From a virus, in the IMG/VR virus record IMGVR_UViG_3300046675_000234, positions 17,692 to 81,691 of that record: a stretch of 64,000 bases of DNA; one strand, given 5' to 3'. A program made the position numbers and the translations under genes. This document shows, one piece after another, positions 1 to 64,000 of this stretch (positions are counted from its first letter, which is position 1; each line of letters begins with the position of its first letter). The notes below the pieces were generated by a model that searched no databases, was not told the origin of the DNA, and was given only the letters and a program-made list of their open reading frames with translations.

Positions 1-113
1 ATCTCGACGCTCCTGCTGCCCCTCGTGCGGGCAGCAATGAACGCGGCCAGGTGCTCTGGATTCCCGGCTCCGCGCACAGCCAGCGCAGCGACAGCAGCTT
101 GACGTGAGGCCAT
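1..113 (-). CDS. Partial hypothetical protein cut by left edge
   Basis: An ATG at 113 opens a frame that stays open to the window edge (37 codons seen, starting MASRQAAVAALAVRG). A GGAG-like ribosome-binding site lies a few bases upstream (TTGGAGGCGTC before ATG). It follows the head-protein genes in the same direction, so it is probably the next structural or head-assembly gene. Too little is visible to assign a function. Confidence 0.55.
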   Translation of the reverse strand, partial: MASRQAAVAALAVRGAGNPEHLAAFIAARTRGSRSVE

Positions 114-194
114 GACGCCTCCAAGATTCAACGTCTACTTGAAGGCCATCGTAGGCTCACCTGGCCGAGAACGCATGACCCGGCACGGTAAAAC

Positions 195-320
195 TCAGGA
201 TTGCTCGTGCTCGTTCACGCTCGCCGTGGCAAAATCCTCGGCTTCTTCCTCGTCAATTCCTGCCTGAACCAGGGCCTCGGTGAGGATGTCGATTACTTCC
301 TGGCGTTCCTCCGGGCTCAT
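195..320 (-). CDS. Small acidic protein, 41 aa
   Basis: The 41-residue frame starts MSPEERQEVIDILTEAL and contains a helical, very acidic middle (IDEEEAEDF). Its ATG lies 2 nt after the stop of the preceding 293-aa gene, consistent with translational coupling in the head operon. No family is recognised. The tight spacing and the helix-forming composition support a real gene. Confidence 0.6.
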   Translation of the reverse strand: MSPEERQEVIDILTEALVQAGIDEEEAEDFATASVNEHEQS

Positions 321-322
321 GG

Positions 323-1204
323 TCAGACCTTCTTGATGAACTCGACTATGGGCTGGATGATGAACGGCAGCGCAGAGGTGAGCAGGGCGATCAGGTCCGG
401 CACGCCCAGCCGGGACTCGACGTAGGCGGCGATGAATCCCGCCACGGCACCGCCAGCCTCGATGGCCAGCTTCTTTGCCCTCCGCTGGCCTTCCACGGTC
501 TCGTGCGCCGCGTTCGCTGCGGCTATCTTGTCGGCCACGACCTGCTGGGCCTTGGTCAGCACCGCCTGCGCCTTGGCCGTAGCCAGCGGCTCAACCTGCG
601 TCTTCAGGAGCTGCTCGTGGATAAGTTGCTCGCGCCTGGTCGGCTGCACCTTGCCGGATACCTGGAACGCGACCTCAGCCGCCTTGTTCTCGGGTGCGAT
701 GTCAGCCGGGATCTTCGCCGCGATGGCTGCCGGGATCTTCTGCGCTTCCTCGCTCGCCGCCTTCTGCGCTTCCTCGCGGGCGATCCTGCGCATCTGCGCT
801 TCCTGCATCCGCTTGATCCTGGCCTGGCGGGACCGGGATGTCACCGGCTCCTGCGGCGGCCTGTACCCGGCCCGAGAGCCGGGACTGCCGCCGCCAATCC
901 ACTTGCCGCCCGGACCCCGCCGCTCGTGCATCCAGGCGTCACTGGCCAGCTCGACAAGCTGGCTGACGAGAGTGTCTCCCGCGAGCTGCTGAAGGATCGT
1001 GTCCTCGCCGTTCACAGGCCCAGTATCCAGCGTCCCCGCCAGCCTGTGAAGCATCGTGCCCGCATCCTGGATCTCGGTCAGCTCATCACCGGTCGCGGTG
1101 CTGGCCAGGCCGCGCACCTGCTGGATAGCGGTCTGCACCCGGCCCGCCGGGTCCTCCCAGGCCCACCGGGCAATGCTCAGTGCCTGCTGTCCGCGTGGCG
1201 TCAT
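323..1204 (-). CDS. Head-region protein with C-terminal membrane segments
   Basis: 293 aa, overlapping the end of the 1248-aa gene by 4 nt (ATGA). The N-terminal third carries RRGPGGKW, a relative of the RDxxGRW linkers in the upstream proteins. The middle is a long Ala/Lys/Glu/Gln-rich helical, probably coiled-coil stretch (roughly 125-240). The C-terminus is hydrophobic (AGGAVAGFIAAYVE, then LIALLTSALPFIIQPIVEF), suggesting one or two membrane segments. The order linker, coiled coil, hydrophobic tail would suit a virion protein that meets a membrane on injection, but that is inference; no family is recognised. Confidence 0.8.
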   Translation of the reverse strand: MTPRGQQALSIARWAWEDPAGRVQTAIQQVRGLASTATGDELTEIQDAGTMLHRLAGTLDTGPVNGEDTILQQLAGDTLVSQLVELASDAWMHERRGPGGKWIGGGSPGSRAGYRPPQEPVTSRSRQARIKRMQEAQMRRIAREEAQKAASEEAQKIPAAIAAKIPADIAPENKAAEVAFQVSGKVQPTRREQLIHEQLLKTQVEPLATAKAQAVLTKAQQVVADKIAAANAAHETVEGQRRAKKLAIEAGGAVAGFIAAYVESRLGVPDLIALLTSALPFIIQPIVEFIKKV

Positions 1205-4200
1205 GCTGCCCTCTCAGCCATCTCGCGCTGCTTGTCGGCCACCTTCTGTATTGCCACGGCCCTGGCCGCGCCGAACGCCTGCTTGGCCGCGCCCTCGGGA
1301 TTGCCGGTGTTCCACTGGTGGAGGATGGCATCCGCGATCTTCATCGTCAGGTCATCCATGAACGTATTGTCAGCGCGCAGCTTCGGGTCCTTGGTCATGG
1401 CGTAGGCGAGCTGCTGGGACATGATCCCGAGCTTGCCAGCCGCCCCCTGGCGGTTGACCTCATCCGTCAGCTCGACTATCCGCGCATGACCGGCCTTGTT
1501 GCCGAGATCCTGGATGCCTTCCTCCCTGGCGATCTGCTGCACCCAGTCCTGGGCGTCCTTGGTCTGGGTCGGGTAGTGCTTCCAGCCGTTGCCGTTGGCA
1601 ATTTCCTCCGGGTTGTCGATGGTCACGGCCATCTCGTGCACGGTATGCCCTGGGAATCGTGGCGTCGGCCGGTCCCCGATGCCTATCTGGTCGAAGAACT
1701 CGGCCGCGTGATGGGTCGCGCCCAGCTCGGTGAAGCCTTCCTCGATCTGGGAGATGGCGAAGACCTGGTACGCCTTCTTGTTGTCGGCAGCGGAGCCCTC
1801 CGGGACCGCGCCGTGGAACGTCTCATGCAGGATCACCTCGAACGCATCGGGCTGCTTCACGTCACCGGGCAAAGACATGTCGTCCTGGAGCGCCTGGGCC
1901 ACGTTGGAGGCGACACTCATCGTGCCGTCCCACTCCATCTCGGCCAGGACTTCCTTCTGCTCGCTGTACAGGAATAGCTTGACCTTGCCGTTCCACTCTT
2001 CGTGACTGCCGCCGATCGCCTTGGGCACGAACTCGGCCGCCGGGGTAGCCACCCTGGCGACCGCAGCCTTCAGCGCAGGCTCATTCGCCATCGGAGCGCC
2101 GACAAACGGGTCAGCCGCCGCGCGGATCAGCTTGTGGAGGTTCAGTTGCTCGCGCTGGCCCCTGGTCCACCGGCCCCGGCGGTCGCGCAGCTCGTCCGGG
2201 TTGAAGTGGGGAGCGAACTGGAAGATCTGCCCGCTGATAGTAGGCGGCTCGTCCTCCCCCTCGTCATCCTCGGGCTCGGGAGCCTGGACCGCCTCAGCCT
2301 GGGAGCGCCACTGGCCGGGACCAGCGAAGTGGACGGTATCCGGTGTCGCCATCGCCGCTCCTTCCGCTACGTGAGGTGGCCAGTAACCGTCGCCTGTCCT
2401 GAAATGGTATGCGCCCCCGATGGCTCTGGTGTACGCACCGATCGCCTCGACTTCCTCGGGGGTGTCCACTACGGCTACCGGGTCGATGTCAATCCGGTTC
2501 AGGTCATCGTCGTGGAAGATCCCCAGGTAGAAGCCCCGGCGCTCCAGGGCGGGCCGGAACTCGTCCTTAGCCTGGTCCATGGCCCGGCTGAAGTCGGGGT
2601 AGCTGGCGTGCTCAGGGATGCTGATCGAGTGCATGCCCCTGGGCTTGACCGACAGGGCGTACTTGTCCGCGCCCTGCGGCAGCGCTGAGCCGGTATGACC
2701 GTCGATCGTGCCGCCGCCCCACGGCTTGCGCACCTCGGCGTACATGTCGCCCTTGATCTCGGGCCAGTACTCGTCCATGCCGTGGATCGGGGAGCTGTCC
2801 CGCTTCATTTTGTCGATCATCTGGTTGCCCTTGGCGGCAATGTGCTGGTACTCGTCAAAGCTGACCGGGCGGCTGTTGCCGCGCGCCTCGGCGGCGGTGA
2901 TCACCGGCCGGACCCGCTGAGACTTCCTCGGGCCTGGCATCAGCGACTCGGCGGCCTTGCCAGCCCCGGTGCCGGGCACCTTGACCCAGCGGCCCTTATC
3001 ATCGCGGGGCTCGGCCGGGTCGAACCGGAAATCGAGCACCTGGGCGATCAGCAGCTCGTTGGCCCACGACTCGGACATCGGGCCGGTGGTGCCGGGGATC
3101 AGCTCGTACTTGTGCCGCGCGGCCTCGGCCTGCCAGCGCGTCCAGGAGTTGCGCAGCATGGTGTTCCGGCCCTTGGACAGCCGCCGACCGCCCCGGCTGG
3201 CGGTCACAGTCTCGGCCTGGCCGATGTGCGCCTCGTCCTCGGCCTCGTTGATCCGCTGCTGCCGCAGCCAGGTGATCGCCTGGAGCTGGTGAGGCGAGAC
3301 CGGCGTGCCCCGCTTGCTGATCTCCAGGGCGGCATCGCGGTAGGTGTCGGCCACGTACTGGTAGTAGCGGTCGTGGCCGATCGGGGCCTTGTCGGCTTCC
3401 TTCTTCGGGATGCGCTTGCCCATGGCCACGGTCATCGCGTGCCGGTCGATCACGACCTGGCCGGACGTGTCGCCGGGCTCATCCCCGCCGTACCGGATCA
3501 GCCGGGCGAACGCCTTGGTCTTGGAGCTGGAGTTGGCAACGTCGGCAGCCTCGCCGTCGATGGCTTCCTGGGCGTTGCGCTGCATGGACTGGGTGATCAT
3601 GCCCTCGCCAGGCCCGAGCGCGCGGCCGAGATCCAGCGACCGGTCGGCATTGAGCATGTTGACGGCCCAGCCGGTCTGCGGCGACAGCGCGGCGATCACG
3701 CCCGCGTTCTTCTCGATGTCGCCGTGGTCCATCTTCTTGGCCAGGTTGTGCGCGTCGGCGTACCAGCGCATCCCCTGCGCCCGCTCCTGGGCGTCGGAGT
3801 CGTCGTAGGCGGCCACGATGTGCGCCGCGCTGACCGGGTTGGCCTGGAAGAACGGGTGATCACCGGGCATCTTGTACGTGGCCCGGCTGCTGCGCAGCCG
3901 CTCGGGGTCCGGCTTGACGTAGCCAGCCCCGGTCTTCGTCCACCGGCCGCGCACGTCGCGCTTCTCGAACGGGTCGAACTTCCAGCCCAGCTCCATCGGG
4001 ATGGCGCTCTCCACCAGCGTGGAGTTGCCGAGCGGCCGGGCCTCGATGCCCATCTGCTGGGCGAACTGGTTGGCGTACGGGATGGCCAGGTGCACCGGCA
4101 GGTTGATCCGCTGCACCTCGATCTCGCGTGGCCCGTTGCCGCTGAAGGCCAGCGCCTCATCAGACGCCCAGCGGTGGTGCCCGTCGATCACGTAGTTATC

Positions 4201-4947
4201 GCGCGTCACCCATATGGGCTCCTTCAGCATGTGCCGGACCTTGGCGTTGCCGCTCTCGGCGGCCTTGGTGATCCCGGCAACGGTGGCGGCGGTGAGCTGG
4301 GTCTGGGTGGCGCGCAGGTTACCGGCCGGTACGCGCTCGTTGCGGACGTCGATGCCGTCGCGCCTGAGCTGGGCACGGAACTCGGCGTCCAGCTCGATGA
4401 ACTTGTTGGCCCCGCCCGCCAGCAGGGCGGCCTCGGTACCAGGCAGGGCCGGGCCGTTGAGCTGCGGCATGGCGGTGCGCGGGATGCCCCTGGTCTGCTC
4501 GTTGAACAGCCGGGTGCCCCGCACGCTGATGTTGCCCAGGTCCCAGCCCGGCTCATGACCCCGGCTGTAGCCCTGCGCGGTGGCCTGCCGGTCCACCTCA
4601 TCGAGCAGCGGCTTGATCTCGGCCGGGCTGTTCAGCCGGACATGCTTGCCGCTCGCCATCAGCGCCACGGCCCGGCCCATGTCGCCCGCCACGTCGATCG
4701 GGTCGGCTGCCGTGCCGTCGCCCTGCGCCCGTCCGGGCTGCTCCAGCGGCTTGCGCCCGTCCGCTGGCTCCATCGACGGCACCAGCGGGTCGTAACCCAT
4801 GAACTTGCCCTGGTAGCCGTGCCGTTCCTGGCCGGGCTCGCTGGGCACCGTCGCGCCGTGCGTCCACCGGCCGCGCGTGTCGCGTTCCTCGTGCAGCCAG
4901 CCGGTATGCGCGAGGTCCGTGGTGAACCACTCCAGCAGCTCGGTCAT
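1201..4947 (-). CDS. Multidomain head-associated protein with four RDxxGRW-led modules
   Basis: 1248 aa, far longer than usual phage minor head proteins. Four near-identical linkers split it: RDTRGRW (22-28), RDVRGRW (330-336), RDDKGRW (648-654) and RDRRGRW (921-927), the last three preceded by F-D/N-P. Module 1 (about 30-320) holds VIDGHHRW (253-260), the signature of ParB/sulfiredoxin-like domains. Module 2 (340-640) has AALSPQTGW (419-427), VIDRHA (499-504) and SPHQLQAITW, resembling a widespread phage domain I know as DUF7178. Module 3 (655-905) is unrecognised and ends in an acidic linker. Module 4 (930-1248) has HETFH (1041-1045) and a downstream EEGFTE (1069-1074), the layout of an HExxH zincin metalloprotease with a third Glu ligand. 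It lies in the head operon after MuF. I infer a packaged, perhaps processed, multi-effector protein; the enzymatic activities are unproven. Confidence 0.9.
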   Translation of the reverse strand: MTELLEWFTTDLAHTGWLHEERDTRGRWTHGATVPSEPGQERHGYQGKFMGYDPLVPSMEPADGRKPLEQPGRAQGDGTAADPIDVAGDMGRAVALMASGKHVRLNSPAEIKPLLDEVDRQATAQGYSRGHEPGWDLGNISVRGTRLFNEQTRGIPRTAMPQLNGPALPGTEAALLAGGANKFIELDAEFRAQLRRDGIDVRNERVPAGNLRATQTQLTAATVAGITKAAESGNAKVRHMLKEPIWVTRDNYVIDGHHRWASDEALAFSGNGPREIEVQRINLPVHLAIPYANQFAQQMGIEARPLGNSTLVESAIPMELGWKFDPFEKRDVRGRWTKTGAGYVKPDPERLRSSRATYKMPGDHPFFQANPVSAAHIVAAYDDSDAQERAQGMRWYADAHNLAKKMDHGDIEKNAGVIAALSPQTGWAVNMLNADRSLDLGRALGPGEGMITQSMQRNAQEAIDGEAADVANSSSKTKAFARLIRYGGDEPGDTSGQVVIDRHAMTVAMGKRIPKKEADKAPIGHDRYYQYVADTYRDAALEISKRGTPVSPHQLQAITWLRQQRINEAEDEAHIGQAETVTASRGGRRLSKGRNTMLRNSWTRWQAEAARHKYELIPGTTGPMSESWANELLIAQVLDFRFDPAEPRDDKGRWVKVPGTGAGKAAESLMPGPRKSQRVRPVITAAEARGNSRPVSFDEYQHIAAKGNQMIDKMKRDSSPIHGMDEYWPEIKGDMYAEVRKPWGGGTIDGHTGSALPQGADKYALSVKPRGMHSISIPEHASYPDFSRAMDQAKDEFRPALERRGFYLGIFHDDDLNRIDIDPVAVVDTPEEVEAIGAYTRAIGGAYHFRTGDGYWPPHVAEGAAMATPDTVHFAGPGQWRSQAEAVQAPEPEDDEGEDEPPTISGQIFQFAPHFNPDELRDRRGRWTRGQREQLNLHKLIRAAADPFVGAPMANEPALKAAVARVATPAAEFVPKAIGGSHEEWNGKVKLFLYSEQKEVLAEMEWDGTMSVASNVAQALQDDMSLPGDVKQPDAFEVILHETFHGAVPEGSAADNKKAYQVFAISQIEEGFTELGATHHAAEFFDQIGIGDRPTPRFPGHTVHEMAVTIDNPEEIANGNGWKHYPTQTKDAQDWVQQIAREEGIQDLGNKAGHARIVELTDEVNRQGAAGKLGIMSQQLAYAMTKDPKLRADNTFMDDLTMKIADAILHQWNTGNPEGAAKQAFGAARAVAIQKVADKQREMAERAA

Positions 4948-6509
4948 CAGGCCGCCTTGGCGCGGGCCTGCTTCTCCAGCTCGCCCGCCTCGGCCTTGCC
5001 AGCCGCCGCCCGGACCTCGGGATGGACGTGCCCGCCACCGCGCGACCAGCGCCGGATCGCGGCCCGCGCGATGGCGTACGCCTTGCCGGGCGGCATGCCG
5101 CGCTTCTCGATCAGCGCCTTGACGATCTGCTGCTCGTACGGGGTGTGGCCCATGCCCTTGACGTGGTAGAGCCCCGGCCCGCCGGGCTTGCCGCGCGGTG
5201 CTGGCGTGACGCTCAGCCTGCCGGTGTTGGCGCTCAGCTCGGTGGCCATCTGGACCTGCTTGCTGCGGGCCTGGGCCAGCACCGCCTGCGCCTTGTTGTG
5301 CTGCGGCCCGCCCTTGCGCAGCTTGCCGTACAGCTTCTGCTTGCGCGTGTCCCCGCCGAACACCTGCGTGAAGCCCTCAGCCTCGCGCTTGGACAGGTGC
5401 CTGCCGAAAGGGCCGGTGATACCCGGCACGCCGGTCATCGCCCGGTTGCGCTCAGCCTGCTTGCTGACGTGGACCCCCTTGCCGCTGCCCTTGGGAGCGA
5501 ACAGGTTCTGGAGGCCCTTCGCCTCACGGTGGGAGACGTGGCTGCCGACCATGGCCCTGGCAGCCGATCCGGGCTGGAACTCCCCGTGGCTGAGCTTGCC
5601 CTTCTCACCGGGCATGCCACCGCCCATGACCCCGGCCGCGTCCCGCAAGGAGCGCCTGATCTTGTCGGCCTCCAGCTTGATCCAGCCGTGCCGGTAGCGG
5701 AAGGCCAGCTCAATGGCGTTGTCTATGTTCTCCCAGGAGTACCCGATGGTGGTGGTCAGCTCGCCGGGGTGCCTGACCGTGGACGGGTAGTAGCCGGGGC
5801 CGTGCTTGATGCCGGGCTGGCCGGTGCCGATGGAGCGCGGTGCCCGCCAGCTCTCGTCCTGGGCGTAGGTGCCCCTCGGCACACCGGACAGGCTGCGGCG
5901 GATGCCGACGACAACGGCATGGCTGCCGGTGCCGCGTGTCGCGCGCTCCGCGACCGACAGGTGCACCCGGACGCTCTTCATGTCCCGCTCGCCCAGCGCC
6001 CGGCCTGCGTTGTGCAGCGCGTTCGCTGCGATATCGCTGGTTGACCGGACAGATTCCGCTGCTGCCATGATGGCCCGGATGTGGCCGAAGTCACCGGGCT
6101 TGCCGGTGTAGTCGAGTTTCTCCGACCGGGCGTGGTGGCCCGGAGCACCGCGCCGTGCCTGCTCCGAGACGCCCAGCGCCCGGACCAGCCCGGCCCGCTG
6201 CGCCATCCGCATGCTGGCCGTGTTCCGCATCATGCCGGGGATGCCCTGCCACCGGCCCCAGCGGTCGCGCGGCTGTGCCGGGTTGAACGCCAGCTCGACC
6301 GCCCCGCCGTCCTCGTTGGCGAGCTGCCGGATCTGGGTGGTGAGCGCGGCGATCATCTGGGTGATGATGGCCGCCGCCTCCTTGACGGTAAGAACATGCC
6401 CCTTGGCCGGGGCCTTGCCAGCCGGTGCCCCGGCCTTGGCCTGCTTAGCCGACGTCGCCGCCGCGCCCTTCTTGGCAGGGGTCGAGCTGGCCGACTTGCG
6501 GTGCACCAC
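4947..6509 (-). CDS. Head-associated linker protein (possible -1 frameshift product)
   Basis: 520 aa from a GTG at 6509, but that start has no visible Shine-Dalgarno. The same frame is open and coding-like upstream to at least 6785 with no ATG, GTG or TTG near its beginning. The extension encodes ELFNPAQPR and then TGGQFAPP, a linker of the same family. Inside are FNPAQPRDRWGRW, AFRYRHGWIKLE and, near the C-terminus, KRGMPPGKAYAIARAAIRRW, a helical pattern I associate with phage head proteins. The N-terminal part is Lys/Ala-rich. Its start overlaps the end of the 6758-8146 gene in the -1 frame, so it may be translated as a fusion with it. The role is probably structural or packaged; function is unknown. 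Confidence 0.82.
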   Translation of the reverse strand: MVHRKSASSTPAKKGAAATSAKQAKAGAPAGKAPAKGHVLTVKEAAAIITQMIAALTTQIRQLANEDGGAVELAFNPAQPRDRWGRWQGIPGMMRNTASMRMAQRAGLVRALGVSEQARRGAPGHHARSEKLDYTGKPGDFGHIRAIMAAAESVRSTSDIAANALHNAGRALGERDMKSVRVHLSVAERATRGTGSHAVVVGIRRSLSGVPRGTYAQDESWRAPRSIGTGQPGIKHGPGYYPSTVRHPGELTTTIGYSWENIDNAIELAFRYRHGWIKLEADKIRRSLRDAAGVMGGGMPGEKGKLSHGEFQPGSAARAMVGSHVSHREAKGLQNLFAPKGSGKGVHVSKQAERNRAMTGVPGITGPFGRHLSKREAEGFTQVFGGDTRKQKLYGKLRKGGPQHNKAQAVLAQARSKQVQMATELSANTGRLSVTPAPRGKPGGPGLYHVKGMGHTPYEQQIVKALIEKRGMPPGKAYAIARAAIRRWSRGGGHVHPEVRAAAGKAEAGELEKQARAKAA

Positions 6510-6757
6510 GGCCTTGCCGGTGGCTGCCGCCGTGGCTGCCCGCTGGGCCTGCCGGGCGGTGAGCTGGTTATGCTCCAGCTCGGCCAGGATCTTGCGCAGC
6601 GCCTTGATCCTGGCCGCCAGCGCGGCCTTCTTCTGCTGGCTCGCGGTCGGCGGCGGCTTGCCCTTGGCCGCTGGCTGGCTACCGGGCGGGGCGAACTGGC
6701 CGCCGGTAGCGGCACCGGCTCCTACGCGGGGCTGGGCCGGGTTGAACAGCTCGATGG

Positions 6758-8146
6758 CTAGCTCAACTGAGCCCCAGCCGGGAAAGGGGGCGGCCCCATG
6801 GGGTTGGAGTAGCCCATCGGCGGGACCGCCGACCCGGCCTGGAACGAGCGGCCGATGCTGCGCGCGATGGCCAGCGCCTTGTTGTGGCTGTGCCCCTTGG
6901 CCCGCGCTGCCCGGTAGATGCGCTGCTGCCGGGCGGCTTCCTTCGCTATGGCCTTCGCCTTGTTGCGGCCCATCCCGGCGGCGTACTTGCCCGCGTCGGC
7001 GCGCTCATCGGCCAGCATCTTCGCCCGGCTGGTGGCCGGGGGCCTGCCCTTCGGGCCGACCGTCTTGGGCTGCGTGCCGTTCTCGAACCTGGCAGCAGCA
7101 CGCTCGATCCGCTGGACCAGGCCCGGCCCCTTCTTCTGCCGTGTCTCCAGCGGGAAGCCAGCGCCGCTGGCAGCAACCTCGGCCGCCGACCCGGCGTGCC
7201 ACGTCCCGCCGAGCTTGCCCCTGTTCGGCATGCCCGGAAAGTCGCCTATGACCGCGCCGTAGTCTGCGGCACCCCTCCCCGGCCTCACCTTCGCTGCTGC
7301 TCTCCTGGACGCGAGAGTCCCCTTGAATGCAGCGGTACTGCGATTGGCTCGTTCCACGGCTGCCGTCGCGGCCCGCTGACGCGGAGACACGCTGCCGCCG
7401 CCGTCGAGCCTGATCCAGCCGTGCCTGAAGCGGAACGCCAGCTCCAGGGCATCGAGCTGACTGGCGTGCTTGCTGCCGAGCTTGGCGAACCCCTTGCGCC
7501 CGTACTTCTTGCGCCCGATGTACGCGGCCAGCGCGCCGGGGTTGCGGGCACCGCGCTTGGCCAGCACGCCCTGGAGCTTGGCGAAGTTCTTGCCCGATCC
7601 CGGCTTGGCCCCGGCGAAGGTGGCCAGCTCGATCGCGTGCAGGTGCGTGTCCCAGCTCGCGGCGACGGCAACTGGCGGTGCTGCTCTCATGGCTCTCTCC
7701 TGATCCCGGACGTCGCGGCGGTGCTGGCCGATGGCGCGGTTGGACCCGTGCACGTCCTCGATGTCCTTGATCAGCAGCAGGTGCCGGTGCGCTTGCTGCA
7801 TCATCGCCTTGCCGCGCATGTGCCCGGCATCGTCGTGCACCCCGTGCCGCCGCAGTTGCAGCGGCTGGAGACCGAAGATCGCGGCGTTGACGTGTCGCTG
7901 GGCGCTGTGCGTCCGGCCCGAGTCCAGCTCGCGCGCCGCGTCCTGGAGGTGCTGGTGCACGTCCATCTCGGGGTAGGAGGTGGCCATGTTGGTGGCCAGC
8001 TTGCGCAGCCCGCTGCTGGCGCGGGCCTTCATCTCCCCGGTGGCGATCTTCCGGCTGAAGACGTGCTCGGGCTCAGGTCCCGGCGGCGTGGTCACAGGCG
8101 GGGCGTCAACGCCGATCGGCCGCTGGTTGTCTGCTGCTGCTGCCAT
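6758..8146 (-). CDS. Minor head/scaffold-like protein
   Basis: 462 aa from the ATG at 8146, chosen because it lies a few bases after the MuF stop; an in-frame upstream start at 8206 would sit inside MuF. It has a His/Arg-rich helical N-terminus and then GALAAYIGRKKYGRKGF, a motif typical of phage minor head proteins. Next come AFRFRHGWIRLDGGG (a linker cousin) and a basic C-terminus with GHSHNKALAIARSIGR. The last codons include C CCT TTC, a classic X XXY YYZ slippery pattern, placed so that a -1 shift enters the next large frame. The composition suggests nucleic-acid or capsid-interior contacts; the exact role is unknown. Confidence 0.85.
   Translation of the reverse strand: MAAAADNQRPIGVDAPPVTTPPGPEPEHVFSRKIATGEMKARASSGLRKLATNMATSYPEMDVHQHLQDAARELDSGRTHSAQRHVNAAIFGLQPLQLRRHGVHDDAGHMRGKAMMQQAHRHLLLIKDIEDVHGSNRAIGQHRRDVRDQERAMRAAPPVAVAASWDTHLHAIELATFAGAKPGSGKNFAKLQGVLAKRGARNPGALAAYIGRKKYGRKGFAKLGSKHASQLDALELAFRFRHGWIRLDGGGSVSPRQRAATAAVERANRSTAAFKGTLASRRAAAKVRPGRGAADYGAVIGDFPGMPNRGKLGGTWHAGSAAEVAASGAGFPLETRQKKGPGLVQRIERAAARFENGTQPKTVGPKGRPPATSRAKMLADERADAGKYAAGMGRNKAKAIAKEAARQQRIYRAARAKGHSHNKALAIARSIGRSFQAGSAVPPMGYSNPMGPPPFPAGAQLS
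6782..6788 (-). promoter_or_regulatory. Candidate -1 ribosomal frameshift site
   Basis: On the minus strand the heptamer reads C CCT TTC in the zero frame of the 462-aa gene, nine codons (including stop) before its end. Slipping back one base re-pairs CCC and TTT and continues in an open frame (Pro-Gly-Trp-Gly-Ser-Val-Glu-Leu) that joins the downstream 520-aa frame without a stop. The downstream frame lacks a credible start of its own. Translation in vivo is untested; a sequencing indel would look similar. Confidence 0.45.
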
Positions 8147-8150
8147 GGTC

Positions 8151-8828
8151 TCACGCTGCCTTCGCGTATGCCCTCTCGGGCCTGGCGCTCGGAAGCATTC
8201 TCGCACCGATGCGCGGCGGTCCCGCGTAGCACCGGCAGTGCGGGTGCACCGAGCCGGGGTAGCCGATCAGCGGCGGCGAGCTGGCGTAGAAGTTCGCCCC
8301 GTTCGCGGCGCGGCAGTCAGCACTGGTCCGGGAGTCGAGCACCGTCCGCCAGCCGAGCAGGTCGCCGTAGTTCCACGCGGCCATGTCCACGTTCATCGCG
8401 GCCTGCGCCCGCTGCCAGATCGCGTCCCGGTGCTGGCCGAAGTAACGGCGCTCGCGGGCCATCCCAGCCGCGAGCGCCTGACGGATGCCCTCCCCGCGTG
8501 ACCGCGCCTCAACCACGTCGCTGGTCAGGCGCTTGCTCGCGTTCAGCGCGAACTGGGCGCGGCGGATCAGGTTGGTGCGGCTGGCGTTCAGCGTGGCCGA
8601 GCCCACTGCGCCAGTCTGCTCGGGCGGCATCTCCATCACCACCATGAGCGCGATCAGCATGGCCCGGCGGTCGATCTTCCTCGGCCTCAGCAGCGCGGCG
8701 ACCGCGCTGAGCGCGGCGGCTGCGGTGACCGCGCTCACCAGGGCGGTGGCGATCACCGCCACCGCAGCGGCGTCCTGTCCGGCATCAGAGGGAGGCGGCT
8801 GCGGCGGCGGCTGCTGCGGGGTGCTCAC
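8151..8828 (-). CDS. MuF-like minor head protein
   Basis: 225 aa. The C-terminal half carries the SPP1 gp7/Mu F signature: W-TVLDSRTSADCRAANG followed by IGYPGSVHPHCRCYAG, with the conserved Cys/His pairs. The N-terminus is Pro-rich and then strongly hydrophobic and Ala-rich (about 20-75), which is unusual for MuF proteins and could be a membrane-active helix. The start overlaps the portal stop by 4 nt (ATGA), the normal portal-MuF order. MuF proteins sit inside the capsid at the portal vertex in small copy number and often carry or precede effector domains, as seems to be the case here. Confidence 0.93.
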   Translation of the reverse strand: MSTPQQPPPQPPPSDAGQDAAAVAVIATALVSAVTAAAALSAVAALLRPRKIDRRAMLIALMVVMEMPPEQTGAVGSATLNASRTNLIRRAQFALNASKRLTSDVVEARSRGEGIRQALAAGMARERRYFGQHRDAIWQRAQAAMNVDMAAWNYGDLLGWRTVLDSRTSADCRAANGANFYASSPPLIGYPGSVHPHCRCYAGPPRIGARMLPSARPERAYAKAA

Positions 8829-10402
8829 GCCAGCCGTCCCGGCGGCGGGGTGGACGGCGGTTTAGCAGGCGGTGTCCGCTGCTGCGCCGCTGCCAGCGGC
8901 TGGCCGGGCGGCGGTCGCATGGAGGCACCTTGCGGCCTCATGGCCGCACGGTTCGCAATGGCGGTCGCGCCCGTCGCCAGCCCCTGGAGACCGCCGAGCG
9001 CACCGGCTGCCTCGGGCGGCATGCCGGGCGGCGGCTGGGCCTGGAGCGCCTCGGCGCGCTGGGACATGGTGGACACCAGCGCCTGGTGCACCTGGTCCAC
9101 GTCGAGCTGGAGGATCGAGGCCATCCGCTCGGTGATCAGGTCCACCACCTGGATCGGGATGTGCAGCGCGGGAGCCGCCGCGATCTGGCCGAACAGGGTC
9201 AGCAGCGCCTGCTCCTGCTCGTCCTGGAGCGGGCCGAACTTGGCCTGCGGGAACGCGGCGTCCGGCCCGAAGTTGAGCACCGTCAGCGGCATGATGATCT
9301 GGTGGGAGTACGCCTGGGCGATCTCGGCGGCCACGCCCTGCCGGGACTTGAGGTAGAAGCTGGACTGGTCCTGGCTCAGCGCGTAAGAGCCCTTGCCGCC
9401 TGTTGCGCTGGAGGTCAGCGCCATGAACCCGGCCAGAACCGAGTGCACCTGCCAGCCCTCCAGGAAGCTCAGCGCGTCATTGAAGAACTTGCCCGAGTCG
9501 GCGTTGTTCTCCATCACCTCGAACGCCTTCTGGCCCTGCTGCGGCTGCTCCATCCCGACCACGCCGCTGCTCTTCAGCGCAGCGATCGAGTCGGCGCGGT
9601 CGTTGGCGGTGGGCTGGTCCGGCCCGTAGACGACCACGCGGGGCAGCGCCTGGGTCTCCAGGAAGTGGTACCAGAGGTAGAGCAGCTTCATCTTGGTCTG
9701 ATAGCACCAGTAGCTGACCTCCATCTCCGATGCCCCGGTCAGCGGCTCGCGGTGCTTGCCGTGGGTGTAGATAAACGACCGGACGTGCGGGATGTCCACG
9801 TAGCCGGGGACCTTCTGCCGTGCGGCCTGCGCCATGAGCTGCCCGCCGAACAGCCAGACCTGCTGGCGGAAGCCGTGCGGTGCGGCGGTCCTGGCGTTGT
9901 AGCGGGCCTGGCAGGTGGCGCTCGGGCGGAAGCCGATCTTGTCGTAGATGATCTTGCCGTCGCTCTCGCGGATCTTCCAGACCTTCTCGAAGAACGCCCG
10001 CCGGTAGATCTGGCCGGACGTGATCTGGCCGATCAGGTCCACGTTGGGCGTGCTCATCCCGCCCGCGTGGTCCGGGGTCATCAGCACGGACTTGGCCAGC
10101 TCCAGCTCGCCCTTGTCGCCCTTGGCCCCCGCGATGTCAAAGTCAGCCTCGCGGATCGGCAGGGTCAGCGCGGCCTCTACCGCAGAGCACAGCCCGTCCC
10201 GGCTGAACATCGTCTTCATGTCACGGCTTGACCACTCACCGTAGTCAAAGACATCGCCCTCGCCGTAGTAGGCGAACAGCCGCTGCCCCCAGTCGAACGA
10301 GGTGCCGATCTCAGGACCGAGCAGCTCGCGCCGGTTGGTCTTCAGGTCGGGCAGCTTCAGCACCTGGGCCAGGGTGCCGTTCGCGTTCTGGCTGGGAGGC
10401 AT
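8825..10402 (-). CDS. Portal protein
   Basis: 525 aa between large terminase and MuF, the usual portal position. The middle contains DIPHVRSFIYTHGKHREPLTG and then a Trp/Tyr-rich helix (LLYLWYHFLETQALPR), resembling Mu gp29/DUF935-type portals. The C-terminus (about 450-525) is Pro/Gln/Ala-rich and probably disordered. The ATG at 10402 lies 92 nt inside the large-terminase gene in another frame, an unusually long overlap, with only a weak ribosome-binding site (GGCGG). The portal forms the dodecameric DNA channel at the capsid vertex and docks the terminase. Confidence 0.88.
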   Translation of the reverse strand: MPPSQNANGTLAQVLKLPDLKTNRRELLGPEIGTSFDWGQRLFAYYGEGDVFDYGEWSSRDMKTMFSRDGLCSAVEAALTLPIREADFDIAGAKGDKGELELAKSVLMTPDHAGGMSTPNVDLIGQITSGQIYRRAFFEKVWKIRESDGKIIYDKIGFRPSATCQARYNARTAAPHGFRQQVWLFGGQLMAQAARQKVPGYVDIPHVRSFIYTHGKHREPLTGASEMEVSYWCYQTKMKLLYLWYHFLETQALPRVVVYGPDQPTANDRADSIAALKSSGVVGMEQPQQGQKAFEVMENNADSGKFFNDALSFLEGWQVHSVLAGFMALTSSATGGKGSYALSQDQSSFYLKSRQGVAAEIAQAYSHQIIMPLTVLNFGPDAAFPQAKFGPLQDEQEQALLTLFGQIAAAPALHIPIQVVDLITERMASILQLDVDQVHQALVSTMSQRAEALQAQPPPGMPPEAAGALGGLQGLATGATAIANRAAMRPQGASMRPPPGQPLAAAQQRTPPAKPPSTPPPGRLA

Positions 10403-12065
10403 CTAACCGCCAATCGCGCCGGTTGGGGCTCTGGCCGTTCGGCTTCTCGTCCTCGTGCGGGGCGAAGCTGTCCAGGCCCCAGTCTCGCTCTTGATCGTAG
10501 GCCCCGTTATGCGCCTCGGCCAGCTTGCGCTGGGCTCGGGTGGCCTGCGGGTCGGTCAGGACGCCTGCCAGCGGCCCGGTGACGTCGGTGCCGGTGTCCA
10601 GGTCATCGGAGCGCAGCCACTCCCGCTTGCCGCCGGGGACCGGCGGGCCGAACCAGGTGTCCAGGAACGGGTAGCAGGCCCACACCAGCGAGTCCAGCCG
10701 GTCGGGGGAGCGCTCGCCAGCCGCCCCGGTGAAGCTGCACATCTGGTCTTCCAGGTCCACGAAGCGCTCGGTGTCGGTGTGCCAGACCTTCTCCCCGCTC
10801 TGCGGGTCGGTGATCTGGTAGGTGACCTGCTTCTGGCAGTGCCGGACGATCTTGCGCTCGTACAGCGCGCTGACCGGCTCGGCGCGGGTGCGCTTGGCGT
10901 GGCTGGCGTGCACCTCGCGGTAGCGGACCCGGCCGACGTCCTTCATGACCTGCTCGAACGTGGCCTTCAGCCACTCCCCGCCGTGGTTCTGCTCGACCAC
11001 CAGCGTGGCGTCCAGCTCCTGGGCCTTCTTGATCACCCGCTTGGCGAACATGACCGGGCTCTCCTGCCCGCCCCAGCTCTCGATCACGTACAGGTGCGGG
11101 TCATCGACCATGCCGCGTCCCACCACGGTGTACGCCTGCTCGTCGCTGTCTTCCTTGCCATCGGAAGGGTCCACGCCGATGAAGACCTGGGTCAGCCAGG
11201 GCGGCCCGCCTTCCTCGTCCACGCCGGGGCTCAGGCAGGACTCGATCAGCTCGCGGGTCCACAGCGCGTTGGCGACGTCATCGAGCAGCTCGCCTTCCAG
11301 CTCCTGGCGCTCCAGCCGGGTGCCCTTGGCGCTGCCGACCACCGTCCGGTAGAACGCCTCGGACAGGTTGGCGATGTTGTCGATGGTGCGCAGCCGCCGG
11401 GTGATCACGCCGCCGTGCTCGGGCTCGTTGCGGATCAGCGAGCGGATCAGCTTGCGGGCTGACATGCTGACCTTGGGCGTGCCTGTGGCGATGATCTTGG
11501 AGACACCCTGGCGCACCGCGTACTTGAGTGACTCGCCCCAGGCCACCTCCCACTTCTTCCACAGCCCGATCTCGTCGCACCAGGCGGCCCGCAGGTTGCG
11601 GCCCTGGATGCGCAGCCCGCCCTCGTCGGCGCTGTCCACGTAGATGATCAGCCCGGAGTGCAGCACCACCTGCCCGTAGGTGCGCCAGGCCGACCGGACG
11701 ATGTTGGAGCGGTGATCCTTGACCTCGGCCATCGAGGTGCCCAGCGCCCGCAGGATGCCGCTCTCGCCCTCCACGCACTTGGTCCAGGCGTCGGCGTAGG
11801 TGGGCGCGATGATGCCGTACTCGCCCTCGGTGTCGGTGTCGTCCAGGATGATGTCCGCCAGCCCCTGAGCGCCCGCACGGGTCTTGCCGCTGCCGCGCCC
11901 GCCCTGGAGGTAGAACACGCGCCACGGGTCGGGCAGCGGCGGCAGGATCTGCTCGGGCCGGGCCACGCCAGCCCGCCACCGCACGCGCGGGTCCTTGACC
12001 GGCTGGCTGAGCCGGGTGTCCGCCCACTCGGCCAGCAGGCTGGTGTCGGCCTCAGCGACGGTCAT
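10311..12065 (-). CDS. Terminase large subunit
   Basis: 584 aa. The ATPase domain shows Walker A GGRGSGKT (55-62) and a Walker B-like RAAWCDEIGLW. The RNase H-like nuclease domain shows IGVDPSDG and, about 90 residues on, ATLVVEQNHGG, supplying the metal-binding acids. It packages DNA into proheads through the portal and cuts concatemers. It follows the small terminase by 87 nt. The last 30 residues are Arg/Pro/Glu-rich and overlap the portal gene, so the tail may be poorly conserved. Confidence 0.97.
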   Translation of the reverse strand: MTVAEADTSLLAEWADTRLSQPVKDPRVRWRAGVARPEQILPPLPDPWRVFYLQGGRGSGKTRAGAQGLADIILDDTDTEGEYGIIAPTYADAWTKCVEGESGILRALGTSMAEVKDHRSNIVRSAWRTYGQVVLHSGLIIYVDSADEGGLRIQGRNLRAAWCDEIGLWKKWEVAWGESLKYAVRQGVSKIIATGTPKVSMSARKLIRSLIRNEPEHGGVITRRLRTIDNIANLSEAFYRTVVGSAKGTRLERQELEGELLDDVANALWTRELIESCLSPGVDEEGGPPWLTQVFIGVDPSDGKEDSDEQAYTVVGRGMVDDPHLYVIESWGGQESPVMFAKRVIKKAQELDATLVVEQNHGGEWLKATFEQVMKDVGRVRYREVHASHAKRTRAEPVSALYERKIVRHCQKQVTYQITDPQSGEKVWHTDTERFVDLEDQMCSFTGAAGERSPDRLDSLVWACYPFLDTWFGPPVPGGKREWLRSDDLDTGTDVTGPLAGVLTDPQATRAQRKLAEAHNGAYDQERDWGLDSFAPHEDEKPNGQSPNRRDWRLDASQPERERHPGPGAEAARPEDQPARAARS

Positions 12066-12152
12066 CTCAGGTCACACACCACGGTCTGCCCAGGACGGAT
12101 GACAGCCGCGATCCAGCATTGCGGGCATGCCTTCCTGCACCAGTGGATCAGG

Positions 12153-12899
12153 TCAGGAAGCGAGCTTGACGTGCTCGCGGAAGACGGCACGGGCGGGCTC
12201 CATCTTCTCGGGCGGCACGCCAGCCTTGGTGAACGCCAGCGTCAGCGCGCGGTCGAGCATGTCGAGCGACTGCTGCCGGATGCCGACCAGCCGGGCGTCC
12301 AGGTTGAGCTTGGCGATGGAGATCAGCATGGTGCCCAGCCGCTCCATGGCCCGCTCGTACAGCACGATCTCGGCCCGGACCTGCTCACCGGTCCTGCCGC
12401 TGTAGCGGTACTGGGCGGGCTTCAGCAGCGCCACCCGCTCCCGCAGCATGTTCTTCCAGGCGCGCATCTCCCCGGCGAGCTGCATCAGCTCGGCGTAGGG
12501 GTCCTGGACCGGCTGGGCCTCGGCCAGCTTGCTGCCGTACTCCGCGATGATCTCCACGGCACGCTGCTCGGCCCCGCCGTTGATCAGCCGCAGCGCGGCA
12601 GCCCTGGAGGTGTTCGATCCGACGTTGGCCCCGTGGTTCTTGCAGGCAGGCGGATCAGTACCGGCCACCGCGTAGTAATGGCAGGCGTCCGGGGTGCCGA
12701 AGTCCTGGCGGCAGCGGCGGAAGCTGGTGATGGCCTCGGCTTCCTCTAGCAGCTCGTCGGGCATGTGGTGCAGGCAGTACTCCAGGCCCTCGACCTCGAC
12801 GTTGCCGCAGTGCTGGCCGTCCCGGCGGAAGCCGGTGCACAGCGCGGTGCCGAAGCCGGGCGGGGTCGGCGGGATAGACGGCATGACCCCATTGTGCAC
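12153..12899 (-). CDS. Probable terminase small subunit with zinc fingers
   Basis: 248 aa from GTG at 12899 (an in-frame ATG at 12884 is an alternative). It lies directly before the large terminase, the classic small-subunit place. The N-terminus holds two Cys/His clusters, C-x7-C (CTGFRRDGQHC) followed by YCLHH, then C-x8-C and ACKNHG, likely zinc-binding and suited to DNA recognition. The C-terminal half is helical and would oligomerise. It is the first gene after a strong terminator, so it needs its own promoter, which I could not place. The assignment rests on position and fold hints rather than on a clear family match. Confidence 0.72.
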   Translation of the reverse strand: MHNGVMPSIPPTPPGFGTALCTGFRRDGQHCGNVEVEGLEYCLHHMPDELLEEAEAITSFRRCRQDFGTPDACHYYAVAGTDPPACKNHGANVGSNTSRAAALRLINGGAEQRAVEIIAEYGSKLAEAQPVQDPYAELMQLAGEMRAWKNMLRERVALLKPAQYRYSGRTGEQVRAEIVLYERAMERLGTMLISIAKLNLDARLVGIRQQSLDMLDRALTLAFTKAGVPPEKMEPARAVFREHVKLAS

Positions 12900-12905
12900 G
12901 CATGA

Positions 12906-12937
12906 CGAAGGCCCCGCACGCAGGTGCGGGGCCTTCG
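12906..12937 (-). terminator. Strong hairpin terminator
   Basis: Perfect 14-bp stem (CGAAGGCCCCGCAC with GTGCGGGGCCTTCG) and a 4-nt loop, between the exported-protein gene ending at 12990 and the small terminase. There is no long T tract, which is normal for high-GC actinobacterial terminators. It separates the exported-protein unit from the packaging operon. Confidence 0.8.
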
Positions 12938-12989
12938 CAAAGCCGCCGGATCATTCCGCCCCCCGGTGCGGGCGGCGGCGGCTAGTTCC

Positions 12990-13727
12990 TCATCGCCGGG
13001 CGAGGCCGGTGGCCCACACCTGGATGTTGCTGTAGCGCGGCTGGATACGGTTCTGGAGGATCGGGTTGCCCCTGATCAGGCGCAGCGAGCAGACGCCACG
13101 GATGGTCGGGAACACCCACTGGCCGGTGAGCAGGTAGGTGCCGTTGCCGATCGAGTTGCGGAACAGGCTGCCGACCGGCCCGCCAGCGAACCTCCACACG
13201 CCGAGCTGGTTGACCGAGGCCACGCACAGCGCGAGGTTGACGCTCGGGAACGCGATACCGGTGTGGGGCACGTTCACCCTGCGCAGCAGGCCCGGCAGGC
13301 TGAACCGGGAGAACGTGTTGGTCTGGACGCCGAGATCATCAGAGCCGGTGCCGAAGACCGGGCCGTTGGCGATGACGCGGTTCTGCGTCACGACGTTGCC
13401 CACCGTGGTCTGCTGAAGCACGAACTGCTCAGGCGAGCAGCGCAGCGGGTTGACCACGGGGCGCGTCGGCTCGGGCGTCGGCGTGTTGCCGTGCCAGGCC
13501 GACAGGGCGATCGGGCTGCCCTGGTCGGTCGGGGTGTCGGTGGGGGTGAAGGTGATCGGCCGCTGGTTGCAGGTCTGCGGCACCGGCCTCGGGGGCGGGG
13601 TGAACGTGTGGGTGAAGGACGGTGACGGGCTGGGCGTGACCCCGGCCGACGCGGAAGCCGCGCCCAGGCCGACCGTCATGCAGGATGCGGCGGCTACTGC
13701 TAGCGCCACGTTGAGCTTGATGGACAT
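12990..13727 (-). CDS. Exported protein of unknown function
   Basis: 245 aa. The N-terminus is a textbook Sec signal peptide (MSIKLN, hydrophobic core, ASASA cleavage region near 28). A Ser/Thr/Pro-rich spacer (about 30-90) follows, then a compact, mostly beta domain with four Cys (for example RCSPEQF, LALCVAS, GVCSLRL). The ATG is preceded by GAAAGGACAACA. It is the last gene before the packaging operon and is closed by its own terminator. I recognise no family; a lysogen-expressed surface protein or a virion-release factor are both possible. Confidence 0.82.
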   Translation of the reverse strand: MSIKLNVALAVAAASCMTVGLGAASASAGVTPSPSPSFTHTFTPPPRPVPQTCNQRPITFTPTDTPTDQGSPIALSAWHGNTPTPEPTRPVVNPLRCSPEQFVLQQTTVGNVVTQNRVIANGPVFGTGSDDLGVQTNTFSRFSLPGLLRRVNVPHTGIAFPSVNLALCVASVNQLGVWRFAGGPVGSLFRNSIGNGTYLLTGQWVFPTIRGVCSLRLIRGNPILQNRIQPRYSNIQVWATGLARR

Positions 13728-13955
13728 TGTTGTCCTTTCATGCAGTTGTTACCTTGGCTGACCATGGACAGGCCCCCCCTTGATCAGCGAGGCAATTTCC
13801 AGGTCATCGTGATCCCATCGTGATCGTTGGCTCGGGACGCACCGGCTGTCCCGCACCCCGACATTACACGCCCCCCAGGGGGTGTTGACACGGATTCGAT
13901 CACGAAACGATCACGAACACTCACAGTGAACTCTGAGCCTATCTTGATCCGGCCC
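13728..13955 (-). promoter_or_regulatory. Regulatory gap with paired ATCGTGATC sites
   Basis: 228 nt without a convincing gene. It contains ATCGTGATC twice (13806-13814 and 13817-13825) and its reverse-complement form CGATCACGA twice (13897-13905 and 13908-13916), each pair 11 bp apart, about one helical turn. A relative of the genome-wide palindrome, GGTGTTGACACG, lies at 13881-13892. On the minus strand TAATGT could be a -10 about 18 nt after TGTCAA. This looks like a promoter for the exported-protein gene controlled by a dimeric regulator. Confidence 0.55.
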
Positions 13956-14441
13956 TCACCTGAAGCGCATCGCCATCGTCGGCTGCCAGCCGCCCGGCCA
14001 CCACCTGACCCAGCCGACGCGCGTCCCGCTGTCGTGCGCACCGAAGCTCATCAGGTGCCAGATGGTGGCGAACTCGACGTGCCCGGAGCCGAAGAACAGC
14101 AGGTCCCCGCGCCGGGCCTCGGACAGCGGTATCCGGTACAGGTGCGGCCCGCCGCCGAGCATCGAGTAGGTGGAGTGCGGCACCGAGATCCCGTGCTGCG
14201 CCGCCGCCCACACGACTAGCCCGCTACAGTCGAACGCGCCCGGCCCGGCCGCGCCGTAGGAGTACCAGTCACCGGTACGCGATTCGGCAGTGTTGAGGAT
14301 CGAGCCGCCGAGGCTGCCGCCCGAGGCCGACGCGGCGGGTGCCAGGACGCAGACAGCCAGGAAGCAGGCTGCCAGCAGGCCGAGCAGGCGAGTCACCCGT
14401 GACTCAGTTGCTCTACGATCCGTTACCGTGTCAGCACCCAT
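13956..14441 (-). CDS. Exported NlpC/P60 peptidoglycan peptidase
   Basis: 161 aa with an N-terminal hydrophobic signal sequence (LLGLLAACFLAVCVLAPAASAS, about 19-40). The NlpC/P60 core shows the catalytic Cys in FDCSGLVVWAA (Cys72) and the catalytic His in FFGSGHVEFAT (His120), with the usual RRGDLLFF lead-in. Such enzymes cut gamma-D-Glu-diaminopimelate bonds in stem peptides. It overlaps the transglycosylase gene upstream by 11 nt, so a sugar-chain cutter and a stem-peptide cutter are co-expressed and both exported, apart from the GH25 endolysin at 20-21 kb. Confidence 0.92.
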   Translation of the reverse strand: MGADTVTDRRATESRVTRLLGLLAACFLAVCVLAPAASASGGSLGGSILNTAESRTGDWYSYGAAGPGAFDCSGLVVWAAAQHGISVPHSTYSMLGGGPHLYRIPLSEARRGDLLFFGSGHVEFATIWHLMSFGAHDSGTRVGWVRWWPGGWQPTMAMRFR

Positions 14442-15321
14442 CGTAAGGGCTCCAGTTCGACTGGCCGCCCCGCGCGATGGCGTTGAGGAAGACCCGGCGC
14501 TGCTCGCCTACCGAGGCGTGACCGAAGCTCCCGGAGCTGCCGCCGTACGCCTGCCAGGTGCTGGCGCTGAACTGATAGAGGCCGTAGTGCCCGCTGGCGT
14601 TCATGATCTGGGAGTTGCCGCCGCTCTCGCGGGCGATAACGCACCGCTCGAACGAGCCGTTACCCGAGTAACGGGAGCCGCTGTAGACGGAGACCCGGCG
14701 GTAGGTGCGCCCGGCGTGCCGGTAGCTGCTGGCCCCGCCGTGGTAGACGCTGTGGTGCAGCATCGAGCAGGGCATGTCCATCCCGTCGCCGTCGCCGTCG
14801 CCACACTGATCGTGGTGTCCGTCCCACTGGTCGTGGTGCCCGCCGCTGCTGACATACGCCGTGGTGGCCACCTGGTGCCAGTGGTGGCGCGGCGCGATGG
14901 CGAACCGCAGCTCACCCGGCTTGTACACGCAGTCGATGGCCAGGAGCTGGCCCACGGTCAGCACGTTGGCGTTGTACGCGGTCAGGTGCTCGGCGCGGCT
15001 CTCCGCGTAGATGCCGGTCCAGTAGTCCGCGTGGCCGTGGCAGGCGTTGACCGCTACTGATGAGATCGACTCGCCAGCCGTCACCTTGTGCAGGGCCAGC
15101 GCCCGGTCAGCGCCCTGCCGGGCCGAGGCCAGGACCGCCCGCACAGCCTGCCGCATCACCGAGCCGTCCCGGCTGGTGTGCAGATCCGGGGCATCTTTCG
15201 CGGGTACTGCCGCGTGAGCTGCCTGGGTGCTGACCAGGGAGGCCAGCAGGGCGATGAGAGACAAATATGCCCACCGCAGATGTTTGATCGCGGCGGGCAG
15301 GTGCGCGTGTATGCGCTGCAT
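14431..15321 (-). CDS. Exported LysM plus Rpf/transglycosylase-like protein
   Basis: 296 aa. The signal peptide (about 1-38) ends at AAHA. A LysM-like peptidoglycan-binding module follows (79-131, HKVTAGESISSVA to LTVGQLLAIDC), then a His/Asp/Gly-rich linker (160-185). The lysozyme-like domain is C-terminal (222-296), with catalytic Glu232 in ARESGGNSQIM and the typical GHYGLYQFSASTWQAYGG. The C-terminus NWSPYDGC matches the disulphide-bearing ends of resuscitation-promoting factors and related transglycosylases. It cleaves glycan strands outside the membrane. A phage-coded, secreted Rpf-like enzyme could aid lysis or stimulate dormant hosts; the second idea is speculation. Confidence 0.92.
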   Translation of the reverse strand: MQRIHAHLPAAIKHLRWAYLSLIALLASLVSTQAAHAAVPAKDAPDLHTSRDGSVMRQAVRAVLASARQGADRALALHKVTAGESISSVAVNACHGHADYWTGIYAESRAEHLTAYNANVLTVGQLLAIDCVYKPGELRFAIAPRHHWHQVATTAYVSSGGHHDQWDGHHDQCGDGDGDGMDMPCSMLHHSVYHGGASSYRHAGRTYRRVSVYSGSRYSGNGSFERCVIARESGGNSQIMNASGHYGLYQFSASTWQAYGGSSGSFGHASVGEQRRVFLNAIARGGQSNWSPYDGC

Positions 15322-15450
15322 GTGTACCCTTTTCGCAGAGATGGCCGCTTCCAGGGGAGGATTTCCAGGTCTCGCCCCTAGTCGCGCTTGTCCTCACCGA
15401 CGATAACAAGACGGTCTCAGGCTGTCAGCGTTTTCGGCGGTGACATGCGG

Positions 15451-15484
15451 GAGCCCAGGACCCGCACCTTGCGGGCCTGGGCTC
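15451..15484 (-). terminator. Hairpin terminator
   Basis: A 14-bp stem with a single bulged A (GAGCCCAGG, CCCGC / GCGGG, CCTGGGCTC) and a 5-nt loop, placed after the 15545-15835 gene. It insulates the small-gene operon from the secreted hydrolases. The remaining noncoding bases between 15322 and 15450 show no clear gene. Confidence 0.75.
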
Positions 15485-15544
15485 TCGTCAGTTCCAGGTA
15501 TCTGATCGCATAGGTCAGCAGCCTAGACCGGTGTTCTCAGGCCA

Positions 15545-15835
15545 TCAAGCGTGTGCCCACCGGCACAGCTTGGCGATGCACCGCCCGTCGTTGTGGAAGA
15601 ACAGGCTGACCTGCTCCGACGTATCGCAGGCAGGGCACCGGTCATCGGGATCATCCCCGTGATCGGCACATGCCGCGTGCACGTTCAGGACCGGCCAGGC
15701 CCGCCAGCCGCCGCAGGTCTGCGTGCCGTCCCCGGTGTGGTACCAGGCAGGCACCGTGACCAGCACCTCGCCGTCCCGCACGAACCCGGTGCAGTCCCGG
15801 ATGCGCCGTCCGCAGCGTGCGCAGCGGCTGATCAA
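15545..15835 (-). CDS. Zinc-ribbon protein, 96 aa
   Basis: It opens with a zinc-knuckle (CARCGRRIRDC) and has further Cys pairs (CGG, CPACDT, CRW) and histidines, giving up to two metal sites. The start overlaps the upstream gene's stop by 4 nt. No family is recognised. It is the last gene of the long leftward small-gene operon before the terminator. Confidence 0.72.
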   Translation of the reverse strand: MISRCARCGRRIRDCTGFVRDGEVLVTVPAWYHTGDGTQTCGGWRAWPVLNVHAACADHGDDPDDRCPACDTSEQVSLFFHNDGRCIAKLCRWAHA

Positions 15836-16473
15836 TGCCGCGACGGCCAGAAGAACCCGGCCAGCCAGAGCACCACTCCGAGGGTGAAGTAACCGCCGCC
15901 GGTCATCATCAGCACGCTCCCGGTCATGATCAGCGCGCAGGAGATGGCGAAGCTGCGGCTGGCCACATGCGCCATCAGGTACTGCCTGAACGTCGGCGGA
16001 CGCTCGGTCTCAGGCGGCACCGGTGCCGGTGCTGGCGCGAGTATCCGCAGCTCATCGCACCATTTGCACAGCTCCGCGCCCGCCGGTCCCTTGACGTCGC
16101 CGTCATCGAGCCCGCACTTCGTGCAGGTGCCAGGCTGCCAGCCGCTCTGCGCCTCCGCGATCTCGCGGCGGCGCGCTCTCAGCTCGGCCTCGGCGGCGTC
16201 CAGGCCCATGACCTGCCTGATCGCCGCGTCCTGCGCCCGCATGTGGAAGTGGAACGGGCACTGGCAGTCCGGTCCCTCGGAGCACTCCGGGTAGATGATG
16301 CTCCGCGAGATCATGTCGCCGGTAATGGTCCCGGCCACGATGTTGCCGGTGGTCCAGTGGCTCTCATCGCCGTGCGGGTCGGTGCGCCCGCACACCGGGC
16401 ACATCCCGGCGTTGATCTTGCGCACCGCCTCGCGCAGTGCTTCCTCGGCCTGCTCTTCAGGGGAGCCGGTCAT
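15832..16473 (-). CDS. Zinc-finger protein with C-terminal membrane segments
   Basis: 213 aa. It has N-terminal CPVCGRTDPH, then a CxC-type cluster (CSEGPDCQC) and a third pair CTKCG...CKWC, so two or three zinc sites. The C-terminal 45 residues form two hydrophobic helices (SFAISCALIMTGSVLMM and GVVLWLAGFFW). It is probably anchored with the zinc part in the cytoplasm. It overlaps its neighbours by a few nt. Function unknown. Confidence 0.75.
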   Translation of the reverse strand: MTGSPEEQAEEALREAVRKINAGMCPVCGRTDPHGDESHWTTGNIVAGTITGDMISRSIIYPECSEGPDCQCPFHFHMRAQDAAIRQVMGLDAAEAELRARRREIAEAQSGWQPGTCTKCGLDDGDVKGPAGAELCKWCDELRILAPAPAPVPPETERPPTFRQYLMAHVASRSFAISCALIMTGSVLMMTGGGYFTLGVVLWLAGFFWPSRH

Positions 16474-16759
16474 GCACGGTCCCTCCCATCAGCACGTCCT
16501 CGGTGACGATGACCAGCCGCCAGCCGCCCGGCGGCAGGTCGATGCTCAGCCTGACCGGGACCTCGAACTTCTCGGCCGGGTCGATGTCCTCCATGTGGGG
16601 CCACAGATCCGGGTCGCGGTAGAGCATGCCCCGTACTGACGGGTGCACCTCCAGCCGCAGGCCCTCGGGCAGCCTGCGGCTGATGGGCGGGCCGTATTCC
16701 TCGGTGAGCTTGCTGGCTATGGCCTGCACCAGCTCCTTCGGCGCTACCGCGTCGTCCAC
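16457..16759 (-). CDS. Hypothetical protein, 100 aa
   Basis: A mixed alpha/beta sequence with a conserved-looking core (FEVPVRLSIDLPPGGWRLVIV). It overlaps both neighbours by 16-17 nt, consistent with a translationally coupled operon. No motif or family is recognised. Confidence 0.7.
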   Translation of the reverse strand: MDDAVAPKELVQAIASKLTEEYGPPISRRLPEGLRLEVHPSVRGMLYRDPDLWPHMEDIDPAEKFEVPVRLSIDLPPGGWRLVIVTEDVLMGGTVHDRLP

Positions 16760-17109
16760 TGCCTGTCCTCGCCCAGCACGTAGTCCCGGCGCTGGCCGTC
16801 AGTCTCGCGCAGCACCGTGCCCGCTTCCTCGTCCTTGCAGATCACCATGGCCATCTGGAGGTTCAGCGCCGTGACGTGCACCGTCTTGTAGGTGGCCTCC
16901 ATGGAGTCGATCTCGGCCTTCAGCCGGGCGACCTCGGCGGTCAGCTCCCCGATCTGCTCGCGCTGGTAGCTGAACACCGAGTCCGGCACGATCCAGGCGA
17001 CCACCTCATCGTCCAGGTAGACCTGGGTTGTCGTGCCCGCGTGCTGGCTGGCCAGCAGGGCTCCCCCGACCGGCCAGCCGTGGCCCGTCTTGATCCGCAG
17101 CTCAGCCAC
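16744..17109 (-). CDS. Coiled-coil hypothetical protein, 121 aa
   Basis: The start is taken as the GTG at 17109, which overlaps the upstream stop as GTGGCTGA; a longer frame to 17145 would run deep into the neighbour. A short coiled coil (IGELTAEVARLKAEIDSME) lies in the middle, flanked by beta-rich ends. No family recognised. Confidence 0.68.
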   Translation of the reverse strand: MAELRIKTGHGWPVGGALLASQHAGTTTQVYLDDEVVAWIVPDSVFSYQREQIGELTAEVARLKAEIDSMEATYKTVHVTALNLQMAMVICKDEEAGTVLRETDGQRRDYVLGEDRQWTTR

Positions 17110-17593
17110 GGGTGGCCTCTCTCTCGACCAGGGCGGTGGACACATGCGCCATCAGCGTCAGTATCTGGTCGGCGTCCTCGATAGAACCCCGGCTGATCTC
17201 CTTGCCCTCGGTCGCGTCCTTGTGACTGGCGTGCATCCACTCCGCGAACGCGGCGAACCGCTCCGGGTCGTTGTGCACGTACTCGGTGGTGAAGCTGCCG
17301 ATCGCCAGCGCGGCGGCGCTGCGCATCTCGCCGCCGTCGATGCGCGGCACCACGAGCTGGAACTCGGACAGCGCGCCGCTGTGCCGCAGCAGCCGCGCGC
17401 CGACCTCGGTCACCGCCGCCTCGGACAGCTCGATCACCGTGGCGTCGATCCTGCTGGCGTCGAACGGGACCTCGGCCGTCTTCGCCAGCTTCTGGAGCTG
17501 CACGATCAGCACGGGGTCCTCGCGGATGAGCTGCATGGCCAGCACCGCGATCATGTGCGCGGTGCTGGCCTGCGTGGCGTCCTTGCTCGCCAT
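17102..17593 (-). CDS. Hypothetical protein, 163 aa
   Basis: Largely helical protein (MIAVLAMQLIREDPVLIVQLQKLAKTA region near the N-terminus). No catalytic motif is visible. It shares overlapping start and stop codons with both neighbours, so it belongs to the same leftward operon. Function unknown. Confidence 0.75.
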   Translation of the reverse strand: MASKDATQASTAHMIAVLAMQLIREDPVLIVQLQKLAKTAEVPFDASRIDATVIELSEAAVTEVGARLLRHSGALSEFQLVVPRIDGGEMRSAAALAIGSFTTEYVHNDPERFAAFAEWMHASHKDATEGKEISRGSIEDADQILTLMAHVSTALVEREATRG

Positions 17594-17916
17594 CAGCCGT
17601 TCTTCCTCTCAGCGACGGCGGCCTGGAGCCGCTCAACGGCGCTCTTCTCGCCGGGCAGCAGCGTCATCTGCTTCTCCACGCGCGGCAGCACCGCCTTGAC
17701 GTCGGCGGCCTTGACCATGATCCAGCCCTCGTGCTCCCAGGCATACGGCAGGTCCATCGTGCCATCGGTGAGCCCCGCGTCCAGCTCGGCCCAGGCACGG
17801 GTGAACGCCTCGGCCGACTCGAACTCGCGCCGGGAGCCGCCCTCGGCGTCCTCCCAGTCCTTCACGCGGTCCCTGATCTCGTCGCGCAGGTCGTTCGCGC
17901 TCGGCTGGTCTGTCAT
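17593..17916 (-). CDS. Hypothetical protein, 107 aa
   Basis: Acidic, helical, with several Trp (DWEDAEGG, RAWAEL, AWEHEGWIMV). Its stop and the next ATG share a base. No family recognised; it lies mid-operon. Confidence 0.7.
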   Translation of the reverse strand: MTDQPSANDLRDEIRDRVKDWEDAEGGSRREFESAEAFTRAWAELDAGLTDGTMDLPYAWEHEGWIMVKAADVKAVLPRVEKQMTLLPGEKSAVERLQAAVAERKNG

Positions 17917-18401
17917 GACGCACCGCCAGCCGCTTCTGCCGCCTCTGCCTGCGCGGTGCGCGCGGCCTCCTTGAGGCTCCGGTACGTGCGGGACTTCAGG
18001 AACGCCGCCAGCTCATCGCGGGTGCGGTTGCGCTCGCTGATCAGGATCTCCAGTGCCTGGTACTCCGGTGCGGTCAGGCGCGGCATCGCGGTGCTGCCCT
18101 GGTAGCCGGGGATCTGCTCGGTCTTGCCGTTGTGCTGCCAGCGGACCATCAGGTTGCCGTTGGTGGCGTGGATGCTGGTCACCGTGCCGTTGCGCGGGCC
18201 TCTGTCGGTGACCTCGGTGAAGTCCAGCGCGAACGGGATCTTGATCTTGCGGGTCTTCCTGACCAGCTCGGCGTAACTCGCGGCCTTGATGATCTGGCTG
18301 GAGCCCTGCTCCACGCCCAGGTTGGTGACGAACTCGCCCTCGCCGTTGATGCTGACCGGGTAGCTCTGACCGGCTACCTCGACTGTCAGGTCAGTTTGCA
18401 T
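17913..18401 (-). CDS. Hypothetical protein, first gene of its unit
   Basis: 162 aa from the ATG at 18401, preferred over an in-frame one at 18416 because the leader ACGATGAGGAAGAG lies just before it. The N-terminus is beta-rich (LTVEVAGQSYPVSINGEGEFV) and the C-terminus helical with Ala/Glu. Upstream on the same strand are TACTGT and the palindrome GTGTAAACACC, so this gene opens a leftward transcription unit. Unknown function. Confidence 0.75.
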   Translation of the reverse strand: MQTDLTVEVAGQSYPVSINGEGEFVTNLGVEQGSSQIIKAASYAELVRKTRKIKIPFALDFTEVTDRGPRNGTVTSIHATNGNLMVRWQHNGKTEQIPGYQGSTAMPRLTAPEYQALEILISERNRTRDELAAFLKSRTYRSLKEAARTAQAEAAEAAGGAS

Positions 18402-18441
18402 TGCTCTCTTCCTCATCGTTGACCCGCCGGATCTCAGCGGG

Positions 18442-18456
18442 GGTGTTTACACAGTA
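18442..18456 (-). promoter_or_regulatory. Promoter/operator, TACTGT plus GTAAACACC
   Basis: On the minus strand a -10-like TACTGT is followed at once by GTAAACACC, a copy of the recurrent palindrome, then a short GC hairpin and the RBS leader of the 18401 gene. The site also faces a plus-strand frame at 18474, so it could serve both directions. Confidence 0.6.
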
Positions 18457-18473
18457 CAGCGTATCGTGGCCTC

Positions 18474-18746
18474 ATGACATTCCCGCTCGGCTACCCGCAG
18501 GCGGCGGGTCCGCCCGTGCTGCTGAAGGCCCTGCGCCCGCTGGTCCGCTGGACCCAGGCAGGCCCCCAGCCGCCGGTCCCGCTGAACGGCATCTTCTGGG
18601 CGACCGCGAAGCAGGCCCCGCTGCTGGTGGCAGGGAACCTGGCCGTGCCCGCCCCGCCGGGAACCCCGCACCCGCCGCCGGAAGAGCCGCTGACCGTCAA
18701 CATGGTGCCGGGCCTGGCATCCGGCGTCACCAACGCCAGCCGGTAA
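18474..18746 (+). CDS. Possible Pro-rich protein on opposite strand
   Basis: 90 aa (MTFPLGYPQAAGPPVLLK...), very high G/C at third positions, filling a gap that otherwise has no gene. It would be transcribed against its neighbours from the palindromic site at 18442. The opposite frame (18491-18763 minus) shares the same third positions, so base composition cannot decide between them; the plus-strand protein looks more natural. No family is known and no clear RBS is seen. Confidence 0.42.
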   Translation: MTFPLGYPQAAGPPVLLKALRPLVRWTQAGPQPPVPLNGIFWATAKQAPLLVAGNLAVPAPPGTPHPPPEEPLTVNMVPGLASGVTNASR

Positions 18747-18763
18747 TGTGGCTCGATCCACAA

Positions 18764-18997
18764 TTACCCCGGCGGCGGCACCACCGGTTCCGCGAGATCC
18801 GGCCGGTGGGTGTGCGGCGCGATGTACGCAGCCAGCGAGGCCAGCACCCAGGCCAGGATGATCGGCAGGTTCTGCTTCTGGTCGGCGGTGAGGTTGTCCC
18901 GCAGCCACGGGATGATCTCGATCAGCAGCCCGGACAGGTACCCGGCGGCCAGCGTGGTAATGCTGCCCGCCGCCACCTTGGTCTCGATCCCGCTCAT
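18764..18997 (-). CDS. Small membrane protein, holin-like
   Basis: 77 aa with two hydrophobic stretches (ITTLAAGYLSGLLIEIIPWL and LPIILAWVLASLAAYIA) separated by a polar NLTADQKQN turn, then a polar, Pro-rich tail. Size and topology fit a phage holin, and a GH25 endolysin lies 1 kb upstream in the same operon. The gene between them is Gp49-like. The holin call is by topology only. Confidence 0.7.
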   Translation of the reverse strand: MSGIETKVAAGSITTLAAGYLSGLLIEIIPWLRDNLTADQKQNLPIILAWVLASLAAYIAPHTHRPDLAEPVVPPPG

Positions 18998-19326
18998 CAG
19001 TCCGGCGGCTTCGCTTCGTAGGCCCGGCTGAGCTGGTCGCGCAGCAGGTAGCCCTCCAGCGCCCAGATCTTGTCGCGGGCGTGCGTGTAGGCGACGTCCC
19101 GGCCGACCTGCTCATCGAAGTTCTCCGGGCTGACCGCCGCCGAGTCACCGGTCACCGTCGAGCCGTTGACCAGTGTCAGCGCGCAGACGGTCACCGTGGT
19201 GCCGGGGAAGACGTAGAACTGCTCGCGCACGATCCGGGAGGTGACGTGCTCGGGCGTGACGCGCGGCGCGGTCAGGCCCTTGTCCTGTATGGCCTGCTCG
19301 ATCTGAGCCTCGCTTCTCTCGCTCAT
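18997..19326 (-). CDS. Gp49-like family protein
   Basis: 109 aa. It matches my memory of the phage Gp49/Gp66 family: IQDKGLTAPRVTPEHV near the start, then VCALTLVNGSTVTGDSA, VSPENFDEQVGR and a C-terminal ARDKIWALEGYLLRDQL. These proteins are common in tailed phages near lysis or morphogenesis genes; their function is unknown. It overlaps the next gene's start by one base. Confidence 0.87.
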   Translation of the reverse strand: MSERSEAQIEQAIQDKGLTAPRVTPEHVTSRIVREQFYVFPGTTVTVCALTLVNGSTVTGDSAAVSPENFDEQVGRDVAYTHARDKIWALEGYLLRDQLSRAYEAKPPD

Positions 19327-19694
19327 CGCGGCCTCTGCTGCTTGCTGTTGCCGAGCTGCGCGGCCTGGCTGAACATCGCGGCCTCAGCCGGGTTGGCGGG
19401 CATCAGCCCGCCCCTCAGCTCCAGCCCGAGCGCGTGGCTCCAGCAGACCGGCAGCGCGCCGAACTGCGGCACCACGGTGCTGATCGCGTGGGTGACGGCG
19501 ATGTTCAGCTCCTGGCCCTTCATGCTCGGGGCCATCGTGACCCGGACAGCCGGGGCATCCGCATCGCTCACCGACGCCTGCCGGACCAGCTCCTGCTTCT
19601 CGGCCACGACGTGCTGCTTGACCAGCATCACGCAGACCGCGCACCACTCCCGGCCCGGCGGGGGCTCGGGACCGTCAAAGTAGATGTCCGCCAT
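19323..19694 (-). CDS. Hypothetical protein, 123 aa
   Basis: N-terminal CAVCVMLVKQH suggests a metal or redox Cys pair; the middle (VRVTMAPSMKGQELNIAVTHAIS) is well ordered and the C-terminus is Ala/Gln-rich. It overlaps its neighbour by 4 nt. A similar arrangement of small Cys-pair proteins is common in actinophages, without known function. Confidence 0.72.
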   Translation of the reverse strand: MADIYFDGPEPPPGREWCAVCVMLVKQHVVAEKQELVRQASVSDADAPAVRVTMAPSMKGQELNIAVTHAISTVVPQFGALPVCWSHALGLELRGGLMPANPAEAAMFSQAAQLGNSKQQRPR

Positions 19695-19720
19695 GGGGCT
19701 CCTTCCGTGTACTCAGGACC

Positions 19721-19984
19721 CTAGCAGCCGGACTCGACCCGCAGCCTGTCCAGCTCGGCAATCAGCAGCGCGTCCCCGCCGTTGGGCAGGGGCCGGGTGA
19801 CCACGGCGTAGAAGTGGCACCAGCGGTCGTTGTTCTTCTGGATGTACCAGGACGACAGCACCCATACGCCAGCCGTGCCGAGCAGCAGCGCGGCCAGCAG
19901 GATGGCCGTGCCCCAGATCAGCCGCCTGGTCTTACGGGGGACGGCAGCAGCAGGCACCGGCTCCTGTTCCGCCGTCTCGCTCAC
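19721..19984 (-). CDS. Single-pass membrane protein, 87 aa
   Basis: A Glu/Pro/Ala N-tail, basic RKTRR and then one hydrophobic helix (LIWGTAILLAALLLGTAGVWVL, about 22-44), followed by a short external domain with two Cys that could pair. It directly follows the endolysin (4-nt overlap), so it may be a holin accessory or spanin-like factor. Unproven. Confidence 0.7.
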   Translation of the reverse strand: MSETAEQEPVPAAAVPRKTRRLIWGTAILLAALLLGTAGVWVLSSWYIQKNNDRWCHFYAVVTRPLPNGGDALLIAELDRLRVESGC

Positions 19985-21009
19985 AGCGCGCCGAGCTTGG
20001 CCCAGGTAGCCGGGCCGACCACGCCGTCAGCGGTGAGCTGGTGCGTGCCCTGGAAGTGCTCGACCGCAGCCGTGGTGGCCCCGCCGAACGCGCCGTCCGT
20101 GGCGATGCCCGCGTTCGCCTTGTTCAGGTCGTGCTGCATCAGGTGCGTCCACGCGCCGGATGATCCCGCGCGCAGCACCGGGGCATCTCCCGCGATGATC
20201 GTGACCTGCGCGCCGGGCCTGGCATCGCTGCCGATGGCGGGGCCGGTGGCGGTGCAGATCTGCGCGGCCTTCTGGCCAGCGGCGGCGGCCGGGACCAGGT
20301 GCGCGGCCAGCAGCCGGTCGTGGCTGGCTCCCGCCGTCTTGCCCGCGCAGTCCGGCACGGTGACCATGCCAGCCGGGGTGACGTGTACCGGCACGGGTCC
20401 GGGCAGCGGCGGCGGCGCGCTTCCGCCGACCATGGCCGCGAGCTGGGCGAACGTGCCCTTGTAGGCGTTGGCGTCCACGGCGCTGAACCCGCCCGTCCGC
20501 ATCGTGGACGAGTACTGCCAGACATCGGGCGACATGCCGCCGTAGCTGTTCCAGCCCGGCCCGCCGTCGCTGTAGCTGGTGTACGCGCTTGAGACCAGGT
20601 GCAGGCGGCGCTGGATGAACGGGTTGAGCGACGGCGACCCGAGCTGCTGCCACCACCAGCGCGGCAGGTACAGCATGTTGCAGATCCCGCCGTGGCTGCG
20701 CAGCCGGTCGCAGAAGGCCGCGCCGTCCCCGATGCCGGGGTGCGAGCTTCCGGTGGGCTCCAGGTCGATCATGCAGGGCAGCTTCCCGGCCCGGCTGAAG
20801 TAGTAATCAGCCTGGCCAGCGCCGTTGCCCGCCGTCAGGAAGTGGTAGCCGAAGAAGTACGCGCCCGCGTTCGCGGCCTGGCCCTTGAAGCGCTGCCAGT
20901 ACGGGTTGGTGTAGCCGGTGCCCTGGGTGACCTTGGACGCCACGGCGTGCCAGCCGTTCAGGTTAATCCCGGCCTGGAATGAGCTGATGTCGATGTAGAA
21001 GACGGCCAC
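19981..21009 (-). CDS. Endolysin: GH25 lysozyme with PASTA-like and peptidoglycan-binding domains
   Basis: 342 aa. Residues 1-200 are a glycosyl hydrolase 25 domain: YIDISSFQ at the start (Asp7), FFGYHFLTAG, CMIDLEPTG giving the catalytic Asp-x-Glu pair near 91-93, and DVWQYSS near the end of the barrel. A PASTA-like segment follows a Pro linker (about 212-275, VTVPDCAGKTAGASHDRLLAAHLV). A C-terminal peptidoglycan-binding domain closes it (ATDGAFGGATTAAVEHFQ to DGVVGPATWAKLG). There is no signal peptide, so release to the wall needs a holin; several small membrane proteins flank it. It cuts MurNAc-GlcNAc bonds at lysis. Confidence 0.95.
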   Translation of the reverse strand: MAVFYIDISSFQAGINLNGWHAVASKVTQGTGYTNPYWQRFKGQAANAGAYFFGYHFLTAGNGAGQADYYFSRAGKLPCMIDLEPTGSSHPGIGDGAAFCDRLRSHGGICNMLYLPRWWWQQLGSPSLNPFIQRRLHLVSSAYTSYSDGGPGWNSYGGMSPDVWQYSSTMRTGGFSAVDANAYKGTFAQLAAMVGGSAPPPLPGPVPVHVTPAGMVTVPDCAGKTAGASHDRLLAAHLVPAAAAGQKAAQICTATGPAIGSDARPGAQVTIIAGDAPVLRAGSSGAWTHLMQHDLNKANAGIATDGAFGGATTAAVEHFQGTHQLTADGVVGPATWAKLGAL

Positions 21010-21017
21010 GGTTCCTC

Positions 21018-21242
21018 CTAAGACCGGCGCGGGGGCCGGGTCGCGGTCAGCACCGCCAGCTCCGTGGTGTGCCGGGCTACCGCTTCCCGCAGCTCACCGG
21101 CCTCGGTGATCAGGGACTCGATCCTGGCCGCGTTGGCGCTCGCCTCGGTGGCGGCGCGGTAGATCGACCGGGCCAGGGACACGATCAGCCCCATGCCCGC
21201 GCACAGGCCGCTCAGACCGCCGATCCAGATGCCGGGGTGCAT
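21018..21242 (-). CDS. Membrane protein with coiled coil, holin candidate
   Basis: 74 aa from the ATG at 21242 (MHPGIWIGGLSG). One hydrophobic helix (IGGLSGLCAGMGLIVSLARSIY) precedes a heptad-like stretch (ARIESLITEAGELREAVARHTTELAVL). It sits immediately before the endolysin. Many actinophages carry such a TM plus coiled-coil protein next to the lysin, so a lysis role is likely but not shown. Confidence 0.72.
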   Translation of the reverse strand: MHPGIWIGGLSGLCAGMGLIVSLARSIYRAATEASANAARIESLITEAGELREAVARHTTELAVLTATRPPRRS

Positions 21243-21484
21243 ACCACCATGGTGCCCCAGGAATCGCACATCGGCACGCGCCGCTTCATCCCGTCCTGGT
21301 CCGCGATCCACTCAACCGCCGGGATGCTCACATGGTCCGGCCCGGAGTACGGGCACATGCACTCGGAGCAGGTGCAGTGCCCGATGAAGGCCATCGAGCC
21401 CTCATCGGCGGTGGACCGGACGCCGCAGTGGTGGCCGCAGCCGGGGCTCAGGTGCTCGCCGGGCAGCGCCTGCCGGATGCTCAT
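21212..21484 (-). CDS. Cys-rich zinc-binding protein, 90 aa
   Basis: The start is set at the ATG at 21484, overlapping the upstream stop (ATGA); a longer frame exists but would overlap a better small gene. Dense Cys/His (GCGHHCG, CTCSECMCPYSG, PMCDSWG) suggest two zinc sites. It overlaps the TM protein downstream by 31 nt. Function unknown. Confidence 0.68.
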   Translation of the reverse strand: MSIRQALPGEHLSPGCGHHCGVRSTADEGSMAFIGHCTCSECMCPYSGPDHVSIPAVEWIADQDGMKRRVPMCDSWGTMVVCTPASGSAV

Positions 21485-21648
21485 GCGTGGCACCGCTCCC
21501 GTTTCCAGCAGGTGACCGCCAGCGGGTGCGCCCGCCAGCCGCAGCGCTCCGGTTCGGTCCAGGGCCTGGTCCAGGTGCACGCCACGAACCCGTGACCGGT
21601 CTCGGGCTGGCGGCAGGCCAGCCCGAGCTTGTGCCGCAGCCAGTCCAT
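21481..21648 (-). CDS. Small Cys/Trp-rich protein, 55 aa
   Basis: The frame begins MDWLRHKLGLACRQ; its ATG overlaps the previous stop as TGATG and its own stop overlaps the next ATG. Four Cys and five Trp in 55 residues, with a WTEPERCGWRAHPLAVTCW core, suggest a small zinc or disulphide fold. No family known. Confidence 0.65.
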   Translation of the reverse strand: MDWLRHKLGLACRQPETGHGFVACTWTRPWTEPERCGWRAHPLAVTCWKRERCHA

Positions 21649-21932
21649 CAGCCGTGCGCGAGCGGCGGCGGGGCTGGCTCGAACGGCGGCGGCATGACGT
21701 CCCTGGCTACCGCCATCTCGCCCCCGCCGTGCTCGTAGTGCTGGACAACCAGCGCATCGCCCAGGAACGCGCGGGTCTCGTCAATGCAGGAGCCGCACAG
21801 GTCGAACGGCTTGTACTCGTCCTGGCTGACCACCTCGCCGCCAGCCCTGGCGTGGAACTCCGACAGGTGCAGGTGCCCGGTGCGGTAGGCGCACTCAGCG
21901 CCGCAGCGGTCACAGAAATGCCTCGTGCTCAT
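21648..21932 (-). CDS. Zinc-ribbon protein, 94 aa
   Basis: From the ATG at 21932 (GATGAGGGCACC leader just upstream). CDRCGAEC near the start and CGSCIDE about 37 residues later form a likely treble-clef or ribbon. The C-terminus is Pro-rich. The longer reading to 22265 lacks support because another gene occupies it. Confidence 0.72.
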   Translation of the reverse strand: MSTRHFCDRCGAECAYRTGHLHLSEFHARAGGEVVSQDEYKPFDLCGSCIDETRAFLGDALVVQHYEHGGGEMAVARDVMPPPFEPAPPPLAHG

Positions 21933-21978
21933 GGTGCCCTCATCTGTATAGGTCCGCGAGATGCCCGATCCGTGAGCA

Positions 21979-22356
21979 TCAGATCCCGGAAATATTCGTG
22001 ATCGCCTTCGGGTCGGCCACGACCATGCCCGCGCGGGCGTGCTGCTGGAGCCGCAGCACCCGCTGGTGCTCGGCCGCATCCTCGCGCGCCCAGCGCTCCA
22101 GCACCCACTGGATCGCCTGCGCGGGCGTGTCGGCGTCCATGATGATGGTCGAGCGCATCGTGGCGGCCAGGTGCCAGTGCACCTCGGTGCCGCCCTCGAT
22201 GGTGCGCTGGCCCCAGCTCGCGCCGGGCAGGTCCCGGCTGGCGTACAGCCGGATGCCGCCCTCATCCCGCCGCACCCATGTCAGCAGGCACTCGGGCTTG
22301 CCGTTGCTGACCGGGACGGCGATCTCGTTGCTGGCGATGTCCTGGTACTGGGTCAT
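21979..22356 (-). CDS. Hypothetical protein, 125 aa
   Basis: From the ATG at 22356 that overlaps the upstream stop (ATGA). Beta-rich first half with several Trp (CLLTWVRRDEGGIRLYASR) and a helical second half (IQWVLERWAREDAAEHQRVLRLQQ). No known motif. Confidence 0.7.
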   Translation of the reverse strand: MTQYQDIASNEIAVPVSNGKPECLLTWVRRDEGGIRLYASRDLPGASWGQRTIEGGTEVHWHLAATMRSTIIMDADTPAQAIQWVLERWAREDAAEHQRVLRLQQHARAGMVVADPKAITNISGI

Positions 22357-22631
22357 TCGATCACGCGCCTCTCTGGCTCCCGTGCGAAGTTCGCCGCGAT
22401 GTCCTTCATCGCGTCGGTGTAGCCGGTGTCGGCCCACGGCGCGGCAAATGGCGGCAGCTCCTGACCGGCGTCCTTGCGGAGCTGGAACGCGGCCCCCTTC
22501 AGGAAGTGGTAGACCGCGTGCGCGGTCGGGTCGGTCACCAGCTCGCGCGGCATCTGGCGCTCCAGCGCGCCCATGGCGCGTTCGAGCAGTATCGCGTCCG
22601 CGACCATCCGCTGGTGGTCTGCGCAGGTCAT
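22353..22631 (-). CDS. Hypothetical protein, 92 aa
   Basis: Helical protein with HQRMVADAILLERAMGALER at the start and a YHFLKGAAFQLRKDAG segment. Coupled to both neighbours by overlapping start and stop codons. Function unknown. Confidence 0.7.
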   Translation of the reverse strand: MTCADHQRMVADAILLERAMGALERQMPRELVTDPTAHAVYHFLKGAAFQLRKDAGQELPPFAAPWADTGYTDAMKDIAANFAREPERRVIE

Positions 22632-23089
22632 CAGAATCCTCCCCCCTGACTCGGGCTAGACGGTGACGCGGGAGACGTCACGCCAGGGATCGGGTTATCC
22701 GTGCTCGGTGACGCATCACCTCCCGTGGCAGATGGCGGGACGTATCCCGAGATACCGGGAATGTTGGCGGAGCCAGACGATGGCACGCGGTTCGGCGTCA
22801 GGCTGGGTGAGGGTGTGCCCTGCGGCCGGGCAGTCGGCTGGTAGCTAGGTTGCACAGTGACAGGCGGCTCAGTGACGTAGTGCGTTGAGGCACGCGGCAC
22901 CGGGGGCCGGATCGTGGTGTGGATGACCTGGGCGGGCGGCGTGATCACCTTCACCTGGGCTGGCTGCACCGCGTAGTAGTAGACCACGGTCGCGGCCATC
23001 CCGAGCAGCACCGAGCTGCCCAGGACCGCCAGCAGGAGCTGCCAGCCGCCGATGGGCCGCCACTTCTGCCGCCACCTCTGCCGCCTCAT
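22631..23089 (-). CDS. Membrane-anchored Pro/Ser/Thr-rich protein
   Basis: 152 aa from the ATG at 23089, overlapping the previous stop. A short basic N-tail (MRRQRWRQKWRP) is followed by a TM helix (LLLAVLGSSVLLGMAATVVYYYAV), then about 100 residues very rich in Pro, Ser, Thr and Val. Topology suggests an N-in, C-out extended stalk. A surface-exclusion or lysis-accessory role is possible; nothing proves it. Confidence 0.72.
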   Translation of the reverse strand: MRRQRWRQKWRPIGGWQLLLAVLGSSVLLGMAATVVYYYAVQPAQVKVITPPAQVIHTTIRPPVPRASTHYVTEPPVTVQPSYQPTARPQGTPSPSLTPNRVPSSGSANIPGISGYVPPSATGGDASPSTDNPIPGVTSPASPSSPSQGGGF

Positions 23090-23220
23090 CCGTGCCGCCG
23101 GAAGAAGTGATGGCGGTAGCGCTTCAGGGCGCGCTTGCGCACGGGCCAGGTCCGCAGGCACAGCGGGCACTGGACCCGCTTGTGGCTGTAGGCCAGCGGC
23201 GGCATCGGGTCAGGAGCCAC
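23086..23220 (-). CDS. C2H2-like zinc-finger microprotein
   Basis: 44 aa from GTG at 23220 (39 aa if ATG at 23205). CPLCLRTWPVRKRALKRYRHH followed by HG gives a Cys-x2-Cys and His-His finger with a strongly basic helix, as in DNA-binding C2H2 fingers. It overlaps both neighbours by a few nt. A tiny DNA- or RNA-binding regulator is plausible. Confidence 0.6.
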   Translation of the reverse strand: MAPDPMPPLAYSHKRVQCPLCLRTWPVRKRALKRYRHHFFRRHG

Positions 23221-23683
23221 CCAGGTCAGCGTGCGCAAGGGGCTCCCTCCGTATGTAGCGGGCCAGCACGACCGTACCCGTCGCGTCCCAGCACAGCGAG
23301 CACCGCCAGCCCAGCTTCGTGCGCTCGGCCTCATCAGCGTGGGCCTCGCAGGCGTCACTGGGCGCGATGTGCTCGCTCGGGCAGCCGATCCAGATCCGCA
23401 CCGTCGCGGCCATGCGGCAGCGCCTGGTGCCGTGGTAGACCACGCAGGCATCATCGGTCTTGCGGTGGTCCGGCCGGTTGTCCCAGTGCGGGTACAGCCC
23501 GCCGCCGGTAGCACGGTCCAGGGCCTGCTGAAGCTCGGTCTCCCGGTTCTCGGGCAGGGTGAGCATGCCCGGCGGCGGGGTGTCAGGATCTGTTAGCGGG
23601 GTGCGGCGGGCCGGGGTCCGGGAGAGCAGTTCCTCGTCTATGTCCCGCTGATCGGGTTTGCCGGTGCCCGTTGATCCGCTCAT
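23210..23683 (-). CDS. Zinc-binding hypothetical protein, 157 aa
   Basis: A polar N-terminal third (residues 1-40) leads to a domain with scattered Cys/His: CVVYHGTRRC, CPSEH, CEAH, CSLCWDATG. The C-x2-C near the end resembles a ribbon. Its first 100 nt overlap the 71-aa gene upstream in another frame. Function unknown. Confidence 0.72.
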   Translation of the reverse strand: MSGSTGTGKPDQRDIDEELLSRTPARRTPLTDPDTPPPGMLTLPENRETELQQALDRATGGGLYPHWDNRPDHRKTDDACVVYHGTRRCRMAATVRIWIGCPSEHIAPSDACEAHADEAERTKLGWRCSLCWDATGTVVLARYIRREPLAHADLGGS

Positions 23684-23798
23684 GAATCAGGTGTCCTCGC
23701 AGGTAGATGCGGTAGTCCGTCAGTCCGCCGAGGTACAGCAGGAACGCCTCCAGCGCATCCTGGCACTCGGCCTCGCTGGTCGTGGAGACGATGATCAT
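23583..23798 (-). CDS. Hypothetical protein, 71 aa
   Basis: The N-terminal 45 residues look natural (MIIVSTTSEAECQDALEAFL, then LYLGGLTDYRIYLRGHLIHERIN); the last 25 overlap the next gene and are Arg/Pro-rich. It follows the previous stop directly. The long overlap lowers confidence in the C-terminus only. Confidence 0.55.
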   Translation of the reverse strand: MIIVSTTSEAECQDALEAFLLYLGGLTDYRIYLRGHLIHERINGHRQTRSAGHRRGTALPDPGPPHPANRS

Positions 23799-23990
23799 CT
23801 ACAGCGCCTTGATCAGCACGGCGAGCTGGCTGAACGTCCACTTGATGCCGGTCCCCACGCCGCTCATGAACGGCTGGCTGCTGGTGCCGGGGGTGCTGAT
23901 GATGCCCACGATCCAGAACACGATCAGGACCGCCGCGATGGTCAGAGCCGCCGCGAACACCTTGATCGCGCCGGACGCGATATCACCCAT
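23799..23990 (-). CDS. Small membrane protein, 63 aa
   Basis: From the ATG at 23990 (MGDIASGAIKVF). One strong TM helix (FAAALTIAAVLIVFWIVGII) and an amphipathic C-terminal helix (WTFSQLAVLIKAL). Overlaps the upstream gene by 8 nt. Unknown; a holin or membrane regulator is possible. Confidence 0.68.
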   Translation of the reverse strand: MGDIASGAIKVFAAALTIAAVLIVFWIVGIISTPGTSSQPFMSGVGTGIKWTFSQLAVLIKAL

Positions 23991-24357
23991 GGCCCCATCC
24001 TGACTCGGGCGGGGGCTCGGCGGCGGCTGCCAGCCCCGGATAGGTCCGGTCGATCTCGGCCATCGCCAGCGCCCCGGCCTCGCCGCACAGCGACTGGGCG
24101 GCGTCGGGGTCCGGGTCATTCTCGGCCATGTAGCTGCCCACGGCGGCCTGGACGGCTGCGCGGCGTCCCAGCCAGCCGGGATCGTGCTCCCGGTCGTGGC
24201 TCGGGCCGTAGCCCTGCTCGATCTGCCGCCTGCGCTCGGCCAGCACAGCCGACGCGCCGCGCCAGGCCCCGCGCTGACCCAGCCAGAGCAGGTCGTGTAT
24301 GGCCTGCTCGATCGTCCCGGCCATCTGGTTCGCGGGCTTGGCCTCGCCCATGGTCAT
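23983..24357 (-). CDS. Phage protein with RRRQIEQGY...HDREHD motif
   Basis: 124 aa, first gene of a leftward unit. AVLAERRRQIEQGYGPSHD followed by REHDPGWLGRRA resembles a widespread phage hypothetical family carrying ERxRQ...G...HDxxH, often near nucleotide-metabolism genes. The start is the ATG at 24357 (a GTG at 24360 is adjacent) just after the leader ACGATGAGGAAG. The promoter TATGCT lies about 25 nt upstream. Confidence 0.78.
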   Translation of the reverse strand: MTMGEAKPANQMAGTIEQAIHDLLWLGQRGAWRGASAVLAERRRQIEQGYGPSHDREHDPGWLGRRAAVQAAVGSYMAENDPDPDAAQSLCGEAGALAMAEIDRTYPGLAAAAEPPPESGWGHG

Positions 24358-24372
24358 CACTTCCTCATCGTT

Positions 24373-24386
24373 GTGTAAACAGCATA
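24373..24386 (-). promoter_or_regulatory. Promoter/operator TATGCT-GTTTACAC
   Basis: The clearest -10 of the family: TATGCT on the minus strand, directly followed by GTTTACAC, then AACGATGAGGAAG and the start codon. It lies right behind a terminator hairpin (24397-24425), so it re-initiates leftward transcription. No convincing -35 hexamer is seen at 16-18 nt. Confidence 0.7.
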
Positions 24387-24396
24387 GCGCGGCAGA

Positions 24397-24425
24397 AGGC
24401 CCGGCAGCGCGGGACTGCCGGGCCT
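24397..24425 (-). terminator. Hairpin terminator
   Basis: Stem of 10-11 bp (GGCCCGGCAG with CTGCCGGGCC) with a 7-nt loop, after the 37-aa gene and before the TATGCT promoter. It closes the unit that begins with the exported beta-trefoil-like protein or further upstream. Confidence 0.72.
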
Positions 24426-24435
24426 CCTTGCGTGC

Positions 24436-24549
24436 TTACGGCCGGATCACGACCGTGGAGAACAGGTCCGTCAGGTTCCGGGGCTGGCGCTTGACCTCAG
24501 CTCCGTAGTACGTCGGGTTGACCTGGCTCCCGCTCGGGTTGCTGTACAC
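24436..24549 (-). CDS. Microprotein, 37 aa
   Basis: GTG start with GAGAGGAACCT as RBS. Sequence VYSNPSGSQVNPTYYGAEVK then RQPRNLTDLFSTVVIRP; it stops just before a terminator hairpin. Well-formed amino-acid composition and a good RBS argue it is translated. No relative known to me. Confidence 0.55.
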   Translation of the reverse strand: MYSNPSGSQVNPTYYGAEVKRQPRNLTDLFSTVVIRP

Positions 24550-24558
24550 AGGTTCCTC

Positions 24559-24681
24559 TCACTTGCTCGTGCCGAACACCACCGGGTCAGGCGGCTCGGT
24601 CTGCTTGTCCTCGGGCACCCCGGCCTGGGAGACCTCGCGCCAGAGGCGGGCGGCAGCAGCGGCGTCCTTCTTGCTGCCCAT
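24559..24681 (-). CDS. Small hypothetical protein, 40 aa
   Basis: The ATG overlaps the stop of the exported-protein gene (TGATG). MGSKKDAAAAARLWREVSQA followed by a polar tail; likely one helix. Translationally coupled. Function unknown. Confidence 0.58.
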   Translation of the reverse strand: MGSKKDAAAAARLWREVSQAGVPEDKQTEPPDPVVFGTSK

Positions 24682-25244
24682 CAGATGGGCTTGAACTTCG
24701 GGAACAGCCAGACCTGCGTGAACGGGATATTGCCGCTGGAATGCAGCCACTGCGTCCCGCGCCCGCTCCCGGCCTTGTTCGGAGCGGACAGCAGCCTGCC
24801 GCCGTGCGCCTGGATGATCGTGTTGTAGATGCCGCCGATGTGGCCGAGCAGGGTGCCTCCAGGGGGCAGCTCGATCCCCCGGCCGCAGTCGTACATGTGC
24901 GCGTAGTGGAAGACCTTGCCCTTGATCTTGACCGTCTGGGGCACCGCGCTCAGGCAGGAGCCGGGGTTGGCGGCCAGGCCCATGACGATGACGGCCTTGT
25001 ACCGGGCGACCTTCCAGCGCTGGGTGGCGTTCAGCCTGGATGTGCACGGGGCCAGGTTCACCCGCGCGCCGGGGTGCGTGCTGGCGGCGGTCAGGCACGG
25101 GTGGTGCTGCTGGTCGGCCGTGATGTGGCCCTCAGCGACGGACGGGGGCGGTCCCGGCTTGGCGGATGCTACCCCGCTGGTGAGACCGGCCGCCAGGGCG
25201 GCTGCGAAGGGGATGGCCACGAGCAGCGTTGCTCTGTGCTTCAC
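24681..25244 (-). CDS. Exported protein, ricin B-type trefoil-like
   Basis: 187 aa, GTG start after the leader ACGATAAGGAAGG. Clear Sec signal (MKHRATLLVAIPFAAALAAG, cleavage near ASA at 27). The mature part shows HPCLTAAS, NLAPCTSRLNATQRWKV and PGSCLSAV, reminiscent of QxW/ricin-type carbohydrate-binding trefoils, with paired Cys. It could bind cell-surface sugars, for example to block superinfection; this is inference from fold hints. Confidence 0.8.
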   Translation of the reverse strand: MKHRATLLVAIPFAAALAAGLTSGVASAKPGPPPSVAEGHITADQQHHPCLTAASTHPGARVNLAPCTSRLNATQRWKVARYKAVIVMGLAANPGSCLSAVPQTVKIKGKVFHYAHMYDCGRGIELPPGGTLLGHIGGIYNTIIQAHGGRLLSAPNKAGSGRGTQWLHSSGNIPFTQVWLFPKFKPI

Positions 25245-25271
25245 TGATTTTCCTTCCTTATCGTCGTGTAC

Positions 25272-25619
25272 TCACCCCGATGCTAACCCAGCCGCCTCCG
25301 CTTCGCAGCCAACTTCGGTGACCTCCAGCTCATCCCAGCGGGCCAGCCGCATGAACATCGGGTCATCGGGCCGGATCACCATCAGCCGGGTCAGGTCGCG
25401 GCGGGTGGTCTGGACCGTGCCGTCGCTCTGGAGGTAGCCGAGCCTGATGCCCCGCTCGGTCAGCGTCTCATTGGCTGGCATATTGTTGCAGGCCAGGTCA
25501 ACGACCGTGAAGAAGCCGGTGATGTCGGTCTTCAGCAGGTCTCCCAGCCACTGCATCGTGGCCTGGACCGCGACGGCGGGGAACTGCACGTCGCTGCCCT
25601 TGACCGTGACCAGCTTCAT
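25272..25619 (-). CDS. Hypothetical protein, 115 aa
   Basis: From the ATG at 25619 that overlaps the upstream stop. Starts MKLVTVKGSDVQFPAVAVQA; a mixed alpha/beta protein with an acidic C-terminus. Nothing recognisable. A leader-like GTGAGTACACGACG follows its stop and serves the exported protein. Confidence 0.72.
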   Translation of the reverse strand: MKLVTVKGSDVQFPAVAVQATMQWLGDLLKTDITGFFTVVDLACNNMPANETLTERGIRLGYLQSDGTVQTTRRDLTRLMVIRPDDPMFMRLARWDELEVTEVGCEAEAAGLASG

Positions 25620-26458
25620 GACCGCAGCCACCGCTCGACCTGCTCGGCGGTTCGCCCGCCGCCGGGCGTCAACTTCAGCCCGAGCCCCTCGTACGACAGC
25701 AGGCCCCCTTGCAGCATCTCGGTGATCACGCGGGCCAGCTTGCTCACGTTGATCGTCTCGACCGTGCTCACCTGGTACAGGTCGGGGACCTGCTGCGGCG
25801 GCTGCGGCGGGCTGTCCGCATCGCGGGTCAGGTCCATGATCGGCCACTGATTGCGCTCTTCCTCGCGCGACGGCAGCCAGCCCTCGGTCTCGGCCTGCCA
25901 GCCAGCCGGTATGCCCGCCTCGCCCTCCTTGAAGATCTGCGTGGCCAGGTCGCGGGTCTCCAGGTCGCGGCTCAGCCGCTGCGCTGACTTGTACGCGGCT
26001 CCCTGGAGGATCTGGATACCGCTCAGCCGCTCGCGGAACTTGTCCGGGTCATAGCCAGCCTCGGCCTCAGCCGCCCAGCCCTCGATCATCGCGTCGGTGA
26101 TGATCCTGCCGTCCTTGGTGCGGTAGACCTCGGGCAGCTCAGCGGGCGGCAGCAGCCAGTCCTCGGCCTCGGCCTGCTCGGCAGCGGGCTGTTTCACCGT
26201 GGCGTCGTCGTTCAGCTCGCCCGCGTAGCGGAACCGGATCACCGGCCGGGAAGCGCCGACTGAGTACTCCATGCCGCTGAAGGTCACCGCGTACTGTCCG
26301 GCCGGTAGCTGGCCGGGCAGCCCGTCGATCTTGATCTCGCAGTGCCGGGCTGACTCGATGTCCTCGGCCGTGATCAGCTCGGGGTCGGGCACCAGGCCCT
26401 CGCAGCCGGTGTCGCCGGTCGGCTCGGTGCCGTGGCGCTCTTCGTAGGTGTCGCTCAT
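25616..26458 (-). CDS. Hypothetical protein, 280 aa
   Basis: From the ATG at 26458 (GGAGGCGGCGGCACG upstream), overlapping the previous stop. N-terminal half beta-rich (CEIKIDGLPGQLPAGQYAVTF), middle acidic and helical, C-terminal half with LARVITEMLQGGLLSYEGLG and ending RTAEQVERWLRS. One of the larger unknowns of the left arm; no family recognised. Confidence 0.78.
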   Translation of the reverse strand: MSDTYEERHGTEPTGDTGCEGLVPDPELITAEDIESARHCEIKIDGLPGQLPAGQYAVTFSGMEYSVGASRPVIRFRYAGELNDDATVKQPAAEQAEAEDWLLPPAELPEVYRTKDGRIITDAMIEGWAAEAEAGYDPDKFRERLSGIQILQGAAYKSAQRLSRDLETRDLATQIFKEGEAGIPAGWQAETEGWLPSREEERNQWPIMDLTRDADSPPQPPQQVPDLYQVSTVETINVSKLARVITEMLQGGLLSYEGLGLKLTPGGGRTAEQVERWLRS

Positions 26459-26694
26459 CGTGCCGCCGCCTCTGTTCCCTCGGGCGCTGGCGGCGGGGTG
26501 TAGCCCGTGCCGCCGCGCAGGTGCTGGCGCTGCGGGTGCCGCGAGCGCATCAGCAGGTCGCTGACCGGCGCGGACATCGAGATAGCCGCCAGCTCGTACC
26601 GGCCGGTCGGCCACCGCTTCCGCAGGATCTGCGCGGCGGTCTCCAGCACCTCGGCATCGCCTCGCAGGTCAGCGGGGCTGTCCATCGTGTCCAT
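26455..26694 (-). CDS. Hypothetical protein, 79 aa
   Basis: Starts MDTMDSPADLRGDAEVLETA; one amphipathic helix and a Pro-rich end. Overlaps the small TM gene upstream by 26 nt and shares ATGA with the gene downstream. Unknown. Confidence 0.66.
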   Translation of the reverse strand: MDTMDSPADLRGDAEVLETAAQILRKRWPTGRYELAAISMSAPVSDLLMRSRHPQRQHLRGGTGYTPPPAPEGTEAAAR

Positions 26695-26812
26695 GGCGTT
26701 TCGTCCTCCATCTGTGAATGCGCTCAGCCAGCCGCGACAGGTGCGGCCTCAGCGCGAGGATCAGCAGGATCAGGATGGCTGCCAGTCCCCCGATCCACGC
26801 AGCGTGGCTCAT
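26669..26812 (-). CDS. Small membrane protein, 47 aa
   Basis: MSHAAWIGGLAAILILLILA gives one N-terminal TM helix followed by a basic cytoplasmic tail (RPHLSRLAERIHRWRTKRH). The start lies a few bases after the 114-aa gene's stop, just after a GATGAGGAATGAG stretch that fits the RBS leader. Confidence 0.62.
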   Translation of the reverse strand: MSHAAWIGGLAAILILLILALRPHLSRLAERIHRWRTKRHGHDGQPR

Positions 26813-26815
26813 CGC

Positions 26816-27160
26816 TCATTCCTCATCGTTGCCGTGCGGGTGCTTCTCACCCGCCTCCGGTGGCGTAAACAGACCAGGCGGGATGGGCATTCCCGGCAAG
26901 ATGGGCTCGCCCGTCCAGGGCGATGCCAGCATGATCCCGTGGACCGGGCACTTGGCCTGCGTGGGCACGCGGGACCGCCAGCGGTAGGCCATCCGGCAGG
27001 TGCACAGGACCGGCGCGAGGAACGCCACCAGCTCGATCCGCTCGGCCAGCATCGCCCGCTCGGCCGCGTTGACGGCCTCGATGTGCGCCCTCTGCTCGGG
27101 CGTGAACTGCGGCGGTCGCTGCTGGCCGAAGAACGCCTCAAGGTCGGGGATCTCCGTCAT
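26816..27160 (-). CDS. Putative zinc-binding protein, 114 aa
   Basis: Helical N-terminus (FTPEQRAHIEAVNAAERAML), then CTCRMAYRW ... CPVHG, a likely zinc site, and a Pro/Gly-rich C-terminus ending in acidic residues. Coupled to both neighbours. Unknown function. Confidence 0.72.
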   Translation of the reverse strand: MTEIPDLEAFFGQQRPPQFTPEQRAHIEAVNAAERAMLAERIELVAFLAPVLCTCRMAYRWRSRVPTQAKCPVHGIMLASPWTGEPILPGMPIPPGLFTPPEAGEKHPHGNDEE

Positions 27161-27414
27161 GCGCGCCTGCTGGCGTGCCCGAGCTTCTTGCGGATGCGCC
27201 GCCGCTGGGCAGGCGTCTGGGCGCGGCTGGTCGGCCCGGACGCATCGCGCAGGCCGTAGCTCGCCAGCCGCCGCTCGTAGCTCATCGGCAGCGCCTGGCC
27301 GCGCTTGCGCATTGGCGGCGGCTCGCTGTACGTGACCTTGATGTTCTCGGCCTCGGCCTCGGGCTCGTCCTTGCGCCAGTGCCGGGTGATGATGTCGAGC
27401 ACGCTGCTAGGCAT
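27157..27414 (-). CDS. Basic hypothetical protein, 85 aa
   Basis: C-terminal third highly basic (AQTPAQRRRIRKKLGHASRRA), suggesting nucleic-acid contact; N-terminus MPSSVLDIITRHWRKDEPEA. Its ATG overlaps the end of the 41-aa TM gene. Unknown. Confidence 0.68.
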   Translation of the reverse strand: MPSSVLDIITRHWRKDEPEAEAENIKVTYSEPPPMRKRGQALPMSYERRLASYGLRDASGPTSRAQTPAQRRRIRKKLGHASRRA

Positions 27415-27532
27415 GGGCTGCGTCCCTGGTCGCGGTGTCGTAGGTGTCAGCGACCTGCCGGGCGTAGAACCCGGCCAGGGCTCCCGCTGCCACGGCTGCC
27501 GCCACTATCAGCACCATCTTCATCTTCTTCAC
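27407..27532 (-). CDS. Small membrane protein, 41 aa
   Basis: GTG at 27532, 10 nt after the conserved leader AACGATGAGGGAG, which lies inside the overlapping 97-aa frame. VKKMKMVLIVAAAVAAGALA is a TM helix followed by a short polar tail. The strong RBS leader favours translation despite the out-of-frame overlap. Confidence 0.6.
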   Translation of the reverse strand: MKKMKMVLIVAAAVAAGALAGFYARQVADTYDTATRDAAHA

Positions 27533-27740
27533 GCGGTATCACTCCCTCATCGTTGAGATGCGCCCGCCACGCCGCGACCGCATCGCGTGCCAGCATACGG
27601 GCTCTCGGCCCGGCCAGGATCTTGCGCTCGCCGCGCGGGTAGCAGGTGCACGTCACCGCGAGCGGCGCGGTGGACCGCCGGGCGCGGTTGCTGTTGCCGG
27701 TTCCCCAGTAGAAGATCACCAGGTCATGGCCGCGCGGCAT
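27447..27740 (-). CDS. Hypothetical protein, 97 aa
   Basis: N-terminal 60 residues look ordered (HDLVIFYWGTGNSNRARR, VTCTCYPRGERKILAG, AAWRAHL); the remainder is Gly/Ser/Arg-rich and overlaps the 41-aa TM gene. Possibly the real functional part ends before the overlap. ATG overlaps the previous stop (TGATG). Confidence 0.6.
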   Translation of the reverse strand: MPRGHDLVIFYWGTGNSNRARRSTAPLAVTCTCYPRGERKILAGPRARMLARDAVAAWRAHLNDEGVIPREEDEDGADSGGSRGSGSPGRVLRPAGR

Positions 27741-27889
27741 CAGGTCCGCCGCCGTCCTCGCGTCCGCTGCCGGATAGCCCGCAGTCCGGGCATGTCCCGG
27801 AACCTGATGCGGTTCTCGATAACGTGTATGCCTACGCGCTCTGACCTGGCCCGCTTCAGCAGGAAATCCTGCTTGGCCTTGCCTCTCAC
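27740..27889 (-). CDS. Small basic protein, 49 aa
   Basis: GTG start with AGAGGGAGGCGCG as RBS. VRGKAKQDFLLKRARSERVG then IHVIENRIRFRDMPGLRA and an Arg-rich end. Strong positive charge suggests DNA or RNA binding. Fills an otherwise empty gap between two genes. Confidence 0.62.
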   Translation of the reverse strand: MRGKAKQDFLLKRARSERVGIHVIENRIRFRDMPGLRAIRQRTRGRRRT

Positions 27890-27943
27890 CGCGCCTCCCT
27901 CTGTTGGATCGTGTTGGTTCTCACGTTCCGTGATTACCCCAGG

Positions 27944-28231
27944 TTACGGTGCGTCCGTGCACCGGCCGCGCAGCAGCACGCCCTCCAGGCAGCGCATCAT
28001 CGCGCCGGGCCTGCCGCAGCGGTCCATGCCGCGCAGCGGGGCCTGGCACGTCTTGGGGCCGGGCATCGGGGGCGCGGGCTCGTACGGCTCGGCGGCTCTC
28101 AGACGCTCACCAAGGCGCTTGCGCTCGCTCGGGTCCAGTGACGCGAGCGCATCGCCCAGCGGGCCGTCTGGGACCGCCAGGGCCGCGCGCAGGCCATCCT
28201 GAGCCAGCCGGGCATCGACCGGTTCAGGCAT
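27944..28231 (-). CDS. Hypothetical protein, 95 aa
   Basis: From the ATG at 28231 (overlaps the upstream gene by 8 nt). Helical N-terminal half (ALASLDPSERKRLGERLRAA) and a Cys-bearing C-terminal part (KTCQAPLRGMDRCGRPGAMM). Possible zinc site. Unknown. Confidence 0.68.
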   Translation of the reverse strand: MPEPVDARLAQDGLRAALAVPDGPLGDALASLDPSERKRLGERLRAAEPYEPAPPMPGPKTCQAPLRGMDRCGRPGAMMRCLEGVLLRGRCTDAP

Positions 28232-28463
28232 CGCCAGCCGCCTTCTGCGCCCTGAGACGGTTGATGTTCTTCTGACGCAAAGCGTCTCGCATAGCGTGCT
28301 GAGCCAGGTGGTTCTCACGGGATCGGCAGTCCTTGCACGAGCACGCCAGGATGACTTCCCAGGTGACGTGGCAGAGGCTGCAACGGCCCGCCTCGGTCCC
28401 GTCGTACGCGCAGAGGCCCGAGTGCCTGGGACAGCCCGTGGTGGACGTCTGAGAGCCGCTCAT
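28224..28463 (-). CDS. Cys-rich zinc-finger protein, 79 aa
   Basis: Cys pairs CSLCHVTW and CSCKDCRSRENH plus CPRHSGLC suggest two zinc sites, followed by a basic helix (RDALRQKNINRLRAQKAA). Overlaps both neighbours by 4-8 nt. Unknown function. Confidence 0.72.
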   Translation of the reverse strand: MSGSQTSTTGCPRHSGLCAYDGTEAGRCSLCHVTWEVILACSCKDCRSRENHLAQHAMRDALRQKNINRLRAQKAAGDA

Positions 28464-28672
28464 GCCGGGTGCTCCAGGTCGGCCTGGATCTTGCTCATGC
28501 GCCCGGCCTGGCCCTCGATCATGACCGTGGGCTCGACGTCGGCAGGCTCGCCCTCGTGCTCCGCGAACTCAGCCAGCCCGTCCCAGCATTCCACGAATAC
28601 CCGCAGGTCAGCCATGGTGAGCCAGCCCTGCTTGGCCTCGGTCACGACGCGCACGGAGGTCTTCGCGCTCAC
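28460..28672 (-). CDS. Hypothetical protein, 70 aa
   Basis: GTG at 28672 overlapping the previous stop (GTGA). VSAKTSVRVVTEAKQGWLTM, then an acidic helix-rich middle; compact alpha/beta. No family recognised. Confidence 0.66.
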   Translation of the reverse strand: MSAKTSVRVVTEAKQGWLTMADLRVFVECWDGLAEFAEHEGEPADVEPTVMIEGQAGRMSKIQADLEHPA

Positions 28673-29220
28673 TCGCCAGCCGCCGCGTCGATCTTGGCCT
28701 GCTCCCACAGCGCGGGCCAGTCGATCGGCTCGGGCGGCGGCGCGGGCATGATCATCGCGTGCTCGGGCCGCAGCCCGCCCCTGATGCCGAGCGCGGTCAT
28801 GATCATCGTCAGCTTGTGGTCGAGCAGCTCCAGCGTGACGGGCTCGGGAGCGGGCAGCGCAGGACCCGCCCAGTCGGGTGCCGCTGCCACGGCCTCGGCC
28901 ATCCCCGGCAGGGCGTCCTGGGCGTAGTCATGACCGCTCGGGTGGCGCTCGATCGAGGCGGCGAGCTGCTCCGGGGTGACCCCCGCGTCGGACGCGGCGG
29001 CCACCAGCCGCTGCTGCCGGTACTCGCCGGTAACAACCTCCCACGCCTCAGCCAGCCCCTGCTCCGAGTCGAGCAGTCCCCGCTGTCGCAGGTGCCCCTC
29101 TATGCTCACAGGACTCGACAGACGGGGCTTGTCGGGGAGGTCTTTCCAGTACCTCGCAACCCATCCCACCTGGTCTTCTCTGCTCCGCTGGTCCATCAGC
29201 CACGCGCTAAAAGTTGCCAT
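28669..29220 (-). CDS. YozE-SAM-like phage protein
   Basis: 183 aa. The N-terminus (TFSAWLMDQRSREDQVGWVARYW) fits the F-x2-WL-x2-Q-x2-R-x-D-x-VG pattern of YozE/SAM-like small helical domains common in actinophages. The C-terminal half is Ala/Pro-rich with PEHAMIMPAPPPEPIDWPALWEQA. First gene after the 328-nt iteron gap, translated from a GATGAGGGAG leader. Function of the family is unknown. Confidence 0.74.
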   Translation of the reverse strand: MATFSAWLMDQRSREDQVGWVARYWKDLPDKPRLSSPVSIEGHLRQRGLLDSEQGLAEAWEVVTGEYRQQRLVAAASDAGVTPEQLAASIERHPSGHDYAQDALPGMAEAVAAAPDWAGPALPAPEPVTLELLDHKLTMIMTALGIRGGLRPEHAMIMPAPPPEPIDWPALWEQAKIDAAAGE

Positions 29221-29548
29221 GAGTAACCATCCGCTCCCTCATCGTAGTCGTGCGGCCCGGCCCCGCCCCAGGGGAACCCCCGCAGGGCACCCAGGACGGG
29301 GCCGGTCCGTGCCCTCCACCCTACCGCCTGAGTACACCGGAAGCACCCCATTCCTTCAAGTTCTAGATGAGATCCTGGATTCCTCGTTGCGGGCGGGCGT
29401 GCCTGTCTCTCTTACCCCTCTCTTTTTCTTTTTCTCTAGTCCATAAAGGTATAGAACGGACACCCGCACACCCGCTACACCCGCAGACACCCGCTGTGTA
29501 TTTCCATCCGCAATACCCGCACACCCGCAGATTCTGTGTTTACACACC
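29221..29548 (-). promoter_or_regulatory. 328-nt noncoding region with promoters, hairpin and iterons
   Basis: No gene. From the helicase side, reading leftward: TAGGGT with a palindrome copy (29536-29551); the GCGGGTGT repeat array; a purine/pyrimidine tract (29419-29440); a second -10-like TAGGGT at 29318-29323; a long GC hairpin (about 29259-29307, ends GGCCCCG/CGGGGCC); and the RBS leader of the 29220 gene. It is AT-richer than the surroundings, as expected for an unwinding region. Confidence 0.6.
29460..29528. repeat. ACACCCGC iteron array
   Basis: Exact ACACCCGC at 29460, 29468, 29477, 29487 and 29521, plus ATACCCGC at 29513; spacing 8-10 bp within the first cluster. A pyrimidine tract is 20 bp to the left, and the ATPase and primase genes lie directly to the right. 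The array resembles initiator-binding iterons of replication origins; no initiator protein is identified. Confidence 0.6.
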
Positions 29549-29551
29549 CTA
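29536..29551 (-). promoter_or_regulatory. Promoter/operator TAGGGT-GTGTAAACAC
   Basis: On the minus strand TAGGGT overlaps the helicase stop codon region and is followed by GTGTAAACAC, a copy of the recurrent palindrome with 2 extra bases between the elements. It would transcribe through the iterons towards the YozE-like gene, and might supply an origin-primer transcript. Confidence 0.55.
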
Positions 29552-31039
29552 GATTTGCGGGGGTACGTTTTGTACCCACGCAGAGGAATTGACGCCATCC
29601 TGGATGAATCTAGACGGCGGTACGAGCAAGATCCTGCGTGACTTCGTGTGCGTGTCCAGCGGTCTCCTGACCGTCCAGCCGTTGGCCGTCAGTGCCGCCG
29701 TGCACCGGTCGAGCCGCGAGCTGACGAGCCGTGGCGTCCACTCTCTCCCGGCTAGCTGGGGGAGCATCAGGAAGGTCATCAGCTCCCGTGAGGTGCCCTG
29801 CCACGGGGCCGTGATCCGCTCGGTGATCAGCCAGCTCACCACATCATCATCGACCAGCTCGGAATAGCTGCGGGACTGGCCTTCCTTCCACGCCGACAGT
29901 GCCTGCGTGCCCCACATCGCATCGCACGCCGTCAGCACCCGCGCGAAGTCCGGCATAGTCTCCCCGCCAGGCGCAGTAATGTTCGGCAGCATCGCCATTA
30001 CCCTGCACACCATGTCGAACAGCCAGCCGAGCGCGGCCGGGTGCGCCGCTGACCACGCGGCGTCCAGCTCGGCGTCACCGAGATACCGGTCAGGCGGCAT
30101 CAGCTCGTGCACCGCTGCCCTGCGCACCAGGTCACCCCGGATGCTCATCTCCACGGTGTTGATCACCACGGATACCGGGTCGAACCGCATGGCGAACAGC
30201 TCGGCGTCCTTGTAGAGCTTGCGGCTCGCGTAGCTGTCACCGCTGGCCGCCCGGCAGATCAGGTCCGACTGGTAGTGGCTCAGCCCGCTGATGTTGTCGT
30301 GGCCGATGCAGTGCGTGTTGGATGCCAGCGCCGCCCAGTCCTTCGGGTCCTTGGGCATCTGGGCCATGAAGCCGCCCAGCCAGGCCACCGTCATCTCGGT
30401 GGTCCGGGTCTTGGCCGTTCCCGGCTGGCCGGTGAATATCTCCGCTGGCAGCGTCACGTCCGGCATGCAGGCCATGATCCGGCAGGCGCAGTAGACCGCC
30501 TTGGCGTCCCAGTCGCGCAGGTTGACCAGGGCCAGCGCGGGTCCGGCTCCTTCCGGCGTGCGCGACGGCAGCGGCAGCTCGACGTTGAACGCGCTGCGGC
30601 GGAACAGCGCCACGCCCTGCGTGATCATCCAGCCTTGCGGTGAGCACAGCACGACCGCGCCGTCATCGCGTCCGAGGTCGATGGCTATCCGGTTGTCGCT
30701 GGTCCGCGCGGTGCGCAGGTGCGGTCTGGCTTTCGGCATGGTTCCCGCCTCGCCCCTGATGATGCCCATGACCGCGCCCAGCGTGGTGTCGCTGGTAGTC
30801 ATGTCGAGCAGGTTGTACAGATGCGATGCCAGCCGGTCCCGCAGGCTGACCGCGCCGTCCAGCGGGATCGCTATGCCGGGCACGGCCTTGTCCACCACGT
30901 AGGGCTCACCGCCAGGCGATGCCCCGAGCGCGTAGTTGTCCTTGAAGATCGCCAGCAGTGCCCGCTGCGCCGGGATCTTGGCACCGGTCGGCGCGGCCTT
31001 GGCTACTTCAGCATTCCAGGCATCCCCCAGCGCGGCCAT
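29549..31039 (-). CDS. P-loop ATPase, probable replicative helicase
   Basis: 496 aa. Walker A GQPGTAKT (204-211) and a candidate Walker B/sensor region CIGHDNISGLS about 45 residues on, then ICRAASGDSYASRKLYKD, a pattern seen in helicase/ATPase proteins of phages and mobile elements paired with prim-pol primases. The prim-pol gene lies 600 bp upstream, supporting a primase-helicase pair. The C-terminus has a winged-helix-like stretch (LVSSRLDRCTAALTANGWTV). A weak promoter (TAGTGT then GAAC, 31216-31225) and a 19-codon leader frame precede it. Helicase activity is inferred. Confidence 0.8.
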   Translation of the reverse strand: MAALGDAWNAEVAKAAPTGAKIPAQRALLAIFKDNYALGASPGGEPYVVDKAVPGIAIPLDGAVSLRDRLASHLYNLLDMTTSDTTLGAVMGIIRGEAGTMPKARPHLRTARTSDNRIAIDLGRDDGAVVLCSPQGWMITQGVALFRRSAFNVELPLPSRTPEGAGPALALVNLRDWDAKAVYCACRIMACMPDVTLPAEIFTGQPGTAKTRTTEMTVAWLGGFMAQMPKDPKDWAALASNTHCIGHDNISGLSHYQSDLICRAASGDSYASRKLYKDAELFAMRFDPVSVVINTVEMSIRGDLVRRAAVHELMPPDRYLGDAELDAAWSAAHPAALGWLFDMVCRVMAMLPNITAPGGETMPDFARVLTACDAMWGTQALSAWKEGQSRSYSELVDDDVVSWLITERITAPWQGTSRELMTFLMLPQLAGREWTPRLVSSRLDRCTAALTANGWTVRRPLDTHTKSRRILLVPPSRFIQDGVNSSAWVQNVPPQI

Positions 31040-31098
31040 CAGGCGCTCGCCACTGAGTACACCGTGACAGATAGCTGCTGATCAGCTAGGATCATCAT
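31039..31098 (-). CDS. 19-aa leader peptide overlapping helicase start
   Basis: ATGATGATC... encodes MMILADQQLSVTVYSVASA and its TGA overlaps the helicase ATG (TGATG). A CAGGAGCACGTAACG RBS precedes it, while the helicase ATG has no separate RBS. This arrangement couples helicase translation to the leader. Whether the peptide itself matters is unknown. Confidence 0.5.
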   Translation of the reverse strand: MMILADQQLSVTVYSVASA

Positions 31099-31268
31099 CG
31101 TTACGTGCTCCTGTCTCCGCAGGGGTATGGCCACGCAGCGCCTTGTCCAGGGAGCGCCGCGAAGGCGTTGACGGCGCGGGCCGGTTCTCAATGCGACTTG
31201 GGGACCAGCCCGCCCGTTCACACTAGCCCCGTACCGGCGCGTAGGGCAGGCCCGGAGCCGGGTGATCT

Positions 31269-31484
31269 TCACGGATCGACTCCGCAGCACTCGGCCAGCC
31301 AGCCGTCCTCGGCCTCGTAGAACCGGATCAGCTCACCGGCTGCGTACCGCGCGCCGCAGCCCCGGCAGTACCCGTCATACCGGCTCAGTATCCAGGTGCC
31401 CAGCCCGGAAGAGCGCTGCACCATCCGCCACAGCGCCTCCCAGTCATAACTCAGCGGCGGCAGCCGCCCTGCGCGCCCGTCCAT
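31269..31484 (-). CDS. Zinc-finger protein, 71 aa
   Basis: YCRGCGARYAAGELIRFYEA followed by ECCG gives a ribbon typical of small phage proteins; Trp-rich N-terminus. Overlaps the upstream gene by 41 nt. A 230-nt mostly noncoding stretch follows it (31040-31268), holding the helicase leader and a weak promoter. Confidence 0.7.
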   Translation of the reverse strand: MDGRAGRLPPLSYDWEALWRMVQRSSGLGTWILSRYDGYCRGCGARYAAGELIRFYEAEDGWLAECCGVDP

Positions 31485-31653
31485 CCATGTACGCCCTCCA
31501 CCGGGCCATGTGCACGTCCTCGGTCGGCTTCCCTACCGTCTTGCCCGGCTTGGGCACGTACGCCACGCACCGCTCCCCGGCCGCAGCCCCGCAGGCATCG
31601 CACCCGACCGCCGCCCGGATGGTCGGCCGGATGCCGGGGTTACGCCTGCCCAT
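31444..31653 (-). CDS. CDACGAAAGERC zinc-finger protein, 69 aa
   Basis: From the ATG at 31653, overlapping the prim-pol end by 14 nt. CDACGAAAGERC followed by HMARWRAYMDGRARR is a pattern I know from many actinophage small proteins (Cys-x2-Cys...Cys then His), often beside replication genes. Probably a small DNA-binding zinc finger. Confidence 0.72.
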   Translation of the reverse strand: MGRRNPGIRPTIRAAVGCDACGAAAGERCVAYVPKPGKTVGKPTEDVHMARWRAYMDGRARRAAAAAEL

Positions 31654-32593
31654 GCCCCGCCTTCCAGGCGGTGAACGCCATCCGCTCCTTCTGCTCCTGG
31701 TCCCGGATGAACTTGCGCGCCGATTCGACAGACACCAGCACCTCACGCCAGGGGTAGTCGATATGGCTGCTGGCTTCCCAGATCTCCCGGATGATGCTGA
31801 GCACGATCTCCGAGACCTCCAGGTGCGTGCCGTACCGGCGGTAGAGCGAGCACGCGGCCCGGTACATGGTGCGGTTGCGCTCCCCGACCGGGATGCCGGT
31901 CTTCACCAGCTCCGTGATATCGGGAGGCGGATCAGCAGCCCCTGCCTGCTGCTGATTCGCCGGGGCGCTGCCCAGCCAGCCGCCTACCCAGTCAGGAGCC
32001 TGCGGCGCTGAGCACGGGCAGCCGCGCTCCCACGTATAGGGAACCGGGATCTGCTCAACTCGCTCGCCATCCAGCCCCATCGGCATCACCAGCCGCGCGC
32101 TCGGGGCCGCGATCACCAGCCCGCCGTCCCCTTTCGCGTCCACGCCCGGCAAGATGCCCGGCCTCTCGGGCACTGCCGCCCAGGCAGGAGTCCGCATCCA
32201 GATGTGGTAGCCGCCAGACGGGGTGCGCGCCAGCGGGTAGCTGGTCAGCTCCGTGACCGGTGCTCCGGTCAGGAACTGCGCTAGTGACTCGATGCCGTTG
32301 TGCTCGCCCTTGACGTCCAGGTCGATAACGGCGAGCGCGGAGACCTGCCCCGTCGCAACCCCGATGCTCGCGGCGGGATCTTGCGACCACCACTCGCGTA
32401 TCTGTGCCGGGTCAGTGCTGGCCCAGTGCACCCCGCCTTGCGGCGGGAGCATCCGGTGCGGCTTCTTGCCTCCGCGCTCGCACGGGACGACAGCGTAACC
32501 CCACGAGGCGTACCGCAGGGCCGCAATGCCGAAACCGATCGAGCGCGCCTCATCACCAGCGGGCATCCCCCACTGATGGCCGCAGCCGCTCAC
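31640..32593 (-). CDS. Bifunctional primase-polymerase (prim-pol)
   Basis: 317 aa. The N-terminal 200 residues fit the AEP/prim-pol domain: AALRYASWGYAVVPCERGGK, GVHWASTDPAQIREWW, IGVATG, the catalytic VIDLDVKG (Asp91, Asp93) and the later SGGYHIWM with its metal/NTP His. A C-terminal helical region (about 215-317) probably links to the helicase. It makes primers for leading and lagging strands. It overlaps the start of the next leftward gene and is second or third in the leftward unit that starts at 33068. Confidence 0.92.
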   Translation of the reverse strand: MSGCGHQWGMPAGDEARSIGFGIAALRYASWGYAVVPCERGGKKPHRMLPPQGGVHWASTDPAQIREWWSQDPAASIGVATGQVSALAVIDLDVKGEHNGIESLAQFLTGAPVTELTSYPLARTPSGGYHIWMRTPAWAAVPERPGILPGVDAKGDGGLVIAAPSARLVMPMGLDGERVEQIPVPYTWERGCPCSAPQAPDWVGGWLGSAPANQQQAGAADPPPDITELVKTGIPVGERNRTMYRAACSLYRRYGTHLEVSEIVLSIIREIWEASSHIDYPWREVLVSVESARKFIRDQEQKERMAFTAWKAGHGQA

Positions 32594-32838
32594 CGGCTCT
32601 CCATCACGCTGGCCAGGCGGTCTACCGCCTTCGCCAGCCCGTCGAGTGAGTCGGACACCTCGCTGAGCCCGGCGTGCACTGCCGAGCCCGCATCAAATAC
32701 CGCCTGGCCGACCGGCACACTCAGGTTCTGTCCGGCGAGAGCCATGGCGATGCCCTCAAGGAACTGGAGGTTCTGGTTGAGGACTTTGCCGATGCCGTCT
32801 AGTGCCTCGATCTGCGTGGTGCTCGCGCTGTCGCTCAT
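32590..32838 (-). CDS. Helical hypothetical protein, 82 aa
   Basis: From the ATG at 32838. Almost entirely amphipathic helices (LDGIGKVLNQNLQFLEGIAM, SEVSDSLDGLAKAVDRLASV), possibly an oligomeric coiled coil. Overlaps prim-pol by 4 nt, suggesting a replication accessory role. Unknown family. Confidence 0.72.
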   Translation of the reverse strand: MSDSASTTQIEALDGIGKVLNQNLQFLEGIAMALAGQNLSVPVGQAVFDAGSAVHAGLSEVSDSLDGLAKAVDRLASVMESR

Positions 32839-33068
32839 CACTGCGCCGCCCGCTGCGCCTCGGGCGTCAGCAACTTGGCGAACAGCTCATCGAAACTCAG
32901 CGGCGAGGTCTGCACCGACGCGACCACGACCCGCCGGTTGAACACCTCCACCAGCCCGAACGTGTAGGTATCCGCGCCGAGCCGGTACATGCCCTGCTCG
33001 ACCGCCTCTGCGGAAACCTCGTACTGCTGGCCTTTCAGCGGGCCGTCCAGCCAGACCGGTGATGCCAT
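32838..33068 (-). CDS. Hypothetical protein, first gene of the left arm
   Basis: 76 aa with RBS leader ACGATGAGGGAGAG. Beta-rich N-terminal half (MASPVWLDGPLKGQQYEVSA, YRLGADTYTFGLVEVFNRRV) and helical C-terminus. It opens the leftward operon that contains prim-pol; the TAGGCT promoter lies about 40 nt upstream. Function unknown. Confidence 0.72.
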   Translation of the reverse strand: MASPVWLDGPLKGQQYEVSAEAVEQGMYRLGADTYTFGLVEVFNRRVVVASVQTSPLSFDELFAKLLTPEAQRAAQ

Positions 33069-33227
33069 GTCTCTCCCTCATCGTTGCTGTACTCACCAGC
33101 AGCCTACCCCTGGTACGGTCGGGAATGCGGCGTAAACACCCGGTGTTGACACCGCTGCGGCACCATCCCTGCCGCGAACGATCCAGTGGTCTACCGGCGA
33201 GAGCAGGTGACCAAGGAAGGGGTAAGC
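33069..33227. promoter_or_regulatory. Divergent promoter/operator region between the two arms
   Basis: Leftward TAGGCT (-10-like, about 33100-33105) precedes the 33068 gene. Further right are GTAAACACC (33132-33140) and the palindrome GGTGTTGACACC (33142-33153), close together. Reading either strand gives -10-like CNGGT/AGCGGT steps next to them. This is the only head-to-head operon junction where both long arms start, so binding here could coordinate the two programmes. Confidence 0.6.
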
Positions 33228-33941
33228 ATGCCCCGTAGTAACAGCACCGCCATCCCCGACACCAACGGCAGCCCGCAGGCGGCTGCCGTTGCCCTGGGGG
33301 TCCTCGCCGCATACGCGGACGAGGGCTACCTGAAGGAAGACGGGACCGGCATCGACACCGCCAAGGTCCGGGCCAAGATCCTGGAAGTCGTGCGCGAGCA
33401 CAAGGTCTTGACCTGGAAGGACCGCGCTACCAAGGCGATCCGGCGCGGCGATGTGGTCAGGGCGGTTTTCCCGTCCCTGCCAGCCCCGCCGGACGGCTTC
33501 TCCGAGACCGAGGACCCGCAGCTCGCCAAGGCGGTCTGGGGCAAGGTCTACGGCGATATGTGGCTGCACCTGTCGGTGAGCGCGACCAGCGCTCTCCAGC
33601 AGCTCGTCGGCGCGTCCATGGGTAACGGGTACGTGCTGGTGAGGACCAGCCTGGACTCGCCCCGCCCGGACGCGGTGTACATCACCGACGACCGGACCTG
33701 CATCGACCGCGACCTGCGCAAGCCCGAGAACGACGCGGCCGAGCGCAAGATCAGGTCCGTGCTGGCGACCGTCTCGATGCTGGCCATGCGCCAGCCCGAG
33801 AACGCGAAGCACTATGCCAAGGGCGGCAACGATTTCCTGCGGCACCTCCAGGTGTCCGGCCGGGATCAGATCGCTCTCGCGGTCGCGTCAGCCAGCGGTA
33901 ACGGCGACGAGCCCGGCGACGAGCCCGGCGGCGACGAGTAG
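33228..33941 (+). CDS. Hypothetical protein, first gene of the right arm
   Basis: 237 aa from the ATG at 33228 (AAGGAAGGGG RBS). N-terminal region with a winged-helix-like DTAKVRAKILEVVREHKVLT followed by TKAIRRGDVVRAVF, a beta/alpha middle (GDMWLHLSVSATSALQQLVG), and an acidic Gly/Glu/Asp tail. Lying at the switch, it might be a DNA-binding regulator or early factor, but I recognise no family. Confidence 0.72.
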   Translation: MPRSNSTAIPDTNGSPQAAAVALGVLAAYADEGYLKEDGTGIDTAKVRAKILEVVREHKVLTWKDRATKAIRRGDVVRAVFPSLPAPPDGFSETEDPQLAKAVWGKVYGDMWLHLSVSATSALQQLVGASMGNGYVLVRTSLDSPRPDAVYITDDRTCIDRDLRKPENDAAERKIRSVLATVSMLAMRQPENAKHYAKGGNDFLRHLQVSGRDQIALAVASASGNGDEPGDEPGGDE

Positions 33942-33960
33942 AACCGGGAGAAGGTGAACG

Positions 33961-33989
33961 GGGGCGCGGGCAGCGATGACCCGCGCCCC
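33961..33989 (+). promoter_or_regulatory. Perfect hairpin just before the HTH gene start
   Basis: GGGGCGCGGG and CCCGCGCCCC form a 10-bp perfect stem with a 9-nt loop, ending 8 nt before the ATG of the 330-aa gene. No Shine-Dalgarno lies between stem and ATG, so the hairpin could act as a terminator/attenuator or limit translation. Confidence 0.6.
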
Positions 33990-33997
33990 TGGCAGCT

Positions 33998-34990
33998 ATG
34001 GACATATTCTCAGATGACCCGCTGGTCCAGGAAGCGCGCAGGCACTCGGGCCGCATCGTCAACGCGATGGCTGGCCTGGCCGGGCTGATCCAGTATGCCT
34101 GGGACCGGCGCTATGACCGCGTGCTCGGCTACGCGAGCTGGCAGGCGTACTGCGTCGGTGAGTTCGGCAGCGGCGAGGTTGCCATGAAGGCCCGCCAGAT
34201 CGTGGTCTCCCTGCTGTCCGACGCGGGCATGTCCCAGCGCTCGATCGCAGAGCAGACCGGCGCATCCCAGAAGACAGTCAGCCGGGACCTCTCGGCGGGT
34301 GAGTCATCCGTGACTCAGTTGAACGACAATCAGCAACCGGAGGTGACGCAGAGTAACCCGCAGACCGTGCGGGGGAAGGACGGACGAGTGCACCCGAGAG
34401 TGAAGCGGCCGAAGCCGACGCCAGCCGCGATCGGCGCGCTGCGCAAGGAGATCGAGAAGCGGCTGAAGGCCGGTAAGAAGACTGACTTCCGCCAGCTCAT
34501 GACCCAGTTCGAGATGAGCCAGAGCGTCGTGCAGACCCAGATCCAGGTGGTCAGGGCGCTGCTGGAGGACAGGAGCCAGCGCCCGGCAAGCCGGACGCAG
34601 ACCTGGAACGGCAGGTCACGCACGGCACGGCAGAAGGAGATCAAGCTCGCCCGCACGGCATCCGACGCGGCGAACTACCTCAAGATGATGGATCTCCAGG
34701 CGGTGATCTGGAGGCTGTGCGCGGTACTGGAGAACTTCCATATCGAGGACATGCCGCTAGACGAGCACACGCTGCGGACGATCACCGACCTGCTCGATGA
34801 CCTGATCAGCCTCGGTATCTGGCACAACCGGACGCTGACCGCCGTAAAGGGCTGGGTCGGCAGCGCCGACCGGCGGCGCAGGATCGAGCAACTGCGCAAC
34901 GTGGATGGCCGACTGCCCGAGGAAGCCAGGGCATTCCTGGCGATGGCCGACAAGCTGGAGCGCGAGCTGGCCCTGACGCCAGCGGAGTGA
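33998..34990 (+). CDS. ParB-like helix-turn-helix protein
   Basis: 330 aa. An HTH is clear at about 74-100 (LSDAGMSQRSIAEQTGASQK then TVSRDLS), as in ParB/KorB-like and phage regulatory proteins. A Lys-rich linker follows, and a second basic helical region (ALRKEIEKRLKAGKKTDFRQ) that may be another DNA-binding unit (LMTQFEMSQSVVQTQIQV). The C-terminal half is helical. Candidate regulator of the genome-wide palindrome or a partition-like protein. The gene lacks a visible RBS behind the hairpin. Confidence 0.72.
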   Translation: MDIFSDDPLVQEARRHSGRIVNAMAGLAGLIQYAWDRRYDRVLGYASWQAYCVGEFGSGEVAMKARQIVVSLLSDAGMSQRSIAEQTGASQKTVSRDLSAGESSVTQLNDNQQPEVTQSNPQTVRGKDGRVHPRVKRPKPTPAAIGALRKEIEKRLKAGKKTDFRQLMTQFEMSQSVVQTQIQVVRALLEDRSQRPASRTQTWNGRSRTARQKEIKLARTASDAANYLKMMDLQAVIWRLCAVLENFHIEDMPLDEHTLRTITDLLDDLISLGIWHNRTLTAVKGWVGSADRRRRIEQLRNVDGRLPEEARAFLAMADKLERELALTPAE

Positions 34991-35002
34991 AAGGAGAAGA
35001 TC

Positions 35003-35956
35003 ATGGGTGAACGCCCGAGAGGCCCGATGCCGGGCTGGAGTCCGAAGGGGGACTTCCAGGCCGCGCTGCTGGCCGACATAGTAGACCGGCTGAACCAGCA
35101 CGACCGCGAGGGCACGCTGCCGCGCTCCCCGCGAGGGCTGTTCTACGACCTGCGCCCGAGCGGGTTTGGCCGGGGCATCACGTACACCAAGTACCCGGCC
35201 ATGCGGGTGACCGCATCCGGGCAGAAGCGCAAGGTCAACCCGATGGACGCCAGCGTTGCCAGCGTCCAGGAAGTGCTGGCACTCGCCCGGCGGGCCGGGA
35301 TCATCAGCGAGAACTGGATTGAGGACACCCGCGCGCCCGTCCCGGCAGTGCCGTCCTACGATGACGGCGAGACCGCCGAGAGCCTGGCCGCATCGCTCGC
35401 GGACTGGGTGCGCAACCCGTCCCTGGAATACAGCCCGCAGGAAGGCCAGGAGACACACCTGGAGGTACTGGTGGAGGCCGCTGGCCTGATCAGCCGCCTG
35501 GAGCGGGTGGCCGCGCCCTACGGGGTGCCGGTCTACTCCGGTGGCGGCTACGACGGCATCAAGGGCAAGCGGGCGGCGGGCAACCGCGCCGCGCGCCGCG
35601 ACGTGCCGACCGTGGTGCTGCGGGTCAGCGACTACGACGATCACGGGCTGGCACTGGCACGGGCGTCTTCCGAGGACAGCATCGCCTGGGCCGAGCGGTA
35701 CTACGACGCGGAGCCCGGATGGCTCTCGTTCGAGCGCATCGCGCTGACGCAGGACCAGGCGGCGGACGCCGACCTGCTCGACCAGTTCGGCAAGGCCGAG
35801 GCGGACGGGCTGCCGGTGCAGGTGATGGACCAGATCCTCACCGACGCCATCGAGGGCTACCAGGACCCGGATATCCGCCAGGAGAACATCGAGCGCGCGG
35901 CCGGTGAGCGCGAGCGCGTTCCCGCCCTGGTGCGAGAGCTGCTGAGCCAGTCATGA
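35003..35956 (+). CDS. Toprim / topoisomerase VI-A-like protein
   Basis: 317 aa. PRGLFYDLRP (about 43-52) resembles the RxLFYxL helix at the start of Spo11/TopoVI-A-type winged-helix domains. The Toprim acidic core follows: a Glu-bearing N-terminal strand is less clear, but RVSDYDDHGLALARASSE (about 207-224) gives DxDxxG. Phages and plasmids carry such proteins of unknown action; they may nick or bind DNA as single proteins without the B subunit. It follows the HTH gene by 12 nt (AAAGGAGAAGATC RBS), suggesting joint function. Confidence 0.72.
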   Translation: MGERPRGPMPGWSPKGDFQAALLADIVDRLNQHDREGTLPRSPRGLFYDLRPSGFGRGITYTKYPAMRVTASGQKRKVNPMDASVASVQEVLALARRAGIISENWIEDTRAPVPAVPSYDDGETAESLAASLADWVRNPSLEYSPQEGQETHLEVLVEAAGLISRLERVAAPYGVPVYSGGGYDGIKGKRAAGNRAARRDVPTVVLRVSDYDDHGLALARASSEDSIAWAERYYDAEPGWLSFERIALTQDQAADADLLDQFGKAEADGLPVQVMDQILTDAIEGYQDPDIRQENIERAAGERERVPALVRELLSQS

Positions 35957-36180
35957 GTCGCAGGCACAAGATGCGGGCCAAGTCCGGCAAGCAGCTCGCG
36001 GAGAAGATCCGCGCCGCCTGCCCGGACGCGGTGATCGTCCTGACCGGGAACGGCCACCTGAAGGTGACCGGTCCCGGCGGGACCGCGTTCATCCCGAGCG
36101 CGCCGCCGGACACCCCGAGCGCCCGCTACGAGACGCGCAACAAGCTGCGCTCTCACGCGGGAATCGTCATCGCTACCTGA
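35953..36180 (+). CDS. HicA-like small basic protein
   Basis: 75 aa. KSGKQLAEKIRAACPDAVIV then LTGNGHLKVTGPGGTAFIPS has the layout of HicA/YcfA-type double-stranded-RNA-binding-like folds, including the central Gly-x-Gly-His. There is no HicB beside it, so a toxin role is doubtful; many phages carry solitary copies. Overlaps the Toprim gene by 4 nt. Confidence 0.65.
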   Translation: MSRRHKMRAKSGKQLAEKIRAACPDAVIVLTGNGHLKVTGPGGTAFIPSAPPDTPSARYETRNKLRSHAGIVIAT

Positions 36181-36224
36181 GCGCCTGCGCATCCGCCCAG
36201 GCCAGCGGGAAGCTACCGGTCAGT

Positions 36225-36237
36225 TATCCTGTTTACA
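36225..36237 (+). promoter_or_regulatory. Promoter/operator TATCCT-GTTTACA
   Basis: -10-like TATCCT followed at once by GTTTACAAC, then a run of ATGATGACGATGATG-type leader and the 36273 gene. A weaker palindrome copy (right half altered). Confidence 0.55.
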
Positions 36238-36272
36238 ACGAGCATGATGACGATGATGAATAAGGTGCCGAG

Positions 36273-36758
36273 ATGACGCTAGTGGTTGCCGGACGAGAAA
36301 TCGGGGGCGTGCTGGCCTGCCCGCCGATCTCGACAGCACGCAGGCGCGGCCGGTGGTTCGTCCTGGAGCTGTACGCGCTGGATGACGGCGGCTGGCTGGT
36401 GCACCGCACCGGCATGTCCGTGATCTACCACCGGGCGGACACGCTGTGCCAGACCAGGACCGGTGCCCAGAGCGGCGACCCGGCCCGCCTTGATGACCTG
36501 CCCGACGACGCCGACCCCTGCGACGTGTGCGAGCCCGAGTACCCCGAAGACCTGCCGGACGAGCCGGGCATCATCCGGTACGAGTTCCCGAGGCATAGCT
36601 GGGATGAGTGCGAGACGCCAGCCGTGGTGAAGATCCGGCTGACCACCGTCCGCAGCCGCGACGGCTCGGTCAGCGAGTTCACGTCCAAGCCAGTGGACCG
36701 GCTGCTGCGCAGCGCGGCGCTGGCTTACCCCGAGTTCGCGCCGCTGCTCGCAGCATGA
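36273..36758 (+). CDS. Hypothetical protein, 161 aa
   Basis: Two-part sequence: a beta-rich first half with RGRWFVLELYALDDGGWLVH, a polar Asp/Pro-rich middle with CDVCEPEYPED, and a beta-rich end. Possibly one zinc site. First gene behind a palindrome promoter; alone in its unit because another promoter follows its stop directly. Confidence 0.74.
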   Translation: MTLVVAGREIGGVLACPPISTARRRGRWFVLELYALDDGGWLVHRTGMSVIYHRADTLCQTRTGAQSGDPARLDDLPDDADPCDVCEPEYPEDLPDEPGIIRYEFPRHSWDECETPAVVKIRLTTVRSRDGSVSEFTSKPVDRLLRSAALAYPEFAPLLAA

Positions 36759-36760
36759 CG

Positions 36761-36772
36761 TAGGGTGTAAAC
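36761..36772 (+). promoter_or_regulatory. Promoter/operator TAGGGT-GTAAAC with leader hairpin
   Basis: TAGGGT begins 2 nt after the previous stop and is followed by GTAAACGCC (palindrome in its AA form). A GC-rich hairpin (36775-36808; ends CCCGGC/GCCGGG) and ACGATGAGGAAG lead to the 36832 gene. It would drive the unit that includes DNA polymerase. Confidence 0.65.
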
Positions 36773-36831
36773 GCCCCGGCCCGCGCTCACCCCCCAGGCG
36801 CGGCCGGGTGCTCAACGATGAGGAAGCACTG

Positions 36832-36981
36832 ATGAACGAGCCAGCCGAAGACCCGCGAGAGCACTACGCGGTCCTGGTGGTGGACCTGCCGCCGACCGAG
36901 ATCAAGTGCAAGTGCGGGGAGCGGTTCTGGGACGATGACCCGATCGGGCAGATGAAAGCCCACATGGATGAGCTGAACTGA
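36832..36981 (+). CDS. Zinc-finger microprotein, 49 aa
   Basis: IKCKCGERFWDDDPIGQMKA followed by HMDELN: a Cys-x-Cys and His combination like a degenerate C2H2 finger. Good leader and RBS; its stop overlaps the next ATG (TGATG). Unknown function. Confidence 0.68.
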   Translation: MNEPAEDPREHYAVLVVDLPPTEIKCKCGERFWDDDPIGQMKAHMDELN

Positions 36982-37430
36982 TGCCCGGCAAGGGGCCGCT
37001 GAACTGGTCCACGTCGGTCCCGGCGGACAGGACCGCGATGGAGTGCATCGCCATCCTGATCAAGCACGGGGCGAGGAACGTGGGCATGTCACTGGGCGAG
37101 GACCGGGTGCCGGACGGGCTGGATTTCGTGGTCAGCACGCCGTGGGGCCTCCAGCAGTACTCGCTGCCCATCAACATGAGCGGCACCGAGAAGGCGCTGA
37201 AGAAGGCGTGGCGCGAGCACCGGATCGAGCCCCGGTTCGCCACCCCCGAGCACGCCCGCCGGGTTGCCTGGCGGGTGATCAAGGACTGGCTGGAATCCCA
37301 GCTCGCGCTGGTGGAGGCTGGCGTGGCCGACCTGCCGCAGGTGATGCTGTCGTTCATGAAGGTCAGCGTGAACCAGACGATGTACGAGGCCGTGGTCGAG
37401 AACCAGATGCGGGCACTGGAGCAGGGCTGA
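36981..37430 (+). CDS. Conserved phage hypothetical protein, 149 aa
   Basis: Contains GLQQYSLPINMSGTEKALKK and then RPRFAT-like RFATPEHARRVAWRVIKDWL with ESQLALVEAGVADLPQVMLS, a pattern I know from many actinophage proteins located just before DNA polymerase or other replication genes. Possibly a replisome accessory. Function unknown. Confidence 0.76.
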   Translation: MPGKGPLNWSTSVPADRTAMECIAILIKHGARNVGMSLGEDRVPDGLDFVVSTPWGLQQYSLPINMSGTEKALKKAWREHRIEPRFATPEHARRVAWRVIKDWLESQLALVEAGVADLPQVMLSFMKVSVNQTMYEAVVENQMRALEQG

Positions 37431-37615
37431 TGTACGAGTGCCCGTCCTGCGGGGCGAAGGGCCTGGTGCTCCGGGCCATGTCCGATCCGGGCAGCCCGTA
37501 CCGCCGCGTGATCTGGCGGCTGTGGTGCGACGGCCCGGAGCCGCACGAGTGGATCGCCATCGCGGGCACCGTGATCACGATCAGCAAGGAGACCGGTGTC
37601 CGGCGCTCTGGATGA
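37430..37615 (+). CDS. Zinc-ribbon protein, 61 aa
   Basis: Starts MYECPSCGAKGLVLRAMSDP and continues with a beta-rich ribbon; one further Cys (LWCDG). Overlaps the previous stop (TGATG) and the polymerase start by 20 nt. Likely a small nucleic-acid-binding ribbon. Confidence 0.68.
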   Translation: MYECPSCGAKGLVLRAMSDPGSPYRRVIWRLWCDGPEPHEWIAIAGTVITISKETGVRRSG

Positions 37616-39353
37616 CGTCACGCTGCACCTCGTCAGCAACCTGGACGAGCTGTGGGCCTGCGCCCGGTGGGCGGGCGAGCGCCGCGACGGGCCGCTGTTC
37701 GCGGACACTGAGTCGGCTGGGCTCAACCCTCACCATGACCGGATGCGGATGGTGCAGCTCGGGGACACCCGGCACGGCTGGGCCTTCCCGAAGGGCTGGT
37801 GGGGCGCGGCCATCGAGCTGCTCACCCGGTACGCCGGGGCGATCGGCTTCCACAACAGCCCGTACGACTGGCGGGTGCTGAAGATCCACGAGAACGTCAC
37901 CCCGCTGTGGCACAAGACCGAGGACACGCTGCTGCTCGGGCACATCGCGGACTCACTGCGGCTGGCGGGCCTCAAGCCCAGGGCCACCCAGGAAGTGGAC
38001 CCGCGCGCACTGCGCGGTGAGCAGGTGCTGAGCGAGGGCATGAAGGCCCGGCACTGGACCTTTGATGACGTGCCGGATACCTGGGGGCCGTACTGGATGT
38101 ACGCCGCCCTGGACCCGGTACTGGCCGCGCACCTGTGGGCCGCGCCGAGCTTCACCCGCGCCCGGACCACCTACCGCGAGGCGTACGACCTGGAGCGGGC
38201 CACCGCCCGGATCTGCGCCGGGATGATGCTGACCGGGATGCGGCTGGACCTGCCGTTCATCCATGACCGGATCGCTGAGATCGAAGACTACACCGGGCGG
38301 GCCTCCAACTGGCTGCGGGCCGAGTTCGATATCCGCAACCCCGGCTCGACGCAGCAGGTGGTGGCGTCCATGGAGGCGGCCGGAATCCCGGTGGAGGTGT
38401 TCACCGAGAAGGGCAACCCGTCCCTGAACAAGGAGGCGCTGGGCTATTACGGGCTGGCGTACCCGCAGCACAAGGCGCTATTCGACGCGGTTCGCTGGAC
38501 CCGCAAGGGCAACTCGATGGTGAACAATTACCTGGGCAAGTTCCTGACGCTGGCCAATGATGACATCCTGCATTACAACATCCATTCCTGCCGTGCCCGC
38601 ACCACCCGGATGAGCATCACCGACCCGGCCATGCAGACCTTTGACCGGGACGTTCCCGCGATCCGGGGCAGCTACATACCCCGGCCGGGCCATGCGCTGA
38701 TCACCATTGACGCCGATCAGATCGAGGCACGGCTTACCGCTCATTTCGCCAATGACCCGCGCATGATCGCGGACTTCCGCTACGCCGACGAGAACCACCT
38801 GAAGTTCTTCATCGAGATGGCCAGCCGGATCTACGCCGAGCGGATCACCAAGCGCGACCCCCGGTACACCTGGACCAAGAACGCCACCTACGGCCAGATC
38901 TACGGCGCGGGCCTGGCCAAGGCGGCGGTGACCGCTGGCGTCCCGGTGGAGGTAATGAGGCCCGCCTACGAGGGCCTGTCCCTGATGTACCCGAACGTCG
39001 GCTACTACATGAACCACCTGATCCGCACCGGCAAGGGCCAGCGCCCGAAGGTGCAGACGATCGACGGCCGGTGGCTGTACGTCAACCGGGGGCACGAGTA
39101 CGCCCTGCTCAACACCCAGATCCAGGCCAACGCCGCGATCATCCTCAAACGCGGCATCATCGGCCTGGACGCGGGCGGGCTGGGCGAGTTCCTGCGGCTC
39201 CCGGTGCATGACGAGATCCTGATGGAAGCCCCCGTTGACCTGGCCGCCGAGGTGCTGCGCGAAGCCGAGCGCATCCTGACCGACTACGAGTCATTCAGAG
39301 TTCCCATTACCTGGAGTGGCTCTATCCTCACGGAAAGATGGGTGAAGACCTGA
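37596..39353 (+). CDS. Family A DNA polymerase with 3'-5' exonuclease
   Basis: 585 aa, typical of actinophage PolA-type enzymes that lack the 5'-nuclease. Exonuclease domain: LFADTESAG (Asp37, Glu39), IGFHNSPYDW (Asp91) and YAALDP (Asp173). Polymerase domain: motif A ITIDADQIEARL (about 369-380), motif B TKNATYGQIYGAG (427-439) with Lys428 and Tyr436, and motif C PVHDEIL (536-542). It replicates the phage genome; the prim-pol and helicase lie in the opposite arm. GTG start at 37596, overlapping the ribbon gene. Confidence 0.96.
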   Translation: MSGALDDVTLHLVSNLDELWACARWAGERRDGPLFADTESAGLNPHHDRMRMVQLGDTRHGWAFPKGWWGAAIELLTRYAGAIGFHNSPYDWRVLKIHENVTPLWHKTEDTLLLGHIADSLRLAGLKPRATQEVDPRALRGEQVLSEGMKARHWTFDDVPDTWGPYWMYAALDPVLAAHLWAAPSFTRARTTYREAYDLERATARICAGMMLTGMRLDLPFIHDRIAEIEDYTGRASNWLRAEFDIRNPGSTQQVVASMEAAGIPVEVFTEKGNPSLNKEALGYYGLAYPQHKALFDAVRWTRKGNSMVNNYLGKFLTLANDDILHYNIHSCRARTTRMSITDPAMQTFDRDVPAIRGSYIPRPGHALITIDADQIEARLTAHFANDPRMIADFRYADENHLKFFIEMASRIYAERITKRDPRYTWTKNATYGQIYGAGLAKAAVTAGVPVEVMRPAYEGLSLMYPNVGYYMNHLIRTGKGQRPKVQTIDGRWLYVNRGHEYALLNTQIQANAAIILKRGIIGLDAGGLGEFLRLPVHDEILMEAPVDLAAEVLREAERILTDYESFRVPITWSGSILTERWVKT

Positions 39354-39646
39354 TGTACTACACCGACCGGGATGTCAAGGGGTCCGGCACGGGCGGGCAG
39401 TTCAACCCGCAGTCGCCTAAAGCCCGCGAGGTTCTCGACTGGATCTACACACAGAAGCCAGGCAAGAGAATCCTGCGAGATGATGCGCCAGCCTGCCACC
39501 AGATATCCGATGGGGAGATCAAGGAGGCGATAAAGATGAACCTGATTGACGATCAGGGCGTCCGCACGGAAATAGGCCACCACCCCAGTCTCATCCGCAG
39601 TCAGCCAATTGACTGGCAGGCACTGTGGGAGATGGCGGATAAATGA
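39353..39646 (+). CDS. Hypothetical protein with GTGGQFNP motif
   Basis: 97 aa from the ATG overlapping the polymerase stop (TGATG). It begins YYTDRDVKGSGTGGQFNP, strikingly like the linker TGGQFAPP in the head-region frameshift extension, then a winged-helix-like part (SDGEIKEAIKMNLIDDQGV). It may use the same tag outside the head operon. Unknown function. Confidence 0.7.
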   Translation: MYYTDRDVKGSGTGGQFNPQSPKAREVLDWIYTQKPGKRILRDDAPACHQISDGEIKEAIKMNLIDDQGVRTEIGHHPSLIRSQPIDWQALWEMADK

Positions 39647-39951
39647 TCGGTTACCTGCACATCGGTGAGACCCGCGCCGAGATCGACACCATCGAGTTCG
39701 GCAATGACTGCATGGTGATCAGGGCCACCCTCGGGGGAAACGTCGCGGCCACGCTGCGCGGGCACGTCAAGATCACCGGGTCAGACGGCACGGTCTGCTG
39801 GCGCGGCACTAAGTGGCACGACTACGGTGTCAAGACCGTGGGCGGTCCCCTCGGGCCGAGCACCTGGTTCATCACGCTGAACGCCGACCTGTTCGACCGG
39901 ACCAACGTCGAGATCACGGCCAGGTATGACCCGCCCGTGGACCCGCCATGA
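39643..39951 (+). CDS. Beta-rich hypothetical protein, 102 aa
   Basis: Mostly strands (MIGYLHIGETRAEIDTIEFG, VKITGSDGTVCWRGTKW). Overlaps its neighbour by 4 nt and converges with a minus-strand pair 2 nt downstream. No family recognised. Confidence 0.7.
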   Translation: MIGYLHIGETRAEIDTIEFGNDCMVIRATLGGNVAATLRGHVKITGSDGTVCWRGTKWHDYGVKTVGGPLGPSTWFITLNADLFDRTNVEITARYDPPVDPP

Positions 39952-39953
39952 TG

Positions 39954-40385
39954 CTAGGCGGGCGGCGCGTTCGGGTCTACCGGCACGTTCGGATCGACCG
40001 GGGCGTTCGGGTCTACCGGTGCGGCGGGCTGCACCAGGGCACTGACGCTGCCAGCCGCCGAGTCGAGCGCGGCCTGGACCTGGCTGGCCCGCTGCGCGAG
40101 CGCGTCGAGCTGGGTGGTGTCCACCGGGGTGCCAGCCGCAGCCTGCGCGGCGATGGACTGGGCGGCGGCGGTGAGGTCGGCTGCCTTGGCCGATACGTCA
40201 TCCATCATCGTGCTGATGGCGGCGACGTCGGCGGCGATCTGCTGCTCTGTCATGAGGATCTGGTTTACCTTCCCGTGCATACGGTCAACGGAAGACTGGA
40301 GATTGGACAGCGCCGTGGTCACCTGCACGTACCAGGAGTTCGACGGCGCGCGGGGGGACCACACGGCTCTGAACCAGCCGGTCAC
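39954..40385 (-). CDS. Coiled-coil protein on opposite strand
   Basis: 143 aa from GTG at 40385, overlapping the upstream minus gene's stop (GTGA). Long helical repeats (IAADVAAISTMMDDVSAKAA and similar) and a C-terminal Pro/Asp/Val/Asn tail repeating VDPNAP. Such short coiled-coil proteins encoded alone against the flow are known in many actinophages. Function unknown. Confidence 0.72.
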   Translation of the reverse strand: MTGWFRAVWSPRAPSNSWYVQVTTALSNLQSSVDRMHGKVNQILMTEQQIAADVAAISTMMDDVSAKAADLTAAAQSIAAQAAAGTPVDTTQLDALAQRASQVQAALDSAAGSVSALVQPAAPVDPNAPVDPNVPVDPNAPPA

Positions 40386-40531
40386 CCGGCGTCAGGCGGC
40401 GGCGGCTGTACGGGACTGGCCTCGGCAGCCTGGGGCTCTGGCACCTCGGCGGCGGCAGCGGCTTCCTCATCGAGCTTGCGCTGCTCGGCTACCTCGGCAG
40501 CGACGGCCTCGCGGTCCTGTGGCATGGTCAT
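40382..40531 (-). CDS. Small acidic Ala/Pro-rich protein, 49 aa
   Basis: MTMPQDREAVAAEVAEQRKL then a Glu/Ala helix and a Pro-rich end. GAAGGGAGGCC serves as RBS. Pairs with the coiled-coil gene as a two-gene minus-strand unit; TAAGTG about 25 nt upstream is a possible -10. Confidence 0.58.
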   Translation of the reverse strand: MTMPQDREAVAAEVAEQRKLDEEAAAAAEVPEPQAAEASPVQPPPPDAG

Positions 40532-40582
40532 GATGGCCTCCCTTCGCACTGAGCCTCGCACTTACCCGCCAAGGAGGCAACT

Positions 40583-41032
40583 ATGCCAGCCCCGCCACCC
40601 GTGACGCTGTGGCTCGATCCGGGCGGAATGACCGGTTTTGCCTGCTGGGAGTCCGGCACCGACCACTTCTGGGCCGACGAGTTCGCCTGGGACGATGCGT
40701 GCGACAAGCTGGCCACCCTGGCTAGCTACTACCGCTCGCTGCTGTACATCGGCTGGGAGAAGTTCACCATCCTGCCGGACACGCACAAGAAGACCCCGCA
40801 GCCCGAGGCGTACGAGTTCCCCGGCGTGGTCAAGTACCTGGCCCGGACGTGGGCCTGCCGCCTGCTGCCGCCAGCCCGGCCTGCCGAGCGCAACGTGGCC
40901 ACTCCCGCGATACTGCGCAGGGCTGGCTGGTGGTCACCCGGCAAGAACGACGCTCAGTCGGCTGCCCAGCACCTGTACGCCTGGATGCTGCGCGAGAATT
41001 GCGTGCCGCATCGCATTGCCGCGATGAGGTAG
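40583..41032 (+). CDS. RuvC-like Holliday junction resolvase
   Basis: 149 aa. WLDPGGMTGFACWE (first acidic residue, RNase H-like strand 1), YIGWEKFTI (Glu) and, near the C-terminus, NDAQSAAQHLYAW (Asp) match the catalytic triad layout of phage RuvC-like resolvases. It resolves branched DNA before packaging. Strong AAGGAGGCAA RBS. Confidence 0.85.
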   Translation: MPAPPPVTLWLDPGGMTGFACWESGTDHFWADEFAWDDACDKLATLASYYRSLLYIGWEKFTILPDTHKKTPQPEAYEFPGVVKYLARTWACRLLPPARPAERNVATPAILRRAGWWSPGKNDAQSAAQHLYAWMLRENCVPHRIAAMR

Positions 41033-41044
41033 CCTGTTTACACC
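41030..41044 (+). promoter_or_regulatory. Promoter/operator TAGCCT-GTTTACACC
   Basis: The -10-like TAGCCT overlaps the RuvC-like stop codon and is followed at once by GTTTACACCA, then GGCAACGATGACG and the 41057 gene. No leader hairpin here. Confidence 0.62.
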
Positions 41045-41056
41045 ATCAAGGCAACG

Positions 41057-41497
41057 ATGACGATAGGACAACCGATGGCAGATGTAGCACGGCTATCTGA
41101 CCGCCAGGCTCAGCCGTTCACCCCGCCCGAAGAGCGGCGGTACGTTACCAGGCTCAACCAGATCCCGGATGCGCAGCTCGCCTGCCGTATCCACCACAAG
41201 TGGCCATCCGAGGAACTTGAGTACGGCAAGCCGATGCCCGAGGGCCTGACCGCGACCCGTACCGAGAAGCAGGGCGTCTTCCTGATCGAGGACCAGTGCC
41301 CGCGCTGCGGCAAGGTCCGGTGGAAGCTCACCAGGCCGCGCCGTGTCTGGGACACATCCGAGGGCTGGCATTACATCGACCCGAAGAACCTGCCCGGTTT
41401 CGAGGACTGGGTGTCGCTGGATAAGGACATGAAGCGCGGAGCCCGCACGATGATGGGCGAGAACATCCGGCGCAACGCCAAGCAGCTCTTCAAGTAG
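41057..41497 (+). CDS. Zinc-ribbon hypothetical protein, 146 aa
   Basis: The middle holds QCPRCGKVRWK with an earlier ACRIHHKW, a probable zinc site; the C-terminus is basic (MKRGARTMMGENIRRNAKQL). Start ATG at 41057 fits the CAACGATGACG leader; an ATG at 41075 is possible. Opens the recombination unit. Unknown function. Confidence 0.72.
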   Translation: MTIGQPMADVARLSDRQAQPFTPPEERRYVTRLNQIPDAQLACRIHHKWPSEELEYGKPMPEGLTATRTEKQGVFLIEDQCPRCGKVRWKLTRPRRVWDTSEGWHYIDPKNLPGFEDWVSLDKDMKRGARTMMGENIRRNAKQLFK

Positions 41498-41504
41498 GCC
41501 GCTC

Positions 41505-41969
41505 ATGATCATCATGGAGCGGTACGACGATCTGGCCTGGAAACGCAGCGAGGCCAAGATCGTCGCCACGGAGACCGTCCGCTTCACCTACCGGGGCGTC
41601 ACCGTCGAGCTGGACCTGGCCGAGGCAAACTACGCCGACGTCAACAAGTACATGGAAGAGCTGGCTGAGGCTGGCACGATCGTCAAGGGCCGGAAGGGCG
41701 ATATCAAGAGCGGTCCCCGGTCCAGCGGCAACGTCACCCGCACCACGGCCGAGAACAAGAATCTGCGCGAGTGGGTCAGGGCCAACAACATAATGGCCAG
41801 GAAGGGCAAGCCACGGCTGGCCTACCGTACGGAGATAAGCGGGAAGTATTACTACCCGCAGTGGCTCTGGGACCTGTACGACACAGCGACGGAGGAAGCG
41901 GATGGCATGGGCGTCGATCGACCAGACCGGCGAGCGGCCGATGCTGGCAATCGGGGCGGCAAAGGCTGA
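41505..41969 (+). CDS. Lsr2-like DNA-binding protein
   Basis: 154 aa. TETVRFTYRGVTVELDLAEA near the start matches the Lsr2 dimerisation domain; the C-terminal half has NKNLREWVRANNIMARKGKP, like the Lsr2 AT-hook/HTH domain (REWAR-x-NG...RGR). Actinobacterial Lsr2 silences AT-rich foreign DNA; phage homologues may counter or mimic it. The end overlaps the SNF2 gene by 68 nt. Confidence 0.75.
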   Translation: MIIMERYDDLAWKRSEAKIVATETVRFTYRGVTVELDLAEANYADVNKYMEELAEAGTIVKGRKGDIKSGPRSSGNVTRTTAENKNLREWVRANNIMARKGKPRLAYRTEISGKYYYPQWLWDLYDTATEEADGMGVDRPDRRAADAGNRGGKG

Positions 41970-43746
41970 GCACCACTTGTGCGCTGCCATCCCCGGCTGC
42001 AACTACGACAAGAAGGACGGCATCTGGCGGCTGCCGCTGAGCTGGCCGGGCTATGTCTGCTTCCGCACCGCGTGGGCCTCGATGCCGGTCTACATCTACC
42101 CGCCGCTGCTGGCCTGGGGTGAGTCGGCCTGGACGCAGGTCCAGAAGCGGTTCGCTGACCGGATACGGATCGACTGCACTACCGAGTACGGTGCGATGAT
42201 CCGGGACGCCGAGGCCGACAACTCGATGGAGCTGCGGCCGGACCAGCGCGGCGCGGTGCAGTGGCTGTGCACCTACGGCCGGGTCGGCATCGAGGACCCG
42301 ACCGGCAACGGCAAGACCCCGATCGTGATCCGCGCGCTCCAGGTCCAGCAGCAGGTGACCGGTACTGCCCTGCCAGCCCTGTACATCGCCAACGGCTCGG
42401 CGCTGTTCGGCATCCGTGACAAGTTCGCCGCCTGGGCTCCCGAGCTGCGGGTGGTGGTGGTCACCGGCACGGCGGCGAACCGGGCCAAGGCCCTGGAGCG
42501 CGAGGCCGACGTCTACATCATCGCGTGGGACAACCTGCGGCTGCACACCCGGCTGGCGAAGTACGGCAGCCAGCGGCTGTCCCGCTGCACTGAGTGCGCC
42601 GGGACCGAGACCAAGGTCACGCCGGGCCGCTGCGAGGTGCACGAGAAGGAGCTGAACAAGATCCGGTTCGGCACCGTCATCCCGGACGAGGCGCACAAGA
42701 TGCGCGACCCGACCACCAAGCAGACGCGGGCGGCGTGGTGGCTGATGCACCACGCCGAGTTCGCCTGGCCGATGACCGGCACGCTGGTGGCCGCGACGGT
42801 GGCCGACCCGTGGGGGCCGCAGCACGGACTCGACCCGCGCGCCTTCCCGTCCCGGTCACGCTATATCGACATGTTCGCCCAGAAGGAGTTCGCCTGGAAC
42901 CGGGGCGCGGAGATCCTCGGCTTCCGGCCCGAGCACGAGTACCAGGCACAGACGATCATCCAGCCGTACTGGCGGCGCATCCCGAAGGAGATCGCCCGGC
43001 CCAACCAGCCGCCGCGCGGCGAGCCCGAGTTCCGCTACACCGAGCTGTCGCCAGCCCACCGCAAGGTCTACGACCAGCTCACCAAGGAGGCGCTGGCCGA
43101 CCTGGAGGGCGCGTCGATGGTGACCGGCAACGACCTGGAGAAGTACACCCGGCTGTGCCAGCTCGCCTCTTCCATGGTCGAGCAGTACGACGGCGAGGAC
43201 TCCCAGGGCTTCACCCGGCCGCTGTACCGGCTGGCGCTGCCCTGCCCGAAGGCCGATGACCTGATCGAGTTCCTGTCCGAGACCGATGACCAGGTGGTGG
43301 TCGCGGCCATCTCCACCCAGCTCATCGAGCTGGCCGAGCGCAAGCTGCACGATGCCGGGATCAGCTTCACCCACATCATCGGCGGGATGAGCAGCGAGGC
43401 CCAGTACCAGGCCAACATGACGTTCCTGTCCGGCCAGGTCCGGGTGATCCTGATCAGCGCGGCAGGCGGCGAGTCCATCGACCTCCAGTCCAGCTCCGTG
43501 ATCTACTTCCTGGAGCCGGACACCTCGTTCCTGGCCCGCGAGCAGAAGATCGGCCGCGTGGACCGCTACGGCCAGCGGTACGCGGTGCGCCAGGTCTACG
43601 CGCTGGCCCCCGGCACCGTGGACATGCACCGCTACCAGCTCGGCTCCGACAAGGCCGAGCGGCACGATAGCGTGGCCCGCGACCCTGACCTGCTGCGCTG
43701 GATTCTGACCGGCGAGCAGGTGGACTTCAGCAAAGGACAACGATGA
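41902..43746 (+). CDS. SNF2-family DNA helicase/translocase
   Basis: 614 aa, RBS GGAGGAAGCGG. Walker A-like DPTGNGKT (132-139), DEAH box (262-265) and the motif VI-like QKIGRVDRYGQ near the C-terminus identify SF2/SNF2. An insertion just before the DEAH box has CTECAG...GRCEVH (229-247), a likely zinc site. The N-terminal 110 residues look like a HARP/SMARCAL-type lead-in (DGIWRLPLS). It probably remodels forks or recombination intermediates together with the RuvC-, Cas4- and Sak4-like neighbours. Confidence 0.92.
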   Translation: MAWASIDQTGERPMLAIGAAKAEHHLCAAIPGCNYDKKDGIWRLPLSWPGYVCFRTAWASMPVYIYPPLLAWGESAWTQVQKRFADRIRIDCTTEYGAMIRDAEADNSMELRPDQRGAVQWLCTYGRVGIEDPTGNGKTPIVIRALQVQQQVTGTALPALYIANGSALFGIRDKFAAWAPELRVVVVTGTAANRAKALEREADVYIIAWDNLRLHTRLAKYGSQRLSRCTECAGTETKVTPGRCEVHEKELNKIRFGTVIPDEAHKMRDPTTKQTRAAWWLMHHAEFAWPMTGTLVAATVADPWGPQHGLDPRAFPSRSRYIDMFAQKEFAWNRGAEILGFRPEHEYQAQTIIQPYWRRIPKEIARPNQPPRGEPEFRYTELSPAHRKVYDQLTKEALADLEGASMVTGNDLEKYTRLCQLASSMVEQYDGEDSQGFTRPLYRLALPCPKADDLIEFLSETDDQVVVAAISTQLIELAERKLHDAGISFTHIIGGMSSEAQYQANMTFLSGQVRVILISAAGGESIDLQSSSVIYFLEPDTSFLAREQKIGRVDRYGQRYAVRQVYALAPGTVDMHRYQLGSDKAERHDSVARDPDLLRWILTGEQVDFSKGQR

Positions 43747-44729
43747 CGATCACGATGACCAATAGCGAGTTCTTTACCTGGCAGCGCTGCCCGCGCTTCT
43801 GGTTCCTGCGGTACTACCTGGGCTACACGCCCGACGCCGACGAGGTGACCGGCAGCCGCATCCTGGGCATCCGCATCCACGCGGCGCTGGAGGGCATGTA
43901 CGGCTACGGCCTGGACCCGCTGACGGTGCTGCACCTGCTGTACAAGATCGCGCTGGAGCAGTTCCCCGACAATGAGGCCGAGCTGATCAAGGAGCGCGAC
44001 CTGGCCAGCGCCATGGTCGAGGGCTACATAGAGTGGACAGCCGCGACCGGCGCGGACGCGGGCCTGGCCGTGATCGCCACCGAGGCGGCGGTGACCGTGC
44101 CGCTGCCCGGCGTTCCGGGCGTGGACCTGCGCGCCAAGCTGGACCGGGTGGTGCTCGATGAGGCCACCGGGCTACTGAGCTTCGTGGACGACAAGACCGC
44201 CGCGAGCTTTGACCGGCACGAGATCCTGGCGCTCAACCCGCAGTTCCGGTTCTACTCGCTGATCCAGAAGATAGCCAGCGCCAATCCGGGCGGGCCGCGC
44301 GTGCTCGGCGGCGTGGTCAACACGCTGCGCCGGGTCAAGCGCACCGACCGGTCCAAGCCGCCCTACTACCAGCGTGACCCGTTCCGGTACACCGAGGTCA
44401 ACATCGGGTCCACGCTGCTGAAGGTGACCGGGCTGGCCCAGCAGATCATGGAGACCCGGCGGCACCTGGACTGGATCTACGCCGAGAACGGCGGCAAGGC
44501 CGACCTGACGCTGCTCAACCACTACCAGCTCCTGCACCTGGCCCCGACGCCGATCGAGACGGACTGTAGCTGGCGGTGCCCGTTCGTGCAGCTCTGCCCG
44601 CTGATGGATGACGGGTCCGACTGGGTGGGATCATTGGTACGTTCCGGTCATTTCCGGCAGGAAGACCCCTACAGCTACTACGAGCGTGACCCGCTGGCGG
44701 AAGTCCGGCAGATGCTCGCCAAGCAGTAA
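43743..44729 (+). CDS. Cas4/RecB-like PD-(D/E)XK nuclease with Fe-S cluster
   Basis: 328 aa. SEFFTWQRCPRFWFLRYY supplies the first cluster Cys (Cys16). The nuclease core is LRAKLDRVV (Asp) followed by LLSFVDDKTAAS (Asp and Lys). Three more Cys lie in CSWRCPFVQLC near the C-terminus, the C...C-x3-C-x5-C arrangement of Cas4/AddB. It is a 5' or 3' exonuclease for recombination. Overlaps the SNF2 stop by 4 nt. Confidence 0.9.
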   Translation: MTITMTNSEFFTWQRCPRFWFLRYYLGYTPDADEVTGSRILGIRIHAALEGMYGYGLDPLTVLHLLYKIALEQFPDNEAELIKERDLASAMVEGYIEWTAATGADAGLAVIATEAAVTVPLPGVPGVDLRAKLDRVVLDEATGLLSFVDDKTAASFDRHEILALNPQFRFYSLIQKIASANPGGPRVLGGVVNTLRRVKRTDRSKPPYYQRDPFRYTEVNIGSTLLKVTGLAQQIMETRRHLDWIYAENGGKADLTLLNHYQLLHLAPTPIETDCSWRCPFVQLCPLMDDGSDWVGSLVRSGHFRQEDPYSYYERDPLAEVRQMLAKQ

Positions 44730-44750
44730 TGTCAGACCCCTGTGCTCTGA

Positions 44751-44765
44751 TAGGGTGAGGACACC
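44751..44765 (+). promoter_or_regulatory. Promoter/operator TAGGGT-GAGGACACC
   Basis: TAGGGT followed by GAGGACACC, a degenerate palindrome copy (GGTGAGGACACC), then GGTAACGATGACG and the Sak4-like gene. It would allow separate control of the Sak4/SSB/vWA unit. Confidence 0.5.
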
Positions 44766-44777
44766 GGAAAGGTAACG

Positions 44778-45587
44778 ATGACGATTCAGCCTTATGCGCA
44801 GCAACCCGTGCGCCCTGATCTCCGGGTTGCCGCGCCGCAGCAGTATCCCGAGCTTCGCCAGCCGCAGCGCCGCGTCCAGGGCATCTCCGCGCTGGTCTAC
44901 GGCTTCGCCAAGGCGGGCAAGTCATCGCTGGCCGACAGCGGGCCGGTGCCGCGCCTGATCCTGGACATCGAGGGCACCAGCTTCTGGACACCCTCTCGCA
45001 AGGTCTACTGGAATCCGATGACCGAGCCGATCCCCCGGCCAGACGGCACCTGGGACACCTGCGTGGTGCTGACCAGGGACATCTCCACGATCGACCTGAC
45101 GTACCGCATCCTGGCCAGCGGCCAGCACCCGTTCAACTCGGTCAGCGTGGATAGCGTCACCGAGATGCAGCAGCGGATCATTGACGAGCGGGTCGGCTGG
45201 AAGAAGATCGAGCGCGATGACTGGGGCGTGCTGCTGCGCCGGGTGTCCTGGGTGACCCGGCAGTGGCGTGACCTGGTGACCCATCCGGTGCACCCGATCT
45301 GGACGCTGACCTTCGTAGCCGGGGTGCACATGGACGGGCGCACCGGCCGGTGGCGTCCGCTGGTCCAGGGCCAGGTGGGCGACTTCCTGCCCTACTACGT
45401 TGACGTGCTCGGCTACCTCGGCGCGATGCCCGATCAGAGCAGGCAGCTCCTGATCGGCCCGCACCCTCAGTACGAGACCGGCGAGCGGATCGGCGGCAGG
45501 CTACCGTACTCGCTCCCGATCGCCTATCCAGGCCGCGATGGCTACACGATGGAATCCATGCTGAGTCAAGTCTTGGCAGGAAGGTAG
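44778..45587 (+). CDS. Sak4-like RecA-fold ATPase
   Basis: 269 aa. Walker A YGFAKAGKSS (about 41-50), a LILDIEG strand soon after, and a Walker B-like SVSVDSVTEM (about 120-128). Phage Sak4 proteins are short RecA-like recombinases that anneal or pair DNA together with an SSB, and an SSB-like gene follows directly. The Cas4-like nuclease is upstream, completing a recombination set. Confidence 0.85.
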   Translation: MTIQPYAQQPVRPDLRVAAPQQYPELRQPQRRVQGISALVYGFAKAGKSSLADSGPVPRLILDIEGTSFWTPSRKVYWNPMTEPIPRPDGTWDTCVVLTRDISTIDLTYRILASGQHPFNSVSVDSVTEMQQRIIDERVGWKKIERDDWGVLLRRVSWVTRQWRDLVTHPVHPIWTLTFVAGVHMDGRTGRWRPLVQGQVGDFLPYYVDVLGYLGAMPDQSRQLLIGPHPQYETGERIGGRLPYSLPIAYPGRDGYTMESMLSQVLAGR

Positions 45588-45593
45588 AGAACG

Positions 45594-46820
45594 ATGGGAT
45601 ATCCGCAAGGACCGCCTCAGCAAGGACCGCCGCCGGGACAGGGCGGATGGCAGCAGGGCCAGGGCGGCTGGCAGCAGCCACCCCAGGGCGACCCGTACGC
45701 CCAGCAGCAGGGCGGCTTCACGCCGTTCCAGGGCGGCCAGCCGATGGGCGGCAGCGCGGGCGGCTACGACTGGAACACGCTGTACGGCCAGGCCGACCAC
45801 ACCGTTGGCCAGCTCGTTGACGCCGGTCTGTACACCGCGATCGTCAAGGCATCGGACTGGGACCGGACCAAGGACGGCAGCAAGGGGGCCTGGACCATCA
45901 CGTTCATCCTGACCAGCGGTCCCCGGCCTGGCATGAAGCAGGTCATGACCATGGCGGTCAGCCCGAAGACCAACAAGGGCGAGGACAACCCCGAGGGCAT
46001 GGGCCGGATGTTCCGGCAGCTCGCGGCGATGGGCATCCCGGTGCCGCCGCCGTACGGCCAGCAGGGCTGGTGGCAGCTCGGCTGGAACGAGCAGCAGGTG
46101 GGCCAGGCCATGGTCGGCCACCCGGTCCTGCTCCAGCTCATCCACGACGAGTACGAGGGCGTCACCCGGAACAAGGTGCGCGACATCCAGCCGCCGCCGC
46201 CCGGAGCCCCGACCCAGATGCCGCAGATCGCCCAGCAGCAGCAGCAGCAGGGCTTCGCCCCGCCGCAGGGCCAGCAGTGGCAGGCCCCGCCGCAGCAGGC
46301 CCCGCAGCCCGGCGGTGCCCCGGCACCGTGGCAGCCGCCGCAGCAGCAGCCGCAGCAGCAGCCGCAGTTCGAGGGCCAGGGCTACGGCCAGGGCTTCGGG
46401 CAGCAGCAAGGCCCGCCGCCCGGCTACCAGGGCCAGCCCCAGCAGGGTCCGCCGCCCGGCTACGGCCAGCAGCAGCAGCAGCAGCAGGGACCGCCTGCTG
46501 GCTACCAGCAGCCGCCGCAGGGCTATGACCCGAACGTCCCGCCGTACGCCCAGCAACCGAACCCCGGCGCACCGGGTGCGCAGCAGTTCACCGGCCAGGG
46601 CCAGGCGTGGCAGTCGTCCGTCAACCCCGCCCAGGAGCAGCAGGCCGCGCAGCAGATGGGCCAGCAGCAGCCACCGCAGCAGCAGCCGTGGGCAAACCCG
46701 AACGGTATGCCCGGCCAGCAGCAGCAGGGCTACGCTCCGCAAGGCCAGCAGCCGCAGCAGGGCGGCGAGCAGGGTCCGCCGCAGGCTCCGGGCTGGGCAG
46801 GCGGCCAGCCGCAGCAGTAA
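45594..46820 (+). CDS. SSB-like protein with very long Gln/Gly/Pro tail
   Basis: 408 aa. Residues 1-57 are Gly/Gln/Pro-rich. A folded core (about 62-200) reads VDAGLYTAIVKASDWDRTKD, TITFILTSGPRPG, and MGRMFRQLAAMGIP, resembling phage OB-like ssDNA-binding/DUF669 proteins. Residues 200-408 are a low-complexity tail dominated by Gln, Pro and Gly with repeated QQGPPPGY-type units and runs of Gln. Bacterial SSBs have such tails, but rarely of 200 residues. Sits after Sak4, the standard partner position. The tail may drive condensates or recruit partners. Confidence 0.78.
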   Translation: MGYPQGPPQQGPPPGQGGWQQGQGGWQQPPQGDPYAQQQGGFTPFQGGQPMGGSAGGYDWNTLYGQADHTVGQLVDAGLYTAIVKASDWDRTKDGSKGAWTITFILTSGPRPGMKQVMTMAVSPKTNKGEDNPEGMGRMFRQLAAMGIPVPPPYGQQGWWQLGWNEQQVGQAMVGHPVLLQLIHDEYEGVTRNKVRDIQPPPPGAPTQMPQIAQQQQQQGFAPPQGQQWQAPPQQAPQPGGAPAPWQPPQQQPQQQPQFEGQGYGQGFGQQQGPPPGYQGQPQQGPPPGYGQQQQQQQGPPAGYQQPPQGYDPNVPPYAQQPNPGAPGAQQFTGQGQAWQSSVNPAQEQQAAQQMGQQQPPQQQPWANPNGMPGQQQQGYAPQGQQPQQGGEQGPPQAPGWAGGQPQQ

Positions 46821-46861
46821 GACCAACTGACAGCCATCCCAACACAACAGAAGGAAGAACG

Positions 46862-47653
46862 ATGCAGATAACCCGAACCGAGGTCCCCACCGGGACCGAG
46901 GACCGGACCCGGCGCGAGACCATCGTGCCGCTGAACACCGGCACGCGCGAGGTCGAGCCCGAGATGTACCTGGACTGCTCCGAGTCCGAGGGCTGGCCCT
47001 GGAACAGCCTGCCAGCCGTCAACACCTGGTCTGTCCAGATCGAGGCCGTGCGCGGCTTCATCGTGCCGTTCGAGGTGCTGGACTCCCAGGCCGCAGCCGA
47101 GCAGGCCGGGGGTGACGATGACAAGGGCGGCGTCTACTGCTACCCCTTCAGCAACGCCTTCCTGCCGATCGGTGACGGCGACGATGACGGGGACCTGAAC
47201 AGCTCCAATTTCGATGAGAAGATGACCGCGTTCGCCGCCAAGTACTTCGGCGGCGACGGCCTGCCGCGCGGCGGCACCGAGGCCATGACCGCGATCCTGG
47301 CGGGCGATGACCACTTCATGGGCGAGTTCCGCGACGACCCGCGCGACGAGCGGCCGGTGCGCGCCCGCGTGATGTGGACGGACGGCAAGCTCAACGACGC
47401 GCCGAAGTTCCAGCGCTACCTCGGCCAGGCCACCGTCACCGATGAGGGCTACGGCTCCCACGGCGACTGGGACGAGGTGTGGGCGGTCGCCATCCTGGGC
47501 GAGCCCGGCGGCGGCGGCAAGGCTGCCTACCAGCAGTACGTCGATCTGGCCAAGACCCACCCGTGGATACACGCCTACTATTTCGAGGGCGTGACCAACC
47601 CGGCCGAGGTCGCGGAGGACATGGCCGTCGCGGTGGTGCCCACCGCCGCATGA
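46862..47653 (+). CDS. von Willebrand A-like domain protein
   Basis: 263 aa from the ATG at 46862 (AAGGAAGAACG RBS). YLDCSESEGWPWNS contains DxSxS (Asp38-Ser40-Ser42), the MIDAS metal site. Later RARVMWTDGKLND and VWAVAILGE are the typical central strands. Actinophages often have such a vWA protein after recombination genes; its partner is unknown (an MoxR-type ATPase is not seen here). Confidence 0.8.
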   Translation: MQITRTEVPTGTEDRTRRETIVPLNTGTREVEPEMYLDCSESEGWPWNSLPAVNTWSVQIEAVRGFIVPFEVLDSQAAAEQAGGDDDKGGVYCYPFSNAFLPIGDGDDDGDLNSSNFDEKMTAFAAKYFGGDGLPRGGTEAMTAILAGDDHFMGEFRDDPRDERPVRARVMWTDGKLNDAPKFQRYLGQATVTDEGYGSHGDWDEVWAVAILGEPGGGGKAAYQQYVDLAKTHPWIHAYYFEGVTNPAEVAEDMAVAVVPTAA

Positions 47654-47654
47654 A

Positions 47655-47950
47655 GACGTGACCGGCTGTAGCGAGGCTGGCTGAGAATATACCGCTGATG
47701 TGCACCGAGCGCTTGCACCACGGGAGCGCACACGAACACGAGTAGCGGGTGTCACCCGGTCGCCAGCCGGTCACTTAGCTGCCCCGCAGGCTCTCTGAAT
47801 GCGCGCGGGATACCGGCCCCGATGTAATCAGGGGGGTGCTGGTCCCCGACTAGGCACAACCTGCGGGGGCGTCAGCCGGGAACGGAAGACCACGGCTGGC
47901 GCTGCCCGGCCCCTGCGAGATTCACGGGATCAATCGGGGGCCGGGCACCG
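47655..47950 (+). ncRNA. Candidate structured RNA, about 300 nt
   Basis: Noncoding gap of about 400 nt with three strong stems in a row. Stem 1: GTGACCGGCTG (47658-47668) with CAGCCGGTCAC (47764-47774), 11 bp perfect around 95 nt that can fold further. Stem 2: GCCCCGCAGG (47781-47790) with CCTGCGGGGGC (47860-47870), 10 bp and one bulged G. Stem 3: GCCCGGCCCC (47904-47913) with GGGGCCGGGC (47937-47946), 10 bp perfect. No tRNA or tmRNA features. Could be a long 3' UTR, an attenuator or a new phage RNA. Confidence 0.4.
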
Positions 47951-47975
47951 GCATGTCTGGAATAGATCCATGGCC

Positions 47976-47990
47976 TGGGGTGTTTACACC
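47976..47990 (+). promoter_or_regulatory. Promoter/operator with full GGTGTTTACACC palindrome
   Basis: TGGGGT followed by GTTTACACC, so the full 12-mer GGTGTTTACACC is present. A short GGGC/GCCC hairpin and ACGATGAGGAA lead to the DUF932 gene. Confidence 0.65.
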
Positions 47991-48051
47991 ATCGTAGGGC
48001 CGCAACAGCAGCCCGGATCAAAATGTCAGACCCGACAGAGACGATGAGGAA

Positions 48052-49074
48052 ATGTCACAGGAAACCAGCGAGTGGCTGAACAGGTACACCCTGATCGGCT
48101 TCACCGACAAGCGCGACAAGGCATGGCACTACCGCGAGAGCGCGCAGGGCGCAGAGCCCAACCACTATCCCGGCGAGATCCCGGTGGCCGACATCAACCG
48201 CCGCCTGTTCGACTGGGAGCCCGCGATCGGCACGTCCGAGTCCACCTGGGCCGACGCCGATGGCAAGACCCGGAAGACCACCTGGCAGGACCGGATCACC
48301 CTGATCCACCCGCACACCGGCTTCCGCCTCGGTGAGTTCACCGATGGCTTCACCCCGCACAGCTACCGCGAGTGGCTGGTCAAGCTCAGCCAGGACGTCA
48401 TGGACTCCGACGTCGGCGCAAGCTCGGCAGGACTGCTGAAGGGCGGCAAGCTCGCCTGGGTGCAGTTCGAGCTGCCCGAGACGCTGGACACGCCGCAGGG
48501 CGTCAAGTACCGGCCGTTCTTCCTGGCCGCCGACTCGCTCGACGGGTCGCTGAGCACCACGCACCAGCGCGGTATCCAGCTCGTTGTCTGTGACAACACC
48601 CTGGCTGCGGGCCTGGCCGAGGGCAACGCCCTGAAGGTCAAGACCCGGCACAGCAAGTACTCCAACGCCAACATCGGTGACGTCCGCGCCAAGCTGGACA
48701 TCATCTACCAGGCGGGCGACGACTTCGCCGCCGAGGTGGACAAGCTCACCTCGACCGCCGTCAGCGACACCCAGTGGGACGAGTTCCTGAAGGCCCACCT
48801 GGGCGAGCGCCCGGAGGACAAGGGCCGTGGGCAGACCAACTACGACAACCGGCGCGATGAGCTGACCAACCTGTGGGACAACGACATGCGGGTAGCCCCG
48901 TGGGCCAACACCGCGTTCGGAGTACTCCAGGCAGTCAACACCCACGCGCACCACATCCAGACCGTGAAGGGCGCAGGCCGCGCCGAGCGGAACATGACCA
49001 AGATGGTGACCGGCGAGTTCGAGAAGCTGGACGCTGCCACCCTCGACCAGCTCAACCTGGTGCTCGCAGCCTGA
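48052..49074 (+). CDS. DUF932 phage/plasmid protein
   Basis: 340 aa. LVVCDNTLAAGLAEGNALKV with RHSKYSNANIGD, then AVNTHAHHIQTVKGAGRAER and NMTKMVTGEFEKLDAATL at the C-terminus, match the DUF932/TIGR03299 phage-plasmid family. Copies lie in accessory regions of many phages and plasmids; the biochemical role is unknown. Well-formed leader and RBS; single-gene unit between two palindrome sites. Confidence 0.86.
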   Translation: MSQETSEWLNRYTLIGFTDKRDKAWHYRESAQGAEPNHYPGEIPVADINRRLFDWEPAIGTSESTWADADGKTRKTTWQDRITLIHPHTGFRLGEFTDGFTPHSYREWLVKLSQDVMDSDVGASSAGLLKGGKLAWVQFELPETLDTPQGVKYRPFFLAADSLDGSLSTTHQRGIQLVVCDNTLAAGLAEGNALKVKTRHSKYSNANIGDVRAKLDIIYQAGDDFAAEVDKLTSTAVSDTQWDEFLKAHLGERPEDKGRGQTNYDNRRDELTNLWDNDMRVAPWANTAFGVLQAVNTHAHHIQTVKGAGRAERNMTKMVTGEFEKLDAATLDQLNLVLAA

Positions 49075-49079
49075 TCTAG

Positions 49080-49094
49080 TAGGCTGATTACACC
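49080..49094 (+). promoter_or_regulatory. Promoter/operator TAGGCT-GATTACACC
   Basis: TAGGCT just after the DUF932 stop, followed by GATTACACC (one-base variant of the site). An 11-bp perfect hairpin with a TACG loop (49098-49123) follows, then GTTAGGAGGCG and the HTH gene. Confidence 0.6.
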
Positions 49095-49097
49095 AGG

Positions 49098-49123
49098 GGG
49101 CCAGGCGGTACGCCGCCTGGCCC
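49098..49123 (+). promoter_or_regulatory. Leader hairpin with UACG loop
   Basis: GGGCCAGGCGG pairs with CCGCCTGGCCC around TACG: 11 bp, a stable UNCG-class loop. It lies in the 5' leader of the 49145 gene, directly after the promoter; it may protect mRNA or terminate upstream transcription. Confidence 0.65.
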
Positions 49124-49144
49124 TCGGGCCGTTAGGAGGCGGTT

Positions 49145-49450
49145 ATGCAAGAGGCCGGGGTCAAGCCCGAAGCGGCGTGGCGCTCGGCTGTCTCGTTTAC
49201 CAAGCTGGCTGAGCTGCTCAGCGCGCATTACGGGGAGACGATCACCCGCCAGCGGGTGTATGAGTGGTGGAAACGGGAGACGAAGAACGCGGCCGGGCAG
49301 GTGTTCCCGCGCGAGGTGCGCGGGGTACCTGACGCGCCGCTCAACCGGCCGAGCCGCCACTTTGACTACAGCCAGGTGCTGACCTGGACCACGCACGGGG
49401 TGCCAGCCCGCTACGGTAACGGCTGGCGACAGCTAGGTAGCCGGGAATAG
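49145..49450 (+). CDS. Helix-turn-helix protein, 101 aa
   Basis: FTKLAELLSAHYGETITRQR followed by VYEWWKRETKN is a MerR/excisionase-like HTH. The remaining part is basic and aromatic. RBS AGGAGGCGGTT. A small DNA-binding regulator; it could be the protein that reads the palindromes, which flank it on both sides. Confidence 0.75.
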   Translation: MQEAGVKPEAAWRSAVSFTKLAELLSAHYGETITRQRVYEWWKRETKNAAGQVFPREVRGVPDAPLNRPSRHFDYSQVLTWTTHGVPARYGNGWRQLGSRE

Positions 49451-49460
49451 ACCCCGGACC

Positions 49461-49475
49461 TGGAGTGTTTACACC
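49461..49475 (+). promoter_or_regulatory. Promoter/operator TGGAGT-GTTTACACC
   Basis: TGGAGT followed by GTTTACACCA. A hairpin with a 7-bp stem (GGGCCTC/GAGGCCC, 49482-49500) and a CAACGATACAG leader precede the 49524 gene. Confidence 0.63.
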
Positions 49476-49523
49476 AACGTAGGGCCTCGCAAGGAGGCCC
49501 CGAACGGCAGGACAACGATACAG

Positions 49524-49742
49524 ATGACGATAACCGAAGCCAGGGCGCAGTATGACGCCGTGGAAGATCACGCCGCGAGCTGCGAGCGCACGGTGGCCGC
49601 TGGCCGGTGCACCGGGTGCGGGGAAGAGGCAGGGGAGCTGATCCCCTGGACGCCGCGCGAGCGCCTGTGCTGGCGCTGCACCGATCTCCAGCTCGACCTG
49701 CTCGCCCTGGCCATGGGCCAGGCATGGACGGTGACGGCATGA
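49524..49742 (+). CDS. Zinc-ribbon protein, 72 aa
   Basis: GRCTGCGEEAGELIPWTPRE then RLCWRCTDLQ: C-x2-C twice, about 20 residues apart, a clear zinc ribbon. Helical ends. First gene of an operon of small genes to 51051. Unknown function. Confidence 0.75.
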   Translation: MTITEARAQYDAVEDHAASCERTVAAGRCTGCGEEAGELIPWTPRERLCWRCTDLQLDLLALAMGQAWTVTA

Positions 49743-50176
49743 ACGTCACCGAGGCAGTGCGGTTCGTTGAGGGCCTGGCCTTCAAGCCGGGCTGGCAGCC
49801 CACCGCCGAGGTCTACACCGCCAGCGGGCTGGTGGAGCTGAGCTTCATCATCCGCACGGTGGACACCAGCTACCCGGACCCTGATGGGGTCTGCCGCAGG
49901 CAGATCACCATCTACGGTCAGCAGCGGCTGGTCAACGTCCGCGACATGGACGAGACGGACCTGCTGGCCGAGGTGCTGAAGTGCGCGGCCGACAACGACA
50001 TGCACGAGAACCGCGAGTTCCTGAAGGTCCGCCAGCCGGACGGGTCCTGGCACGCACCGCTGCACCCCCACACCAACGCGGGCAACCGCGCGTGGGACCA
50101 GCGGAAGGAGCCAGCCCGGAAGCCAGCGGCTACCAGCGCTGCTGGCCTGATGCAGCTCCTGGGCCTGGAGGACTAG
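49739..50176 (+). CDS. Hypothetical protein, 145 aa
   Basis: From the ATG at 49739 overlapping the previous stop (ATGA). Beta-rich N-terminal half (ASGLVELSFIIRTVDTSYPD), helical C-terminus. No family recognised. Confidence 0.72.
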   Translation: MNVTEAVRFVEGLAFKPGWQPTAEVYTASGLVELSFIIRTVDTSYPDPDGVCRRQITIYGQQRLVNVRDMDETDLLAEVLKCAADNDMHENREFLKVRQPDGSWHAPLHPHTNAGNRAWDQRKEPARKPAATSAAGLMQLLGLED

Positions 50177-50413
50177 ATGAGCCAGCCCGTCCTGTACGGG
50201 CCGGGCAGCGTGGAGGTGCAGGCCATCGGATACGCCGATGGCCAGCCCTCCGCGTACCGGGTCCGCCGCCATGGCTTCCAGGTGCTGTACACCCCGCCTC
50301 ACTACCAAGGACCAGGCGGGCGCAACCCCCGCACCATAGCCGAGCTGTCCGCCCTGGTGGATCTCGGCACCCTGAAGGAGACACCCTATGCTGAGCCCGA
50401 CCAAGCGCCGTGA
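50177..50413 (+). CDS. Hypothetical protein, 78 aa
   Basis: Starts one base after the previous stop. Beta-rich core (SAYRVRRHGFQVLYTPPHY) and a short helix (TIAELSALVDLG). Overlaps the next gene by 26 nt. Unknown. Confidence 0.7.
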   Translation: MSQPVLYGPGSVEVQAIGYADGQPSAYRVRRHGFQVLYTPPHYQGPGGRNPRTIAELSALVDLGTLKETPYAEPDQAP

Positions 50414-50624
50414 GCTGAACCGCACGGTCATCAGGGCGATGCGGATGCACGCGGTCTGGAGCGGCAACGAGCTGCGTGACCGCCCCGACGCCCTGCGCGA
50501 GCGCAACGAGGCGCTGCTGACCGCTAAGCGCGCCCTGGTCGAGCTGATGGCCGACCACAACGATGAGGTGCGGGTCGTGCTGAACCTCAAGCCGCCGCCG
50601 CTGAAGGCGGTGGACAGTGCCTAA
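50388..50624 (+). CDS. Helical basic protein, 78 aa
   Basis: Two long helices (TKRRELNRTVIRAMRMHAVW and LRERNEALLTAKRALVELMA). RBS AAGGAGACACC inside the previous gene. No family known. Confidence 0.7.
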   Translation: MLSPTKRRELNRTVIRAMRMHAVWSGNELRDRPDALRERNEALLTAKRALVELMADHNDEVRVVLNLKPPPLKAVDSA

Positions 50625-51051
50625 GCTCAAGCCGCGCAAGAGCCCCTGCGCGTCCTGCCCGTACCGGCTCGACGTGCCGTCCGGCGTGTGGGCCGAGTCG
50701 GAGTACGACAAGCTGCCCGCCTACGACGGCGATACGGGCGAGCAGGCGATGGCCGGGGCGCTCGGCGCGTTCCTGTGCCACAACGACCCGGACAAGTCCA
50801 TCTGCGCGGGCTGGGCGGCGCTCAGCAACTACGACACGCTGGCGCTGCGGATGGCTTCACGGCTGGACCCCGACGTTGACGTGCAGGCGTGCGTGGACTA
50901 CACCACCGACGTGCCGCTGTTCGCCAGCGGGGCCGAGGCCGCCGAGCACGGCAAGCGCGAAATCGAGGCTCCTTCGGACAAGGCGGTCTCCACGATCGGC
51001 AAAGTGGTCAAGGTGAGGGCTCGCACGAGCAAGCCAGTTGTCACGGAATAA
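50617..51051 (+). CDS. DUF6283-like Cys-rich protein
   Basis: 144 aa from GTG at 50617. PCASCPYRLDVPSGVWAESE and then YDKLPAYD fit the actinophage family DUF6283, with C-x2-C, a later FLCHNDPDKSICAGWAAL and ACVDY, probably one metal centre. Function of the family is unknown. Last gene of its unit. Confidence 0.85.
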   Translation: MPKLKPRKSPCASCPYRLDVPSGVWAESEYDKLPAYDGDTGEQAMAGALGAFLCHNDPDKSICAGWAALSNYDTLALRMASRLDPDVDVQACVDYTTDVPLFASGAEAAEHGKREIEAPSDKAVSTIGKVVKVRARTSKPVVTE

Positions 51052-51061
51052 CCACCTGATC

Positions 51062-51076
51062 TGGAGTGTTTACACC
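51062..51076 (+). promoter_or_regulatory. Promoter/operator TGGAGT-GTTTACACC, leaderless type
   Basis: TGGAGT and GTTTACACC end only 3 nt before the ATG of the 51080 gene; there is no Shine-Dalgarno and no room for one. If TGGAGT is the -10, transcription would start at or next to the ATG. Confidence 0.6.
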
Positions 51077-51079
51077 AGT

Positions 51080-51250
51080 ATGAACGACACGAAGAAGCCC
51101 AACTCCGCTGAGATCGCCGCTGCGATGGCCAACTGGACGCCGCCGCGCACAATCGACGCCGAAGACCTGACCGAGGCCCTGATCAAGCTGGACCTCTACA
51201 TCCCCGGCCTCTCCTACCAGGAGACCGCCGAGAAGATCATGGAGTCTTGA
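51080..51250 (+). CDS. Small protein, 56 aa, possibly leaderless
   Basis: MNDTKKPNSAEIAAAMANWT then an acidic helical part. ATG sits directly behind the palindrome with no RBS, so translation from a leaderless mRNA, common in actinobacteria, is likely. Unknown function. Confidence 0.66.
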   Translation: MNDTKKPNSAEIAAAMANWTPPRTIDAEDLTEALIKLDLYIPGLSYQETAEKIMES

Positions 51251-51252
51251 CG

Positions 51253-51810
51253 ATGAACAGCACGCAAACCTTCACCTGGAAGCGCCAGCCCGATGGCCAC
51301 TACGTGGCCCGGCACGGCTTCTGGGTCTACGACGTATGGCGCAACGACCGCGCCGCCAAGGGCCGCCAGTGGAACCTGACCGCGTACCCCGAGGCCAACG
51401 CCGAGGCTGCCCAGGAGCGCAGCGGCTTCGCTAATCTCAAGACGGCCAGGCTCGCGGCCGAGCGCACCCACTGCTTCATCTGCGGGCGGCACTTCCCGTT
51501 CGGCACGCTGAAGCGCCAGCCCGGCCGCAGCCAGCTCAGCTACCCGACCTGGGTGTGCCGCGACGAGAAGCCGTGCCGCGCCGAGCGCGACCGGCTGACC
51601 GGCGAGCGCGAGCGGGCAGACGCTCCCCGCGACTACGCCGACACGCTCGCTGAGATCGTGAAGGCCAAGGCCCGCGTGCGCCAGCTAGAGTCTGACGCGC
51701 TGAAGCTGCACGACAAGGCCCGCGAGCTGGGCACGCCCGAGCACGAGCTGCGCGCCATCGAGCAGCAGCACGGCTTCGGCCTTCCCGCCATCCCGTACAC
51801 CGGGGAATAA
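51253..51810 (+). CDS. Zinc-binding hypothetical protein, 185 aa
   Basis: ATG at 51253, 2 nt after the previous stop. N-terminal beta-rich 60 residues (YVARHGFWVYDVWRNDRAAK), then HCFICGRHFPFG ... WVCRDEKPCR, a zinc site, and a long helical C-terminus (EIVKAKARVRQLESDALKLH). Looks like a ribbon plus coiled coil. Unknown. Confidence 0.74.
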   Translation: MNSTQTFTWKRQPDGHYVARHGFWVYDVWRNDRAAKGRQWNLTAYPEANAEAAQERSGFANLKTARLAAERTHCFICGRHFPFGTLKRQPGRSQLSYPTWVCRDEKPCRAERDRLTGERERADAPRDYADTLAEIVKAKARVRQLESDALKLHDKARELGTPEHELRAIEQQHGFGLPAIPYTGE

Positions 51811-51820
51811 CACCCCGGCC

Positions 51821-51835
51821 TGCGGTGTTTACACC
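51821..51835 (+). promoter_or_regulatory. Promoter/operator with full GGTGTTTACACC palindrome
   Basis: TGCGGT followed by GTTTACACC, containing the full 12-mer. A hairpin (51860-51880, GGGGCCGG/CCGGCCCC, 8 bp perfect) and a GAGACAACG leader precede the 51906 gene. Confidence 0.65.
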
Positions 51836-51905
51836 ATTGAAAGGGATGCTTGAGTCAAGGGGGCCGGAAGGCCCGGCCCCTCTTCAAGCTCCTGGAGAGA
51901 CAACG

Positions 51906-52310
51906 ATGCAGATCACGATACTGAAGGAAGACCTGATCCATGTCCGCGATGAGGGCACGATCATCGTCTTCACCGGCACCGCCGAGAACGGCGACCGGGT
52001 GAGCTTCGGCGCTGACCACCGTCCCGCCTGGGCGCTGTACGAGGGCGTGCTGGAAGAGGGCGAAGCGCAGGCCGAGGTCGAGAGCTACCAGGTGCTCAGC
52101 ACCGTCCCGCTCCGCAAGGGCCGGATCGCGCGGGGCTCCAGCTCCGTCGAGAGCGTTGCCCGCTACCTGCCCGCCAACTACAAGGTGACGGACTCCGACA
52201 CGGATTACGTCTACTTCGCAGGCCACGACAACGCTGGATGGACGATGGAGGACTACGTGCTCCCGCGCCTGGCCAGCGGCCTGATCTTCGCAGAGGAAGT
52301 GAAGTCATGA
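51906..52310 (+). CDS. Hypothetical protein, 134 aa
   Basis: From the ATG at 51906. Beta-rich (MQITILKEDLIHVRDEGTII, VSFGADHRPAWALYEG) with a compact C-terminus. First gene of an eleven-gene unit reaching 55149. No family recognised. Confidence 0.72.
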   Translation: MQITILKEDLIHVRDEGTIIVFTGTAENGDRVSFGADHRPAWALYEGVLEEGEAQAEVESYQVLSTVPLRKGRIARGSSSVESVARYLPANYKVTDSDTDYVYFAGHDNAGWTMEDYVLPRLASGLIFAEEVKS

Positions 52311-52549
52311 CCACCGCCGAGCCCCGCCCGCTGCACAAGATCGCGGACGAGATCACCAGGGTATGGCGCAAGCCGTACTTCGGCGCGGTGCCCTACATCG
52401 ACGCGATGCGGCACCTGGCTACCGTCGAGGACAAGTTCTACAACGAGCCCGGCGACGACATCGTGATGTACTTCCTGTCCAACGCCAGGTACTGGCGCGG
52501 GCCGGACGCCACGCGGATCAAGGCCGAGCTGAAGGCGATGCTCCCATGA
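52307..52549 (+). CDS. Hypothetical protein, 80 aa
   Basis: Helical, with HKIADEITRVWRKPYFGAVP then YIDAMRHLATVEDKFY, a shape I associate with common small actinophage proteins. ATG overlaps the previous stop (ATGA). Unknown. Confidence 0.74.
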   Translation: MTTAEPRPLHKIADEITRVWRKPYFGAVPYIDAMRHLATVEDKFYNEPGDDIVMYFLSNARYWRGPDATRIKAELKAMLP

Positions 52550-52971
52550 GCACCCAGGGCCACCCGCGCCACCAGATCCGCGAGTTCACCGTCAGCTACA
52601 AGCGCAGCACCAACGGGCACACCAGCTCGTGCAAGGTGATGGCGCAGACCGAGGATGACGCGATACTCCGCGCCGGGATGCTCCTGGCCGCCCGCTACCG
52701 CCCCGTCAAGGACGCCGCCGGGTGGGCCTCCCAGTTCATCGTGACCGGCGTGGAAGACCCCGCCCCGCTGACCTGGCAGCCGCCCGGATCAGCAAGCGGC
52801 AAGTCCTACTGCACCAACCCGGAGCACGGCCACGGCGAGCACGATGCGTCGTGTTGCCCGCCAGCCGACCCGTCCGACCCGGAGCTGCGGCTGCTGCGCG
52901 CGATCTTCGGCCTGTGCGGGCTGTGCGACGTCGAGGACGCGCACAGCCACGTCCCGGAGGACCGGCCATGA
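52546..52971 (+). CDS. Hypothetical Cys/His-rich protein, 141 aa
   Basis: N-terminal half alpha/beta (EFTVSYKRSTNGHTSSCKVM), C-terminal half with CTNPEHGHGEHDASCC and LCGLCDVEDAHSH, one or two zinc sites. Coupled by ATGA overlaps on both sides. Unknown. Confidence 0.72.
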   Translation: MSTQGHPRHQIREFTVSYKRSTNGHTSSCKVMAQTEDDAILRAGMLLAARYRPVKDAAGWASQFIVTGVEDPAPLTWQPPGSASGKSYCTNPEHGHGEHDASCCPPADPSDPELRLLRAIFGLCGLCDVEDAHSHVPEDRP

Positions 52972-53177
52972 GCGCCACTTACCGCTGGTACAGCGTCGGT
53001 ATCCGGCCGGTGACCGGCGACAGCAAGACCGTCGAGATCCTGGGCTGGTCCAGGAGCCAGCCCAACGCCCTGGCGGTGAAGGGCACGATCGCTGTCTACT
53101 TCGCCTCCAGCCGCCGGATGGCCGCCCGCATGGCCAGGGATGATCGCGGGTTCGAGATCGAGTGGAGGAAGTACTGA
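52968..53177 (+). CDS. Hypothetical protein, 69 aa
   Basis: Beta-rich start (TYRWYSVGIRPVTGDSKTVE) and a basic helix (SSRRMAARMARDDRG). Stop shares its last base with the next ATG. Unknown. Confidence 0.7.
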   Translation: MSATYRWYSVGIRPVTGDSKTVEILGWSRSQPNALAVKGTIAVYFASSRRMAARMARDDRGFEIEWRKY

Positions 53178-53386
53178 TGGGCAGCCCGATCGACCGCAGC
53201 CTGGCGTTCACCGCGCTACTCGACCAGGGCCAGTTCGCTGGCGTGGAGAGCAAGCGCGGTGAGCAGATGGTGACCGTCTTCCTGCACGACTACTACCGCT
53301 CGGTGGACCGCTACAAGGCCGCTGAGCAGCAGTTCCCCACCATGTACGAGTTCGCCCGGACCTGGGAGATGCACGATGTGCCCTGA
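53177..53386 (+). CDS. Hypothetical protein, 69 aa
   Basis: RBS GGAGGAAG. Contains SLAFTALLDQGQFAGVESKR and YYRSVDRYKAAEQQF; alpha/beta. Unknown family. Confidence 0.7.
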   Translation: MGSPIDRSLAFTALLDQGQFAGVESKRGEQMVTVFLHDYYRSVDRYKAAEQQFPTMYEFARTWEMHDVP

Positions 53387-53504
53387 GTCCGAGGACGTCC
53401 TGACCGACTGGGACCGGCTGGCAGACGCCGAGCTGACCCACGACAAGCCGCTGGCCGACACCGAGCTGGCGCACATAGGAGCACACGATGCCGGTAACAC
53501 CTGA
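53376..53504 (+). CDS. Small acidic protein, 42 aa
   Basis: MCPESEDVLTDWDRLADAEL then THDKPLADTELAHIGAHDAG. Overlaps its neighbours by 11 and 17 nt. Very acidic; could be a protein-interaction peptide. Moderate support only. Confidence 0.5.
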   Translation: MCPESEDVLTDWDRLADAELTHDKPLADTELAHIGAHDAGNT

Positions 53505-53808
53505 GTGGACCGAGGACCAGCTACGGGCCTACGTCGATGACAAGTACGACGAGGACCAGGCCCAGCACGATGAGGCATGGGCGCTGATCCAGCGCTGGCT
53601 GGCCCGTGGCGACGGAGCCGCCGTCTACGAGAATCACGACCTGGGCCACCCGCAGCTCGGAGAGCCCCGGATCGTCTCGTGGGGCTCGCCCCAGGCCGTG
53701 TTCGAGAACGTGACCGAGCCAGGCCAGCTCCCCGACCGGCTGCCCGACTGGCCCGGCCAGATCAACTGGCGGTACACCCTGATCGCCACCTGCCGTAGGC
53801 CGTCATGA
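53488..53808 (+). CDS. Hypothetical protein, 106 aa
   Basis: RBS AGGAGCACACG. Acidic helical N-terminus (WTEDQLRAYVDDKYDEDQAQ) and a Pro-rich beta end. Unknown. Confidence 0.7.
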   Translation: MPVTPEWTEDQLRAYVDDKYDEDQAQHDEAWALIQRWLARGDGAAVYENHDLGHPQLGEPRIVSWGSPQAVFENVTEPGQLPDRLPDWPGQINWRYTLIATCRRPS

Positions 53809-53993
53809 CCACCGCCGTGGGCTGGGCGACGTCCGTCGCCCTCACCGCCCTCTACATCGGGATCAACGTCCTGGTCCACCTGGACCAGCCGCGCGAGATC
53901 CTCCAGTTCGTCGGCGGCTACCTGGTGGTCTACGGCAGCGTCGGCCTGGCCATCCTCGCCTGGTACTACCTCTGGAAAGTGCCCCGGCTATGA
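53805..53993 (+). CDS. Two-TM membrane protein, 62 aa
   Basis: Two hydrophobic helices (VALTALYIGINVLV and YLVVYGSVGLAILAWYYLW) with a short polar loop (HLDQPREILQ). Overlaps both neighbours by 4 nt. Holin-like topology but far from the lysin; unknown. Confidence 0.68.
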   Translation: MTTAVGWATSVALTALYIGINVLVHLDQPREILQFVGGYLVVYGSVGLAILAWYYLWKVPRL

Positions 53994-55009
53994 GCAGCCA
54001 GCACTATGAGCCGGTCACGCGGGCAGACATCGACGCACGGGGCTTCGGCCAGGTCTGCCCGCGTACGCTGAGCGCCACCGACGTGCTGGACATGCACGCC
54101 GACCTCCAGCGGTCCCTGGCCCACCCGGACCCGTGGTTCCGCGAGGGCCTGAAGGACTACGCGGTACGGGACGTGGGCGACACGCCGCAGTGGGCTGCCA
54201 GCCACCTGCACCCGTCCACCTCCATGAAAGACCTGGACCCCTGGCTGGCATCGCTCGGCAGTGACCTGTTCGGCGCGACCACCTACCAGGTGACCGCCGA
54301 GATGGTGGACCTGGCCGAGGCGCTGGCTGCGGCCAACCCGACCATCGGCGCGATCCAGCGCGAAGACCTGCCAGCCCGCTACGGGTTCATGTGGCTGGAC
54401 AAGCCGATCCCGCGCCCGTCGATCGAGGACACCGAGGACATGGAGCCGCTGCTGATGCACGCGGTGAGCTGGGCTCTGGTCCCGGAGATGACCGTACGGA
54501 TCGGCTGGAATCCCGAGTCCAGCTTCGTCGGCTCCATGCCAGCCATCCGGCTGCGCGAGTGGGGCTACAACAACGACCCCGACGTCCGGCCGCGCCCGCT
54601 GCACCTGATGGGCCAGGCCACCATCCCGATCACCGGCCAGGTGTACACCAGCCTGAAGGAGCACTGGCACGTCCACATGCTGTGGATACTCATGGGGATG
54701 GCGATCACCGCCAGCCGCACCGAGCTGCCCGGACGGCAGGGAGCCAAGCGCGCCGCGAACCTGAAGCACAAGCTGGTCCGGGTGATCACGCTGCGCCGCC
54801 CGGAGCGGAGCGCGGCCGACAAGCCCAGCGCCACGCCCCGGCACATCGACTGGACCTGCTCCTGGCTGGTGCGCGGCCACTACCGCAAGGCCCCGCACGA
54901 CGGCACGTTCAGCGACGGCAGGACCGAGACCTGGGTCCGCCCTTACATCAAGGGGCCGGACGGCCTGCCGCTGCGCTCGGCGGACATCCTGTACAAGCTG
55001 GCGCGATGA
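53990..55009 (+). CDS. Conserved actinophage/plasmid protein, 339 aa
   Basis: C-terminal third has VRVITLRRPERSA, then DWTCSWLVRGHYRKAPHDG and WVRPYIKGPDGLPL, a conserved actinobacterial family (W-x-V-x-GHWR ... Y-x-KGP-x-PL) found in phages and plasmids. N-terminal part helical. Possibly DNA-related, but I know of no tested role. Overlaps the 47-aa gene downstream. Confidence 0.78.
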   Translation: MSSQHYEPVTRADIDARGFGQVCPRTLSATDVLDMHADLQRSLAHPDPWFREGLKDYAVRDVGDTPQWAASHLHPSTSMKDLDPWLASLGSDLFGATTYQVTAEMVDLAEALAAANPTIGAIQREDLPARYGFMWLDKPIPRPSIEDTEDMEPLLMHAVSWALVPEMTVRIGWNPESSFVGSMPAIRLREWGYNNDPDVRPRPLHLMGQATIPITGQVYTSLKEHWHVHMLWILMGMAITASRTELPGRQGAKRAANLKHKLVRVITLRRPERSAADKPSATPRHIDWTCSWLVRGHYRKAPHDGTFSDGRTETWVRPYIKGPDGLPLRSADILYKLAR

Positions 55010-55149
55010 AGCGCACACGGTACCGGTTCACCGGGCAGCACGCGGGCCGGTACTACTGGCAGAGCGTGCTGCCGGTGTCGCCAGGTGACTCGCGGTACGA
55101 GCAGATCAGTTGCCCGGTGAGCTGGTTCTGGGGCGGAATAAAAGCCTGA
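55006..55149 (+). CDS. Small Tyr/Trp-rich protein, 47 aa
   Basis: MKRTRYRFTGQHAGRYYWQS then a beta-rich end with CPVSWFWGG. ATG overlaps the previous stop (ATGA). Aromatic-rich, probably a small beta fold. Last gene of the unit. Confidence 0.6.
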   Translation: MKRTRYRFTGQHAGRYYWQSVLPVSPGDSRYEQISCPVSWFWGGIKA

Positions 55150-55151
55150 GC

Positions 55152-55166
55152 TGGAGTGTTTACACC
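55152..55166 (+). promoter_or_regulatory. Promoter/operator TGGAGT-GTTTACACC
   Basis: TGGAGT and GTTTACACCAG lie 2 nt after the previous stop. A large leader structure follows (see 55181) and then ACGATGAGGAAG of the 55264 gene. Confidence 0.63.
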
Positions 55167-55180
55167 AGTGTAAGACAAAA

Positions 55181-55244
55181 GCGCGGGACCGGGGTCACGA
55201 CCCCAGCACGGACCTGGGCGCAACGACAGATGCCGGTCCCGCGC
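55181..55244 (+). promoter_or_regulatory. Long leader stem-loop
   Basis: GCGCGGGACCGG (55181-55192) pairs perfectly with CCGGTCCCGCGC (55233-55244): 12 bp around a 40-nt loop, which includes a second hairpin GGGGT/ACCCC that partly competes with the outer stem. The competition makes a two-state switch possible. Confidence 0.6.
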
Positions 55245-55263
55245 CCCAGACGATGAGGAAGCA

Positions 55264-55545
55264 ATGCCACAGATTTCAGATTTCGAGTACGGCTGGGCCA
55301 CCGACCCGGACAGCGGGCGGTACGCCTACAGCTACCACCGGGACCGGGACGTCGCCGCCGTCTATCACGGCGGGCAGTACGTCGAGGTCAGCGTCTCGGG
55401 CACCTGGCATCCCGGCCAGCCGCTTCACGAGATGATCGCCTACGAGGCGCTCAACACCTACAGCGGCGACACCGGGGAGCGCATGCTCCAGCTCGACCCG
55501 GAAGCGCTCACCAGGTACTTCATTGCGTCGGGACAGGCGGGCTGA
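55264..55545 (+). CDS. Hypothetical protein, 93 aa
   Basis: Leader ACGATGAGGAAGCA. Aromatic, beta-rich (FEYGWATDPDSGRYAYSYHR, AAVYHGGQYVEVSVSGTWHP). Stop shares a base with the next ATG. Unknown. Confidence 0.72.
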   Translation: MPQISDFEYGWATDPDSGRYAYSYHRDRDVAAVYHGGQYVEVSVSGTWHPGQPLHEMIAYEALNTYSGDTGERMLQLDPEALTRYFIASGQAG

Positions 55546-55859
55546 TGAACAAGATCATCACCTACGGCATAGAGGCCGAGACCGGCACCGTGATCAGCAA
55601 GGTAGGCGGCGAAGTCGCCTACCCGGTGCTGGACTTCGCGGCAATCGGCCAAGGCGGCGACGGCTACGCGCCCGGCGACTTCAACGGGCCGACCCGCTAC
55701 GACCTGGAGAAGATGTCCGTCTACGACATCGACTACCGGACCATCCGGTGGACGAAGGGACGCGGCACCACGCGCGGACTCCCGGCCATCCCGGTCGAGC
55801 TGAAGAACAGGCACCGCGTGTTCTGGGGCTTCAAGCCCCTACCGGAGGCGCAGTCATGA
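55545..55859 (+). CDS. Hypothetical protein, 104 aa
   Basis: MNKIITYGIEAETGTVISKV; beta-rich, with YDLEKMSVYDIDYRTIRWTK. Overlaps the next gene by 4 nt. No family recognised. Confidence 0.72.
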   Translation: MNKIITYGIEAETGTVISKVGGEVAYPVLDFAAIGQGGDGYAPGDFNGPTRYDLEKMSVYDIDYRTIRWTKGRGTTRGLPAIPVELKNRHRVFWGFKPLPEAQS

Positions 55860-56071
55860 GATACGAGAACCGCAGGCTGGCCCACGGGCTGGCCTGGTTC
55901 ACCCTGGTCCTGCCGCTGCTGGTCCTGTTCTGGATTCCGGTCCAGGCGGTGCTGCTGATCAGCTCCGTGCTGATCGCCGCCGTCACGCTGTGGGTGACCA
56001 GCTCGACCATGCGGGACGTCCGCGTGATCCGCTACGGGTACTTCTGGTACTTCCACGCGGACCTGCACTAA
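55856..56071 (+). CDS. Membrane protein, 71 aa
   Basis: Hydrophobic hairpin: LAWFTLVLPLLVLFWIPVQA, then VLLISSVLIAAVTLWVTSST, polar ends. Likely two TM helices. Unknown; a superinfection or lysis role is possible. Confidence 0.68.
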   Translation: MRYENRRLAHGLAWFTLVLPLLVLFWIPVQAVLLISSVLIAAVTLWVTSSTMRDVRVIRYGYFWYFHADLH

Positions 56072-56097
56072 GACCTGGCGGGAATAGGCCCGCCACG

Positions 56098-56112
56098 AGC
56101 GGTGTTTACACC
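56098..56112 (+). promoter_or_regulatory. Promoter/operator with full GGTGTTTACACC palindrome
   Basis: AGCGGT followed by GTTTACACC, the full 12-mer. A 7-bp hairpin (GGGCTCG/CGAGCCC, 56119-56135) and ACGATGAGGAAG lead to the exported-protein gene. Confidence 0.65.
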
Positions 56113-56164
56113 ACCGCAGGGCTCGCACCGAGCCCGCAACGATGAGGAAGAAGAAAACAAGACC

Positions 56165-56887
56165 ATGCGCAAGACCACTCGCGCCCTCGGCTGGCTAGCC
56201 GCTGCGACCATCGCAGCCGGTGTCCCCGCCACGGCGCTAGCATCGAACGCCAGCGCGGCGGTTCGCCACCCGGTCACGGCAGTGACCCACATCTCCAACC
56301 GCGATGACGGCGGCGGCGGCGGCGTCTGGGCGAAGGACTCCTTCACCCGCACCCTGACCGTCAACTACCTGGGCAAGGTCACCCCGGCTCAGATCGCGGC
56401 CAACCCGGCGCTGGCCACCACGCCGTACATCTACAACGCCCAGCTCCAGGACCAGGGCAGCTTCCGGGATCTCCCCGGCCAGCTCACCCCGAACCAGGGC
56501 GGGCACAACGCGGGCCGCGTTCTCAAGCCCGTCCAGGTCTCCGGTCCCATGTCCGGCTTCGGCCAGTTCGGCGTGTTCTACGCCTCGGCCAAGGCCCACA
56601 ACGGGCTGGTCCCCACCGCTCTGCGCGGCGCGATCAACAGCGCCTACCCGTCGAGCACCTGGCCCGAGCTGGCGTTCCCGGCTGGCACCACGTTCAGCGG
56701 TGTCAGCGAGTCCGGCTACGGCTACAACTACCAGGCCGTGCCCTTCACCAAGTACATCGTGAAGGTCGTCAACGGCAAGCGGGTCATCGTGCCCGTGCAC
56801 GGCTTCAAGCAGCACTGGAGCGACAGCGCCTGGAACGGCGATGGCCAGCTCCGTGCCGATGGCAACATCACCGGGCTGAACCACTGA
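56165..56887 (+). CDS. Exported protein of unknown function, last rightward gene
   Basis: 240 aa from the ATG at 56165. Sec signal MRKTTRALGWLAAATIAAGV with ASNASA cleavage near 32. Mature domain begins with a Gly run, then TLTVNYLGKVTPAQIAANPA and beta-rich stretches with many Gly/Tyr (GVSESGYGYNYQAVPFTKY). No Cys, no catalytic motif seen. Under its own palindrome promoter and closed by a terminator: the arrangement of a moron gene. Role unknown; a secreted host-surface or fitness factor is possible. Confidence 0.82.
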   Translation: MRKTTRALGWLAAATIAAGVPATALASNASAAVRHPVTAVTHISNRDDGGGGGVWAKDSFTRTLTVNYLGKVTPAQIAANPALATTPYIYNAQLQDQGSFRDLPGQLTPNQGGHNAGRVLKPVQVSGPMSGFGQFGVFYASAKAHNGLVPTALRGAINSAYPSSTWPELAFPAGTTFSGVSESGYGYNYQAVPFTKYIVKVVNGKRVIVPVHGFKQHWSDSAWNGDGQLRADGNITGLNH

Positions 56888-56906
56888 GCTAGCCCAGCTC
56901 ACGCCC

Positions 56907-56937
56907 AAGGCTCGCCAGCCGCTAGCTGGCGGGCCTT
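56907..56937. terminator. Bidirectional terminator between converging genes
   Basis: GGCTCGCCAG pairs with CTGGCGGGCC (10 bp with one G-T pair, extended by AA/TT), loop CCGCTAG, followed by TT on either strand. It sits between the rightward arm and the leftward tail genes; the end of the 96-aa gene (56922) lies inside it. Confidence 0.78.
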
Positions 56938-57212
56938 TCGCGTACCGGCGCGGCGGCGGACTTGCAGCCGGTGATCGGGTCCAGGTCTTCGGTGTCCTCG
57001 CCCACCTTGCTCATCGGCTCGGTGGCCGCGTCGATGTACTTCCACATCCCGCGCGGGTTCAGCAGGTCGAGCACCTTGGCGGCGCTCACCATGACGTTCC
57101 TGCCGTGCAGGGCCTGGGCCTGCTCCAGGTCGATCTGCACGCGGGCCACCGCCTCGCGGTACTCGCAGGTGTGCGGCGGCGCGGGCAGGCGGAATCTGGA
57201 GGGTCGGGGCAT
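56922..57212 (-). CDS. Hypothetical protein, 96 aa
   Basis: Last gene of the leftward tail operon. Helical core (AVARVQIDLEQAQALHGRNV) and an acidic stretch (VGEDTEDLDPITGC). No family recognised. May be a late accessory gene. Confidence 0.68.
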   Translation of the reverse strand: MPRPSRFRLPAPPHTCEYREAVARVQIDLEQAQALHGRNVMVSAAKVLDLLNPRGMWKYIDAATEPMSKVGEDTEDLDPITGCKSAAAPVRERPAS

Positions 57213-57227
57213 GGGGCTCAGCCTAAC

Positions 57228-57500
57228 TCAGCAGCCGGTTACCGACAGGTAGGCACTGGCGGATGCCAGCCCGGCTGGCATCGTGATCACCGTCCCGGCC
57301 ACGACGCAGATCGCGGCCATGTTCGATCCGTTCGACATGACCACCGCCTTCCTGATCACCTGGAAGACGGGCTGGACCCCGGTCACGCTCAGGTCGAGCG
57401 TGTCGCCCGTGTTGATGTTCCGCAGCGCGAAGGCGGCGAACAGGTCGGCACCGCTCTGGTTGTAGAGCACGTCCACGTTCAGGCTGGTCAGGACGGCCAT
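57228..57500 (-). CDS. Small structural-type beta protein, 90 aa
   Basis: MAVLTSLNVDVLYNQSGADL then FAAFALRNINTGDTLDLS and VVAGTVITMPAGLASASAYL. The LRNINTGDT pattern is common in small actinophage virion proteins beside tail fibres or capsid decorations. RBS AAGGAGATCC. Probably a virion component. Confidence 0.72.
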   Translation of the reverse strand: MAVLTSLNVDVLYNQSGADLFAAFALRNINTGDTLDLSVTGVQPVFQVIRKAVVMSNGSNMAAICVVAGTVITMPAGLASASAYLSVTGC

Positions 57501-57509
57501 GGGATCTCC

Positions 57510-60500
57510 TTAGTGCTGGTACGAGACGGTGAGCTGTGGCATCGAGCCGGTCGAGCCGCCGCCTCCGTAGAAGTAGCCGTACCGGTCGGCGGACAGGTTC
57601 CCGGCCTTCAGCACCGTCCACCGCCCGGCGGTCTTCCACGCCGCCCAGTCCGCCGAGCCGATCGTGTGTGACAGTAGCTGGCCTTCGTTGATGTGCCAGT
57701 TGGTCAGCTCGCCGCTGATGTTGCCCGTGCCGCCCGGCGAGCCGGGGTTGCCGTAGCGCAGGCTGACCGTCATCCCGGAGTTGTACCAGGAGTGCAGGTT
57801 CAGCAGCCGCAGCTTGACGCTGGTCACCGTGTAGTTCAGCACCGTGGACAGGCTGTTGCCCCGGCTGCCGTTCGCCCAGACGATCCAGGAGTGATCATCG
57901 TAGTTGTTCCCCGAGTAGCAGCCCTGGTACATGCTGCCATTGCTGGTTTTCAGCCCGTACTGGTCGTAGGAGTAGGTGTGGCTCGGGTAGAAGGTCTCGG
58001 TGTAGTTCTGGACCGTGGTGCCGCCGCCGGTCCCGGTGCCCAGGGCCACGCCGTTGTTGCTGAACTGCGAGCTGAGGTAGTTGCCCAGATCCTCGATACG
58101 GATCTCCAGCGAGCCCTGGTACTGGAAGGTCCCGGCCTGCACGTTAGCCGTCACCAGCAGCCGGTACAGCGTATCGACCGCGAGGTTGCCGGGGATGTAG
58201 TCCAGCGGCGGGGTCTCGAAGTTCAGGTTGGCGTTGGAGAGTGCCAGGACCGACTGCCGCAGCACGGTGGACGACGTGCCCGGCGTGCTGCCATCGGTGG
58301 TAGCCCGGAGCTGCATCACGTACTGGGTGGCCGCATTGGTCGGGATGAAGTTGGTCGGCACGACGGAGAACCGGTAGCCGCGCCCGGCGGTGAGCGTCTG
58401 GTCCAGCTCCAGGATGGAGGTGTTCGTGGTCCCGACCGGCGTTGACGGCCATGGCCCGCCGGGGGTCCAGCCACGGGCGACCACGCCCAGGGCGAAGTTC
58501 GGCAGGATGTCATTGGCCACCGACTGGCCCTGGAGCAGCAGGTCACTGACGCCCGAGACGATCTGCCCGGTGATGTTGCCCTGCCCGTCGATGTTGGCGA
58601 GCTTGTTGCCCAGGTACGGGTCGGTGATCCCGAACACGTCGGTGAGCTGCGGCAGGCCGACGAAATTGATGCCCTGCGGGATCGGGTTGCTCAGCGCGTC
58701 CGTGGTGGCAATCGGGCTGTTGGAGTAGGCCAGCCCGCCGGGCACGGATTGCCCGTCCACCAGAAACCACTGGCCAGCCGTATCGGCCTGGCGCTCCATC
58801 ACGTAGAAGGTCGCGCTCTGCGCGGTCGGCGGCACAAACGAGTTGTAGATGACCCACGACGCGAACTGGTTAAACGCAATGACACCAGGCGTGATGAACG
58901 AGTTGCCCAGGTTGGTGCCCGTGCCGTTCGGCCCGGACCAGTAGGTGAAGCCGATCTCGACCGCGTTCAGCGCGATGTTCAGCGTGCCGATCACGATGCG
59001 GCTAGCGATGTAGGTGCCGGGCTGCACCGGGAACGGAGGGTAGGCGATACCCCACGACGTGGCCGTGCCCACCTTGGTGACCCTGGCGCTGAACGTGCCG
59101 TTGTCGGCCCACAGCGTGGACGCGGACAGGCTGGCGGCGGTCGATGTGGGAGCGGTGCTCAGCGGCGACAGCGAGGCGTCCTTGTAGCCGAGCAGCACGC
59201 CAGCCCACGCAGCCGAGGTGATGGTGGCCGAAGCGGTGACCGAACCGGAACCGGGGATGTTGGTGGAGTACCAGACCTGCGTCCACTGCTGCCCGGAGAC
59301 GTTGTTCGAGATGGCCTGCTGCCAGCCGTCCGGCACGGTACCGGCCCCGCCAGCCGTGGCCCACGAGGCGATGAACAGCAGCGAGTCCCCGTAGAAGCCC
59401 GGCGTACCGGTTACGCTCGGCGCGGTGCTGGTGCCGGTGGCCTGCGCGCTGAAGTCGAGCGGGGTCACGGTCGGCACGAACGCGGTGCCCAGCGCGATGA
59501 TGTTCTTCTGCTGCGTATTCGATGCGGCGTAAGCCACCGTGATCGTGTCGCTGGTGCTCAGCGCGTTGGCGTTGACCGCCTGGAAGACCTGCTGGTACGG
59601 CGCGACCGTGGTGTTGCTCTGCACCAGCGTGTACGTGTTGCCCTGGGAGTCGGTGACGCCGGTCGCGGCGGTCGTGCCAGCCGCCGAGGCCACCACGGTG
59701 ATCGCCCAGCCCTGCTGGGTGGCCTGGCCGACCCCGGTCAGGTAGGACCCGAACGCGGAGGCCGAGTTGGAGCTGAACAGCACCGCTGGCGCGGACGGCG
59801 GCTCAAAGTCGGTGATGGCCGGGGCAGTCTGCGAGGCGTAGATGGCCTGGGTGCCGGTGGGGGTCAGCTCCATCAGCAGGTGACCGGTCTGGTCGTACCA
59901 GAAGATCGTGCCGTCCGGGCCGATCTTGAAGACCACAGTCCCGGCCGCGTTGGTGATCGAGATCGAGCCGTCCGGGTTGATCGAGGTGCGCGGGTTGGTG
60001 GCGCTGTTCTGGATCGTCGTGCCGGTGACCACCGTGCCGTCCACGATGTTCGCCACCACGATGCCGGTCTGGAGCAGGCTGGCGGTGATCGTGCCCGCCT
60101 GGATCTGGGTCGCGGTGATCGTCCCGGCCAGGATCTGCGCGGCGGTGACCGCGCCCGCCGCGATCAGCGGCGTGGTGATCGCCCCGGCTGCCAGCGCCTG
60201 GGTGCCGTACTGGTAGGCGGTCCAGGTGGTCCCGTTCCACTGGGTGAGCTGGCCCCCGGCGGCGGTGTTGAACCACAGGTCGTTGACCTGCGGGCTGACC
60301 GGGGCCGAGCCGCCGACGCTGACCGTGGTGCCCCCGGCGGTGAAGCTCAGCAAGCCGGGCGTGATCGAGCCGGGGGTGAGCGTCTGGGCCGTGGACAGCG
60401 GCTGCCCGGAGGACTGCGCGGACGGCGGCGAGCTGGTGCGCGAGCGGTTGACGCCGACCAGCACCGCGTAATAGACCACGCTCGGGTCCAGCCCGGCCAC

Positions 60501-60923
60501 GGTAACCACGCCACCGGCCTGCATGGTCCGCTTCAGCGTGGTGCTGTCCGGGACAAAGGCGGACACCGTGCTGACGTGCACCTCGGTCCACAGGAAGTCG
60601 GCCAGCGGCGCGGTACCGCCCAGCAGCCCGTCCCAGCCGACGATCAGCCCGCCGATCTGCGCGGCCACGATAGGCACGCTCGGCGTCAGCGGCGGATTCG
60701 CGCCGACCTCGACTATGGTCACGGTGCCGTCCGGCTGGCTGCCGATGACCTGCCGGGTGTTGCCCTGGTCATCGTTGACCAGCAGCGCGCCGCCGTCGAT
60801 CGAGCTGTTGGCCAGGTTGTAGCTGGACCGCTGGCTGCGTTCGAGCTGCTGGATGCGGGCCTGCATCTGCTTGATCTGCTCACCGAGCTGGCTGACCGCC
60901 GGGCTGTACCCGTTCACTGTCAT
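57510..60923 (-). CDS. Large minor tail / tail fibre protein
   Basis: 1137 aa. N-terminal coiled coil (VSQLGEQIKQMQARIQQLER). An FnIII-like domain follows (about 80-170, ending YYAVLVGVNRSRTSSP). Next is a TxxAAGAVTAAQILAGTITA repeat region (about 240-300) typical of trimeric tail fibres, then several Gly/Ser/Thr/Ala-rich beta domains. The C-terminus (about 985-1137) resembles DNRLRE-type beta domains (SYDQYGLKTSNGSMYQGCYS, VTSVKLRLLNLHSWYNSG). It overlaps the previous gene by 4 nt. Likely a receptor-binding or baseplate-distal protein. Confidence 0.88.
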   Translation of the reverse strand: MTVNGYSPAVSQLGEQIKQMQARIQQLERSQRSSYNLANSSIDGGALLVNDDQGNTRQVIGSQPDGTVTIVEVGANPPLTPSVPIVAAQIGGLIVGWDGLLGGTAPLADFLWTEVHVSTVSAFVPDSTTLKRTMQAGGVVTVAGLDPSVVYYAVLVGVNRSRTSSPPSAQSSGQPLSTAQTLTPGSITPGLLSFTAGGTTVSVGGSAPVSPQVNDLWFNTAAGGQLTQWNGTTWTAYQYGTQALAAGAITTPLIAAGAVTAAQILAGTITATQIQAGTITASLLQTGIVVANIVDGTVVTGTTIQNSATNPRTSINPDGSISITNAAGTVVFKIGPDGTIFWYDQTGHLLMELTPTGTQAIYASQTAPAITDFEPPSAPAVLFSSNSASAFGSYLTGVGQATQQGWAITVVASAAGTTAATGVTDSQGNTYTLVQSNTTVAPYQQVFQAVNANALSTSDTITVAYAASNTQQKNIIALGTAFVPTVTPLDFSAQATGTSTAPSVTGTPGFYGDSLLFIASWATAGGAGTVPDGWQQAISNNVSGQQWTQVWYSTNIPGSGSVTASATITSAAWAGVLLGYKDASLSPLSTAPTSTAASLSASTLWADNGTFSARVTKVGTATSWGIAYPPFPVQPGTYIASRIVIGTLNIALNAVEIGFTYWSGPNGTGTNLGNSFITPGVIAFNQFASWVIYNSFVPPTAQSATFYVMERQADTAGQWFLVDGQSVPGGLAYSNSPIATTDALSNPIPQGINFVGLPQLTDVFGITDPYLGNKLANIDGQGNITGQIVSGVSDLLLQGQSVANDILPNFALGVVARGWTPGGPWPSTPVGTTNTSILELDQTLTAGRGYRFSVVPTNFIPTNAATQYVMQLRATTDGSTPGTSSTVLRQSVLALSNANLNFETPPLDYIPGNLAVDTLYRLLVTANVQAGTFQYQGSLEIRIEDLGNYLSSQFSNNGVALGTGTGGGTTVQNYTETFYPSHTYSYDQYGLKTSNGSMYQGCYSGNNYDDHSWIVWANGSRGNSLSTVLNYTVTSVKLRLLNLHSWYNSGMTVSLRYGNPGSPGGTGNISGELTNWHINEGQLLSHTIGSADWAAWKTAGRWTVLKAGNLSADRYGYFYGGGGSTGSMPQLTVSYQH

Positions 60924-62719
60924 AGCGTCCCTGCCTGCCCTGTCTCGGCCTGGTAGGTGAAGCTGTCCGACCGGGCCAGCGCCAGCGTCATCAGGTCGGT
61001 GGTGGGGTCCTGGGTCATCGAGATGATCCGGCTCCAGATCACCGTGTTCCGCCAGCCGCTGGCGAGCATCACCGGGATGTCGTCACCGGGACTGAAGCTC
61101 CCGAACGGCGCGTTGGGGTGGTTCTTGACCACGATCTGGCTCACCGTGTCGATGTTCTCCATCGCCTTGAGTACCTTGGTGGCCTTGACCGCCAGCCGGG
61201 CCGTGGTGTAGATCGTCTGGTCGGAGTAGACGGCACTGCGCCGCAGCCGCCCGGTGTTCGTGTTGACCGCCTGGGTACGGATCTGCGCCGAGCCCTGGCC
61301 CGCGCCGAGCCCGATGATGTCGTTGGCGTACTTGGACCCGTCACGGCTCACTGACGCCGCCTGGATGATGTTCTCGCCTTCAGCGAACCGCAGGCCGGTC
61401 AGCCGCCCGCCGAGCCGGGGGACGCCGAAGTTGAGCTGGTGCCGGATCGTGCCCTTGGTCCTGTCCGCCCAGTAGTGCCGCTCGCGCCAGTCCATGAGGG
61501 CTTCCTGGGCGATGGAGCTGATCTCGGACCCGCAGTCGGTGCTGTTGTACCAGAGCATCTGCCATGGGGTCACGGTACGGACCTGGACCACCTGGATGCC
61601 CTTGCCGTATGCCTTGCGGGTATTCGTGGTCAGCGTGATCTGGCCGAAGGTACCGGTCACCACCTGGTTGATGGTGTACATATCGCCGCCGATCAGGATG
61701 CTCTCCCCGTTGGCGTAGGCCATGCTGTCCGTCAGCCAGACGTTGTTCGCCCCGGACGCGGCGGGACGGGACAGCGTGGTGTAGACCGGCGAGGTCTGGG
61801 CTACCGGGTCGCCCGCGTTGTGCGGCTCGCCCAGGCCCGTGGTCAGCTTGACCTGGCCGGTGGGCACGCCTCCGGTGCTCAGCACGATCGAGCTGATGGT
61901 GTACGGGTAGCCCGCGACGGAGATGGTCTCCTTGGCAGTGAACAGCGGGGCGCTGGCGATCCAGATGCTGGTGTCCCCGGCGTTCGCCTTCTTGGTGGTG
62001 ACGGTCTGCGCGCCGGGCGGTATCTGAGCGCCGATCAGGTAACCGGCCTTGGCCGAGCCCAGCTCCAGGCCGATGTTCCCGCCGGGCTGGGATTGTATCC
62101 AGTCCCAGATCAGCCGCACCGCGTCCAGGGCGTCGATGTTGGTCCGGGTGACGTTCGGCCCCTCGTAGATGATGCCGTTGGCGTACCCGGCGAAGCCGGT
62201 GGCGGTCATCTGCCACTGCGGCCCGGATATCTGCGAGCTGGTGACGATGCCGCCGAACTTCACCTCGTCGGCTTCCTCCAGGTAGACCGCATCGCGCCAC
62301 TCCAGCAGCAGCGCGTTCCCGCTGGCGTCCATCATGTCGGGCCTGGGCGGGGCCAGGGCGCAGGTGAAGGTATCGGCCGCGTTCAGCGCCCAGGTGATGG
62401 AAGGGTTGAGCACGCCCTGCACGTCGCGGTGCCACCAGGCCCCGGTCAGCAAGTTCTGGACGTGCATCCGGGGCATCTGGCTGCGGATGAAGGCCGGGCT
62501 GGCGGGCCGGATCGCGGTGCCGGGCACCTGCGCGGGAGCTGAGCCGATCCGCACCGACAGGGTGTCCACCGCGCCCGCCGTCTCGGGCAGGGCTGGCGAG
62601 ACGCTGATGCTGACGGCCAGGTCTTCGGTGGCAGCCCCGGTATCGGCCTCGGGCACGGCGGTGCTGACGGCAACCTTATCGGTCGCGCCTGCCCTGTCCG
62701 GGAGCTGCGGTGTGGTCAT
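60920..62719 (-). CDS. Minor tail protein (gp37-like baseplate component)
   Basis: 599 aa from the ATG at 62719 (TGATG overlap). The first 65 residues are three units of the 18-aa repeat seen in the upstream gene. Then PRMHVQNLLTGAWWHRDVQG, AVYLEEADEVKFGGIVTSS and TATGFAGYANGIIYEG: the pattern of actinophage minor tail proteins of the ReqiPepy6 gp37-like group, followed by WIWDWIQ-type and Gly-rich domains. Such proteins sit at the tail tip around the tape-measure end. Confidence 0.85.
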   Translation of the reverse strand: MTTPQLPDRAGATDKVAVSTAVPEADTGAATEDLAVSISVSPALPETAGAVDTLSVRIGSAPAQVPGTAIRPASPAFIRSQMPRMHVQNLLTGAWWHRDVQGVLNPSITWALNAADTFTCALAPPRPDMMDASGNALLLEWRDAVYLEEADEVKFGGIVTSSQISGPQWQMTATGFAGYANGIIYEGPNVTRTNIDALDAVRLIWDWIQSQPGGNIGLELGSAKAGYLIGAQIPPGAQTVTTKKANAGDTSIWIASAPLFTAKETISVAGYPYTISSIVLSTGGVPTGQVKLTTGLGEPHNAGDPVAQTSPVYTTLSRPAASGANNVWLTDSMAYANGESILIGGDMYTINQVVTGTFGQITLTTNTRKAYGKGIQVVQVRTVTPWQMLWYNSTDCGSEISSIAQEALMDWRERHYWADRTKGTIRHQLNFGVPRLGGRLTGLRFAEGENIIQAASVSRDGSKYANDIIGLGAGQGSAQIRTQAVNTNTGRLRRSAVYSDQTIYTTARLAVKATKVLKAMENIDTVSQIVVKNHPNAPFGSFSPGDDIPVMLASGWRNTVIWSRIISMTQDPTTDLMTLALARSDSFTYQAETGQAGTL

Positions 62720-64000
62720 CAGTAGACCGTCAGGACCCCGACGAACTTCTTCGGTGCCTCGGGCGTGCCGAGCACCTCGCCCCAGACGTCGTACTTGCCA
62801 GCCGTCAGCGTGGGTCCGCTGGTGCCCGGCCCGACGATGCACTGCTCCACGTAGCCCTTGCCGGTGCCGCCCGCGAGCCAGGCCCCGGTGTACCAGGTGC
62901 CTGCTGCTGCCGGGTGAGCCGGATCACCCGAACTGACCGGCAGCGCGTACTGGCAGGTCAGCGGAGTAAGGGTCGGGTCGATCGTGGTGCCGTCCAGGTC
63001 CGATGTCCACCGGATGTTGACGAACTCCGGGCTGGTTGATGAGATCGGGCTGAATGTCTGCAAGGTAGCCTCCCACCTGCCCGGCTCGGGCTGGGCTGTC
63101 CATCGCGTGCGGCCCATCTGCGCCCTCCACCTGGCTTGCTCAGGTTCTGTGTCCCATCGTGCCTCGTCAGGCTCCGCGAGCCAACGTGCGCCGCCCTGCT
63201 CAGCTTCCCAGCGCTGCTTCTCCAGGACGGCCAGCCACCTGGCTGGCTCCCCGTACGCGGCCCAGGCGACCGTGCCGGTACGCGCCTCGGAGCTGATGAC
63301 CGCGAACCGGTCAGTGGCGCTGGCAGTGTCTGAGAAGGCCACAGCCGCCGCGAGGGTCAGTGCCTCGCCCGCCGCCGCGCGGTCGGCCAGCGGCACGCTC
63401 ACGACCACCGAGATGGCATCACGGGCTGCCGCGATATCGGCCTGCGGCACGGACTGGCTGATGACCACGGACAGGGCCTCGACCGCGCCCGCGCCCTCGG
63501 CTAGGCTGAGCCCGGCGGTCACGCCCAGCGAGTCAGCCGCCCCGGCAATTTCCGCCAGCGGGGACGTAGCGCTGACCACCAGCGCGTCAGCCGACGCCGC
63601 CGCGTCCGCTGGCTGCGCCGTGACCGCCGCCGTGAGCTGGTCGGCTCCCCCCGCGACGTCGGCCAGGCTCACGGCCTGGCCGCCGACCACCACGGAGATC
63701 GAGTCGGCTGCGCCAGCCGCGTCCGTTACGCTCGCAGCAGCGGTCACGGCAAGCTGATCTGCTGCCCCGGCTGCGTCCGCGACGGGCACGGACGCTGTGA
63801 CCGCTACCTGGTCCCTGGCTCCCGCCACGTCGGGCAGGGCAGCCAGCGCCCCGACTTGCACCGAGATCGCATCGACCGCCCCGGCGGCCTCCGGTAGGCT
63901 GGCTGCGGCGGTCACGCCCAGCGCTTCGGCTGACGCTCCAGCCTCAGTCAGGGGGACGCTGGCCGTGACCGCTATCTGGTCAGACCCGGCCGCAACGTCA
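62719..64000 (-). CDS. Repeat-rich tail protein, cut by right edge
   Basis: At least 426 aa; the frame is open to the window edge, so the true start is outside. About 13 copies of an 18-residue unit (VTASVPVADAAGAADQLA type) make up the visible N-terminal part. Then seven Arg-Trp units exactly nine residues apart (for example RWLAEPDEA, RWDTEPEQA). Last comes a beta domain (FVNIRWTSDLDGTTIDPTLT to KFVGVLTVY) like those of phage tail-fibre or head-fibre proteins. Overlaps the next gene as TGATG. Probably an extended fibre. Confidence 0.82.
   Translation of the reverse strand, partial: DVAAGSDQIAVTASVPLTEAGASAEALGVTAAASLPEAAGAVDAISVQVGALAALPDVAGARDQVAVTASVPVADAAGAADQLAVTAAASVTDAAGAADSISVVVGGQAVSLADVAGGADQLTAAVTAQPADAAASADALVVSATSPLAEIAGAADSLGVTAGLSLAEGAGAVEALSVVISQSVPQADIAAARDAISVVVSVPLADRAAAGEALTLAAAVAFSDTASATDRFAVISSEARTGTVAWAAYGEPARWLAVLEKQRWEAEQGGARWLAEPDEARWDTEPEQARWRAQMGRTRWTAQPEPGRWEATLQTFSPISSTSPEFVNIRWTSDLDGTTIDPTLTPLTCQYALPVSSGDPAHPAAAGTWYTGAWLAGGTGKGYVEQCIVGPGTSGPTLTAGKYDVWGEVLGTPEAPKKFVGVLTVY
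63054..63240 (-). repeat. Seven Arg-Trp nonapeptide repeats
   Basis: Arg-Trp pairs recur at exactly 9-residue (27-bp) spacing seven times, with consensus RWxAxPxxA. Regular Trp every nine residues suggests a helical or polyproline-like rod with an aromatic stripe, linking the repeat stalk to the C-terminal beta domain. Confidence 0.85.
63292..63999 (-). repeat. Array of 18-residue repeats
   Basis: About 13 units of 18-21 residues, consensus V-T-A-x-V-x-x-A-D-A-A-G-A-A-D-x-L-x. The DNA copies are diverged at third positions, so this is old, selected protein repetition rather than a recent expansion. Three related units start the next gene (62525-62719). Confidence 0.85.

What the first reader, a model, noticed from the sequence alone, without database searches (positions are those of the whole stretch)
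47655..47950. Possible new structured phage RNA
Three successive long stems (11, 10 and 10 bp, two of them perfect) cover nearly 300 noncoding nt between the vWA and DUF932 genes, unlike the single hairpins in other gaps. Inner sequences can form more pairs. No tRNA, tmRNA or known riboswitch features are visible to me.
Basis: seen in the sequence. Interest (0 to 1): 0.66.

Follow-up and report, generated by a model that had tools for sequence, protein, structure and literature searches.

The report
Hairpin cluster between two phage genes
Between two genes of an uncultured, probably actinobacterial, phage lies a roughly 300-base noncoding stretch of four consecutive stem-loops, one holding a probable pseudoknot; it is real and conserved in two close relatives, and most likely forms the folded tail end of one message just before the control site of the next, rather than a proven new RNA class.

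Summary
The observation largely holds. The 398-nt gap (47654-48051) is noncoding and folds far better than shuffles (z -4.5, 0/100). It carries four tandem stem-loops, not three: D1 (11 bp plus a probable inner H-type pseudoknot), D2 (9 bp with conserved internal loops), hp3 (10 bp) and hp4 (11 bp). Nothing in Rfam matches. Only two relatives were found, both uncultured phage contigs. D1 recurs in one of them behind a different gene (model E 1.5e-12), always starting 0-2 nt after a stop codon; stems are conserved while loops diverge (p 5e-8). Two compensatory pair changes support the pseudoknot, but three sequences cannot give a significant covariation test. D2 is nearly invariant; hp3 and hp4 are missing from the more distant relative. 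Directly downstream lies a 33-bp repeat (6 copies in the window, none expected by chance), a likely promoter/operator. I read the block as a 3'-UTR hairpin cluster that ends and shields the upstream transcript before the next regulated unit, as described for high-GC bacteria, with D1 and D2 more elaborate than a terminator needs. A separate phage noncoding RNA is possible but unproven. GOLLD, ROOL, tmRNA and tRNA are not supported.

The parts
   Evidence: 67% identical relatives L009-L012 are followed by a terminase gene and a short hairpin gap instead
47656..47776 (+). domain D1: outer stem P0 (47658-47668/47764-47774), inner stem P1 (47692-47696/47744-47748), probable H-type pseudoknot
   Evidence: homologues in L004 and at a different locus in the L005 contig
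47700..47729 (+). probable pseudoknot core of D1: stem A GUGC/GCAC (47700-47703/47715-47718), stem B GCGCU/AGCGC (47709-47713/47725-47729), loop CACGGG
   Evidence: compensatory U-A to A-U in A and C-G to G-C in B in L004; both stems kept in G002a
47782..47868 (+). domain D2: 9-bp stem CCCCGCAGG/CCUGCGGGG with conserved internal loops CUCUCUGAAUGCGC and GACNNGGCACAA around a variable hairpin
   Evidence: 33 of 35 loop positions identical in L005 versus 77-82% at fourfold sites
47869..47902 (+). hairpin hp3, 10 bp with one G-U pair; loop shrunk in L004, absent in L005
47903..47947 (+). hairpin hp4, 11-bp perfect GC-rich stem, no U-tract after it; absent in L005
47959..47991 (+). 33-bp repeat GGAATAR-N14-GTGTTTACACCA, likely promoter/operator of the next unit
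   Evidence: 6 copies in the window, all + strand, 0 expected; also in both relatives
47997..48015 (+). short leader hairpin after the repeat (GGGCCGC..GCAGCCC), followed by ACGATGAGGAA before the start codon
   Evidence: similar leader hairpins follow several of the other copies
48052..49074 (+). downstream DUF932 gene (phrog_1221)
   Evidence: the other family members checked lack the structured block upstream

Best explanation
The block is the transcribed 3' untranslated region of the upstream gene, built as a tandem cluster of four stem-loops starting 4 nt after the stop codon. As the nascent RNA leaves RNA polymerase the GC-rich stems fold one after another; they slow or end transcription and shield the 3' end of the upstream message from exonucleases, so that the DUF932 unit is driven by its own promoter/operator (the 33-bp repeat) placed just behind the cluster. 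D1, with its pseudoknot, and D2, with its conserved loops, are more elaborate modules that probably also bind a protein or block an RNase. Shown: position, noncoding character, stems, conservation, module gain and loss, the repeat. Inferred: transcription, termination, protection, and any binding partner.
For: D1 starts 0-2 nt after the stop codon in all three copies, behind two different genes. Hairpins are spaced 7, 0 and 0 nt apart, within the <15-nt spacing of the hairpin clusters tied by RNA-seq to termination, which are commoner in high-GC genomes and need no poly-U tail (PMC8355165). No U-tract follows any hairpin; other gaps of this phage also carry single GC hairpins without U-tracts. 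The 33-bp repeat follows at once. hp3 and hp4 are lost in L005, as expected for redundant stems.
Against: In the L005 contig D1 sits directly before the upstream gene with no 33-bp repeat after it, so a full terminator there would silence that gene. A plain terminator does not explain the conserved D2 loops (33/35) or a pseudoknot kept by compensatory changes. A mycobacterial polymerase has been reported to need a U-tract (Czyz 2014, seen only in the reference list of PMC8355165). No transcript data exist.
Confidence: 0.45

Rival explanations
1. D1, or D1 plus D2, is a stand-alone phage noncoding RNA (processed from the 3'UTR or separately transcribed) that acts in trans or binds a protein through its pseudoknot and conserved loops.
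For: D1 is an independent module found at another locus; stems conserved over loops, p 5e-8 (1e-4 without P0); two double compensations; D2 loops nearly invariant.
Against: No promoter-like site found by the simple scan upstream; only three genomes; compensation is weak alone (P 0.03 for random placement, 0.20 for random identity; an unbiased helix scan gave P 0.39).
Confidence: 0.25
2. The modules act at DNA level: palindromic, REP-like or recombinogenic elements that insert behind stop codons and shuffle between intergenic sites.
For: D1 is present or absent at exact post-stop positions in related phages; the D1 core looks exchanged in L004 (31/44 identity in the core, 71/74 in the flanks, fourfold sites 94-96%).
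Against: Only one copy per genome, unlike REP families; compensatory changes in nested and crossing stems are better explained by RNA.
Confidence: 0.15
3. Leader regulator (riboswitch, attenuator) of the DUF932 gene, or an RNA-based replication origin as in some parABS mycobacteriophages.
For: Lies upstream of DUF932 in the same direction; RNA-based prophage origins exist in actinophages (PMC7157519).
Against: The 33-bp repeat lies between block and gene; D1 lies away from DUF932 in the L005 contig; no Rfam riboswitch match; no par gene was seen among the proteins scanned (not an exhaustive search); most DUF932 relatives lack the block.
Confidence: 0.08
4. A chance by-product of GC-rich noncoding sequence.
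For: Other gaps reach similar z-scores.
Against: z -4.5; conservation of D1 and D2 in L005 although fourfold sites are only 77-82% identical.
Confidence: 0.07

Closest known systems
Hairpin-cluster intrinsic terminators of high-GC bacteria (PMC8355165)
   Same: Several tandem hairpins close behind a stop codon, spaced under 15 nt, no U-tail
   Different: Here one module holds a probable pseudoknot and another has conserved internal loops; the cluster reaches 294 nt from the stop, slightly past that study's 270-nt scan; no termination data
GOLLD and ROOL large phage-associated RNAs
   Same: Structured noncoding RNA in phage genomes
   Different: Far smaller and simpler; no Rfam score; not conserved beyond three genomes
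SAS/ESAS repeats of cluster K and palindromic repeats of cluster O mycobacteriophages (PMC3203893, PMC4351075)
   Same: Comparable to the 33-bp repeat next to the block: short conserved repeats between genes of the non-structural arm
   Different: Different sequence; ours is set back from the start codon and carries a GTGTTTACAC palindrome; they are not like the structured block itself
RNA-based prophage origins (PMC7157519)
   Same: Noncoding RNA locus in actinophages
   Different: Those lie next to parABS; no par genes seen here

Membership tests
Hairpin-cluster terminator | Tandem hairpins less than 15 nt apart just behind a stop codon | tested here: met
   first stem 4 nt after the stop; spacings 7, 0, 0 nt
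Hairpin-cluster terminator | Transcript 3' ends at the cluster | not testable with these tools
   no RNA-seq or Term-seq available
Classical U-tract intrinsic terminator | GC hairpin followed by a U-run | tested here: not met
   no + strand terminator-like site in 46800-49200
Any Rfam family (including GOLLD, ROOL, riboswitches, ribozymes) | Score above the gathering threshold | tested here: not met
   none in the window; lax matches are far below each family's gathering score, mostly miRNA models
tRNA or tmRNA | ARAGORN detection | tested here: not met
   0 genes
New covarying structured RNA family | Statistically supported covariation over many diverged homologues | tested here: inconclusive
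   three sequences; two compensatory pairs in D1, no informative covariation in D2
RNA-based prophage origin | Noncoding RNA next to parABS that supports replication | not tested
   no par gene seen among the proteins scanned, not exhaustive; replication untestable here

The most novel reading that the evidence does not exclude
D1 is the first seen member of a new class of modular, pseudoknot-bearing phage RNA placed at stop codons, whose core is exchanged between phages while its closing stem is fixed, hinting at an interaction partner under diversifying selection.
Probability: 0.15. Interest if true: 0.6.

Novelty: new variant of a known kind. Interest (0 to 1): 0.33.

Why it matters
If the block only ends or protects a transcript, it is a clear example of how GC-rich phages may separate transcription units without U-tracts. 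If D1 proves to be a separate RNA, it would be a small mobile RNA module tied to stop codons, a kind not in Rfam. Either way it gives a compact, testable model: D1, D2 and the repeat can each be moved into a reporter.

Tried and rejected
Rfam at gathering and at lax thresholds, for the window and both relatives: only chance matches. blastn against cultured phages with the gap, D2, the D1 core and the G002a copy: nothing meaningful. Pattern scans of viral contigs for the D2 loops, D1 core and D1 closing stem: only the known relatives plus L041, L042 and L077, judged chance (L077 lies in a helicase-like ORF, L042 appears to lie in coding sequence, L041 lacks stem A). The G004 match is likewise judged chance. 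Genome contigs: D2 pattern none, upstream protein none. DUF932 and upstream-gene relatives in IMG/VR and cultured phages: structured block absent. Relation of hp3 to the first hairpin of the L005 gap dropped, because the shared CAGCCGG word is among the commonest 7-mers. Coding reading of ORF 47799-48047 rejected: indels in L004. Stop-codon read-through rejected by inspection: in-frame stops follow within a few codons in all three copies.

Full report
Setting. The window is part of an 81,691-base uncultured virus record. Terminase, portal, polymerase, helicase, exonuclease and Sak4-like genes mark it as a tailed phage; the nearest cultured DUF932 relatives are phages of Rhodococcus, Gordonia, Mycobacterium, Streptomyces and Microbacterium at less than 50% identity, so an actinobacterial host is likely but not shown.

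Observation. The gap 47654-48051 lies between two co-directional genes. It folds at -193.3 kcal/mol, z -4.51, 0 of 100 shuffles as good. Four stems follow one another: P0 of D1 (11 bp), D2 (9 bp), hp3 (10 bp with one G-U) and hp4 (11 bp). Only 4 of 216 equal tiles in the window have as many perfect inverted repeats. Other gaps are also well folded, notably 55010-55263 and 12900-12989 (gene calls there were rough), so the region is unusual but not unique.

Relatives. IMG/VR holds two close relatives: L004/L007 (34,872-base contig; proteins 98-99% identical) and L005/L008 (80,594-base contig; 87-90%). L004 keeps all four modules, with one-nt and 11-nt indels, which argues against coding. L005 keeps D2 and the 33-bp repeat but lacks hp3 and hp4, and has a different 15-bp hairpin in place of D1. 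D1 itself is found in the L005 contig about 1 kb upstream (copy G002a), directly behind the stop codon of the preceding gene; a model built only from the window and L004 finds it at E 6e-12 to 1.5e-12. More distant relatives of either flanking gene lack the modules.

Structure of D1. In a hand alignment of three copies the 25 proposed pairs are kept in nearly all cells; between the window and G002a only 2 of 50 stem positions differ against 34 of 71 loop positions (p 5e-8; p 1e-4 without P0). Inside P1, two short stems cross to form an H-type pseudoknot: GUGC/GCAC and GCGCU/AGCGC with the loop CACGGG. L004 changes both stems with compensation (U-A to A-U, C-G to G-C). This is suggestive, not conclusive: random placement of as many substitutions keeps as many pairs with P 0.03, random identities at the same sites with P 0.20, and an unbiased two-sequence helix scan gave P 0.39. 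The stem A alignment involves gaps placed by hand. The core of D1 differs more between the window and L004 (31/44 identical) than fourfold-degenerate sites do (94-96%), while its flanks are 71/74 identical; the pattern of which sequence is odd also switches between core and flanks. Exchange of the core by recombination, or fast change under selection, would both explain this.

Structure of D2. The closing stem and internal loops are nearly invariant (33 of 35 loop positions in L005, with fourfold sites at 77-82%). The inner fold is unresolved: the window's minimum-energy fold is a three-way junction, that of L005 a simple hairpin with a large internal loop. RNAalifold finds no useful covariation.

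Surroundings. A 33-bp repeat, GGAATAR-N14-GTGTTTACACCA, lies at 47959-47991 and five more times in the right arm, all on the + strand, none expected by chance, and also in both relatives. Several copies overlap the stop codon of the gene before and are followed by a short leader hairpin and an ACGATGAGGAA ribosome-site-like stretch. This fits a phage-specific promoter or operator, which would place the hairpin block in the 3' untranslated region of the upstream transcript.

Mechanism. The best-supported reading is a hairpin cluster that ends and shields the upstream message. RNA-seq-based work reports such clusters close behind stop codons, more often in high-GC genomes and without U-tails (PMC8355165). 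That reading is inferred: no transcript data exist here, and a need for a U-tract has been reported for mycobacterial polymerase. The intra-operonic D1 of the L005 contig and the conserved D2 loops suggest that these two modules do something beyond termination, such as RNase blocking or protein binding.

Verdict. A real, conserved, lineage-restricted structured region; a new family cannot be claimed on three sequences. Novelty: a new variant of a known kind (3'-UTR hairpin cluster) with an unusual pseudoknot module.

Noticed in passing
47959, 49444, 51045, 51804, 55135, 56081 (+ strand, 33 bp each): Repeat GGAATAR-N14-GTGTTTACACCA between genes of the right arm, several copies overlapping the upstream stop codon and followed by a leader hairpin; likely a phage-specific promoter/operator. 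Perhaps the more interesting regulatory feature of this genome.
   Followed up: partly
55010-55263: Another strongly folded gap (z -4.6) with a 12-bp stem 55181-55244 between a 33-bp repeat and the next start codon; L004 keeps the stem with changes.
   Followed up: partly
12906-12937: 14-bp perfect GC-rich hairpin between genes, without a U-tract, a probable terminator.
   Followed up: no
L013-L016, just downstream of the upstream-gene homologue: Terminase gene appears interrupted after 'NGKNPVQ' by an intein-like start (CSMDILTTNGWTTIGEIQPGQ).
   Followed up: no
45594-46820: Glutamine/proline-rich 408-aa protein with tandem repeats, next to a Sak4-like gene; weak PHROG match only.
   Followed up: no
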